Virus record (IMG/VR): IMGVR_UViG_3300029448_000123
Coordinates: 1 to 38,967 of that record
Direction: 5' to 3' (one strand)
DNA: 38,967 nt
DNA from: a virus
Part shown: positions 1 through 38,967 of the stretch, one piece after another
Layout of the letters: each line of letters opens with the position of its first letter
Numbering within the stretch: position 1 is the stretch's first letter
The notes under the pieces: model-generated
The model's database searches: none
Told to the model about the DNA's origin: nothing
What the model saw: only the letters and a program-made list of their open reading frames with translations
Position numbers and translations under genes: made by a program

Positions 1-2925
1 GGTGTTAAATCACTCCGCAAGCCTATCGACAAAGCCGCGATGGCTAGAGAAGATGATCTGATTAAGCGCGGGTACACCGACAGGGGTACAACAGTCGACC
101 GAGAGACCAGAGTCACTCCGCGCGGAGTTGCCCAAAGAGTGGAAGGCTCGATGGCGGCAGACGCTGTGATGCTTAGGGAGCAGCTAGATACAGCTCTTAC
201 CAGAAACCAACAGGTTAGGGAAGAATACCTTAAGAGGTATGATAACGGCGAGGTAACCGCTGAGGCGATTGCAAGCATCCTTCGCCAGCTAGATGCCGAA
301 GCTAAGATGCTGAAGCAGCAGAAAGGGCGCATCAAAGATCTAGATTATCGCGTTGCTCCTGTGCGTGGCGCCGACATTATCCAAGAAAAGCTGCATCAAA
401 ACAAGCGTACAGGCAAACTAAGCTCTGGGGACACGGACGTTGGTCTTGATTACGTTAGAGACAACCCTAATCTTTTTGATGGCACAGCTCTCTCCGTTAA
501 GAAGCAGCCGTCAGATATGCCCAACACAACAGGGGTTTTTTACCCTGAATCAAACGCCGTCGAGATTTATCACGATGCCTTAAGACGCGCTGATGCGACA
601 GACACGGTTCCTCACGAGCTTTTGCACGTTACAGAAAGAATGCTGCCAGGCGATGTCCGTCAGTGGATTCGAGGGACATGGGCTCAGTCAACAAAGTCGG
701 CCGCCAGGGACGTCAGTCCTGTGGACCAGCCTGAGCTGCACGGTGCTTTAATATCGGCCGCAGATGACGGCGGCGAAGCTTTAAGGTGGGTACTAAGAAA
801 CGGGCTGTACAAGCGAGGCTCTGACCCGGCAGGCCGCCATAAGTTTTTATACTCTCTTACCGACCCTAGCGAGTTCTGGGCTGTTAATGGAGAGACCCTT
901 CTCCAAAGCCGCCACGCGGCTCAGTCAGGAATAACAGCCAGGATGTCCTCCTGGATTGACGAAACGGTCTCTACTCTAAAGGGCTCACTCAATCTAGATG
1001 ACCGCGCTCCCATTATCCGAGGCCTCAACAAACTTAAGAAGTCAGACGGTACTTACCAAACGCCTTTAAGTCTTTCGCAGGGTCCTGAGGTGCTAGAAGA
1101 GGCTGTCCAAGTTGCTGACCTGGCCAACCTGCCTTCAGCGGGCCGCCTTATGGGCGAGTCCCGTAATGTGGCACCAACTCCCCCTATGAGCCTTACCGAG
1201 CGCGCGGCAGCCATTGCGACGCGCAGAGGAGGCGCGGCCGAGTTTAAAGACCGCGTCCTTGACGTACAGCCTTACGAGCAAACTTACGACGAGTACGCTC
1301 AACAGTACGCCGAACTTGCTCAGCGAGACGGCCGAATGTATACGAGCTCTCCCGACCAACACGAGAAGATGCTGCGGCAGCAACATTCAATGGCGGTAGA
1401 CAAAGCCATCGAAGAAGGCCGACCCGTACCAGAAAGAGTTCTAGCCGAATACGAAGACCTCCTTGAGCCTAGACGCCCTGTCGATGAGGCCTTTGGGACG
1501 CGGTCGCAACGAGAGCTCGTGGAGGAAGCCACCTCTCCCGCTTTGACAGCCATCCGCGATACTGAGCAGGCCGAAGCTCTTGTTCGAGGGCCGAAGAACA
1601 ACCGGGTAGTAGTTGCAAAAGACGGCTCCGTTAGAGCAATCGCCGATCATTTTGAACAAAAGCATCTTCGAGAATCGAAGCGCATGTTTAACCCCTACGA
1701 CAACCCTAAAGACTTCGACACGATCAAAGCTCGGATGATTGAAGAACTTGAGTTTCAGATGTCAGGGGCCAAGTCAGGTAAGGAGTGGTACGACGAGAGC
1801 GTGCGTCACGCCTTTGCAATGGCCGCCAAGCAGTTTGAAGAGATGGAGTACAGCGAGCCTCACCGTGTAATCTTGAGCGCCATCGCCGCCATTCAGTCCC
1901 CAGGCCAAAACGCAAAACGTAACTGGCAGATTGCTATGGAGGCCTACGAGGCCTACAAACAAACAGGCACAATCTCTGGCTTCCAGCGACTTCAGCCTCC
2001 AGTACCTGGTGGTAAACGCTACGGCCAAGGCAACCTTCGAGGCCTTCGCTGGTTAGACTACCTACTAGCTACCAAGGGTGAGAAAGAGACAGCAAAGTGG
2101 ATGCTGTCCCCTCACACCGTGCGTTCGCTCAACGGGGAAAAGCAAGCCTACGCCAAGTGGGCTCGCAAAAAGTATGGCAATCTAACTCCTGAAGAGATTC
2201 AAGACATCGCTGCCACGCATGGCTACATTCCGGCGGATGGTAAAAAGTTTAATGCCGACGAGATTAAAGCCATGATTTACGCGGACAATACCGCTGTAAA
2301 AGACGTGGGGAATCTTGACGACCTGGTATTGGGCGCGGATGCGTTTGGTCCAAAAGTTGGTCCGTTCATGAAGAACATCAACGGGCTATACGACGTTACC
2401 GGAGACATCTGGGCCATTCGAACTGTCCGTCGTCACATGGGCGACAGTATGCTTATTGATATGGAGGCCACAGCTAAAGCGCTAGGGGTTGACCCTAAAG
2501 GGTTTAGGCCAGAAGCTTACGCTAAAAACTCCCGCGCCTACAAACGCTACCTTAAAAATCGCGTTGTCAAACTGCACCCTCGTAAAAAAACAGAGATGAC
2601 CGTAGAGGCTCCGACGAGCGATCGAGAGCGTCAGATGCTCAAGCGGCTCTTTAATGAAGTCGGCGAAGCAACAGGCCTGAAGGGCTACCAAGCGCAGGCG
2701 GTTCTGTGGTATTTTGAGCAGAAGCTTTACCGGAGTGTAGGCGGCAAGCAAATCTCATACTCCTTCCCTGAAGGCGGCGCAAAGTACCTGGCCGACCGCG
2801 GCGTTGATTTCAGCGACATCCCCTACGAAGGGCTCGTTCATAATGTGGCAGACGATGTACTCACAGAGCCAAAAGCCCTGCCGGATGTTAAACAAGTTGC
2901 CCGCGATGTGTTATCGGAAGACTAG
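1..2925 (+). CDS. Large protein with HELLH zinc-protease-like motif (5' end outside window)
   Basis: The reading frame is open to base 1. The first ATG, at base 40, has no clear ribosome binding site, so the gene probably begins upstream and is partial here; 961 residues follow that ATG. An HELLH motif at bases 613-627 (residues 192-196 from the ATG) fits the HExxH zinc-binding signature of zincin metallopeptidases. It lies in a context (VPHELLHVTERML) that looks like a real helix. The last 450 residues are helix-rich and basic, with many Lys, Arg and aromatic residues; I do not recognise the family there. Very large multidomain proteins next to virion genes are often ejected with the DNA, and such a role is possible here but inferred. 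Protease activity is not shown: the third zinc ligand was not identified. Confidence 0.75.
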   Translation, partial: GVKSLRKPIDKAAMAREDDLIKRGYTDRGTTVDRETRVTPRGVAQRVEGSMAADAVMLREQLDTALTRNQQVREEYLKRYDNGEVTAEAIASILRQLDAEAKMLKQQKGRIKDLDYRVAPVRGADIIQEKLHQNKRTGKLSSGDTDVGLDYVRDNPNLFDGTALSVKKQPSDMPNTTGVFYPESNAVEIYHDALRRADATDTVPHELLHVTERMLPGDVRQWIRGTWAQSTKSAARDVSPVDQPELHGALISAADDGGEALRWVLRNGLYKRGSDPAGRHKFLYSLTDPSEFWAVNGETLLQSRHAAQSGITARMSSWIDETVSTLKGSLNLDDRAPIIRGLNKLKKSDGTYQTPLSLSQGPEVLEEAVQVADLANLPSAGRLMGESRNVAPTPPMSLTERAAAIATRRGGAAEFKDRVLDVQPYEQTYDEYAQQYAELAQRDGRMYTSSPDQHEKMLRQQHSMAVDKAIEEGRPVPERVLAEYEDLLEPRRPVDEAFGTRSQRELVEEATSPALTAIRDTEQAEALVRGPKNNRVVVAKDGSVRAIADHFEQKHLRESKRMFNPYDNPKDFDTIKARMIEELEFQMSGAKSGKEWYDESVRHAFAMAAKQFEEMEYSEPHRVILSAIAAIQSPGQNAKRNWQIAMEAYEAYKQTGTISGFQRLQPPVPGGKRYGQGNLRGLRWLDYLLATKGEKETAKWMLSPHTVRSLNGEKQAYAKWARKKYGNLTPEEIQDIAATHGYIPADGKKFNADEIKAMIYADNTAVKDVGNLDDLVLGADAFGPKVGPFMKNINGLYDVTGDIWAIRTVRRHMGDSMLIDMEATAKALGVDPKGFRPEAYAKNSRAYKRYLKNRVVKLHPRKKTEMTVEAPTSDRERQMLKRLFNEVGEATGLKGYQAQAVLWYFEQKLYRSVGGKQISYSFPEGGAKYLADRGVDFSDIPYEGLVHNVADDVLTEPKALPDVKQVARDVLSED

Positions 2926-2934
2926 GAGGGCAGA

Positions 2935-3105
2935 ATGGACCAGAACGATATGCTAATGTTTGCAGAGGCAATGAGGCTCAAGCTTGAAGCCAACGAAAAG
3001 GTCATGGAGGAAATGGCCAAGACTGACCCCAAAGTTGCGGAGACGCTCCGTCGTAGCCGCATCCCAGGGGACCAGTTGACGTATGGTGGAGAAGAGCCTG
3101 AATAA
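2935..3105 (+). CDS. Small hypothetical protein, 56 aa
   Basis: A short gene begins ten bases after the previous stop, with a GGAGGG ribosome binding site just upstream. It overlaps the next gene by one base (TAATG). The product is charged and mostly helical, starts MDQNDMLMFAEAMRLKLEAN and ends in an acidic tail. I do not recognise a family. Its place among tiny genes leading into the terminase suggests it is transcribed with the packaging genes. Confidence 0.65.
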   Translation: MDQNDMLMFAEAMRLKLEANEKVMEEMAKTDPKVAETLRRSRIPGDQLTYGGEEPE

Positions 3106-3326
3106 TGGCGAGGGACTACCGTAAAGAGTACGATGAGTACCACGGAACCCCTAAGCAGCGCGCAATGCGTGCTACACGCAACCGAGCTCGCCGCAAGGTA
3201 GGGCTGAATGTAGGTGACGCTCGTGAGGTAGACCACAAGAAGCCTTTGAGCAAGGGCGGCGGCAACGGCAAAGACAACCTGCGTACCGTCAGCCAAAAAA
3301 CCAACCGGAAGAAGTACGATGGCTGA
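3105..3326 (+). CDS. Small HNH-endonuclease-like protein, 73 aa
   Basis: The C-terminal half carries an HNH-like pattern: EVDHKKPLSKGG, then DNL and a final N in KTNRKK. This matches the DH...GG...NL...N core of small phage HNH nucleases. The zinc-binding Cys pairs found in many HNH proteins are absent and the N-terminal part is very basic. HNH proteins encoded beside the terminase assist cleavage of packaging concatemers in several phages (HK97 type). The position a few hundred bases upstream of the large terminase gene fits that role. No small terminase subunit was recognised nearby, so this or a neighbouring tiny gene could fill part of that function. The nuclease call is probable, the packaging role is inferred. 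Confidence 0.6.
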   Translation: MARDYRKEYDEYHGTPKQRAMRATRNRARRKVGLNVGDAREVDHKKPLSKGGGNGKDNLRTVSQKTNRKKYDG

Positions 3327-3498
3327 AAAGAAAAGCAAAGTTAATGAGGCCGGTAACTACACAAAACCCTTGATGCGCAAGCGCCTGTTTGCATCGATTA
3401 AAGCAGGCGGCAAAGGCGGAGCTCCCGGCCAGTGGTCTGCCCGTAAAGCCCAGATGCTTGCCAAGAGATACAAGGAGAAAGGCGGAGGGTACAAGTGA
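3319..3498 (+). CDS. Small basic protein, DUF5872-like N-terminal half, 59 aa
   Basis: The gene starts at an ATG inside the end of the HNH-like gene and ends in a GTGA overlap with the next gene. The product is Lys/Gly-rich and carries GAPGQWSARKAQMLAKRYKE followed by KGGGYK. From memory, this pattern is typical of the first half of small basic proteins grouped as DUF5872 in phages and giant viruses. Function is unknown; the high charge suggests nucleic-acid contact or packing in the virion. The family match is by eye only. Confidence 0.6.
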   Translation: MAEKKSKVNEAGNYTKPLMRKRLFASIKAGGKGGAPGQWSARKAQMLAKRYKEKGGGYK

Positions 3499-3719
3499 AA
3501 GAGACACAAAAATCCCTTAAGCGCTGGGGAGATCAAGACTGGACAACAGCCTCAGGCAAGCGGAGTAAAGACACCGGAGAGGTGTACGCGCCTAAGAAAA
3601 CTATCGACGCTCTTCGTGGCAGTGAAAAGCTTGCCAAGGCTAACGCGGTTAAGCGGCGAGCACGCAAGGCGGGTAAGCAACACGCGAAGCATGGGTTACA
3701 TAAGGGCAAGAAAAGGTAA
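3495..3719 (+). CDS. Small basic protein, DUF5872-like C-terminal half, 74 aa
   Basis: The gene uses a GTG start that overlaps the preceding stop codon (GTGA), so its translation is probably coupled to it. The protein is strongly basic and contains LKRWGDQDW, SGKRSKDTGEVYAPKKTI and a Lys/His-rich tail. These match what I recall as the second half of DUF5872-type proteins, where both halves sit in one chain. Here they are two overlapping genes. Function is unknown, with nucleic-acid binding plausible from charge. Confidence in the gene is higher than in the family. Confidence 0.6.
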   Translation: MKETQKSLKRWGDQDWTTASGKRSKDTGEVYAPKKTIDALRGSEKLAKANAVKRRARKAGKQHAKHGLHKGKKR

Positions 3720-3721
3720 CC

Positions 3722-4018
3722 ATGGCATCCTTACGCAGCAAAACCCGCACGGCCGCTCGAAACGCCCTTAAGCCCCGCAAGGGCAAGGCGCGAGTCAAGC
3801 GTACTGCGTCCGGCAAGAAGGTGTCCTACGGCCAAGCAGGCAAGGCAAAAGGCGGCGGTCCCCGAGTGAAGCCTGGCACGTCTAAGGGTGACTCCTACTG
3901 CGCTCGATCTGCAGGCATCAAGAAGGGCCTCTCAGCGGAGAAGCGGAACGACCCCAACACCCCTAACAACCTGTCGCGCAAGCGCTGGAAGTGCAAGGGC
4001 AAGAAGAGCATGAAATGA
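3722..4018 (+). CDS. Small Lys/Arg-rich protein with paired cysteines, 98 aa
   Basis: The first half is a basic, Ala/Lys-rich, probably disordered tail. The second half carries a compact motif, DSYCARSAG then NDPNTPNN and KRWKCKG. It resembles the Cys-containing C-terminal module (SFCARM...NDP...KWNC) seen in small structural-type proteins of other large viruses and phages. The two cysteines could bind metal or form a disulphide. The gene ends four bases inside the terminase start (ATGA), which suggests coupled translation. Function is unknown. Confidence 0.6.
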   Translation: MASLRSKTRTAARNALKPRKGKARVKRTASGKKVSYGQAGKAKGGGPRVKPGTSKGDSYCARSAGIKKGLSAEKRNDPNTPNNLSRKRWKCKGKKSMK

Positions 4019-5718
4019 GCAGTCCTTTTGAGGGAGAGGCGCTTGAAGCTTTATGCGACCCGGCCATCAGCCTCCGGGCCTACGCTAAGATTATTGACCA
4101 GAAGACAGGTCAAGAAAATCTATTCAACCCGTTTGCAATCACAGGTAGGCTCCAGGAGACGGTCGTATCGTACTACTCAGAGCCCCCTCTGACGCCTTTA
4201 GGGCAGACCAAGTGGCTTACCCTCCTCGGATACCGTCAGGCGGGCAAGAGCCTTACCTCAGAGCTTTGTGGGTACGTTAAGGCCGCCTACACACCAGGTC
4301 ACGATCACGTCTGTATTGCGGACAACCGCGACCGGGCCGAGTACCTGCACCGCCGCATTCACTTGACGCATAGCCGATGGCCCGAGCCTGTCCGCTCTGC
4401 CACTGTCCCAAACCGAGAGGTTCGGCAGTTGACCTTTCAGCACGGGGGCAAGATGCGTGTCCTGTCTGGCGAGTCAGGCGCGGTCGGTATTGGCCAGTCG
4501 CCTGACAGCTTTCACGGGTCAGAGCTCCCGTACTGGCGTAATGCGGGTCACCAGTTCTCGATGATCTACCCTTCGATGATTAACCGAGACCACTCCCAGG
4601 TGCTATTAGAGTCTACGCCTTCGCCAATGAGCGAGCCTTCCGCGGAGTGGTGGCGAGACCACTGTCGCGACGCCAAGCAAGGGCGGGGCCGTTGGGCCTA
4701 TGCGTTCTTCCCTTTCTGGGATGGTGTCTTGAACCGAAGGCCCTGGCCGAAGGGTCAGAAGCTAACGCTGGAAGAAATCAAGCTTGTAGAAAAGTACAGC
4801 CACCTTGGGCTGGAGAAAGACAACCTACAGTTCCGACGCCTTATGATTGAAACAGATGCGGAGATTCGCCGCAACCCCGACCTCTTTCGGGTGTACTACC
4901 CGTTCGATGACATTAGCTGTTGGATTGCGTCTATCGGCTCAGTCTTTCACAGCACGCTGTTAAAAAGACACCAAGATTCTTTTCTTGTCCCTTGGAACGG
5001 ACCCTACATGGAGTACGAAAAGCCAGAGGCCGGGGCGGTCTACGCGATTGGGGTTGACCCTGCGGGTTATGCTGCTCGCGATCATGCTGCATTTCAAGTG
5101 CTGAAGGTGTACGATGGAGAATGGACCCAAGTCGCAGCATACGGAGGCGTCACTGACCCCGTCGTATTTGCGAAGAAAATCAATGAGGTTGGAAAGAAGT
5201 ACAACAATGCGCTTGTGGCTGTGGAGAGTAACGGGGTTGGTGTTGCTACTCTGGCTCTACTTGAGGAGCTGGGCTATTCAAATCTCTACTACGAGAAGCC
5301 CTACAAGCCTGGAATCGCTGCTACCGCCAAGTCTGTAACGATGATGCTTTCGTATCTTCAGGACGCCCTGAAGGACGAGCTCATCTTGCGCGATGAAGAC
5401 ACGGTCGGGCAGCTAGGCTCTTACCGTGAAGACAAGCGCACCGAACGAAGCGCTGTCTCAGAAATGCTGCACTCAGGCAAGACAGGCAAACGGCGCGACC
5501 GTCACCACTGGGATAAGATTTCAGCGCTTCAGATCGCGTGTCTTGCGGCGAGGATGTGTCCCCGCAGATACCGTAAGGGAACACCTAAAGGACTGGAGAA
5601 CGTGCTCTTGTTTAAGGATATGAAGTATTCTGAGGTAGAGGCCTACCGCAAAAAAGGCGTAAAGTCAGAGTCTAAAACCAAGTGGCGTAGAAGCCGCTAC
5701 CCTTCTAGGAGAAAATAA
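4015..5718 (+). CDS. terL: Terminase large subunit (TerL)
   Basis: This is the ATP-driven DNA-packaging motor and headful/concatemer nuclease, acting at the portal during head filling. I place the start at the ATG overlapping the previous stop (ATGA) instead of an in-frame codon at 3991, giving 567 residues, usual for TerL. The N-terminal ATPase shows a Walker A GYRQAGKS (72-79), the region around DSFHGSE (164-170) as the Walker B/catalytic-Glu equivalent, and a TP coupling motif (201-202). The C-terminal RuvC-like nuclease shows three acidic sites: D348 in GVDPAG, E404 in AVESNGVG and D500 in HHWDK. All motifs are in the expected order. The portal follows about 3.3 kb downstream, with three unknown genes between. 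Confidence 0.93.
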   Translation: MSSPFEGEALEALCDPAISLRAYAKIIDQKTGQENLFNPFAITGRLQETVVSYYSEPPLTPLGQTKWLTLLGYRQAGKSLTSELCGYVKAAYTPGHDHVCIADNRDRAEYLHRRIHLTHSRWPEPVRSATVPNREVRQLTFQHGGKMRVLSGESGAVGIGQSPDSFHGSELPYWRNAGHQFSMIYPSMINRDHSQVLLESTPSPMSEPSAEWWRDHCRDAKQGRGRWAYAFFPFWDGVLNRRPWPKGQKLTLEEIKLVEKYSHLGLEKDNLQFRRLMIETDAEIRRNPDLFRVYYPFDDISCWIASIGSVFHSTLLKRHQDSFLVPWNGPYMEYEKPEAGAVYAIGVDPAGYAARDHAAFQVLKVYDGEWTQVAAYGGVTDPVVFAKKINEVGKKYNNALVAVESNGVGVATLALLEELGYSNLYYEKPYKPGIAATAKSVTMMLSYLQDALKDELILRDEDTVGQLGSYREDKRTERSAVSEMLHSGKTGKRRDRHHWDKISALQIACLAARMCPRRYRKGTPKGLENVLLFKDMKYSEVEAYRKKGVKSESKTKWRRSRYPSRRK

Positions 5719-5906
5719 TGGCTCAGACAGACGCGCAACGCAAAAGCTCCGCCCCCGTCGCCGATGTAAACAAGCTAGTTAAAGCGCTTTTTAAGCGTAA
5801 GCTTAGCGGGGACCTCTCGACTCAGCGCGACATCTTTGATGAAGAGGCTGGTGAAGATATTGCCAACCCTGACCTTGCTGAATACAAAAGGTCTACGCGG
5901 GGTTAG
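5718..5906 (+). CDS. Small hypothetical protein, 62 aa
   Basis: The gene overlaps the terminase stop by one base (TAATG) and has an AGGAG ribosome binding site within the terminase end. The product has a basic, helical centre (VNKLVKALFKRKLSG) and an acidic C-terminal half. No family is recognised. Its tight coupling to the terminase suggests a packaging or head-assembly accessory role, which is only inference from position. Confidence 0.65.
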   Translation: MAQTDAQRKSSAPVADVNKLVKALFKRKLSGDLSTQRDIFDEEAGEDIANPDLAEYKRSTRG

Positions 5907-5908
5907 CT

Positions 5909-6670
5909 TTGCCACTTCTTACTTTTTCAGACTTAACAGATGGCACAGCCCCCTCAGGTGAGTCTGTCTTCAATAGTCTGTATACGATGTCGACGTCAGC
6001 CCTGAACGGAAATCTTGACGCACTAAATCTTTCAAGCGTCGGCCGCCGGGTAGTCCGTCACCCGTACCTCCAGAAGGGAGCTACGTCGGGCGGAGGGATG
6101 ACCGCGGGCACTTGCAGCCTGGACTACTTTACCCACAAGCTAGAAGAGAGCTCTGACGGAAGTACCGACTACGCAACTCAGGGCGTGTATGCAGGTGTTG
6201 CGTCGCCTCAAAGTGCTGACGATGGCGAGTTCATCGCCATACCCGGGGCATCGATCCAGTTCTACCTTCCGTACAAAGCCTACGTTCTTCTTACTTGGCA
6301 GGTTACTTGGGTCGGCGATGGCGGCCAGGAGGGCAGCCCGTGCTCAGATGTCCGCCTATTCGTAGACGGGGCTAGCCTCGGGACAGACCACTGCAATGTC
6401 CGAAGAGTGCTTCGCACACAGTTTCCTGTGGACAACACTAGCGGGACCGCTCAACGTGACAAAAACTACCTTAGAGACCGCTACAAAAGCCGCTACTGGT
6501 CGGGTCATCAATGGCTGCCGCTTACCAAGTCAAGCGAAGGCACGTCGACCCCGCTTAAAAAAGGATTCCACTCCGCTTCTTTGAGAGTGTTACAGACTCC
6601 TGAGGTACACCAAACGCGTATCCGAGCTCGCTCGATGAAGTTTATGTTCTTCAAAGCGCAGGACGATTGA
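5909..6670 (+). CDS. Beta-rich appendage/fibre-like protein, 253 aa
   Basis: The first usable codon is TTG two bases after the previous stop, with a GGGG stretch upstream, so the start is uncertain. The protein begins with a short helical segment (VFNSLYTMSTSALNGNLDALN) and continues as a long beta-rich domain with many Gly, Ser and Thr. It closes with a hydrophobic/aromatic strand (SMKFMFFKAQ). The same plan (short N-terminal helix with Asn/Asp-Leu repeats, beta domain, terminal strand) recurs in the genes at 19425 and 20147. This is typical of trimeric head or tail fibres. No receptor-binding or enzymatic motif is visible. Fibre assignment is inferred. Confidence 0.6.
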   Translation: MPLLTFSDLTDGTAPSGESVFNSLYTMSTSALNGNLDALNLSSVGRRVVRHPYLQKGATSGGGMTAGTCSLDYFTHKLEESSDGSTDYATQGVYAGVASPQSADDGEFIAIPGASIQFYLPYKAYVLLTWQVTWVGDGGQEGSPCSDVRLFVDGASLGTDHCNVRRVLRTQFPVDNTSGTAQRDKNYLRDRYKSRYWSGHQWLPLTKSSEGTSTPLKKGFHSASLRVLQTPEVHQTRIRARSMKFMFFKAQDD

Positions 6671-6677
6671 GGTAGAC

Positions 6678-7310
6678 ATGGCCGACTTTTTAGAGACTAT
6701 GCAGAACTTGAGCAACGTCAGCAGTGCAATGACGGGCTCGCCATCAACACAAACTCCAGCAGAGCCCCAAGACCGGAAGACCCGCCTCGGGGCCAGGGCA
6801 GACCAGTTGGATAAGCGAGGCAAGTCAGCGAAAGCAGAAGATTTGCGCCTTAAGGCCGAGTACGGCACCGCCAACCGAGCAGACGTTATCGCCGGCATGA
6901 CGGCCAAGCAGCTTCGTGAGTTTAAGGACGACCCTTTTAAGGCTGCCGGGGTAGACGCGCGCGCTCAAGCCGGCACAGCGAGAGCTCTTCAAGGCGTGCG
7001 TCAACAAGCCGCCAATCAACTTAACCAGCAGCTCGGACTCGGAGCACTCCGCGGCAGCCAAGGCACCGCCGACGCAGCCCTCCAGGCAGCCACAGCGTTC
7101 GAAGAGGGCACTGTAAAAGACCGTGGCGACATCGCGCAAATGGCCCGTGATCGAATCCGTGAGGAAGGGCAGCGCAGATTCGATGCCTTTGTGGGGTCAG
7201 GACAAGGGGCAGCGAAGCAAGGTATGGACCCGAAGCTTCAGCAAGCCTTAGCCGCTAATGCGTCTGACCTTTTGAAAGACGTAGACTTTGACCCGAAACC
7301 TAAGGTGTAG
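6678..7310 (+). CDS. Helix-rich hypothetical protein, 210 aa
   Basis: A GAGG ribosome binding site lies just before the ATG. The protein is Ala/Gln/Lys-rich and predicted mostly helical. A segment GLGALRGSQGTADAALQAAT resembles the Gly/Ala-rich helices of internal virion proteins that are ejected with DNA in podoviruses. The gene lies between the terminase and the portal, next to another helix-rich gene, so the two may form a pair of inner-head or neck-associated proteins. No enzymatic motif was seen, and the function is unassigned. Confidence 0.7.
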   Translation: MADFLETMQNLSNVSSAMTGSPSTQTPAEPQDRKTRLGARADQLDKRGKSAKAEDLRLKAEYGTANRADVIAGMTAKQLREFKDDPFKAAGVDARAQAGTARALQGVRQQAANQLNQQLGLGALRGSQGTADAALQAATAFEEGTVKDRGDIAQMARDRIREEGQRRFDAFVGSGQGAAKQGMDPKLQQALAANASDLLKDVDFDPKPKV

Positions 7311-7313
7311 CTA

Positions 7314-8984
7314 ATGGCTGAAGAGCGCAAAGTCTCAGACTTGTCCGACGAAGAAAAAAACGCTTTGATCGGCGAGGTGGCTGGGGACATTGACGGCCGC
7401 AAAAGGGCCGCAAAAGGCAAGCTTGCCGCAGACTACCTGCTCAAGAACGTGCTTGCGCGGACCCTTGACTATTACGTTGGACGCGACCCCGGCCTTACGG
7501 TAAAGCAGCAGCGGCTTGCGAACGAGGCCGCTCGTCGTGAAGGCTACGAAGAAGACCTGAAGCAAGATACTTTTCAAAACCGAACCGCTTATTCGGAGCG
7601 GCTCCAGACGTACATGGACAACCTCGCGGGTCAAGCAGGCGGGTCTCTAAATGCTGAAAATCAAGCCAAGCTAGAGCAGGCCAAGCAGACCGTCAGCTTG
7701 GCAAACTCTGCCATCAAGGGCATCAGCAAGCCTAAGACAGAGCAGGCTGCTAGTGAAAACGCTCGTAAGGCGGCCTACAAGTATCTTAAGATACAGTCAC
7801 AAGGACGGGGCGGCCCTGAGCCTCTGGAGTCGCTGATGGCAAATGACCTTGACTCTATTTTTGAGATAGACGAGTTCGCGCGTTACGTCCAAGAGGGCAT
7901 GAACATACCCCCAGGGGGGAATAGCTGGACGGCCAACTTTACAGAAGATGTTCAAAAGGATCCTGAGGGAGCGATTACGACTCAATACCCGCTAACCCCC
8001 GATCACATTAGCGAACTTGAAGATATGGGCTTCGACGCAAAGATGCCAGAGCAGGTAAGAGGTACCAGATCCTGGGGCAAATACAGGGCGGCACGCGTAG
8101 AGGCCCAAGACCTCCCCGTTAAGTTTAACGGCCTCAACAAGCAAGACTTGCAGAAGTATCAGCAGTGGCACAACTTGCAGGAAGAAGCGCTTGAGCGCAT
8201 CGACGCCCTGTCTGGCAGCGCCGGCATGAGAGGGCAGCTTGTCAACATTGCCAAGCAGGGACTGACGTCACAACAACTCGCGCAGCTACCGAAAAACCCG
8301 ACCGTCGCAGATGTGTTCGTTGTCCAGACAGGGATGTCACTCAACGATGCCATGGCGGCAGACGCGATTCTAGAGGACGAGGTCTCGCAGGCGCTTGACT
8401 ATATGCTTATGTCAAATAACTTTGACCCTCTATTGAGTAACCAAAACTATATCTCCGCGATGGACAGGAAGGGCATGAACGCGGCGCAGTTCGCGCACTA
8501 CCTTAAAAATCGACGGGGAGCTGACCTTCTTTCGCGGGAGAAGGCAAGAGCCAGTGGAGCCAATGACCCCGGAGTTGCTGAGCAGCTTTCAGCCGACCGC
8601 ACAGCCTCAGCAGAAGCGCAAAAAGGCATGTTTGAAACCAAGGCCGCACCACCTAGCGCACAAGCAGAAGCCGCGGCCCCAAAAACCCCCGGCTCAGACG
8701 CTACCGTAGATGCTGCCGATGACGAGTCTAAGTCTGGGACAGCAACTCCTGTCCGACAAAGAACGGCTGATGCCGCAGGCCAGCGTGGAGGCGTCATTAC
8801 TCCCGCTCAGGAAGTAGCGAAGATTAGCCAGGACATTATTAACAAAAGAAACGCGCGGCGAGAGCTAAACCTCGGCATTAAGAGGGACAAAAAAGCCCGA
8901 AGTGAAGCTAAAAGATCGACGAAAGACAAGACGGAGGATACCCTCGAAACTATGGGCACCGGCCCAGGGTTCGAGGAGGGGTAG
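7314..8984 (+). CDS. Helix-rich hypothetical virion-region protein, 556 aa
   Basis: The gene starts three bases after the previous stop and ends five bases before the portal start. The first 400 residues are helical and charged, with no recognised domain. Residues about 420-500 form an Ala/Ser/Pro/Thr-rich, probably disordered linker. The last 50 residues are very basic (KSKS-like Lys/Arg runs with Asp), suggesting DNA contact. Such composition suits an internal head protein or a portal-associated protein. A protease or scaffold role cannot be excluded, but the separate gene at 12356 is the better scaffold candidate. Confidence 0.7.
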   Translation: MAEERKVSDLSDEEKNALIGEVAGDIDGRKRAAKGKLAADYLLKNVLARTLDYYVGRDPGLTVKQQRLANEAARREGYEEDLKQDTFQNRTAYSERLQTYMDNLAGQAGGSLNAENQAKLEQAKQTVSLANSAIKGISKPKTEQAASENARKAAYKYLKIQSQGRGGPEPLESLMANDLDSIFEIDEFARYVQEGMNIPPGGNSWTANFTEDVQKDPEGAITTQYPLTPDHISELEDMGFDAKMPEQVRGTRSWGKYRAARVEAQDLPVKFNGLNKQDLQKYQQWHNLQEEALERIDALSGSAGMRGQLVNIAKQGLTSQQLAQLPKNPTVADVFVVQTGMSLNDAMAADAILEDEVSQALDYMLMSNNFDPLLSNQNYISAMDRKGMNAAQFAHYLKNRRGADLLSREKARASGANDPGVAEQLSADRTASAEAQKGMFETKAAPPSAQAEAAAPKTPGSDATVDAADDESKSGTATPVRQRTADAAGQRGGVITPAQEVAKISQDIINKRNARRELNLGIKRDKKARSEAKRSTKDKTEDTLETMGTGPGFEEG

Positions 8985-8989
8985 TAACG

Positions 8990-10780
8990 ATGGCGCTAAC
9001 GGGTAAACAAGTCCAGGGCATCATCAGGACGCACAAGTCTAAGTCTAAGTCCGAAAGGCAAGACTGGGACCGATGGCGCTCTTGGTACATGTCAGAGTAT
9101 TGGAACCAAGGCGCGGAGGGTCCAACCGGCTCTCAGCCCATTGGCGTCGCCAATGCTGCTGAAGATGTCAACTTTGAGACAAACTACCCCTACGCTTTCA
9201 TCGACACGATGATTGCCAACATCTGCCCGCAGAACCCGCAAGTCACTGTGACGGCTCGACGAGAGAAGCTCAAAGGGGCCGCTAAGTTCCGCGAGGCGCT
9301 TATCAATGATGCCTTTAAGCGTAACAACCTACACTCTCTTCTTTGGAAGACTGCCACCAGCACGTCAATCTGCGGTCGGTCTTTTATGAAGGTTGTGTGG
9401 AACTTTAACAAGTCAAGCCCGGAGGTCTTTACCATTGACCCCCGCTTTGTCTTCTTTGATATGTCAGCCGCAAAGTTTCGAGACATACGTTACCTCATCG
9501 AAGTCACGGTGCTTACCCGTGCTGAGTTTAAGGCGCGGACGAAGAAGCAGGGCCGGAAAGGCGCGATGTACAACAAGAAGGTCTCCGAGAAGGCGGTCTT
9601 CGGCGGCTATCCGACGTTCCTTAAGGACCAAGCGCGCAACAAAAGCTACGTCAACGAGGCTTCACGCAACGTCTACCAATGGGTGACCGTCTACGAGGTG
9701 TATGACTTTCAAGGTGCCGGCAGGTACTTCCACTTCCTAGAGGATGTGGAGGAGCCGCTTTTTGAGGGTGAGCTCCCTTACAGGTACATTCGCAACCCGT
9801 TCATCCACATTACGTTCAACGAGAACATGACGGACCTTGCCGGCCTGTCTGACGTCAAGCTTGTTCAGTCTCTCCAGCAGCGGCTAAACGAGATTGACAC
9901 CTTGGAGCTTTGGCACGCTCACACGTCTACGCCTGTCATGCTGGTGAATACGGCCCTGGCCGATAACCCGGAAGCGATCATGACCGCTCTCCAGGACGCC
10001 AACCAGCCCGGAACTATGATTTCCGTGCAAGGTAAAGCCAACGCTCCGCTGGGGGACATCATCGGGCAAACACCCGTCCCGTCTTTTTCTCCCGCGTTTA
10101 CAGACATGCGAAATCGCTGCAACAATGTCATCGAGTTTATTCTAGGCATCCCGCAGTACAGCCGAGGCGTTGTAGGTGTAGCCGACGTCGCTACAGAGGT
10201 CGCGCTGGCGGACACCGCTACTCGGACACGAAATGGCCGACGCATTAAGCAGATTGAAGACTTAGTCAATCTGGCGGCTGAACGCATCATCGGGCTTTAC
10301 GAAGAGTTTCTTGACCCAGACACCGAGCTCCCCGTAAGACTTACCGGCAGCCGTGAAGTTCTTGAGGCCTCTCGCGAAAGCTTAATGCTTCGACCAGAGC
10401 GTGACCCCACAGAGGCACCTCTAGACTTTGACTACGACGCCCTTCCGTACTCACCTACGGAGAACCACAAGTTGATTCAGCTTCAAAAGTTCCAGCAGTA
10501 CCTACCTCTCTTGCTTGAGTCACCTAATGTGAACAAAGAAAAGTTGGTAGGCAAACTATTGGACTTGCTCGGAATGCAGGACCTGATGCAGGACACGCCG
10601 CCCGAGCAGCCAGCCGCCCCACCTGGCATGCCTGGCATGCCTCCCGGATTACCTCCCGGAGCTGCCCCAGGAATGCCCCCTCTCGGAACTGACGCTGCGG
10701 CGGGCGGCGGAATGCCCACCGGCGTAGAAGAACCTCCACAAATCCCACTACCAGGAGGCGGCCCAGGGCTGCCTGTTTAG
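8990..10780 (+). CDS. Portal protein
   Basis: Portal forms the dodecameric ring at one head vertex through which DNA enters and leaves. A GGAGGGG ribosome binding site precedes the ATG, and 596 residues is a usual length. Recognisable portal-like features include the early FETNYPYAFIDTMIAN and PQNPQVTVTARRE segments (clip/wing region), followed by a long helical stem-like region with repeated acidic/aromatic residues and NEIDTLELWHAH. The C-terminal 70 residues are a Pro/Gly/Met-rich low-complexity tail (PGMPGMPPGLPPG), an unusual extension that is probably disordered. Gene order, after the terminase and before scaffold and capsid genes, strongly supports the call. Confidence 0.85.
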   Translation: MALTGKQVQGIIRTHKSKSKSERQDWDRWRSWYMSEYWNQGAEGPTGSQPIGVANAAEDVNFETNYPYAFIDTMIANICPQNPQVTVTARREKLKGAAKFREALINDAFKRNNLHSLLWKTATSTSICGRSFMKVVWNFNKSSPEVFTIDPRFVFFDMSAAKFRDIRYLIEVTVLTRAEFKARTKKQGRKGAMYNKKVSEKAVFGGYPTFLKDQARNKSYVNEASRNVYQWVTVYEVYDFQGAGRYFHFLEDVEEPLFEGELPYRYIRNPFIHITFNENMTDLAGLSDVKLVQSLQQRLNEIDTLELWHAHTSTPVMLVNTALADNPEAIMTALQDANQPGTMISVQGKANAPLGDIIGQTPVPSFSPAFTDMRNRCNNVIEFILGIPQYSRGVVGVADVATEVALADTATRTRNGRRIKQIEDLVNLAAERIIGLYEEFLDPDTELPVRLTGSREVLEASRESLMLRPERDPTEAPLDFDYDALPYSPTENHKLIQLQKFQQYLPLLLESPNVNKEKLVGKLLDLLGMQDLMQDTPPEQPAAPPGMPGMPPGLPPGAAPGMPPLGTDAAAGGGMPTGVEEPPQIPLPGGGPGLPV

Positions 10781-10789
10781 GAGAATACC

Positions 10790-11167
10790 ATGGCATTTAA
10801 GTATAGAAGCCTCGGCACTGACAAGTCGCTAGAAGAAGTTGCGCGTAACGCGCTTGCGAAAATCCACGGTCCCAAAGGGACGTTTTCTGAGGAAGAAGAG
10901 GAAGAAGAGCAAAGCGCCAAGGCCAAGGGCACCCGTCGAGGTACCCCGAAAAAGGCACCGGCTAAAGCTTACAAGAAGCAGAAGGAAGCCCGGGATGAAG
11001 AGAAGGCAGGCAGAGCCGCAAAAGAGCGTACTCGTTCAAAATCCCGCGTCCAGCCCCCACGCGCAAAGGTTGTGCAGCAAGATTTTGATAAAGACGCGGC
11101 AACAAAGCCTGCATCAAAAAGCCCTGCGCGCCCCGTCAAAAATGTCGCGGCTCCTTTTGACGACTGA
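10790..11167 (+). CDS. Basic, low-complexity protein, 125 aa
   Basis: A GGAG site precedes the ATG. After a short start (MAFKYRSLGTDKSLEEVA) the protein has an acidic Glu run and then a long Lys/Arg/Ala-rich tail, probably disordered. The gene overlaps the next start by one base. Charge and composition suggest nucleic-acid or scaffold contact in the procapsid, but no family is recognised. A second reading frame here (10839-11195) is also open, but it is out of phase and lacks a ribosome binding site. Confidence 0.65.
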   Translation: MAFKYRSLGTDKSLEEVARNALAKIHGPKGTFSEEEEEEEQSAKAKGTRRGTPKKAPAKAYKKQKEARDEEKAGRAAKERTRSKSRVQPPRAKVVQQDFDKDAATKPASKSPARPVKNVAAPFDD

Positions 11168-11256
11168 TGCGCGTCCCCATCAAAAAAATCCTTGATATTG
11201 CAGCGACTGTGCTCCGCATTGTCGCTCCGCTTTTTAAAAAAAGGAAGAAGCAATGA
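11167..11256 (+). CDS. Tiny hydrophobic/basic protein, 29 aa
   Basis: This short gene is bounded by overlaps on both sides: its ATG shares a base with the previous stop (TGATG), and its own stop overlaps the next ATG (CAATGA). The peptide is a single hydrophobic segment, ILDIAATVLRIVAPLF, flanked by Lys-rich ends. It could be a small membrane-active peptide or an amphipathic virion component. The arrangement supports translation; function is unknown. Confidence 0.5.
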   Translation: MRVPIKKILDIAATVLRIVAPLFKKRKKQ

Positions 11257-11399
11257 AGATGCCCAGCACAAAAAAAGCCGCCTCTAAAGCTTTCAATGGC
11301 CACAACAAAGGTCAGACAAACTTAGAGATAGACGGCAAAACGTCTGGGGCGCCAAAAGCGAAGCGTAAGAAGAAGCCTAAGAAAAAGGCGGCGTACTGA
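11253..11399 (+). CDS. Tiny Lys-rich protein, 48 aa
   Basis: The gene starts inside the preceding stop (ATGA) and ends in a TGATG overlap with the next gene. The product begins MKMPSTKKAASKAFNGHNKG and ends with a run of Lys residues; it is almost certainly disordered and could bind DNA or RNA. No family is recognised. Support is the unbroken chain of coupled small frames from 10790 to 11979. Confidence 0.5.
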   Translation: MKMPSTKKAASKAFNGHNKGQTNLEIDGKTSGAPKAKRKKKPKKKAAY

Positions 11400-11563
11400 T
11401 GCCAAACATGCCCAACAAGTTAAAAGCCGCTCAAGAAGCCATGCTTAAAAAGCACTCGGAGCACCATAGCTCCAAGCATATGAAGATGATGCGGGACATG
11501 ATGGCTAAAGGTAAAACCTTTAAGCAAGCGCATACCGCTGCTCAAAAAGAGGTGGGTGACTGA
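11399..11563 (+). CDS. Tiny Met/His/Lys-rich helical protein, 54 aa
   Basis: The gene overlaps its neighbours on both sides through TGATG. The peptide is helical, with clusters of Met, His and Lys (HSEHHSSKHMKMMRDMMAKG), an unusual composition that could bind metal, though this is only suggestive. No family is recognised. Confidence 0.5.
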   Translation: MPNMPNKLKAAQEAMLKKHSEHHSSKHMKMMRDMMAKGKTFKQAHTAAQKEVGD

Positions 11564-11979
11564 TGCCTATGTATGACTTCAAGTGCCCCGATGGGTGCGG
11601 TTACTTCAATGACATTTACGTCCCTTTGTCTGACCACGGCAAAACAACGTGTCCTGAGTGCGGCGCGCTAATGACCACAGTTATCGGCGATGTCGCTCTC
11701 ATCGGGCCGATGCCATCAAAACCTCTGGTCGTGGGGCAAGTAGGGCGTACATTCGAGTCAGGCTCAGAGTGGCGGAAGTACCAGCGCGAGAACCCTGATT
11801 GCGCTATTGTGTCTTCAGATTCAACCGCCTGGCGCAAACACAGGGACATGGCCGCCGAAAAAGCCGAGGCCCGCGCTCGAAAAGGGGGCTACCGGGACCT
11901 TGAGGATAAAAAGACTCGACGCAGAAAAGAGAAGGATAAACTTGCCGGCAGGGTTGACAAGAAAATCTATGTCCACTAA
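11563..11979 (+). CDS. Zinc-ribbon protein, FmdB-like N-terminus, 138 aa
   Basis: The N-terminus (MPMYDFKCPDGCGYF, with CPEC about 20 residues later) is a four-Cys zinc ribbon of the FmdB type, which usually reads MPxYxYxC. The pair spacing is slightly altered: CPDGC instead of CxxC. The remainder is charged and helical with a Lys/Arg-rich C-terminus. FmdB-like ribbons are common small proteins of uncertain role and are frequent in phage structural regions. The gene is coupled to the preceding tiny gene by TGATG. Confidence 0.75.
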   Translation: MPMYDFKCPDGCGYFNDIYVPLSDHGKTTCPECGALMTTVIGDVALIGPMPSKPLVVGQVGRTFESGSEWRKYQRENPDCAIVSSDSTAWRKHRDMAAEKAEARARKGGYRDLEDKKTRRRKEKDKLAGRVDKKIYVH

Positions 11980-11997
11980 AGACTCTATGAGGTGCCT

Positions 11998-12363
11998 ATG
12001 CCTATGATGCAAGATTTGATCGCTCAACTAAATGAAGCTCCCCCTCAATCCGAGGGTGAGTTACGCGAGCTTCTTGCAGGAACAGGCTACGACCTTATTA
12101 TGACCGAGCCCTCGATGGAGGGCGACGACGAAGGTGAGTACATGGAAGACATGGGGCCGGAGGAAGAGCCTGATGTTGACATGGAAGACGAAGAGTCTAT
12201 GGATATGCCCGCAGACCCGATGTCCTTGATGGCCGGCATGATGCCTGAACCCGTGGATGAGGGTAACGACCTTAGCCCGAAAGGCCGAGGCAAGATGCGG
12301 ATCCAGGTGGCTAAGTTTGCGTTGAAAGACGACAAGAATAAGAGAGGGGAAAACTATGAGTGA
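11998..12363 (+). CDS. Acidic, Met-rich protein, 121 aa
   Basis: A GTG six bases upstream (11992) is in frame, but the GAGG at 11989-11992 is well placed for the ATG at 11998, so I chose that start. The centre of the protein is an acidic, Met-rich stretch (MEDEESMDMPADPM) and the C-terminal end turns basic. The gene overlaps the scaffold candidate by eight bases. Acidic proteins just before a scaffold gene can be assembly factors; no family is recognised. Confidence 0.65.
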   Translation: MPMMQDLIAQLNEAPPQSEGELRELLAGTGYDLIMTEPSMEGDDEGEYMEDMGPEEEPDVDMEDEESMDMPADPMSLMAGMMPEPVDEGNDLSPKGRGKMRIQVAKFALKDDKNKRGENYE

Positions 12364-13237
12364 CGAAGATCTTGAGGCGGGGGTAGAATCTCCGGTGATT
12401 GAGGCAGTTGAGGCCCCTGTTGATTCGGCCCCGGTTGACGCCGTTTCCGATGAGGCTCCTGCCGCTTCGGACCCCTCCCTCTCCGACGACACGGCGCCTG
12501 ATGATGACGCCCCCGTCTCTTTCCCTTCGCATGACGATTTTGGTTGGGACGATTGGGACGGAGCCGCGGATAAGTTGCCAGAGTCCGTCCGGGGCTGGGC
12601 GGACAGGGTCACCTCTTATCACTCTACACGGCATCAGTCAGAGCTCCAGGCTCAACAGCAGCGACTCAAACAGCAGCACAACCTGTATGAGACTCTGATT
12701 TCTGGGCGGGAAGACCCCCGGGTTGCCGAGCTTACCGCCAAGCATACAGAGTGGGAAACTAAGCACGCCGATTTGACGGCGAAATACTCCGCCCTTGAAG
12801 ATGAAAAACGCATCTACGAGCAAGGGGTACAACAGTCTATTGAACTGGAGGCCGAGCGTTACGCCAAGGCTTTCCAGGAGTCCAACACGGACATCTTCAA
12901 TGACGACGACCTATCTAACTTATTTGCAGACCTGCTCGAAGAGGGCTGGGACCTTGACACTGCTGCGGAAGCTTCGCGCCTTCCTCAATCAGCGCTTAAG
13001 GTTGCAAGAGGGGCCAAGGTAGATGGCGTCCCAGATTCGTATGCGCTCAAGCTTGCGCGTGGTACGAAAATGCGGACCCCTCAACCGCGGCCTGGCGCCA
13101 AAATCCCGTCCGGGGCCACAACCCCCAGCCGCTCAGCAGAGCGTGTTGAAACGACGGATACAGGCGCAATGTCCTTGAAGGACTGGCGAAATCACGTTGC
13201 GCGCAATGCTATGAAAAAAACTAACAGGAGAGCCTAA
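12356..13237 (+). CDS. Probable scaffolding protein
   Basis: The scaffold guides coat protein assembly inside the procapsid and leaves before or during packaging. The protein has 293 residues: an acidic Pro/Ala/Asp-rich disordered N-terminus (about 1-75), a long heptad-like helical region (about 85-180, rich in Gln, Glu and Lys), and a basic C-terminus (SLKDWRNHVARNAMKKTN). That acidic, helical, basic plan is typical of scaffolds. The gene directly precedes the capsid gene and overlaps it by one base (TAATG). GAGGGG before the ATG is a good ribosome binding site. The assignment rests on composition and position. Confidence 0.78.
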   Translation: MSDEDLEAGVESPVIEAVEAPVDSAPVDAVSDEAPAASDPSLSDDTAPDDDAPVSFPSHDDFGWDDWDGAADKLPESVRGWADRVTSYHSTRHQSELQAQQQRLKQQHNLYETLISGREDPRVAELTAKHTEWETKHADLTAKYSALEDEKRIYEQGVQQSIELEAERYAKAFQESNTDIFNDDDLSNLFADLLEEGWDLDTAAEASRLPQSALKVARGAKVDGVPDSYALKLARGTKMRTPQPRPGAKIPSGATTPSRSAERVETTDTGAMSLKDWRNHVARNAMKKTNRRA

Positions 13238-14313
13238 TGGCTATTTCACCCGACGTATTGGCGACGGCGCTCAATGAGCTTATGCCTTCGTACAGCGAGA
13301 TGTTCGTCAAGTTTCACCCCTTGATGGAAAAAGTTATGAACAGCGGGAACCTTACCCGTGATGCCCTGAAGGGTCCGAAGCGAGAGTTCGCTGTCGTGAC
13401 TGATGGTCCAGGTACTGTGACGCAAGTCAACACCGGATCTGAAGTTATCGCAGGCGGTCGCGCTCAGAACGCCCACCGAGGAAACGTGGTTGCACCACGC
13501 CTCATCTATGCGTTCGACGTTCCCGGCAAGGACCTGGCTGAGGCCAACGGCGAGATGGACCTCGCACGAATCCTTCAGCACTACCCAGAGTTGGCCCTGT
13601 CTGACTTCCATGAGCGAATCGCTCGTCAGCTTGGTACAGGCGACGGCGAAGGTGTTGGCGGCTTTGCCACTCTCAACGGAACCGCAGACTTCACTCCTGA
13701 TGGCACAGCCCGTGACGGCATCCTTCAGTTGTCGGCTTCTTCAAACAAGACTGTTCACGGTCTTGCATGCTCAGGCGCAACGACGCCAATCGCGGGCTGG
13801 AACAACCAGTACGAAGACATCTCGTCTTTTGCTGTCAACGGCCGTAGCCAAATGCGTAAGGCTTACTTCGCCGCTTCTCGTCAAGGCAAGACTGCTGGTC
13901 CTGTCGACTTGATGATCGGTGACGAGGCTTCTTACCTCAACTACATCGACGACTTGGACGACCAAGTCCGCGTGGTCAAAGTCGAAGGCGACAAGGCTCC
14001 TGCTCTTGTACGTCAAGGCGTCAAGTTCCTTGAGGCTGACTTCTACCTCGACGACGCAATCGACGTCACCAGCGCTAAGCTGAACACTGGCGCAGGCGCA
14101 GACGGAATCATCTACGGAATGAAGACTCCGACTTGGCACCTGTTCACCCTTGGCCACGACGCGGGCCGCGAAACGAAGGGCGACTTCGCTCTCCGTGGAC
14201 CGTTCCGAATCCCTGACCAAGACATCTTCCGCTACGAGTTGGTGCTCATGATGGGCATCCACACTACGCAGCTCCGTTCCAACTTCGTCGTCACCGGCGC
14301 AGGCACCCCATAA
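13237..14313 (+). CDS. Major capsid protein
   Basis: This 358-residue protein follows the scaffold candidate, the usual place and size for an HK97-fold coat protein. AGGAGAG precedes the ATG. The N-terminal part is helical (SYSEMFVKFHPLMEKVMNS, like a long N-arm and spine helix), followed by a mixed alpha/beta body with Gly-rich turns and a final beta region (ELVLMMGIHTTQLRSNFVVT). Codon choice here is noticeably skewed to C-ending codons (AAC, GAC, TTC) compared with the smaller genes nearby, as expected for a highly expressed gene. No domain was verified by search. Confidence 0.85.
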   Translation: MAISPDVLATALNELMPSYSEMFVKFHPLMEKVMNSGNLTRDALKGPKREFAVVTDGPGTVTQVNTGSEVIAGGRAQNAHRGNVVAPRLIYAFDVPGKDLAEANGEMDLARILQHYPELALSDFHERIARQLGTGDGEGVGGFATLNGTADFTPDGTARDGILQLSASSNKTVHGLACSGATTPIAGWNNQYEDISSFAVNGRSQMRKAYFAASRQGKTAGPVDLMIGDEASYLNYIDDLDDQVRVVKVEGDKAPALVRQGVKFLEADFYLDDAIDVTSAKLNTGAGADGIIYGMKTPTWHLFTLGHDAGRETKGDFALRGPFRIPDQDIFRYELVLMMGIHTTQLRSNFVVTGAGTP

Positions 14314-14323
14314 GGAGTTTATC

Positions 14324-14851
14324 ATGGGTTTCACAGCAGCAGGTATTGCGTTCAATACCGTCACAAATGAAAGTACCGCGGGTGCAGATGATGCAAGCCA
14401 GCTCATGCCTCTTGGGTTTGAGTTGACTCGCGAGTCTCCGGTCGCGGATGAAGGCATGCAGACTTGGATTTACGTCAAGGCTGAAGGCGCTCTTACCACA
14501 GGCATGGTCGTAGGTCGTAAGACCAACACCGGAACGGCTTACGAAGGCGCTGGCTATATCAACGTGATTCCGTGTGCTGATGCCGCGCCTCCAGCAATGG
14601 TGGTTGGTATTTGTGTCCACGCTATCGGTGATAACGGCTACGGCTTCGTCATGAAGAAGGGCATCTGTACTGTCAAGGCTGGACCAGGCACGATCGACAT
14701 CAACGAAGGGCTAATCCCCGCAGATGATGGTGGCGGTCATGCAGGTTTCGCAGAGACTACGGCGGCTGCGTCCGACGCTTGCTTCGGCTTTGCGCTTGAA
14801 AATGGTGCCGACGACGCGCTCCCTAAGTGCTACGTCAACTGTCAAGGCTAG
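14324..14851 (+). CDS. Probable capsid decoration/cement protein, 175 aa
   Basis: An AAGGAG site precedes the ATG ten bases after the capsid gene. The protein is a compact beta-rich domain with many Gly and Ala and motifs such as GALTTGMVVGRKT and GYGFVMKKGICTVKAG. This resembles decoration proteins of the DUF2190 type, which bind the outer capsid surface and stabilise it. The protein encoded at 27951 shares the same pattern. Position immediately after the major capsid gene also fits. Four cysteines are present, unusual for a virion protein, and might be buried. Confidence 0.7.
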   Translation: MGFTAAGIAFNTVTNESTAGADDASQLMPLGFELTRESPVADEGMQTWIYVKAEGALTTGMVVGRKTNTGTAYEGAGYINVIPCADAAPPAMVVGICVHAIGDNGYGFVMKKGICTVKAGPGTIDINEGLIPADDGGGHAGFAETTAAASDACFGFALENGADDALPKCYVNCQG

Positions 14852-14854
14852 TAG

Positions 14855-16798
14855 ATGAATCTCAAAGAGATTCGAGACGCGATGTTCGCCCAGGCGGACT
14901 GGGCACCGACCCAGTCGTCTGAGGCGACATCTCGCGTCAACAGCTTCATCAACCGGGCCTACAATCAGTTGGCCTTGGAAGCTCCGTTTCTCTTCTTCGA
15001 GTCTAGGGTGCATCTGGCTACCGAGCCGGATGTCACCTCTTTGGAGGGTAACGCCTCCGCCGGTCTACACGACCGATGCCGTCTATTCAACGCAGTAGGA
15101 GGCGCAACCCCCGCAACTTCCGGGCTAAAAGACCCGTGGGTGTGGGAGGTTACTTACACTGTAGCGCAAGCTCTTGTCGCTGATAATAAGTTGACACAGT
15201 GGAAGTACGACCGTTCTTGGGATGGTCGAATGATTGAGATCACAGCCGCAGACGGCACAGTGCTTCGCAATCAAATCCGCTCTATCTGGTTCGCTCCTTT
15301 TGAGGACGGAACCGTAGGCCGGTACAGATTTACATTGGCCCGACCCTGGAGTATCAAAGACTTCGGAGACGGACACACCGACGCGGCAGGTACGGCTATT
15401 GACGGCTTTAAGTACCGCATCTACACAGATGCCTACGCGCTGCCCGATGACCTTATTAACTTGAGCTCGGCCAGGCTTCGGGACAACACAAACAACTTTC
15501 CCCTCGATGTCCTAGGACAGAGAGAGGCTGAAAACTTTCAGCTCGATGGACCGCCTGCTCAGGTTACCAGCGGTATTCCCCGCGTCATCTTTCGCAGGCA
15601 GCACGTCCACATGCGCGGGCCAAGTGTAGCTCCCGTGGCCAAGGCGGCCCTAAAGGCAAGCATAAAGCCTCCCGCGCCTGCGTCTGTCCCGAACCCCAAG
15701 CACCCTGATAATCAAGACAACCCGACATTAAGTCACGACCCTCAGCTTGTTAGCCTAACTTTCGACCAGAAGGAAAAGGGGACGGTCGTTTCCGCTAAAG
15801 GTGACTCAGACGGGGTAGACGTAGAGTGGCTTGGACCTGAGCCCGCAGGTACTTTTGAGTACAAGGTGACTTACACCTGGGGCAAAAGGGACGTCGAGTT
15901 TCAACTGCCAGGACTGGGTCACTACAAGGGCTACGCACAACCTTACGACACTATTGACGTGTCTTCTGCATCCAAGTCATTTCCGTCAGTGTCGACATCT
16001 GCTGACGGCGACGGCGACCCGGCATCCCGTAGCCGCTTTCGAGAGCCGAGGTTTGAATCCCCGCCCTCACAGGCTTCAAATGCGATGACCAACGTGCGGA
16101 TGGGCGACAAGATTTCGGCAATCAAGCTCTCTCTGCCTAACATCAACTACGCTCTTGGCTTTATGATTCAACAGACTGTAGACAGCGTGACGCGCATGTC
16201 TGTCCCGCAGAGCGGCGTTTACATCCGCGTATACCGTCGGAGAATCGACACCTTCATGGCGGGCTACGACAAGCTCGGGGCAGCAACTTTTGGCCTCGAA
16301 ACCGCCCAGTTAGACAGTGACGACGCATTTCACCTTCTTGCAGAGTTTAACGCTGACCATCACAACGGTGGTATCTGGTACGACAACGGCACATTCTTGC
16401 CCGACTATAGTCGGCGCCTACGGGACGTTCACGGGTATCAGACCATGCAGTTCTACCCTAAGCCGGACAAGCGCTACGCCGTTGAAATCCGCGCGGTTAC
16501 CCGGCCGCCTAAGCTGATTGACGACCAAGACGCTCCACTTGTTCACGCCGAGGCCGTTAATGTGCTCCTAGAGAAGGCCATGGTCTACCTCTATGAAAAT
16601 ATGGGACAGACGGCGCGCTCGGAGTACAGTGAGAAAAGGTATGGTGAGCTCCTGCTTACCCTCTCAAAAAGATACGGCGACCTTCGCCCCGCATCGACTC
16701 CCGTGTTACGCACTATGACAAGAGCAACGGGCTACCGCACCAACCGGCGCTGGAACCGTCGTTTGTCAACTGACGACTTGGGAGGAGTTGTAGAATGA
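14855..16798 (+). CDS. Head-to-tail adaptor-like protein with beta insert, 647 aa
   Basis: The N-terminus (RVNSFINRAYNQLALEAPFL) looks like the helix of phage head-completion/adaptor proteins. The C-terminus (VLLEKAMVYLYENMGQTARS) is again helical and resembles the closing helices of such proteins. Between them lies a very long beta-rich part (about residues 50-560), including a Pro-rich linker near residues 265-295. That makes it far longer than T7 gp11 or P22 gp4 (about 170-200). It sits just upstream of the nozzle gene, as in T7-like neck modules. The last residues overlap the next start (ATGA). The role is inferred from position and these ends. Confidence 0.6.
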   Translation: MNLKEIRDAMFAQADWAPTQSSEATSRVNSFINRAYNQLALEAPFLFFESRVHLATEPDVTSLEGNASAGLHDRCRLFNAVGGATPATSGLKDPWVWEVTYTVAQALVADNKLTQWKYDRSWDGRMIEITAADGTVLRNQIRSIWFAPFEDGTVGRYRFTLARPWSIKDFGDGHTDAAGTAIDGFKYRIYTDAYALPDDLINLSSARLRDNTNNFPLDVLGQREAENFQLDGPPAQVTSGIPRVIFRRQHVHMRGPSVAPVAKAALKASIKPPAPASVPNPKHPDNQDNPTLSHDPQLVSLTFDQKEKGTVVSAKGDSDGVDVEWLGPEPAGTFEYKVTYTWGKRDVEFQLPGLGHYKGYAQPYDTIDVSSASKSFPSVSTSADGDGDPASRSRFREPRFESPPSQASNAMTNVRMGDKISAIKLSLPNINYALGFMIQQTVDSVTRMSVPQSGVYIRVYRRRIDTFMAGYDKLGAATFGLETAQLDSDDAFHLLAEFNADHHNGGIWYDNGTFLPDYSRRLRDVHGYQTMQFYPKPDKRYAVEIRAVTRPPKLIDDQDAPLVHAEAVNVLLEKAMVYLYENMGQTARSEYSEKRYGELLLTLSKRYGDLRPASTPVLRTMTRATGYRTNRRWNRRLSTDDLGGVVE

Positions 16799-17031
16799 GC
16801 ACACCTATGATCTGTGGCGGAATCTATGAGTGGAAAGACCAGACGCAGAATATCCTGCAGGGGACGCTAGTCTCCATCACCACCTCTGGAAACGGCCGGC
16901 AAACCGGCACCATGCTATCCACGGGCTTCGCCCCAGAGCTGGTAACCAAAGAGTCCGAGCGTTGGGGCCATTTCAAGCTCATCGGACGTCCGGCAGCCGC
17001 AAACGTAGGGCGACCTAAAAAGAAGAGGTAA
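16795..17031 (+). CDS. Small hypothetical neck-region protein, 78 aa
   Basis: The gene overlaps the end of the adaptor-like gene by four bases (ATGA) and lies just before the nozzle gene. The protein is beta-rich up to about residue 60 and ends with a basic tail (RPKKKR). It may be an accessory protein of the head-tail junction. No family is recognised. Confidence 0.65.
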   Translation: MSTPMICGGIYEWKDQTQNILQGTLVSITTSGNGRQTGTMLSTGFAPELVTKESERWGHFKLIGRPAAANVGRPKKKR

Positions 17032-17034
17032 GCT

Positions 17035-19422
17035 ATGGCCGGATACATCCGCAACCGGCGTGAAGCTCCTGGCTCAAAAGAAGGCGCGCTCTTTATTCGG
17101 GGACAAGACGGCGGGTTGATCCTGTCGAACGACCTTGCTCACGAGCTAAAGAACATGCACACCGCTGACGAGGGCACGCTTCGGTCTGTCTGGGGACCAG
17201 CCGTTTACGTCCCTCTTAAGAAGAACTTGGCTCTTACAGGCCCATCGGACGTTACGTTGAGAGGAGGGACTCAACCGCCATCCGCCCTAAACTTCCAGGG
17301 GGTCGCGTCATCGGTCGCATCTGTAGTTATCCCCGAGCTAGCCTCGCCTGATAACTACACTCCTGTATACGGTAAACGCCAACACGGCATTCATCACGCA
17401 ACGCTGCAGAACGGTGAGCGGGATGTCTTGTTACTACATACTGGCGCCGAGCTCTGGGAGTTTAGAGGGTGGGGCCGAGACTGGCGCCGCCTGATTAGCG
17501 TCCCGGCAGGCCCTCACGGTGTCAAAGGCACCCTGCGTGACGACGACGCCTCTCGATTTCCCACGCAGTTTGAGACTGTGGGTAATGGCGTCGTAATCGT
17601 TCCGCAAGATAGCCGCGCCTACTTCTACGACGGTGAAATCATCGCGCCCCTAGGTTTCTCGGAGAAGCCCGCTTCGCCCACGCCGCTGGGACCAGACAAC
17701 TCAACAGGCCTGAACGATGCTATCAGCGGGGATGACAACGATGAGGTGCTTGGAATAAACGACACGGGTTACGCCCACTCAGGCCTTTGGGCCTGCAAGG
17801 AAAAGTTTAACCCTTCGGGCATGGAGTACGGCTTTGGGCTCTGCCGGGTGGGAACCACAAACCCTTACCTTACCGGAGTTGATGGCAGTGTGTTTGAAGA
17901 CGGGCTGATTGATCCAGGCGAATGGCGGTGCCGGGCGCAATACATTGATGTGTTTGGTAACCTTTCCGCCCCAAGTGACCCAAGTGACCCCGCAACTACA
18001 TCCAGGCAGGGCACCATGGTCAAGCTAAGCGGCAAGGCCGCGTTTATCGACGCTAAGGGCAAAAAGAAGCCTATGGCGGTCGAAAACACCAAGCTTCAAC
18101 TTGCCTGGACGGGCATACCTACCGGCCCAGAGCACTGCATCGCGCGGATGCTGTATCGCACAAAGGACCTTGTAAACTCGGGTGACGCTAAGTATTACGC
18201 GCTTCCTCAGAACGCTTCGGCGACCCTATCGGCGCTTGCGACGCTCAACGACAACGTCTGCACTATCTATCCTGACAACATGGCTGATGGCTTTCTAGGG
18301 GCCGAGCTGCTGGACGTGGTCCCCGTTCCTCAGTTTCGCTTGTGCCGTAGCGCCTTCGGCCGGCTCTTTATCGGGAACCTTCTATCCGACGAAGGTAAAA
18401 TCATGTTCTCGCAGCCAGGCGCGTGGGGCACGTTTAAAAGGGGTGATGTTATCTTCCCGGACGCCTCAGGTGGCGAGATCACAGGCATGTGGCGCTGCAC
18501 GAAGGGCCTGTTGGCTTTTACGAGCACCAGCACCTTCCTCATCAACGCAGGGTCAGGGCCTGATGACTTTAGCGTTGCCCCCATCTCGCAGGAGATTGGG
18601 TGTGAGGCGCCTAACTCTATTCAGACTCTTGAAGATGGCAGGGTTATCTGGCTAGGCCGCTCAGGCTTTTACTCTTTCGACGGTACACAAATCGCGTCTG
18701 AGTCTTCGGCCCTACGCAGGCTCTTTAAACGCTTGACCGTTGCTCGCTTCAGGCAGGCCTGTTCGGCTTTTGACCCGACAAGCGGAGAGTACCGGTGTTG
18801 GGTCTCATCTAATGGGTCAACCGAGAACGATCTTTGCCTTATCATGCGGTCAAACAAGTGGCGCACTCGCACGGATGTCTTGCCTCGCGACGTCTGCGTT
18901 ACCGATGACCCTAGAGGATACATGCTAGCCGCTGGCAGCGTCTCTGACGACGCCGCGAACCGAGACGGAGTGTACCTCTTAGATCACGCCGTGTCACCCC
19001 TAGACACCAATCTGAGAGCCGCAACGGACAGCCGAGAAGCCTTGATCGAGACGGTCTGGCTCCAGGGGTACGAATCGAAGAAGAAGGAGACAATCCCTTC
19101 TGTTTTTCTGTGGTTTCGAGAGAGCGACACGAGCTCTGTATCTGTCGAGGTTATGCGTGACTGGCGGGAAGACATTGTTGAGACCGTAGAGACAGCTAGA
19201 TTTAGCACGGTAGACCGCCCTCCTGTGTGGGGCGATGCGGTCCTCGGAGGGCTAGATGACAAGTTCCGTCGTCGCCGCCCGTACTGGAACCGCGTACAGA
19301 TTTACCTCCCCTCATCAGAAGTCTTTAAGCTTCGCATCCGGGGTACTGGCTTCTGGGAGTTCATCGGGCTATCCTTTGACATGTCTCCCCGAACCTTCGG
19401 GAACGCACAACTCCCGGGGTAA
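17035..19422 (+). CDS. Tail tube/nozzle protein (T7 gp12 / P22 gp10-like)
   Basis: This large (795-residue) beta-rich protein is the best candidate for the hexameric tail nozzle that extends from the adaptor. It shows repeated blade-like segments: GRLFIGNLLSDEGKIMFSQ then GAWGTF, GEITGMWRCTKGLLAFTSTS with FLI, and GRVIWLGRSGFYSFDGTQI. These are typical of beta-propeller nozzle proteins, in which aromatic-Gly strands repeat with acidic turns. AAGAGG precedes the ATG. It follows the adaptor-like gene and precedes two fibre-like genes, the usual podovirus order. Its presence, with no tape measure seen, is the main basis for the podovirus call. Confidence 0.78.
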   Translation: MAGYIRNRREAPGSKEGALFIRGQDGGLILSNDLAHELKNMHTADEGTLRSVWGPAVYVPLKKNLALTGPSDVTLRGGTQPPSALNFQGVASSVASVVIPELASPDNYTPVYGKRQHGIHHATLQNGERDVLLLHTGAELWEFRGWGRDWRRLISVPAGPHGVKGTLRDDDASRFPTQFETVGNGVVIVPQDSRAYFYDGEIIAPLGFSEKPASPTPLGPDNSTGLNDAISGDDNDEVLGINDTGYAHSGLWACKEKFNPSGMEYGFGLCRVGTTNPYLTGVDGSVFEDGLIDPGEWRCRAQYIDVFGNLSAPSDPSDPATTSRQGTMVKLSGKAAFIDAKGKKKPMAVENTKLQLAWTGIPTGPEHCIARMLYRTKDLVNSGDAKYYALPQNASATLSALATLNDNVCTIYPDNMADGFLGAELLDVVPVPQFRLCRSAFGRLFIGNLLSDEGKIMFSQPGAWGTFKRGDVIFPDASGGEITGMWRCTKGLLAFTSTSTFLINAGSGPDDFSVAPISQEIGCEAPNSIQTLEDGRVIWLGRSGFYSFDGTQIASESSALRRLFKRLTVARFRQACSAFDPTSGEYRCWVSSNGSTENDLCLIMRSNKWRTRTDVLPRDVCVTDDPRGYMLAAGSVSDDAANRDGVYLLDHAVSPLDTNLRAATDSREALIETVWLQGYESKKKETIPSVFLWFRESDTSSVSVEVMRDWREDIVETVETARFSTVDRPPVWGDAVLGGLDDKFRRRRPYWNRVQIYLPSSEVFKLRIRGTGFWEFIGLSFDMSPRTFGNAQLPG

Positions 19423-19424
19423 AG

Positions 19425-20147
19425 ATGGCGTGGAAATACCCAAAGTATGACATTCGCAACGGGTACGTTGTAGACGTAGACCCGATCAATGACAACTTTT
19501 TGACTGTTGTCAACGAGGTCTCAGGGGCGCTGAACGAGCATAACTTTGAGGCAGACAGCACCGCCTTGACTCGCGATCAGCTTGCGGAAGACGCCGCAAT
19601 GCACATGCACATCAGTCGAAAAGACGTCACAACCTCACTGCCTGTGAAGAGCAACTGGCTCTCTGTAGCACAACAAGACGGGTGGCAGACATTCTCAGGG
19701 GCAGGCGCCAAGATGGACTTCGACTCTACGGGGGCGATGACCTGGCTGTGCGCTTCGTTCCAACTGATGGATACCGGCGGCGTGATCACCAAGAGTCAGA
19801 AGGGCTTTGGTGTCTTAGTGGCCCTTCGACTTGACGGGGCAGTTATCTACGACTCCCTTCTAGGTAGTGGAGACTCCGGCACTGATTTTTTCAACGGCTT
19901 TGAAAATAGGGCTGGAAAGCTGAATCTAGGCGCAATGGGCTCTGATGCCAACCGTCAAGACAAGCAAAGCACTCCTTACGGTGGAGGCGGATTAGCCGGC
20001 GCCAGGTTGCCCGTCTGCGTGGACGCCATGGTAGAGCTCACACCCGGGCCGCACACTCTTGAAATCGCCGTCCGAAACATCATGGGGCACAGTGAGAACG
20101 TCTACGTCACAGCTAGAGAGCTGTTCGCCTTGGAGTTGATCCGCTAA
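19425..20147 (+). CDS. Beta-rich appendage/fibre-like protein, 240 aa
   Basis: The N-terminal segment (PINDNFLTVVNEVSGALNEH) is helical, followed by a beta-rich domain with aromatic strands, Gly-rich loops (YGGGGLAGARLP) and a final strand (TARELFALELIR). The same layout occurs at 5909 and 20147, and its ending resembles that of the 5909 product. The protein is probably a trimeric tail or head fibre attached near the nozzle. There is no enzyme motif. It overlaps the following gene by one base. The call rests on composition and position. Confidence 0.6.
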   Translation: MAWKYPKYDIRNGYVVDVDPINDNFLTVVNEVSGALNEHNFEADSTALTRDQLAEDAAMHMHISRKDVTTSLPVKSNWLSVAQQDGWQTFSGAGAKMDFDSTGAMTWLCASFQLMDTGGVITKSQKGFGVLVALRLDGAVIYDSLLGSGDSGTDFFNGFENRAGKLNLGAMGSDANRQDKQSTPYGGGGLAGARLPVCVDAMVELTPGPHTLEIAVRNIMGHSENVYVTARELFALELIR

Positions 20148-20911
20148 TGGCCACCTACAAGTACCTTGAAACGGGCACCAACTTCAACGCGGCTGAACTA
20201 AACCTTAGATTTGACGAGGTCATCGGCACAAATAAAGGCCTTAACGCAATCAAGCTAGAGGACTGCGCTCTAGGGGCCTTTCGGCACAACATGCTGCCCA
20301 GGGTCATTCACAGCTCTGACCTGACCGTGATGCCCCCATCACGCGACTTTGCTACAGAGCGTAATGTAGGCTTCGGGGTAACCTCCTCAAGCCTAGACAT
20401 TATCACACATGAGTTTCCAGCCCCATTAAGTCTGGACATGGACTCGGACGACAACGTGAGCTCTGTTGTTGTCTTGGCTAATGTCTTGATTAACAACTTT
20501 AATACCAAGCTTGAGATTGTAGAGAGCGGCGCAACAATAGACAAGCTTAAGCCTAATGAAGACGTAAACTACATTGAAGTCTTCCTAGAGATTGAGACGA
20601 CAGAAACAGTCTCCCCCGTTGCTCTAGCCCGGACTAACCGCGCGTTGTCCCCCCGAGTTACCATTGACTCCTCTAACAACTTCTGCATTGGATTTGACGG
20701 GGTTGACGTTGACACCTTCCAGGACGTGTCGATCCGTACAGTTATTACTGCAGACGACTTTGCTGCCTGGGGCGGCAAACTGACACACGTCAGGCTTAAG
20801 CTGCGGAAGCCCACAGGTCTAGACAAGGCTGTGGTCTCGCAAAGCGTGACTCACTCAAAGAGCAACATCACGGCTATTCCGCTCCACGCAAAAGTAACTT
20901 CGGAGGACTAG
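20147..20911 (+). CDS. Beta-rich appendage/fibre-like protein, 254 aa
   Basis: The short N-terminus (NFNAAELNLRFDEVIGTNKG) is helical and is followed by beta-rich sequence with regular hydrophobic strands. The protein shares its general plan with its neighbour at 19425. A TAATG overlap at the start and a direct TAG-ATG junction at the end keep it in the same unit as the giant protein. It is probably a tail-associated fibre or collar component; function is inferred. Confidence 0.6.
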   Translation: MATYKYLETGTNFNAAELNLRFDEVIGTNKGLNAIKLEDCALGAFRHNMLPRVIHSSDLTVMPPSRDFATERNVGFGVTSSSLDIITHEFPAPLSLDMDSDDNVSSVVVLANVLINNFNTKLEIVESGATIDKLKPNEDVNYIEVFLEIETTETVSPVALARTNRALSPRVTIDSSNNFCIGFDGVDVDTFQDVSIRTVITADDFAAWGGKLTHVRLKLRKPTGLDKAVVSQSVTHSKSNITAIPLHAKVTSED

Positions 20912-23900
20912 ATGGCTGAAAAAGACGAGATGGGCCTGATCAGGGAATCCGGCACTATTGACGCCAGCCCTAAGCCGCCTGAGCCGCCACCGCTGCCCGA
21001 CTTTGTGGGGCCGAGGCAAGACCCTTACGCTGACGCCATTGAGGCTATGCACCGAGGCTTCGAAGCCTCCTACAACTTATCGGGGCGAGTCACGGAGTTT
21101 GACCAACCACTAAAAGCCGCAGCGCAGAAGAACCCCGATGCGTTACTACGCGAGCTCAACTCTGTACGGGCACAGGTACAGGCCGAAAATCCCGACATCG
21201 ACCCCGACCTTATTGAGCAGGCGTGGCACCCCGCATACGAAGGCATCGCTTCGGGCAAGTACGCGGACAGCGAGGATCTGAAGCTTAACTACCTTACAGA
21301 CGCAATCAGGTACAAAGAAAACAATGAGGACCTGCAGCGCCGTGCCGCGGAGACCCCTGCGGTAGGACTTAAGTTTGGGTACGACGTTGAAACGCGCGAA
21401 AGCGTCGCCGCGCCCTACACAAATACACAGCTAGACATCGACATGATGGCCTCGCTTCCTCAAGGAAGGGGGCGCGAGACGGCCAACGTCCAGATTGGTG
21501 ACAACCAAGACGTGTTCGAGCGCTTAAATCAGGGTCTTCGCGACGACGAGTTCAATAGGGCGTGGATTGACGAGAAGATTGGTGGACGCTTAGGCGCGGA
21601 CGAGGCCAACGCATCAAAACGGGCCTTAGTGCCCAACAACCTGTACGAGCCAGACCCCGAACAAAGCTCCAGTGTTTTCACCGCGTTCATTCCTCTGATG
21701 CAAAACCCCCTGCAACATCAGGGCTCAGGCGCCGCAAGCATCAATATGTCCGTGATTGACACCGCGCTTCTGAGCTACCACACCAGAATAACAAGAGGCG
21801 GCCGCACGTTATCCCAACTATATGCGGATGCGCAAAAAGCATACAACCTAGGGGAGCCCTTTATGGGGGTTTCTCCTGAAGGATTCACTAACTCTGAAGA
21901 CTTTAAGGTTGAGATCACTAAAAATACAGACACGGCGGCGTTCGAGGCTCTCCAGGAAGACCGCCAGCGGCTGCTGGCCTCATTCCAGGGCAACCTACTG
22001 TACAACAGAAAGTCGGGCTCTCTTGTAGACATCTTAAAAGGGAACACGTTCATGGGAATGGGGGCGCTGCCGGACCCCGACCGTTCCGACAGGATGCTGA
22101 TTGAGGACCCCAACAAGTACATCCGAGAGTTTCTAGCTCTAAGCTCGGGCGCTGCCCCAATGTCCGGGCAGATCACCGAGGCGCCGGAACTTAACCCTGT
22201 TTTTAAGCGGCGTGGCGAGGCCTTTCAGCAAGAAGTTCGAGAGCAGGGAGGCCTGGAGTGGATGCTCTCCGAAGCCGCCGGCCGAGGTGAGCTTACTGTA
22301 CCCTACTTAGAGTACAAAAAGACTCGGGCGCTGGACGACCTCATGCGTATCGCGCCCTCGACGTGGTATCACGCAGCCCAGTGGCAAGCGTACAAGGAGT
22401 TCAGGGCCAGGAACAATGGGGAAGACCCCGACAAGTACGAAGGGCTTAGCCGCGCAGACTGGGTTGAACGTGAACGTCAGGCGATTGCTAATGACCCGCG
22501 ACGTCTAGCCGCGGCATTGGCTAGCAATCAGGACCCAGCAGGCAACATGTTCCTCGTGGGGGCGAAGCTTAACCATCCGGGCAAGTACGAGAGCTCGCCT
22601 GCCATCGCCACTATGATGGACATACTGCCAAGAGCGGCTGTTATGCTTTTAGAGCCTGATGCGTTTGTTACCGGTCTCGCGGCGGCCTCAGGCGGCAGTT
22701 TGGCGCTATTTGGTTACGGCGCTACCCGCCTGTCAAAGGTGGTGTCTTTTGGATCACGAATAGCAAAGGCGTCACAAGAGCTTGCAAGGATTTCTCGGTC
22801 GGTCGAGAGCCCACTTGAAATGGCCGAGGCGCTCGACGCCGCCGTTCAGGCGGACAGGACTGGAGCGATGGGCATAGTTATGCGCTTCGCCGCGCCTGCC
22901 GCCGCCCAAAGACTCAACGGCAAAGGGGCTAAAAACGCAGTCTCCTTAATCGAGGCTGAGGCTAGCAAGCTTAAACAGGTGCAGGACAAATCAGACAAGG
23001 CCGCCGCCGCTCTTGCCGAAAACATCGTCAAGTTAGAGGGTGCTGTGGAAGAGTCTGAGCGGGCGGTTGCGGCTGTAGCCACTGTGACACACGACCTTGA
23101 GAAAAACCGGACCACAGTCGAGGGCATCACCGCGGAAGTCACGGCTCTTCAGCACGTCATAGACACGTTGACAGGAGAGCTGTCTTTGAGCATCCAAATG
23201 GAGAGGCTGGCCGAAGGGGCGCCCGAGGTGGCAAATCAGCTCAGCCTGTTCACTGACCCAAGAGACCAGCTCGCCTTCCTTAAGAAAAAAGGCGTCAACA
23301 TGCTGGTCGCGGAGGAAAAGGCAGCGGTTGCGCGAGCCGGCGGATCGCAGCGCGCTGTCAGAAAAGCCGCAAAAGAGCTCCGGACGCAACTCAACAAGCT
23401 TATCGAGCAGGCCATCAAAGAGGGTAAAGAGGCGACCCCGGGAGCAGCGGTCAGAAAGGAGCTATCGGAGGCTACAAATGCACAGCAAGCAAAGCTGGAC
23501 GAGCTACGCGATTTGCTCCGCAAGGAAAACTGGAGAATCAGCGATGAGGCTATTAGATCGCTGGAGGACATTGCGCGACAAGGCGGCGATACCGACGAAG
23601 CTTTCGAAGGCATCATGGAGGCAGCCAGGGCGCAAGTAAAAGCGGCGCAAGATGAGCATTTGGCCACGGTCGACATGCTAGAACAGCAGCAAGAGGCTTT
23701 GAACATCGCGGAGACCATACTCCAAAGAGCAGAGGAGGGTGGCGGTGGCGATCTGCCCGGGCTGTGGGACGGCCAGGTCAACTCCGCGAACGTATTGCGG
23801 GAGGTTCTTGAGGCATTTGCGGCTGGAGCTGAGGTTTTGGGGGACAAGAAGAACCGCAAGGCCCTTGACGAGCTCCTAACTAAGGGAGAGACCACCAAGG

Positions 23901-26900
23901 AGCTTCGAGACTCCGATCCTGAGGCGTTCGCGGCGGTGCTGAAGACCGCAACGAAGGACAGCGATCTGTTCTCGGAGCTTGTTGCGACGGGTGGCAAGGG
24001 CGGGGAGCTTTTGACGATGGCTTACTTGGCCCACGCGCGAGCCGGGGACCTACGAATGACGGGCATCGTAAACCGTCACCAAGCTTGGAAGAGGTTGCGA
24101 GATGAGTTTCCGCACTGGACTTGGTCAGAAACCGCAGAAAACTTGTGGGAGGATGCGGACTTTATACTCGGGATAAGCATGACCGAGATTGCGGACGCCA
24201 TCAACTTGTCGGGCATGACCACGACAAGGGTGGGAGTTTTGGGGCCTAGGTTCACCGAAATGATGCAGGAAACCGCCAATCAGGTGAGCAGGGAAGCCTC
24301 TATAAGGTTCGGGGACATCTCTGTCATCGTGACAGCCTACGGCCCTACAGCCAGAACAAGAGCAAACATCCTTCAGTACATTGGCTCACAAGAGCGCGTT
24401 GTTCTTCCTGTAGGTGAGGTAGAAGGCGCTGTGCCTAAGGCAGCTAACCTTGCTAAACGGCAACAACTTCGTCTAGAAGGCAACCAGGGCTATCTGGACC
24501 CAACAGACAGCATCCTAAACGAGGCGTTGGAGGGCTGGGAGGATGTGGGCCGCACGTTCCAAGTCAAAGGTCCCTTCCGTAAGAACAAGGGCGATGTCCT
24601 AGCCAAAGAAGACGACTACACCGCTGCGTTTATCGAGCAGTCGGACTCGTTGTATGGCTTTGTCTACTCCGTTGTTTCAGACGACATCCCTTTAGATCGT
24701 ATCCCTGACGCAAAAAAGAGTGTAGTCGACTTCGGGCTGTGGTTGGCAAAAGAAGGCGACGACGGGCTTACAAACGGTCAACGCATTCGGAACATAGAGC
24801 GCCCTGATGAGCGATTTGAAGAGCTCTACAACAACGTCGTGAGGATCGTGACCAAAAACGGCGTTGGAACAACAGGCAAACGCCTCAACAGCGCGGAAGA
24901 CCCTCTAGGTCTCTACGAGATGTCGGGCAGAACCTTCCAACTCATGCTGAAAAACATCGTAGGCGGGGCGGCTGAGGCTGATTTTGCTGTAAACATAGGT
25001 AATCTAGCCGGACCTAATGTGGGTATACGGCAGATGCGGGCCGTCGAGTCTCACATTGGCGGTGCAAGCCCTGAAGATTGGGGTAAACGCATTGTTCCGC
25101 CGCGAGAGACCATAGAGCCCGGAGACTCTGTGGCGCTTAGGGCCGAGGTAGAGCCCTTCCGTAGGGTTATCGCAAATAAAGCAGTCCCAGGCAAGGGCAA
25201 GGAGAGGCCAGTAAAAGAAGGCGGCACTCCCTTTGACGTCTCCGAGGGACGCACGCGAGGCCCGGCGTTTGCGACCGCTCAGTTAGAGCAGGATATTGTG
25301 GCCCCTAAGACGTTTGAGCTCTTGGACGTCACCGATGACAAGATAGCCATTCTTACGGATGGGACAGGCGTAAAGCTTGAGGTGCCTCTTGCGGACATCA
25401 CAAGGTTAAGTCCTGAGTTGAGCCCTTTGGACCTGGTCGACCCGTATATGCGTTACGGATTTAGTCTAATAGGTGATGTAGGCATCGACGAGGTGGCGCA
25501 GACCGGACGCTTAATAAACGCCGGGCTAGACTTGACGAGAGATCGGTTTGTCAAGTTCTCCCTCAATAGCTTTGACGAGTTGGGTAACCCTAGGATCACA
25601 CCCAAGCTTCAGCTTTCAGACTTCAGCAATAGTCTAGAAGGCAACATTAAACTTCTGACCGTCAATGTTCAAGACAAGGCTAAAAGGAACAAGTTTGCAA
25701 GCTCGGCGATGAGGGCACTTCCTAGGTTCCTGCGCTTCTGGCGGAGCCTGGTACTCTTCGGGCCAGTAGGAGACAGGGCAGGTAAGTTCTTCCTGCTGAA
25801 TGCACAAGGCGACTTTGACTCTATGACAATGCAGGTCGGTTACCGAAAGGCTTTCCAACTGTCTACCCTTGGGCTGCCCGGATGGGTGCCTGTAATAGGC
25901 GACGGGATGCAAGACGTGGCACGAAAAGCCGCGACGGCAACAGATTTTTCTGGGTACACACCGTCGAACTTGGCGCGGTTCGCTTCTGAAGAGGGGCCAA
26001 ATGCCGGACCTAGGATGGTCGAGACTCCTCCCACCAGCTTTGTCCCCGGTCCTTCTGTCTTCGGGGTCAGGTATAATCAGGTCCTAGACGACATGAAGAC
26101 GGGCGTCAATGAGACCAAGACGTACTTTAACTCCAAGGGGGTCAAGGTTGAGATGAACCCCGCGGTGGAAGCCCGTAAGGCTCGCCGAGCAGGAGCTCAT
26201 GACAACTTCATTAGCCGAGACACCACTCGCGCGCTCAATGAAGCCATTGCGCGTAACCCCGATATATTAGACGCCATGAGCTTCTCTAGCCCTGGAGCAA
26301 CGGGCAAGCAGCTCCGGGACGCATACTGGGAGATTCTACGCAACCAGATGGCCCAGGCTACTCGCAACCAAAAGGAGATGCTTTGGTTAGACCTTAGGTT
26401 CAATCAGGGCATGAGTGAGCTCGACGCCACCAAGGCTATGAACCGCACAATCTACGACTACACTTTGTCCATCAGCCCTTTTGAGGCACAGACGCTTGCA
26501 GAGTGGAGCGCGTTCTACGTCTACAAAAAGAACGCAATGCTCAACTCTGCTTACCATCTGATGAGCGTAGACAATGGTGCTGCTGCGTGGTTTGTAAACA
26601 AGATGGTGAAGGCAGATACCTACAAGCGGGCACGCGCCATGAAGCGCGGGCTGGATCAGCTTGCAAAAGACGTCTCAGATTTCGATCAAAGGGTAGAGCC
26701 GCAGATCAAGGAGTTCGAGCCCCCCATTGAGACCCGCCCGCTCATCTACCGGCCCTACGACTCAATGCTGAACAAGATCGTCAGCAACAAGGGCGCTTTG
26801 AGCTATGATATGCAGAAAGAGTTTAGGTACGAAGGGTCTAATGCAACCACATTTGCCATCTCTCATGGAAGTATACTTCCTATGCAACAAGCGATGGACA

Positions 26901-27598
26901 CCTACGCTACCCTCGGACTTCTGATTGGAGGCCAAGCCACCGCCGGGCTTTCTCCTGAGATCTCAATGAACGGGTCACAGCGAGATAAGATCTTGCTCGA
27001 CGCTGCAATCAACCAGCTTTTTCCTCTAAGGCAGTCCGTTATCGGAGACTACCTGAGAGTGCAGGCAGGGTTGCGTCCTCCGAAAGACCCCCGCTACGGG
27101 CGCAAGCTGGGTACTGCTGAGCTCGCCTTCGTCAAATCCATCCCTGGAGCCAGAGAGTTTTTAAAGGTTAAAGAAGATAAATACGGCAACTTTAGAACAT
27201 ATAGTAAGATCGGAAACAACGACATTTTTGAGCCTACTAGATATGCCGGCAACGTATGGCAAACCGCTCAGTTTCTCGGGCCTCTTTTAACGGGTGACCC
27301 CGAAGGCTTCCCTCTGGAGGGGAAAGTTTTGATGGAAGAGGGTGGTAGAGAGTTGAGCAAACTAGGCCTTACAACTAAAGATTTTAACAGATACAAAGAG
27401 CTGGGTGACATGGGCACTCGCATGGCGGCAGCGGAGTTGATACTAGGTGCTACGAACGTATCTGTATGGAACTCCACCTTGCTTGAAAGCTTTGACACCC
27501 TCAACGTGAAGCGATTGCTAGACGATCTTGAAGGCGACCGTGAAACCGATGCCGAGGGCGCCGAAAGACGCTATCTTAAAAGCAAAAAGGAAGAATGA
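20912..27598 (+). CDS. Giant internal-virion/ejection-type protein, 2228 aa
   Basis: This is the longest gene in the window and is preceded by a GGAGG site. The N-terminus is Pro-rich and probably flexible. A moderately hydrophobic Gly/Ala segment near residues 575-605 could insert into membrane. Coiled-coil sequence with heptads fills residues about 680-770, and helical sequence continues to about 960. The last 500 residues (YDYTLSISPFEAQTLAEWSA near 1847, then more helix) resemble the LPD38-like C-terminal domain found in large phage polyvalent proteins; this is a tentative match. Proteins of this size beside the tail genes of podoviruses are typically packed in the head and ejected to form a conduit or act in the cell. 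No lysozyme or transglycosylase motif was seen. Confidence 0.75.
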   Translation: MAEKDEMGLIRESGTIDASPKPPEPPPLPDFVGPRQDPYADAIEAMHRGFEASYNLSGRVTEFDQPLKAAAQKNPDALLRELNSVRAQVQAENPDIDPDLIEQAWHPAYEGIASGKYADSEDLKLNYLTDAIRYKENNEDLQRRAAETPAVGLKFGYDVETRESVAAPYTNTQLDIDMMASLPQGRGRETANVQIGDNQDVFERLNQGLRDDEFNRAWIDEKIGGRLGADEANASKRALVPNNLYEPDPEQSSSVFTAFIPLMQNPLQHQGSGAASINMSVIDTALLSYHTRITRGGRTLSQLYADAQKAYNLGEPFMGVSPEGFTNSEDFKVEITKNTDTAAFEALQEDRQRLLASFQGNLLYNRKSGSLVDILKGNTFMGMGALPDPDRSDRMLIEDPNKYIREFLALSSGAAPMSGQITEAPELNPVFKRRGEAFQQEVREQGGLEWMLSEAAGRGELTVPYLEYKKTRALDDLMRIAPSTWYHAAQWQAYKEFRARNNGEDPDKYEGLSRADWVERERQAIANDPRRLAAALASNQDPAGNMFLVGAKLNHPGKYESSPAIATMMDILPRAAVMLLEPDAFVTGLAAASGGSLALFGYGATRLSKVVSFGSRIAKASQELARISRSVESPLEMAEALDAAVQADRTGAMGIVMRFAAPAAAQRLNGKGAKNAVSLIEAEASKLKQVQDKSDKAAAALAENIVKLEGAVEESERAVAAVATVTHDLEKNRTTVEGITAEVTALQHVIDTLTGELSLSIQMERLAEGAPEVANQLSLFTDPRDQLAFLKKKGVNMLVAEEKAAVARAGGSQRAVRKAAKELRTQLNKLIEQAIKEGKEATPGAAVRKELSEATNAQQAKLDELRDLLRKENWRISDEAIRSLEDIARQGGDTDEAFEGIMEAARAQVKAAQDEHLATVDMLEQQQEALNIAETILQRAEEGGGGDLPGLWDGQVNSANVLREVLEAFAAGAEVLGDKKNRKALDELLTKGETTKELRDSDPEAFAAVLKTATKDSDLFSELVATGGKGGELLTMAYLAHARAGDLRMTGIVNRHQAWKRLRDEFPHWTWSETAENLWEDADFILGISMTEIADAINLSGMTTTRVGVLGPRFTEMMQETANQVSREASIRFGDISVIVTAYGPTARTRANILQYIGSQERVVLPVGEVEGAVPKAANLAKRQQLRLEGNQGYLDPTDSILNEALEGWEDVGRTFQVKGPFRKNKGDVLAKEDDYTAAFIEQSDSLYGFVYSVVSDDIPLDRIPDAKKSVVDFGLWLAKEGDDGLTNGQRIRNIERPDERFEELYNNVVRIVTKNGVGTTGKRLNSAEDPLGLYEMSGRTFQLMLKNIVGGAAEADFAVNIGNLAGPNVGIRQMRAVESHIGGASPEDWGKRIVPPRETIEPGDSVALRAEVEPFRRVIANKAVPGKGKERPVKEGGTPFDVSEGRTRGPAFATAQLEQDIVAPKTFELLDVTDDKIAILTDGTGVKLEVPLADITRLSPELSPLDLVDPYMRYGFSLIGDVGIDEVAQTGRLINAGLDLTRDRFVKFSLNSFDELGNPRITPKLQLSDFSNSLEGNIKLLTVNVQDKAKRNKFASSAMRALPRFLRFWRSLVLFGPVGDRAGKFFLLNAQGDFDSMTMQVGYRKAFQLSTLGLPGWVPVIGDGMQDVARKAATATDFSGYTPSNLARFASEEGPNAGPRMVETPPTSFVPGPSVFGVRYNQVLDDMKTGVNETKTYFNSKGVKVEMNPAVEARKARRAGAHDNFISRDTTRALNEAIARNPDILDAMSFSSPGATGKQLRDAYWEILRNQMAQATRNQKEMLWLDLRFNQGMSELDATKAMNRTIYDYTLSISPFEAQTLAEWSAFYVYKKNAMLNSAYHLMSVDNGAAAWFVNKMVKADTYKRARAMKRGLDQLAKDVSDFDQRVEPQIKEFEPPIETRPLIYRPYDSMLNKIVSNKGALSYDMQKEFRYEGSNATTFAISHGSILPMQQAMDTYATLGLLIGGQATAGLSPEISMNGSQRDKILLDAAINQLFPLRQSVIGDYLRVQAGLRPPKDPRYGRKLGTAELAFVKSIPGAREFLKVKEDKYGNFRTYSKIGNNDIFEPTRYAGNVWQTAQFLGPLLTGDPEGFPLEGKVLMEEGGRELSKLGLTTKDFNRYKELGDMGTRMAAAELILGATNVSVWNSTLLESFDTLNVKRLLDDLEGDRETDAEGAERRYLKSKKEE

Positions 27599-27900
27599 TG
27601 TCTGACCTAGACCACCGAGTTACGACCCTTGAAGAGCAGGTTGGCGGCATTCGAGAGACCCTTGCTATCGTACAAAACGAACAAAAGCACTCTGTAAAGA
27701 CTCTTGACCGCATCGAGGCCCAACTCACGCTCCTGTCAGGGCAAAACAAGGCCGACTGGGGCAATGCGTTTAAAAACCCTCAAACCATAGTTTTAGGCTT
27801 GATTCTCATCGGGGGCCTGCTTGGTCATGACACGATGATGTTGGCAAGCACCGCAATGAATCCTGCTCTTGCAGGGCAAACCCTTGACATGGTGCCGTAG
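27598..27900 (+). CDS. Holin-like small membrane protein (XhlA-like), 100 aa
   Basis: Two adjacent ATGs exist at 27595 and 27598. The AGGA at 27588-27591 is six bases from the second, which also gives the usual one-base overlap with the previous stop, so I chose it. Residues 1-50 form an amphipathic coiled coil (LDHRVTTLEEQVGGIRETLA). Residues 61-85 form a hydrophobic segment (PQTIVLGLILIGGLLGH). A cytoplasmic coiled coil plus one membrane helix is the pattern of haemolysin XhlA-type and some phage holins. A holin would open the inner membrane at lysis. It could instead be a membrane-anchored virion protein. Confidence 0.6.
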   Translation: MSDLDHRVTTLEEQVGGIRETLAIVQNEQKHSVKTLDRIEAQLTLLSGQNKADWGNAFKNPQTIVLGLILIGGLLGHDTMMLASTAMNPALAGQTLDMVP

Positions 27901-27912
27901 GCACTGTATAAA
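27884..27912 (+). promoter_or_regulatory. Sigma-70-like promoter
   Basis: A perfect -35 box TTGACA (27884-27889) is separated by 17 bases from TATAAA (27907-27912), five of six matches to the -10 consensus. The -35 lies inside the end of the holin-like gene and transcription would begin near 27919-27920. Downstream, AGGAGA (27939-27944) is a strong ribosome binding site for the gene at 27951. No other promoter of this quality was found in the plus-strand half, so this one probably drives a separately controlled block. Confidence 0.7.
27892..27904. repeat. 13-base inverted repeat in the promoter spacer (possible operator)
   Basis: GTGCC (27892-27896) and GGCAC (27900-27904) are perfect complements separated by GTA. 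The element lies wholly between the -35 and -10 boxes, where a bound repressor would block RNA polymerase. It also contains the TAG stop of the holin-like gene, so coincidence is possible. Confidence 0.4.
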
Positions 27913-27950
27913 CTTTACATCCGCTTTGGATAGTCTATAGGAGACATTAA

Positions 27951-28754
27951 ATGGCTGGCAATCTTAAGCAGCGCCTCATCAAAGCAGGCCGCGACTTTAA
28001 CTACGCAGAGGGCCAAAAGGTCAAGGCTGCTGAGGCTATCAAGGCCGATCAAATCGTCTACATTTCGAGCAGCGAAGGTCCATTCTCCATCGTTACGCGG
28101 GCAGATGCGGATACGCAGCTTGCGTCTGGTGGCCGATTGCTCATCGCAAAGCACGACATCCCGTCTGGTGGTTACGGAGTCTGCGTCCCCTGGAAGCTGG
28201 TTACCTCTAAGGCGACCACAGGGTCCGCTGTTGGCGCTCCTGTGTATCTCGGAGACGCCCCAGGGACCGCTGTAGCTGACAACCTTGTGTTGGACGCCCC
28301 GACATCCGGCGCAGGTCGCTTGGTAATCGTGGGTCGCGTTACCGTTGTCGGCGCTGCCGGCACTGGCGCTATGGTCATTGATTGTGAGGCCGTAGAGCGC
28401 TACGGCGCAGGCGCTCGCGTTGCAACCACAGACAAAACTCTGGCAGTCGGAGCTTCGCCCTTCTGCTACCACGTTGTTCTGGGCACCAATCCTGTAGACA
28501 TCACCTGTCCTTTCCCAATGATTCTTGTCAACCTGCTTTACATCCAAGGCGGCGCTACTGGTGGCTCGGTCACTCTGAGTAAGGACGGGACAACGGTGGC
28601 CTCTTCCGCAACAGGCGCTGGTGACACGCAGGTAGAGGTTATGGCTACTTACGATGATTCCGAAAAGACCTTTGCCGCAGGCAACGTCATCGGGTTTGAC
28701 CGCACAAGCGGGCAGGCAGCAGACATCGCAATCGCTTGGTTTATCCCAGCATAA
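27951..28754 (+). CDS. Probable decoration/surface protein, 267 aa
   Basis: The gene is the first one after the sigma-70-like promoter and has a strong AGGAGA ribosome binding site seven bases from the ATG. The N-terminal half has a beta pattern like decoration proteins of the DUF2190 type (AIKADQIVYISSSEGP, HDIPSGGYGVCVPWK), also seen at 14324. The C-terminal half is a second beta domain (GSVTLSKDGTTVASSATGAG, ending DIAIAWFIPA). It is likely a capsid-binding or head-fibre protein. The dedicated promoter suggests high or late expression. Function is inferred. Confidence 0.6.
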   Translation: MAGNLKQRLIKAGRDFNYAEGQKVKAAEAIKADQIVYISSSEGPFSIVTRADADTQLASGGRLLIAKHDIPSGGYGVCVPWKLVTSKATTGSAVGAPVYLGDAPGTAVADNLVLDAPTSGAGRLVIVGRVTVVGAAGTGAMVIDCEAVERYGAGARVATTDKTLAVGASPFCYHVVLGTNPVDITCPFPMILVNLLYIQGGATGGSVTLSKDGTTVASSATGAGDTQVEVMATYDDSEKTFAAGNVIGFDRTSGQAADIAIAWFIPA

Positions 28755-28768
28755 AGAGGGGGCTCTAA

Positions 28769-29284
28769 ATGGGCATCTCACGCATTAGACCGTCCAGGGT
28801 TATCAAGGAAGTCGCTTTTACCGTGGCTGACCTTCCCAGTGCTGCGGGTAAAACATGCACCGTGCAACTCACAGGGCTGCCTACTCGCGGTGTCATCCGC
28901 CGAGGCCACTTGTTGATGCGGGATGACGCCGTGATTAACAACTCCACCGCTGACGCCGTGGTTATCCATACGGTGGGGGCGGCTACGTCTAGTCTTGCTG
29001 ACGACGGGCTTAGTACGTCGGCAACGTCCAGCTCACTGCATATTCACTTTTTTAAGCAAAGTGAAAACCTTGCTGGCGGCGTTAAGACCGGCGCATCTAC
29101 GCAGTTTTACCACATTGCGGAGGACATCGTTCCGAGCGCGGGCATATCGTACAATGTCGCGGGCGATGTTCTGGGTCCCGAAGACAGCAACGGTACATTG
29201 TTTGTGTCAATTGCGACCGGAGCATTTGACTATAGAACTCTAGGGGCGATGAAGGTCCGGCTTGAGATTGAACCTTCGTTCTAA
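28769..29284 (+). CDS. Beta-rich hypothetical protein, 171 aa
   Basis: The gene starts 14 bases after the previous stop, with a GAGGGGG purine run upstream. The product is beta-rich with many small residues (KTCTVQLTGLPTRG, SYNVAGDVLGPEDS) and lacks hydrophobic membrane segments. It probably belongs to the same surface-structure group as its neighbours. No family is recognised. Confidence 0.65.
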   Translation: MGISRIRPSRVIKEVAFTVADLPSAAGKTCTVQLTGLPTRGVIRRGHLLMRDDAVINNSTADAVVIHTVGAATSSLADDGLSTSATSSSLHIHFFKQSENLAGGVKTGASTQFYHIAEDIVPSAGISYNVAGDVLGPEDSNGTLFVSIATGAFDYRTLGAMKVRLEIEPSF

Positions 29285-29300
29285 GTAGCCTGGGGGGCGC

Positions 29301-29744
29301 GTGAGTCTTGACGATCCAAATGTTTTAGGCGGAGCGGCCTCCGGCGCCATGACTGGCGCTCGAATGGGCGCGCCTGCTGGCCCCGTAGGTACCGCCGCCG
29401 GGGCATTGATCGGGGGCGTGGTTGGAGGAGTTGGGGGCGCTGCCACTAGCCAGAAGGCTATAAGTGCTGCGAATCAGCAGCGCTACCAGCCTAAACCTAA
29501 GGCCGACGTCCAGATGGGCATCCCCGACATCGAGGGCTACACTTATGACGTGGAGACCGGAAAATACGTTCCAACCAAGGACACTGAGTCGAAGGTAGGA
29601 GCAATGAGGGGGCTGGCCGGCGGCCAGTTTGATGACCTGGTTAAGCGCGCGTTGGTAGGCAGTTCTGGAGAAGGCGGCCTGAAGAACGTGCTTGGAGGCG
29701 GGGCAGCGGGCGGAACGCCAGTGCCTCCGGTGCCGGCGGTCTAA
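29301..29744 (+). CDS. Glycine-zipper membrane-type protein, 147 aa
   Basis: The start is a GTG preceded by a run of G. Residues about 10-48 are a Gly/Ala-rich hydrophobic stretch (GPVGTAAGALIGGVVGGVGG) with small residues spaced as in glycine zippers, which pack membrane helices closely. The remainder is polar, ending in a Pro/Val-rich tail. Such proteins can form membrane pores or be ejected with DNA to cross the envelope. Whether it acts in lysis or in DNA entry cannot be decided from sequence. The stop overlaps the next gene by one base. Confidence 0.6.
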   Translation: MSLDDPNVLGGAASGAMTGARMGAPAGPVGTAAGALIGGVVGGVGGAATSQKAISAANQQRYQPKPKADVQMGIPDIEGYTYDVETGKYVPTKDTESKVGAMRGLAGGQFDDLVKRALVGSSGEGGLKNVLGGGAAGGTPVPPVPAV

Positions 29745-30907
29745 TGCAAGAGCGCACAGTAAGCGCGCAGGGCACAAGGGTGAAGACCCTTCGGCAGCTT
29801 TTAGCTAGCGCGGACGTAGACACCGACGTGTGGCGCGTTTCATCCTGGAAGTGCAACTCATGGGAGCAGAGCGTCAAAGGCGGCGAAGACACTATCACGC
29901 TCTACCAAATCAAAGCGTACCTAGAGCGCAAGATCATGCCCGACCGGCAGCCCGCTCACCCTGCCAAGGCAGTACCGAGGGTCAAGTCGGAGCCCCGTAG
30001 TGACGGCTTAGAGAGCTGCCTCTTTGTACCTGATTTGCAGTTGGGTTTTGCCTGGCAGGATCGCTACACATACCTCGATCCGATGCATGACCGGACTGCG
30101 ATGGACGCCGTCGTCTCGATGGCCAGGAGCATGAAGCCGGACGTAATCGTGCTCTTAGGGGATATGTTGGACCTCGCTCCATGGTCCACACGCTTCCCGC
30201 GTAAGCCAGAGTATAGGCAGACCACTCAGCCCGCAATCGACGAGCTCCACTGGTGGTTGGCGGACTTGCGTAAGGCGTCCCCTTCATCAAAAATCCTGTA
30301 CCTGGCTGGCAATCATGAGGAGCGCATCGCTAAAGCGGCGGTAGAGCTCCTGCCGGAAGCGACGGCTTTGGCCCCCGCGCTTGAGTCTGACTCCATCCTT
30401 AGCCTCAACAGGCTGCTGCACCTCGATAAGCTAGACATCGAGTATGTCGGCCCTTACGGGGCGGACTGGTGGCTGTGGCCCCAGTCAAACTCCCCTGTTC
30501 GTGTGACTCACGGCACCAAAGTGCGTGCGGGAAGCGGCGCAACGGCCACGGCAATCGCCAAGACAGCGCGTTGGTCTGAGGTTTACGGACACATCCACAA
30601 GGTGGAGTTTGTGCAGAAGACTTTCCATGGACCGGACGGGCCTCAGCAGATTACGGCGTTATCTCCAGGATGCCTCGTGCGCGTCCCAGGCCCTACTCCA
30701 GGTGTTTCTCTCACCCCTGACTGGCAACAAGGCGTAGGAGTAGCTATACTTGACACGAACACCAATGACGTTCATATGCAGGTACTTCCAATCACTAATG
30801 GCCGGATCGTTTGGAACGGCAGCGTCTTCGAAGGGCAAGACCCCTACGAGCGCATCGCATTCGAAACGGGCTGGAAGCAAATCATCGGAGACAGAAATGG
30901 CAGGTAA
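29744..30907 (+). CDS. Calcineurin-like metallophosphoesterase
   Basis: The protein carries the motifs of two-metal phosphoesterases in order: D97 in VPDLQ, GDMLD (139-143), GNHE (189-192), THG (255-257) and GHIH (282-285). These residues bind a dinuclear metal centre and cleave phosphoester bonds. Known substrates in the superfamily include nucleotides, DNA ends and phosphoproteins; the substrate here is unknown. Residues 1-65 form a separate small helical domain (TRVKTLRQLLASADVDTDVW) of winged-helix appearance that might bind nucleic acid. The gene starts in a TAATG overlap with the glycine-zipper gene and its end overlaps the next start. Catalytic residues look intact, so an active enzyme is likely. 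Confidence 0.85.
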   Translation: MQERTVSAQGTRVKTLRQLLASADVDTDVWRVSSWKCNSWEQSVKGGEDTITLYQIKAYLERKIMPDRQPAHPAKAVPRVKSEPRSDGLESCLFVPDLQLGFAWQDRYTYLDPMHDRTAMDAVVSMARSMKPDVIVLLGDMLDLAPWSTRFPRKPEYRQTTQPAIDELHWWLADLRKASPSSKILYLAGNHEERIAKAAVELLPEATALAPALESDSILSLNRLLHLDKLDIEYVGPYGADWWLWPQSNSPVRVTHGTKVRAGSGATATAIAKTARWSEVYGHIHKVEFVQKTFHGPDGPQQITALSPGCLVRVPGPTPGVSLTPDWQQGVGVAILDTNTNDVHMQVLPITNGRIVWNGSVFEGQDPYERIAFETGWKQIIGDRNGR

Positions 30908-31073
30908 GAAGAAGTTCAACATCTTTAAGCTGGTTGCACGCATTCTTCGCGTCGGTCGCAAGATCACCGTCGCCCTGGCTGACGACCAGAAGATCACGCC
31001 AGACGAGCGTGACGAAATCATTGCACTCTTGCTGTCTGAGGTCACCGCGTATCTCGACGAAGTGATGGGGTAA
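30897..31073 (+). CDS. Small amphipathic protein, 58 aa
   Basis: The frame is open from 30750, but the ATG at 30897 has GGAG six bases upstream while no site precedes the earlier codon, so I use it. The product starts with a basic hydrophobic helix (KFNIFKLVARILRVGRKITV) and ends with an acidic helix (DERDEIIALLLSEVTAYLDE). It may bind membranes or pair with a partner. Its start overlaps the end of the phosphoesterase gene by 11 bases. No family is recognised. Confidence 0.65.
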   Translation: MAGKKKFNIFKLVARILRVGRKITVALADDQKITPDERDEIIALLLSEVTAYLDEVMG

Positions 31074-31076
31074 TCA

Positions 31077-31481
31077 ATGGCCTTAGTAAGCACCAACGCA
31101 GCCACGGGCCTAGACTACAGGTTCCTTAACTTCGCGGCGACTTTGGGGACTGCGGCGACTGGATTTCAGAATGTTTTCGGCACATCCGGCAGCATCTACT
31201 CCATCACCATCCTCAACAACACGGGCTCGGGAGAGGCTGGGATTCTAAAGCTGTATGACACCACCGCTACCGTAACCCCAGGCACGACCGTTCCTTCACA
31301 CTGCTTGCCGTTTACCTACAATGCGTCAAGCACTGCAATGTCAACGACGTATGTTTTCCCCGGCGGGCTTCCGTTTGCCTCAGGCGTAGGGGTGGCGGTC
31401 TCTCAGAACGCTTCGCCAGGCACGCCTGCCGGCAGCGACCTCGGGGCCACCGTGACTAGCTGCGTTATCGCATACAAGTGA
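31077..31481 (+). CDS. Beta-sandwich-like virion protein, 134 aa (paralogue A)
   Basis: The protein is rich in Thr, Ser, Gly and Ala and has regular short strands with motifs SITILNNT, LKLYDTTATV and YVFPGGLPFASG. It aligns in order with the next gene, so the two arose by duplication. A likely role is capsid or fibre decoration, inferred from fold type and neighbours. There is no signal peptide or enzyme motif. Confidence 0.65.
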   Translation: MALVSTNAATGLDYRFLNFAATLGTAATGFQNVFGTSGSIYSITILNNTGSGEAGILKLYDTTATVTPGTTVPSHCLPFTYNASSTAMSTTYVFPGGLPFASGVGVAVSQNASPGTPAGSDLGATVTSCVIAYK

Positions 31482-31489
31482 GGTAAAAC

Positions 31490-31855
31490 ATGGCTACTTC
31501 AATCATTACATTGCGTAACCCTTTGGGGACCCTGGTCTTCCAAGAGACCGCGTTGAGCAACACCCCGGTTCAGGTGGCCACGTCCTCACAGACGTACTAC
31601 CACTTCGAGCTCGATAACACCGCGAACGCTGCTGTGACTTACTACAAGTTTTATAACAAGGCGTCCGCGGCCAGCGTAGGCTCCGAGCAGCCTTACGTTG
31701 TATACGCAATCGCGGCGTCAACGAAGAGCTATGTGTTTATCCCTACGGGGCTTACGATGGGCACTGGCAACTCCTGCATTGCAACAAGCACCCAGGCTAA
31801 CGCTACGTCCCAAACCGCCCCAAGTACATCTGTTGGCCTCACGATCCTAGGCTAG
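31490..31855 (+). CDS. Beta-sandwich-like virion protein, 121 aa (paralogue B)
   Basis: It shares with the preceding gene the series YYHFELDNT, YYKFYNKAS and YVFIPTGLTMGTG, in the same order and with similar spacing. An AGGTAAA purine-rich site precedes the ATG. It is the last plus-strand gene: its stop overlaps the stop of the convergent minus-strand peptidase gene by three bases. It is probably a surface or decoration protein, by analogy with its neighbour. Confidence 0.65.
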   Translation: MATSIITLRNPLGTLVFQETALSNTPVQVATSSQTYYHFELDNTANAAVTYYKFYNKASAASVGSEQPYVVYAIAASTKSYVFIPTGLTMGTGNSCIATSTQANATSQTAPSTSVGLTILG

Positions 31856-31858
31856 CCT
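31849..31858. repeat. 10-base palindrome at the convergent stop codons
   Basis: AGGCTAGCCT is a perfect palindrome that contains the plus-strand TAG (31853-31855) and the minus-strand TAG (31852-31854). No run of T or looped hairpin lies next to it, so it is not a typical intrinsic terminator. It could be chance, forced by the CTAG shared by both stops. Confidence 0.4.
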
Positions 31859-32424
31859 CGAAGCCTCACGGAGAAGTATTCGGAGTCCCCAAGTATGTCA
31901 GTCTCTGTGCCTGACCACTTGGAGGGCAGCGTTGACGTGGCCGGCTCAATGTTTCGCCATACTACCCCGTCTTCATTAAGGCGCAGGGTCGCCTCAAGCA
32001 CCAGAAGATTCTGCCCGCGCTTCAGGGCTAAGAACGAGTGCCCTCGCTTCCATCGCTCGTCCCACTTCTGGTAGAGATACCATCCGTTGCCGGTTCCCTT
32101 TGTGGTGAGACCCATGTCTGTCGCTGTAGTCAGTGGCCCCCAAAGGTCTTCGCGGCTCCACATCTGCCACTGCTTGTAGCGGGTGAAGCTCCAATCAGCC
32201 TTCGGATATACTTGGGCAAGCAGGCCGTAGGTGAAAGACGAGCAGTCAATCTCTCGGGTGCCAGAGCGAATGAGCGTGCTCGGCACGCCAGGGATGTCGG
32301 GCGGGTAGTCAACTTTATGTCCGTAGGTATAGCCTTCCCATACGGGGAGGCATGAAAGAATACGCTGTCGGAGGCGGGGATTGCCCACCTCAGAAGGGTA
32401 CAGTCCAACTGTGCATTCGTTCAT
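31852..32424 (-). CDS. NlpC/P60-like cysteine peptidase, probable endolysin
   Basis: The 190-residue protein shows the arrangement of NlpC/P60 enzymes, which cut peptide stems of peptidoglycan. The catalytic Cys lies in IDCSSFT (C61, like DCSGF in the family) and the catalytic His in RGHSFLAL (H129, like GHVGIYL), followed by a strand (LLVLEATL). There is no signal peptide or membrane segment, so it would need a holin to reach the wall. The ATG overlaps the end of the ATPase gene (ATGA), giving coupled translation. It is the last gene of the leftward operon. A virion-associated or toxin-like role is an alternative. Confidence 0.6.
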   Translation of the reverse strand: MNECTVGLYPSEVGNPRLRQRILSCLPVWEGYTYGHKVDYPPDIPGVPSTLIRSGTREIDCSSFTYGLLAQVYPKADWSFTRYKQWQMWSREDLWGPLTTATDMGLTTKGTGNGWYLYQKWDERWKRGHSFLALKRGQNLLVLEATLRLNEDGVVWRNIEPATSTLPSKWSGTETDILGDSEYFSVRLRG

Positions 32425-33413
32425 CGTGACGCTCCTATTAGGTCCCAGCCTAATGCTGTAAAGTCATAACCCTCAGGGAGCACGGTTGTCTGTACAAAAA
32501 CCCCAGCACAGGAGACGCTCCTCAGAGAGCGCATAAGCCACCCTAGAGTGATTGGGTCATACGCCCGGTCAGGTAGGATGAAAAGAGCTCGCGGGCCGCT
32601 GAGAAGGGCGCCTGCGAGCGCCACAGCAAGTGCGACAGTCTCGACACCAGACGGGATTACGATGCCTCCTCCGATGGACAGCCTTATCTTGCCGCCGAGC
32701 TCAACGAACTCTGCCTGCCCAATCTCCTCGGGCAGGTAACGATTGATACCCGCTTCGACCGCGTCGAACGCGCTCTTCACAAAGATCATGGCCTCGGCGT
32801 CAATCTTTGCCTTGAGCGATTTAGCCTGGGCGATCTGGTTCTGAAGGCTCTCCAGCTCAAAGGCTACCTGTCCAGCATCTAAGCCGTTGTCCTCAAGGTA
32901 CTCCAAGATGGTTGCGATCTCCCGCACTCTCTTCTGGTGGCTGCGAATAGACGCGCTAACTGACCGCATCATCTCCAGGAGGGCCTTACGGTAAGACCCG
33001 TGGTGCTTGACTCTTGCTTGCCAGCCCGGTGCGTCAATCGCAATCGGGTGGTCATCATCGTCGATGTGCGTCAACAAGAACTCGACTAGGTGTTCGTGGC
33101 TGCCCGTCAGCACGCGCATTGCCATGGCTACCACATTGTCAAAGCGCTTGCTCCGGTCTCCCCAACTCACCTCTTCACCGTCGACGGTGAGGTGGCAGAA
33201 CAGCCCGTCGCCTCTGGGGGCCAGCGCTTGGAGAGCGCCCTTGGCCTTCACGTCTTTACCTGCGGCGTCGAACGCCGTGTCGAACGCTCCGATCTCAATC
33301 GAGTTGATGATCGCGCTCTTGCCCGAGCCGTTGCGTCCCCAGATCACGTTGTACGGTGATGCGAACTGTATGTCGATAGCACCCTTTACATTTGAATAGA
33401 TTCCCTCAATCAT
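32421..33413 (-). CDS. Compact SMC/RecF-type ATPase, 330 aa
   Basis: The N-terminus contains a Walker A motif GRNGSGKS (26-33) in the context of RecF/Rad50/SMC proteins (YNVIWGRNGSGKSAIINSIE). Residues about 140-235 form a short helical, coiled-coil-like arm. Near the C-terminus a signature-like PSGVETVALAVALAGAL (from residue 254) and a Walker-B-like RALFILPDRAYDP (from 275) complete an ABC-type head. The usual DE after the hydrophobic run is replaced by PD with no following Glu, so hydrolysis may be weakened. Such ATPases act on DNA ends or structures. The gene overlaps its neighbours on both sides by four bases. Confidence 0.75.
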   Translation of the reverse strand: MIEGIYSNVKGAIDIQFASPYNVIWGRNGSGKSAIINSIEIGAFDTAFDAAGKDVKAKGALQALAPRGDGLFCHLTVDGEEVSWGDRSKRFDNVVAMAMRVLTGSHEHLVEFLLTHIDDDDHPIAIDAPGWQARVKHHGSYRKALLEMMRSVSASIRSHQKRVREIATILEYLEDNGLDAGQVAFELESLQNQIAQAKSLKAKIDAEAMIFVKSAFDAVEAGINRYLPEEIGQAEFVELGGKIRLSIGGGIVIPSGVETVALAVALAGALLSGPRALFILPDRAYDPITLGWLMRSLRSVSCAGVFVQTTVLPEGYDFTALGWDLIGASR

Positions 33414-33589
33414 GTCTTCTTCCTCATCTCATGAGGCCATATCCAGCCTCCGTGGTTATTTTTGCAGCGCCATCCACCTTGTGGGCCGGCGTCTACAATG
33501 AAATCCTTAATCCCTCCGTGCCAAGCGCGAGGCTCTTTGCACTTAGGACAAGGGCTGCCTTTCTTCTCCCAGATTAAATCCTCCGCCAC
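33410..33589 (-). CDS. Small zinc-ribbon protein, 59 aa (GTG start)
   Basis: The frame runs from a GTG at 33589, which has AGGGAG a few bases upstream, to a TGA that overlaps the ATPase start (ATGATT). The product contains CPKC near residue 14, then RCKNNHGGWIWPHEM near residue 41. The first pair plus the Cys/His group could bind one zinc. Trp- and Gly-rich spacing suggests a small nucleic-acid- or protein-binding ribbon. It overlaps the end of the upstream gene by 16 bases. No family is recognised. Confidence 0.6.
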   Translation of the reverse strand: MAEDLIWEKKGSPCPKCKEPRAWHGGIKDFIVDAGPQGGWRCKNNHGGWIWPHEMRKKT

Positions 33590-33768
33590 AGGTTCTCCCT
33601 TGTAGACCTAATCTGCCGCCGGGCGACCTTCTCAAGCCTGACTAGCTTCTTCAGCCAGTAGTCCAGTGTATGGGCTGAGTACCCGCTGAAGTTTCGTATG
33701 TCCTCTGTCGTGTACCACCCGTCCGAAGGAACGGCGGATAAAACAGCGTCACCCTTGTTAATGCTCAT
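33574..33768 (-). CDS. Small winged-helix-like protein, 64 aa
   Basis: A GGGAGG site precedes the ATG. The sequence SDGWYTTEDIRNFSGYSAHT then LDYWLKKL and a basic stretch (KVARRQIRSTREN) follow the helix-turn-helix plus wing pattern of small DNA-binding proteins. It may regulate the leftward genes or assist the polymerase encoded just upstream. The binding site is unknown and no family was recognised. Confidence 0.6.
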   Translation of the reverse strand: MSINKGDAVLSAVPSDGWYTTEDIRNFSGYSAHTLDYWLKKLVRLEKVARRQIRSTRENLWRRI

Positions 33769-33777
33769 GTGTCCTCC

Positions 33778-36240
33778 CTAGACATCTTTCCAAGTCATTC
33801 CAATCTCCGCTTCTGCACTGAAGGTAACGTCGAGACCCTCCACTCTGCGCGTCAAGGTTTCGTCAACGATCTGCTTAACTTCCTCGGCGCGCTCCTCAGG
33901 CACGGACAAAAGCACAGCGTCGTGCAGTTGGTTGACCAGCCCTATCTTGTTGTCGAAGTCGAAGGGGATGTGCTTCTCGACGAGCTCTAGCATAGACATG
34001 GCTACCACCGCAAACCCACCAGCCTGGACTCCGAAGTTGAGGATGGCGTTGTAGTCCTCCTCCGCAAAGTAGCGGCGACGCATCCAGACGACCTCTTCGA
34101 TGTACCCGTCTTGCTTGTAGGCTGACATTGTATTGCGCCACCATGCCTCAAACTCAGGAGCCCTCGACTTCCAGCGCCTGTGCAGCACTCGGATCTGACG
34201 CAGGTCGTAGTGCGCGTACAGCATGTTGCCGTCGTCATCCTCGGCCCTGCCGATTATCTCATGAACTTTAGGAGCGGACGCGCCGTATAGCGAGGCAAAG
34301 CAGATTGTCTTCGCGAGGTTGCGGAGCTGCTTGAACTGTCCCTTGCCCTTGCCCATCTTGGTATCCGGCGCACCTTCCGCATTCCAGAAGACGTCTCCGA
34401 ACATAAGGTCCGCGGTGAGATTGTGAGGGTCGATTTGCTTCTTTTCGAAGGCGTCGAGGTAGTGCTCTGCATTTGCCAGGGCGGCCGCAAAGCGCAGTTC
34501 GAGCTGGTCATAGTCCGCACCGACGAAGACGCAACCGTCTGGAGGGATGAACATATCCCGTAGGTTGAACGGGATGTTTTGGAAGTTAGGATTAGACGAA
34601 GAGAGCCGTCCGGTAACCGTTCCATGTGAGTTGTAGTCGGGGTAGACATAGCCTTCCTTTACGACACCTACGTTTGGTGCGAACTTTCTGATGTAAGTGG
34701 ACAATAGTTTCTCCGACCTGCGGTAGAAGCGTATCGCTTGAATAAAGTCCCGCTGCTCTTCGTCGACCAAGGGATTGACCGAGAGGGCTCTCAGAGATGC
34801 CACGCTTGTCGATGGTTCCCCCGAGAGCGTGTACTCCTGCGGAGGCAGCGACCACTTGTCGAAGAGCAGACTGCGTAACTGCGTAGGCGAGTTGGGGTTT
34901 ATCGTGGGGTGACTGGCGTAGATCTTGGCCCGCCACTTGTGCGCAAGCTCTGTCTGCGCTTCCTCGTGCCGCAGGCGAGTTGGCTCGTGGATGCGTATGC
35001 CCATGCGACGCATGCCGGCGCACAGGCTCTGCATGCGGAGGTCTTTTTCGATGAGGTGGGTCTGCTTGCGGGTGTACACCGTCTCTAGGAGAGGCTGCAC
35101 AATCCGGGCCGTAACCGCCACGTCAGTGGCACAGTAGACGTGGAGCTCCTCATCAGTCCGGGCCGTCACACCCGCGTGGTCAGCCTTCCACGCCGGGACG
35201 TCGGTTAGGACTGACCCTACGAAGCCGAGGCTGTGCCTGTACTCGGACGCGCCCAGCTTATGTAAAAGCAGCGTGTCTACTAGAGGGGCAGGTGTAACGC
35301 CCAGATGCTGCTCCACAACATGGCGATCAAAGTAACCTGCATTGTGACCACAAATCCGAACTTTAGATTGCTCATCAAACACCTCGCGGAGCAGGCGTTT
35401 AATCTCTTCCTCATCCTCTGGCGAGTAGAATCTTGAAACTCCGTCGATGCTAAGGAAACCCAGCATTAGAACTTCGTTCTCGGTGCCTATGCCTATACAC
35501 CTAAGACCCGCGTTGAGAGCATCGATACCGTCAGTCTCCACGTCGTAGGAGAGTAGCCAGTCATTCGCTGCGGCGTCCTCAAAAAACTCCCGCACAATAT
35601 CTGGACTAGGGTTGTACCGAACGACCGGGTCCTTCCAACGGAGACGCCCTCGGTGATGACGTATCGCCTTCTGAACGTCGCTGTGCAGTACGGGCGTCAG
35701 ATGCCTCTGGGAGGCGACCTGAGACGGGTGGTAGGTAGGAAGGACCTTGAGCTCACCAACGACCGTAGGACCACCTCTTACGGACTCCAGAGACGGATTG
35801 CCTGGCAGCACTGCCTTCGTGGCTTGCGGTCCGCAGGTGATGACGGTCTTGTACCTGGCCATCTCTTCCTCGACGTGTCCCCGGCAGGCTTCCAACGGCG
35901 ACATCTCTGGCTGCCGCCCCTTACTTATGAGTCGGCGGTTCCTTTTCTTAAGAACCTGCATGAACATCCGAGGGTCATCCTTGGGCCATCGGCACCCCAC
36001 GACATAGCCCCAGTCGACGTTGTGAGGCTTAACTCTCGCGGACTCCAAGGCGTCCTTCATCGCAACGCCGTGTTCATCCGCCCAGGCTCTACCTAAGAGC
36101 GAAGCCTGCTTCGAGGGAGCTCCGCCGAGCACCAGCACATCAGACTCGTTGTGGACAAAGTCTACCCGCTGCCACTTGCCCTCGGCTTGGTGGTATTTGC
36201 GTAGCGGGCAGCTAGCACAGTTTGCTTTGTTAAAGCTCAT
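33778..36240 (-). CDS. DNA polymerase, family A, with N-terminal UDG-like domain
   Basis: The ATG at 36240 has GAGG five bases upstream, so I prefer it to an in-frame TTG at 36258 (820 residues). Residues 1-200 resemble family 4 uracil-DNA glycosylase: iron-sulphur-type Cys at C8, C11, C83 and C119, GGAP (39-42) and HPS (171-173). The 3'-5' exonuclease follows with D233/E235, N300/D305 and Y369/D373. The polymerase domain has the TVTGRLSS motif (541-548), motif A DYDQLELR (D576), the O-helix with R640, K644, F648 and Y652, and motif C HDA (773-775). Exonuclease and polymerase catalytic acids are present, so it should replicate DNA with proofreading. A similar fusion is known in phage SPO1. 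Confidence 0.93.
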   Translation of the reverse strand: MSFNKANCASCPLRKYHQAEGKWQRVDFVHNESDVLVLGGAPSKQASLLGRAWADEHGVAMKDALESARVKPHNVDWGYVVGCRWPKDDPRMFMQVLKKRNRRLISKGRQPEMSPLEACRGHVEEEMARYKTVITCGPQATKAVLPGNPSLESVRGGPTVVGELKVLPTYHPSQVASQRHLTPVLHSDVQKAIRHHRGRLRWKDPVVRYNPSPDIVREFFEDAAANDWLLSYDVETDGIDALNAGLRCIGIGTENEVLMLGFLSIDGVSRFYSPEDEEEIKRLLREVFDEQSKVRICGHNAGYFDRHVVEQHLGVTPAPLVDTLLLHKLGASEYRHSLGFVGSVLTDVPAWKADHAGVTARTDEELHVYCATDVAVTARIVQPLLETVYTRKQTHLIEKDLRMQSLCAGMRRMGIRIHEPTRLRHEEAQTELAHKWRAKIYASHPTINPNSPTQLRSLLFDKWSLPPQEYTLSGEPSTSVASLRALSVNPLVDEEQRDFIQAIRFYRRSEKLLSTYIRKFAPNVGVVKEGYVYPDYNSHGTVTGRLSSSNPNFQNIPFNLRDMFIPPDGCVFVGADYDQLELRFAAALANAEHYLDAFEKKQIDPHNLTADLMFGDVFWNAEGAPDTKMGKGKGQFKQLRNLAKTICFASLYGASAPKVHEIIGRAEDDDGNMLYAHYDLRQIRVLHRRWKSRAPEFEAWWRNTMSAYKQDGYIEEVVWMRRRYFAEEDYNAILNFGVQAGGFAVVAMSMLELVEKHIPFDFDNKIGLVNQLHDAVLLSVPEERAEEVKQIVDETLTRRVEGLDVTFSAEAEIGMTWKDV

Positions 36241-36490
36241 CTTGACCTCTCCTCTCAATGCCTAGGGCATCCTCAAGCCAGTCGAACCAGTTGTCGAGCT
36301 CTTGCAGTGTCTCGAAGTGAGGCCGCAGGTAAGTGCCTCGTTGGTTCTGAACGAGGCCCCTTCTCTTTAAGGACGTGAAGCCAGACTTCTCTAGCGCTGT
36401 GCAATCTTTTCGCTCGACCTCCCAGAACTTCATGAGTCGCTCCAATGCGAGAAGCGCCTTTGGGCTGGGCCGGTAGGGCTTACTCTTCAT
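36230..36490 (-). CDS. Small helical hypothetical protein, 86 aa
   Basis: The ATG lies within the end of the upstream zinc-ribbon gene, and the stop lies 11 bases inside the polymerase start. Translation is therefore probably coupled in both directions, as no strong ribosome binding site precedes this gene. The product is basic at the start (MKSKPYRPSPKALLALERLM), then helical with a winged-helix-like segment (FTSLKRRGLVQNQRGTYLRP) and an acidic, Trp-containing C-terminus. It might be a small DNA-binding or polymerase-associated protein. No family is recognised. Confidence 0.65.
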   Translation of the reverse strand: MKSKPYRPSPKALLALERLMKFWEVERKDCTALEKSGFTSLKRRGLVQNQRGTYLRPHFETLQELDNWFDWLEDALGIERRGQDEL

Positions 36491-36671
36491 GGGCCGGGGG
36501 TGTCAGCGTGATTGTGGCAGGAGGAAGCTTCTCCTCGATGCCAGAGTAGACAAGCACCAGCGATGAGCACTTGGGACAAGTCAGGTTGGTGACCATCGTG
36601 AAGAAGTCACTGTCTTCGCAGTCGTGGTCTCCACCCCAGATAAGGTCGGTGTTACAATGCCAACAGTTCAT
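36480..36671 (-). CDS. Zinc-ribbon protein, 63 aa
   Basis: The frame is open further upstream, but GGAG six bases before the ATG at 36671 identifies the start; the sequence ahead of it belongs to the neighbouring gene in another frame. The protein has CWHC (residues 3-6) and CPKC (32-35), a clear four-Cys zinc ribbon, with HDCEDSDFFTMVTNL between. I recall near-identical small proteins in many aquatic phages, of unknown function. The C-terminal end is Pro/Thr-rich. It overlaps the upstream gene by 20 bases. Confidence 0.75.
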   Translation of the reverse strand: MNCWHCNTDLIWGGDHDCEDSDFFTMVTNLTCPKCSSLVLVYSGIEEKLPPATITLTPPAHEE

Positions 36672-36891
36672 CTTCGTCTCCATCTTGGTAGAACTCGCCG
36701 GTAACAGAGGACCGGCGGAAAAGAAAGCCCTTCGCCTTTGTCCATGGCCGGTCCGGTCCTTTGTGGCAGTAGATGCTTGCGTTGCAGTTGGGGCAGTACA
36801 GGTGTATGTCTGCTGCGTTTGGGTGCCTTTTTTTGAAAGACTCGTCGGTAGCGTCAGCCAGTTTTTCCCAACAGAAAGGGCACTCGCCCAT
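36652..36891 (-). CDS. Zinc-ribbon protein, 79 aa
   Basis: GGAGGAACC directly precedes the ATG at 36891, so I use this start; the frame could extend to 36963, but that would run into the hairpin element. The product has CPFC (residues 4-7) and CPNC (32-35), then another Cys in SIYCHKG. Two closely similar ribbons side by side (this and 36480) suggest a linked role in early gene expression or replication. Function is unknown. Confidence 0.75.
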   Translation of the reverse strand: MGECPFCWEKLADATDESFKKRHPNAADIHLYCPNCNASIYCHKGPDRPWTKAKGFLFRRSSVTGEFYQDGDEDELLAL

Positions 36892-36910
36892 GGTTCCTCC
36901 AGAAGATAAA

Positions 36911-36921
36911 TGGGACGCCCC
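36911..36921. repeat. Direct repeat TGGGACGCCCC, copy 1
   Basis: An identical 11-base copy lies at 36979-36989, 68 bases away, on the other side of the hairpin. This copy runs into the CCCCGCGGGG palindrome. Short exact repeats around a hairpin suggest binding sites for a dimeric or multimeric protein. Confidence 0.6.
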
Positions 36922-36943
36922 GCGGGGACAACCACGAACCCTA

Positions 36944-36976
36944 CTCACGAGCGGGAAGGACATAACCGCCCGTGAG
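36944..36976 (-). repeat. Hairpin-forming inverted repeat
   Basis: Arms at 36944-36954 and 36966-36976 pair over 11 bases with an 11-base loop. On the minus-strand transcript the single mismatch becomes a G-U pair, so the RNA stem is fully paired, while the plus-strand copy has an A-C mismatch. This favours an RNA role in the leftward message. No uridine run follows, so a simple intrinsic terminator is unlikely. Confidence 0.55.
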
Positions 36977-36978
36977 AT

Positions 36979-36989
36979 TGGGACGCCCC
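36979..36989. repeat. Direct repeat TGGGACGCCCC, copy 2
   Basis: This is identical to the copy at 36911-36921. It lies seven bases beyond the stop codon (36997-36999) of the SSB-like gene when read leftward, and just upstream of the hairpin on the minus-strand message. Confidence 0.6.
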
Positions 36990-36996
36990 AAAGTGA

Positions 36997-37521
36997 TTAG
37001 AAGGGGATCTCGTCGTCAGGGATCTCTGCACGAGCCGCGGCCGCCTCAGCCACAATGGCCATCCGGGACTGCGCGGTGCTTGAAGCCAACCACTCTGTCT
37101 CCGAGAAAGAGCCCTCGCCGATTGCCGGAGTAAACTCCAGCCAGCCATCACACCCAACGAGGTGCTCCTCTGCCCACTGCTGCAAGCTTGGCAGGCCATC
37201 AGCAGGATCATCCGAGAAGCCTGCCTTCAACGCGTCCGTGGTGTACTCCCGGTCATGCCCCAGAGCGGTGAAGAGGTCCTGCCACTTGCGCGCGGACCAC
37301 TTGTAGGGCTCGCCATTGCTGTTGCAGACCATCACCTGCCCGTAGACAGCGGCGCCCTCTTGGTCCCCTCGGATGACACGGGCCATCCATGAGGCCATGT
37401 GGTTACCCTGCTTGCTCTCGGCGGCCTTAACCGTCTCCAGTTTGACGCGATAGATACCGCGCTCTTCTAGCTTACCTCTGTTGAGGCTGTCTTCTGCGTG
37501 CATTCGAAATCGAATAGCCAT
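36997..37521 (-). CDS. SSB-like single-strand DNA-binding protein, 174 aa
   Basis: The protein ends in the exact pattern DDEIPF (169-174), the acidic-hydrophobic tip by which bacterial SSBs recruit replication and repair partners. The body is beta-rich for about 90 residues (RGIYRVKLETVKAAESKQG, GAAVYGQVMVCNSNGEPYKW), suitable for an OB-like fold. A longer helical and acidic region follows, as in phage DUF669-type proteins. GGGAGAG precedes the ATG. It is encoded between the RecA-like ATPase and the polymerase. It would coat single strands during replication and recombination. The tip is clear; the fold is inferred. Confidence 0.75.
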   Translation of the reverse strand: MAIRFRMHAEDSLNRGKLEERGIYRVKLETVKAAESKQGNHMASWMARVIRGDQEGAAVYGQVMVCNSNGEPYKWSARKWQDLFTALGHDREYTTDALKAGFSDDPADGLPSLQQWAEEHLVGCDGWLEFTPAIGEGSFSETEWLASSTAQSRMAIVAEAAAARAEIPDDEIPF

Positions 37522-37538
37522 CGTACTCTCCCTCTCTC

Positions 37539-38477
37539 TTAAAAGTTGGCGAAAAAATCGTCCAACAGGTTTGTCTCATGACGGCGTAGTACCGCCCTGT
37601 CAATGCCATCGCTGATTGCCCAGCGAACGTGCCTTGGGTCTTTGTCCTTGTGAGCTTCCGCCAAGGCGGAACCATCGCTGGACAACCACTTCTTAACTGC
37701 TCTCTTATCCTTAGCCCCTGCCTTGACGAGCTCTTGACAGACGGTCTCCGCTACATCGTCCATCCACTCCATGCCCTTCGGTCGGGGAAGCTCATAGCCT
37801 GTGGCCAGCATGACCTCGCGGATGTTGGTGGGCGACATCCCTGGCATCATGGCCAGACGGCTGCCTGTGATGTAGTCGGGTGTCGGCGCAGCTTGGTAGA
37901 CGTAGGGCCAACGGCTGATGGCCTTCGGGTCGTGCTTCATCCTCACGACGAAGTCAGCCATAGCCGGGATCTTCTCCGGTAGCTTCCACCCTGTGATGGA
38001 AGGATGCCCCGGGATGAACACGGTCCTGTTGTCACGGGTAACCTCGCGCGGAGGAGTCTCGTGCATGACGAGGAAGACGTGACACTTCGCATTCCGCGCC
38101 GCGTCCCGCAGCTTGTACATGGTCTTGTTCAAGACGTCAAAGGCTTTGAACCCCGCGTTGCGTGGGTTGGCCTGTATGTGATGGAGCTCGGCATCTGCGA
38201 TGAGGCTGAAGTCATCTATAATGATGGCGTCGAACTTGCCTGAGGCTGACGCCCTGTTGAGCACCTCAATGATTTTAGTCACCCGGGTGTCAGGCTTGAT
38301 GTCCCACGTCTCGGGCTTGATGCCCGCGTACTCAGCGCACGCGGTCGCGCCGACCGGCGCCATCACGAGAGAGTTGGGGAACGACATCAGCAGGTTCAGG
38401 GTCTTACCCTTCTTGGGCGCTGCGTAGATGATGCCGAATACAAACGGCAGAGCCGCTGGCTTGGTTACTTCACTCAT
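37539..38477 (-). CDS. RecA-like ATPase (Sak4/AAA_24-type), 312 aa
   Basis: Near the N-terminus the Walker A motif APKKGKT (20-26) sits in the pattern of Sak4-type phage recombinases (FGIIYAAPKKGKTLNLLMSF), and the Walker B is DAIIIDDF (83-90). A strand with MHETPP further on is consistent with a RecA-fold core. Known Sak4 proteins are ATPase single-strand annealing proteins that work with an SSB, and the SSB-like gene is directly downstream. The C-terminus (LLDDFFANF) is acidic and aromatic, like an SSB tip. The ATG overlaps the upstream stop (ATGA). A helicase-loader role is an alternative. Confidence 0.75.
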   Translation of the reverse strand: MSEVTKPAALPFVFGIIYAAPKKGKTLNLLMSFPNSLVMAPVGATACAEYAGIKPETWDIKPDTRVTKIIEVLNRASASGKFDAIIIDDFSLIADAELHHIQANPRNAGFKAFDVLNKTMYKLRDAARNAKCHVFLVMHETPPREVTRDNRTVFIPGHPSITGWKLPEKIPAMADFVVRMKHDPKAISRWPYVYQAAPTPDYITGSRLAMMPGMSPTNIREVMLATGYELPRPKGMEWMDDVAETVCQELVKAGAKDKRAVKKWLSSDGSALAEAHKDKDPRHVRWAISDGIDRAVLRRHETNLLDDFFANF

Positions 38478-38967
38478 TGGGTCCTTCCTAGTCTACAGGT
38501 CTCAAAAAAACTACAGGGGCCATAGGTTGTCTGGCATGCGTTGTCGTGATGCGCTCCCGGATAATGGAAGGGGTCTCGCCCCTCGAACTCCGCGATCATC
38601 CTCTCGGCATGTTTAACCGTGTCAGGGAAGTGTGCAACAGATCTTTCTGCATATGGCAGAACTTTCCGCTTGAACGAAGAAACGGGCTTCCGGTCATCCC
38701 AGCCAATAAGGTTCAAGATCACGCCGCCGAAGTCGCTCCCGAACATCTCGTAGCCAATCATCTGTTGGCCGAGGAACTGCCCTGACAAGGTGTACTTGTT
38801 GTACGTCTTAGGTAGGATGGCAAAGCTGGTCTTGTGGTCCACGAAGTAGTGCTTGCCGTGGTGGGCTACGATGAGGTCGATGCGAGCGGTGTAGTCATAT
38901 GACGTGTCTCGAACATCGTCTCGAACCTTAGTCTCGACCACCTGCTCGACGCCTTGGATTCGCCAGC
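38474..38967 (-). CDS. PD-(D/E)XK nuclease, Cas4/RecB-like (5' end outside window)
   Basis: The frame stays open to the right edge, so the start lies beyond the window; a GTG at 38941 is not preceded by an obvious ribosome binding site. The visible part has the nuclease core: D in RIDLIV, a strand, then DHKTS with the catalytic D and K. The C-terminal end contains ACQTTYGPCSFFETC, three Cys that together with one outside this region could hold an iron-sulphur cluster, as in Cas4 and AddB-type nucleases. Such enzymes resect or trim DNA ends in phage recombination. It is translationally coupled to the RecA-like gene (ATGA). Confidence 0.75.
   Translation of the reverse strand, partial: WRIQGVEQVVETKVRDDVRDTSYDYTARIDLIVAHHGKHYFVDHKTSFAILPKTYNKYTLSGQFLGQQMIGYEMFGSDFGGVILNLIGWDDRKPVSSFKRKVLPYAERSVAHFPDTVKHAERMIAEFEGRDPFHYPGAHHDNACQTTYGPCSFFETCRLGRTQ

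Follow-up and report, generated by a model that had tools for sequence, protein, structure and literature searches.

An altered uracil-DNA glycosylase-like domain at the N-terminus of a phage family A DNA polymerase

The gene described here encodes the replicative family A DNA polymerase of a marine phage, and the N-terminal 200 residues of this enzyme, judged by sequence profiles and a predicted structure, descend from a [4Fe-4S] uracil-DNA glycosylase (UDG) of family 4. Alignment of this domain with a characterized family 4 enzyme suggests that it very probably performs no canonical uracil excision. Phages in which a UDG-like domain is fused to a polymerase of this type are already known, namely SPO1, PaBG and phiLo (structure 9qhs); what is new is a degenerate pocket that is under selection. 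The evidence leans, with some reserve, towards a domain that has been repurposed as a mostly non-catalytic Fe-S DNA-binding or replisome module, which by analogy would resemble the poxvirus protein D4 in its mode of action.

The window, by which is meant the whole stretch of DNA that was analysed, corresponds to an IMG/VR virus record 38,967 bases long. Its + strand carries genes for terminase, portal, head and internal virion proteins, and its - strand a replication block. The polymerase reading frame starts at an ATG at 36240, and it likely forms one operon with the 86-aa ORF upstream (Table 1). In the 820-aa protein the Pfam matches span residues 29-179 (UDG), 217-386 (DNA_pol_A_exo1) and 431-819 (DNA_pol_A), which places a UDG-like domain, a 3'-5' exonuclease domain and a PolA domain in that order on a single chain, as in phage polymerases of the SPO1/phiLo type. 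The exonuclease residues D233, E235, D305 and D373 and the polymerase residues D576, R640, K644, Y652 and H773-D774 show no variation among 21 related polymerases, and since the catalytic residues of both domains are all kept, the enzyme should be able to polymerise and to proofread. The predicted model of the full-length protein (pLDDT 87.5) matches the Bst, Klenow and Taq polymerases. Elsewhere in the window, an unusually short 330-aa ORF (32421-33413, - strand) has at its N-terminus a RecF/SMC/SbcC-type P-loop (AAA_23, E=5e-7), with no nuclease partner seen adjoining it; the roughly 360 bases (33414-33777) that separate the polymerase stop from the following - strand gene hold no - strand ORF of 80 aa or more, and the 2228-aa ORF at 20912-27598 (+ strand) has no Pfam match.

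Table 1. Coordinates in the window of the polymerase gene, its domains and the residues discussed in the text.
Feature	Position	Strand	Basis or remark
PolA gene, 820 aa, stop included	33778..36240	-	N-terminal UDG-like domain
UDG-like domain, residues 1-200	35641..36240	-	Pfam PF03167, AF2, Foldseek
3'-5' exonuclease domain, residues 217-390	35071..35592	-	Pfam PF01612; D233, E235, D305, D373 kept
Polymerase domain, residues 431-819	33784..34950	-	Pfam PF00476, E=3.3e-56; catalytic residues kept
Ribosome-binding-like sequence AGGAGAGG	36246..36253	-	5 bases 5' of the ATG; by eye
Upstream 86-aa ORF	36230..36490	-	3' end overlaps polymerase start
C8, Fe-S ligand position (Tth C13)	36217..36219	-	clade-invariant; alignment
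C11, Fe-S ligand position (Tth C16)	36208..36210	-	clade-invariant; alignment
Altered motif 1, residues 39-47, GGAPSKQAS	36100..36126	-	kin GDAPSKQ[AS]S; Tth GEGPGEEED
Y79 in place of uracil-reading N80	36004..36006	-	clade-invariant; MAFFT and HHalign
C83, Fe-S ligand position (Tth C84)	35992..35994	-	clade-invariant; alignment
D88 in place of water-positioning N89	35977..35979	-	clade-invariant; alignments
Clade-specific insert, residues 90-112, basic helix RMFMQVLKKRNRRL	35905..35973	-	alignment; model
C119, Fe-S ligand position (Tth C100)	35884..35886	-	clade-invariant; alignment
Motif 2 HPS, H171 = catalytic H155 of Tth UDGa, kept	35722..35730	-	alignments

The assignment of the N-terminal domain to the UDG fold is supported by profile and structural comparisons. 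The PF03167 profile matches residues 29-179 of the full protein with 46.5 bits (E=5e-12) and the domain alone with E=3.6e-13, and the scores obtained for the window, 46.5-50.2 bits, lie above the gathering cut-off of 24.3 bits. An AF2 model of residues 1-200, built with 22 sequences, has a pLDDT of 91.9 and a pTM of 0.88, and when it is compared with the PDB by Foldseek the family 4 UDGs (1l9g, E=1.8e-12; 1vk2, 4zbx, 1ui0/1ui1) rank first and UdgX is matched as well, all TM-scores lying at about 0.64-0.70; both the model and the Foldseek matches display the UDG alpha/beta fold. The Thermus phage phiLo family A polymerase (9qhs) is also matched (E=3.6e-5, TM 0.60), and the nearest predicted viral structure is A0A516L7M2 (domain identity 43%, TM 0.92). 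The preliminary description, made from the sequence alone, had proposed a UDG-like domain fused to a family A polymerase, to be checked by superposing a predicted structure on the Thermus enzyme, and this proposal is borne out by the Pfam match and by a model that resembles family 4 crystal structures, Thermus UDGa (1ui0) included. Since the score of the domain against the curated family 4 profile TIGR00758 (42.2 bits) is below the cut-off of 125.3 bits, a cut-off that the fused domains of L017 (185.6 bits) and L065 (143.0 bits) exceed, the domain is not itself classed as a family 4 UDG. Nor does it resemble UdgX: the GEQPG motif and the KRRIH R-loop are both absent from the domain, and it scores 24.9 bits against the UdgX profile TIGR03914, below the cut-off of 189.95 bits.

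The uracil pocket of Thermus UDGa (Tth UDGa) is formed by E41, G42, E47, F54, N80 and H155, with N80 making both hydrogen bonds to uracil N3/O4, while N89 positions the water (PMC5387724). Mutation of these residues lowers k2/Km 888-fold for E41Q, about 100-fold for E47A, about 40-fold for N80A, about 7-fold for N89A and about 2500-fold for H155S, the costliest of these losses (PMC5387724). In a residue register on which MAFFT and HHalign concur, E41 corresponds to G40 in the window (D in its kin), G42 to A41, G44 to S43, E47 to A46 (A or S in the clade) and F54 to W53. The family 4 motif 1, GE(A/G)PG with E47, is thus replaced by GGAPS..A in the window and by GDAPS..A/S in the kin, and the pair N80 and N89 by Y79 and D88; the catalytic His of the HPS/HPA motif is present as H171. 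The substitutions of N80 and N89, which the preliminary description missed, are the more telling ones, and on these alignments the stronger argument against uracil excision is the disappearance of the uracil-reading Asn rather than the state of motif 1. Because the residues that bind uracil and position the water are replaced throughout the clade, canonical excision is unlikely, and the probable loss of canonical catalysis suggested earlier is upheld, since E41, E47, N80 and N89 are all replaced and Tth mutants at these positions lose activity. A residual or altered activity is possible, given that H171, an aromatic residue at W53 and, in the kin, an acid at the E41 position are kept.

The alteration of motif 1 is real but partly private to the window contig. 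Residues 39-51 read GGAPSKQASLLGR in the window, and the motif 1 core and the HPS (residues 171-173) are found where they had been placed. Among the close relatives in which the region is covered, which are other IMG/VR contigs of marine origin with domain identities of 79-83%, some of them near-copies of one another, all 20 read GDAPSKQ, and GGAPSKQ occurs only in the window contig. The statement that the region lacks its acidic residues consequently holds for the window contig and fails for the kin, where an Asp stands at the Glu position in each case, and a general absence of the motif 1 acid from the kin is ruled out. A sequencing error was also considered as the source of GGAP, and was rejected because codon 40 is GGA in the window and GAC or GAT in the kin, at least two base changes apart, and because the contig has other private substitutions.

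The four Fe-S ligand positions, C8, C11, C83 and C119, lie where they were first reported, and their presence predicts a [4Fe-4S] cluster. Their spacing was said to be that of family 4 enzymes, which does not hold for C83-C119: it exceeds that of C84-C100 in Thermus UDGa, an insert of some 20 residues accounting for the difference. In the AF2 model residues 90-106 of this clade-specific insert form a helix, and this basic helix is, by inference from the model, a candidate DNA contact. Across 22 diverse fusion domains the Fe-S cysteines are invariant, and catalytic residues are variable.

The extent to which the active site varies among fused domains was surveyed in an alignment of the UDG-like N-terminal regions of phage-encoded family A polymerases, taken from annotated phages as well as IMG/VR. 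Dereplication at 70% yielded 38 representatives, a non-random set biased by the queries used. All four cysteines are kept in 25 of these 38, and at least one is missing in the other 13. Among the four-Cys representatives, 11 of 25 retain the full set of E41, N80 and H155; the other 14 have lost one or more of these three residues (in L018 two positions, shifted by an insert, were placed by hand). The groups that combine four cysteines with an altered active site are the window clade, Serbin/PMBT14/L056 (GD[AN]PN, and Pro for N80), L057/L058, L062, L063-L072 (GKMPN, and SPS for HPS) and LysYB1; in SPO1, EalM132 and PaBG the cysteines are lost too. On the exo-pol tree, which was built quickly, contains some long branches and does not allow every change to be polarised, the distribution of active and degenerate states needs at least eight changes, at least five of which are forced by supported (starred) branches, and loss of activity is the natural direction of change. 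No description of repeated active-site loss with retention of the Fe-S domain was found in a literature search that covered sources outside most subscription journals. A scan of genome contigs found no prophage or host relative, and plasmids gave PolA matches only, all without the UDG part.

Related arrangements were encountered during the survey. In L024 (MW202637) the UDG-like part is a separate gene (130-723), annotated as ttudgA-like; downstream of it lie an RNA ligase and a PolA (1697-3568) that begins near the exo domain, which constitutes a split fusion. In Caulobacter phage Kuura (L021:2950-6354) a UDG-like plus exo gene and a pol gene are separated by two small ORFs, with GDCPT as motif 1 and without the cysteines. 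The Pol III alpha of Pseudomonas phage nickie (MG018927; L138:4219-4959) has a C-terminal UDG-like domain (PF03167, E=2e-13) whose motifs are altered, and similar UDG-like matches come from Rhizobium phages with a Pol III alpha annotation; the occurrence of the domain on phage Pol III alpha as well fits a replisome role.

Comparison with known systems places the window domain more precisely. With the family 4 UDGs of Thermus (1ui0), Thermotoga (TM0511, 1vk2/1l9g) and Sulfolobus (4zbx) it has in common the fold (Foldseek E 1e-10 to 2e-12), the four cysteines and the HPS of motif 2, and it differs in the changes of E41 to D/G, G44 to S, E47 to A/S, N80 to Y and N89 to D and in the insert. SPO1 gp31 and its relatives SP82G, CampHawk, LysYB1 and EalM132 likewise carry a UDG-like domain ahead of exo and pol, with an altered motif 1 and a conserved His. 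The earlier comparison with SPO1-type polymerases is therefore sound as regards the UDG-like N-domain on PolA, but SPO1 and EalM132, unlike the window, are without Fe-S cysteines, so that SPO1 is a parallel and not a close relative, and LysYB1 and EalM132 lie on another branch of the polymerase tree. The phiLo PolA (PDB 9qhs) has an N-terminal UDG fold as well, but it keeps GEAPG, E47, F54, N80 and HPS and looks catalytically complete except at N89. Serratia phage Serbin and Pseudomonas phage PMBT14 share with the window the four cysteines, the His, the change of E41 to D and an altered N80, whereas they read GD[AN]PN, keep E47 and have Pro at N80; both genomes encode thymidylate synthase, that of Serbin also dUTPase, and Serbin is only about 25% identical to the window. 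The DNA polymerase I of Pseudomonas phage PaBG (L028:5605-8703) has the same three-domain order (PMC7412058), but its N-terminal domain lacks the cysteines and the HPS and scores 20.6 bits, under the Pfam cut-off of 24.3.

Several other roles for the domain must be weighed against that of a repurposed module, and selection on the gene bears on the first of them. Estimated from 13 sequences, dN/dS comes to 0.080 in residues 1-200, against 0.095 in exo and 0.089 in pol. These values are rough in absolute terms, since synonymous sites are near saturation, but they hold as a within-gene comparison, and purifying selection equal to that on exo and pol indicates that the domain is used. The eroded or missing domains of related phage polymerases (L022, L023, L028 and L082) would be consistent with a vestige on its way to being lost, but this equality, together with the 59% of positions that are invariant in the clade domain, makes such a vestige very improbable, and vestigial decay was rejected on the dN/dS. 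It is also improbable that the domain's main contribution to the polymerase is that of an Fe-S element, whether redox-sensitive or purely structural: the four cysteines do remain invariant in several lineages whose catalytic residues have changed, but the representatives that lack a cysteine, and SPO1, which lacks all four yet keeps the fold match and the fusion, indicate that the cluster is not needed by all such fusions.

The remaining alternatives give the pocket itself a function. Pocket positions vary less than the rest of the domain, although not significantly (p=0.08), and dN/dS in motif 1 (residues 36-55, 13 sequences) is 0.040, which would suit a pocket that still binds something. The residues D40 (in the kin), A46, W53, Y79, D88 and H171 are all nearly fixed in the clade, and they may, as an unlikely case that still deserves consideration, represent a pocket rebuilt for a non-uracil ligand ahead of the polymerase; if so, this would be a marine phage family with a polymerase-tethered base reader or glycosylase whose specificity is for something other than uracil. 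That the domain is specifically a glycosylase of changed specificity, in which H171 would stabilise the leaving base, D88 would position the water, and Y79 and A46 would reshape the pocket for a modified or damaged pyrimidine, is rather unlikely. The retention of H171, W53 and, in the kin, D40, the high conservation of motif 1 and the pocket, and the fused domain of L029, in which Y occupies the N80 site and the remaining key residues are conserved, argue for it, whereas the domain departs from family 4 at four of five key sites, D40 too is lost in the window, and the markers of a uracil-DNA lifestyle, thyA, thyX and dUTPase, were not found in the window or in five kin records, which are fragments. 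A second, active UDG that would free the fused domain was likewise absent from the window and these five incomplete records. It is distinctly unlikely that the domain is a read-ahead sensor, comparable to that of archaeal family B polymerases, whose pocket would capture a template uracil or lesion and stall or redirect the polymerase without excision. A conserved pocket beside the polymerase, in a fold that is kept while its catalytic residues change, is what such a sensor would require, but with an invariant Tyr at N80 uracil itself is an unlikely ligand, and the suggestion of a uracil sensor in the preliminary description is weakened to that extent.

In the preferred interpretation, that of a repurposed module, a domain derived from a family 4 UDG and fused to a replicative PolA would have stopped canonical uracil excision, and would help the polymerase to hold or read DNA instead of removing uracil from it, acting as a DNA-binding or replisome-contact module for processivity or DNA retention in the manner proposed by analogy with D4. 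Vaccinia D4 is cited as a UDG with a glycosylase-independent role in DNA synthesis (PMC1936997, citing De Silva and Moss 2003), and the proposed likeness lies in the use of a UDG fold in DNA synthesis by the D4/A20 processivity factor, although D4 is a family 1 UDG, a separate subunit, the partner of a family B polymerase, and still an active enzyme. The domain of the PaBG polymerase has been called a uracil-DNA glycosylase and taken as an active uracil repair module (PMC7412058). Key catalytic residues are replaced in the window clade and in several other lineages, and in the window clade the domain is under selection. These observations point to an additional function of the UDG fold within phage replisomes, one other than repair, which would parallel that of D4 in poxviruses.
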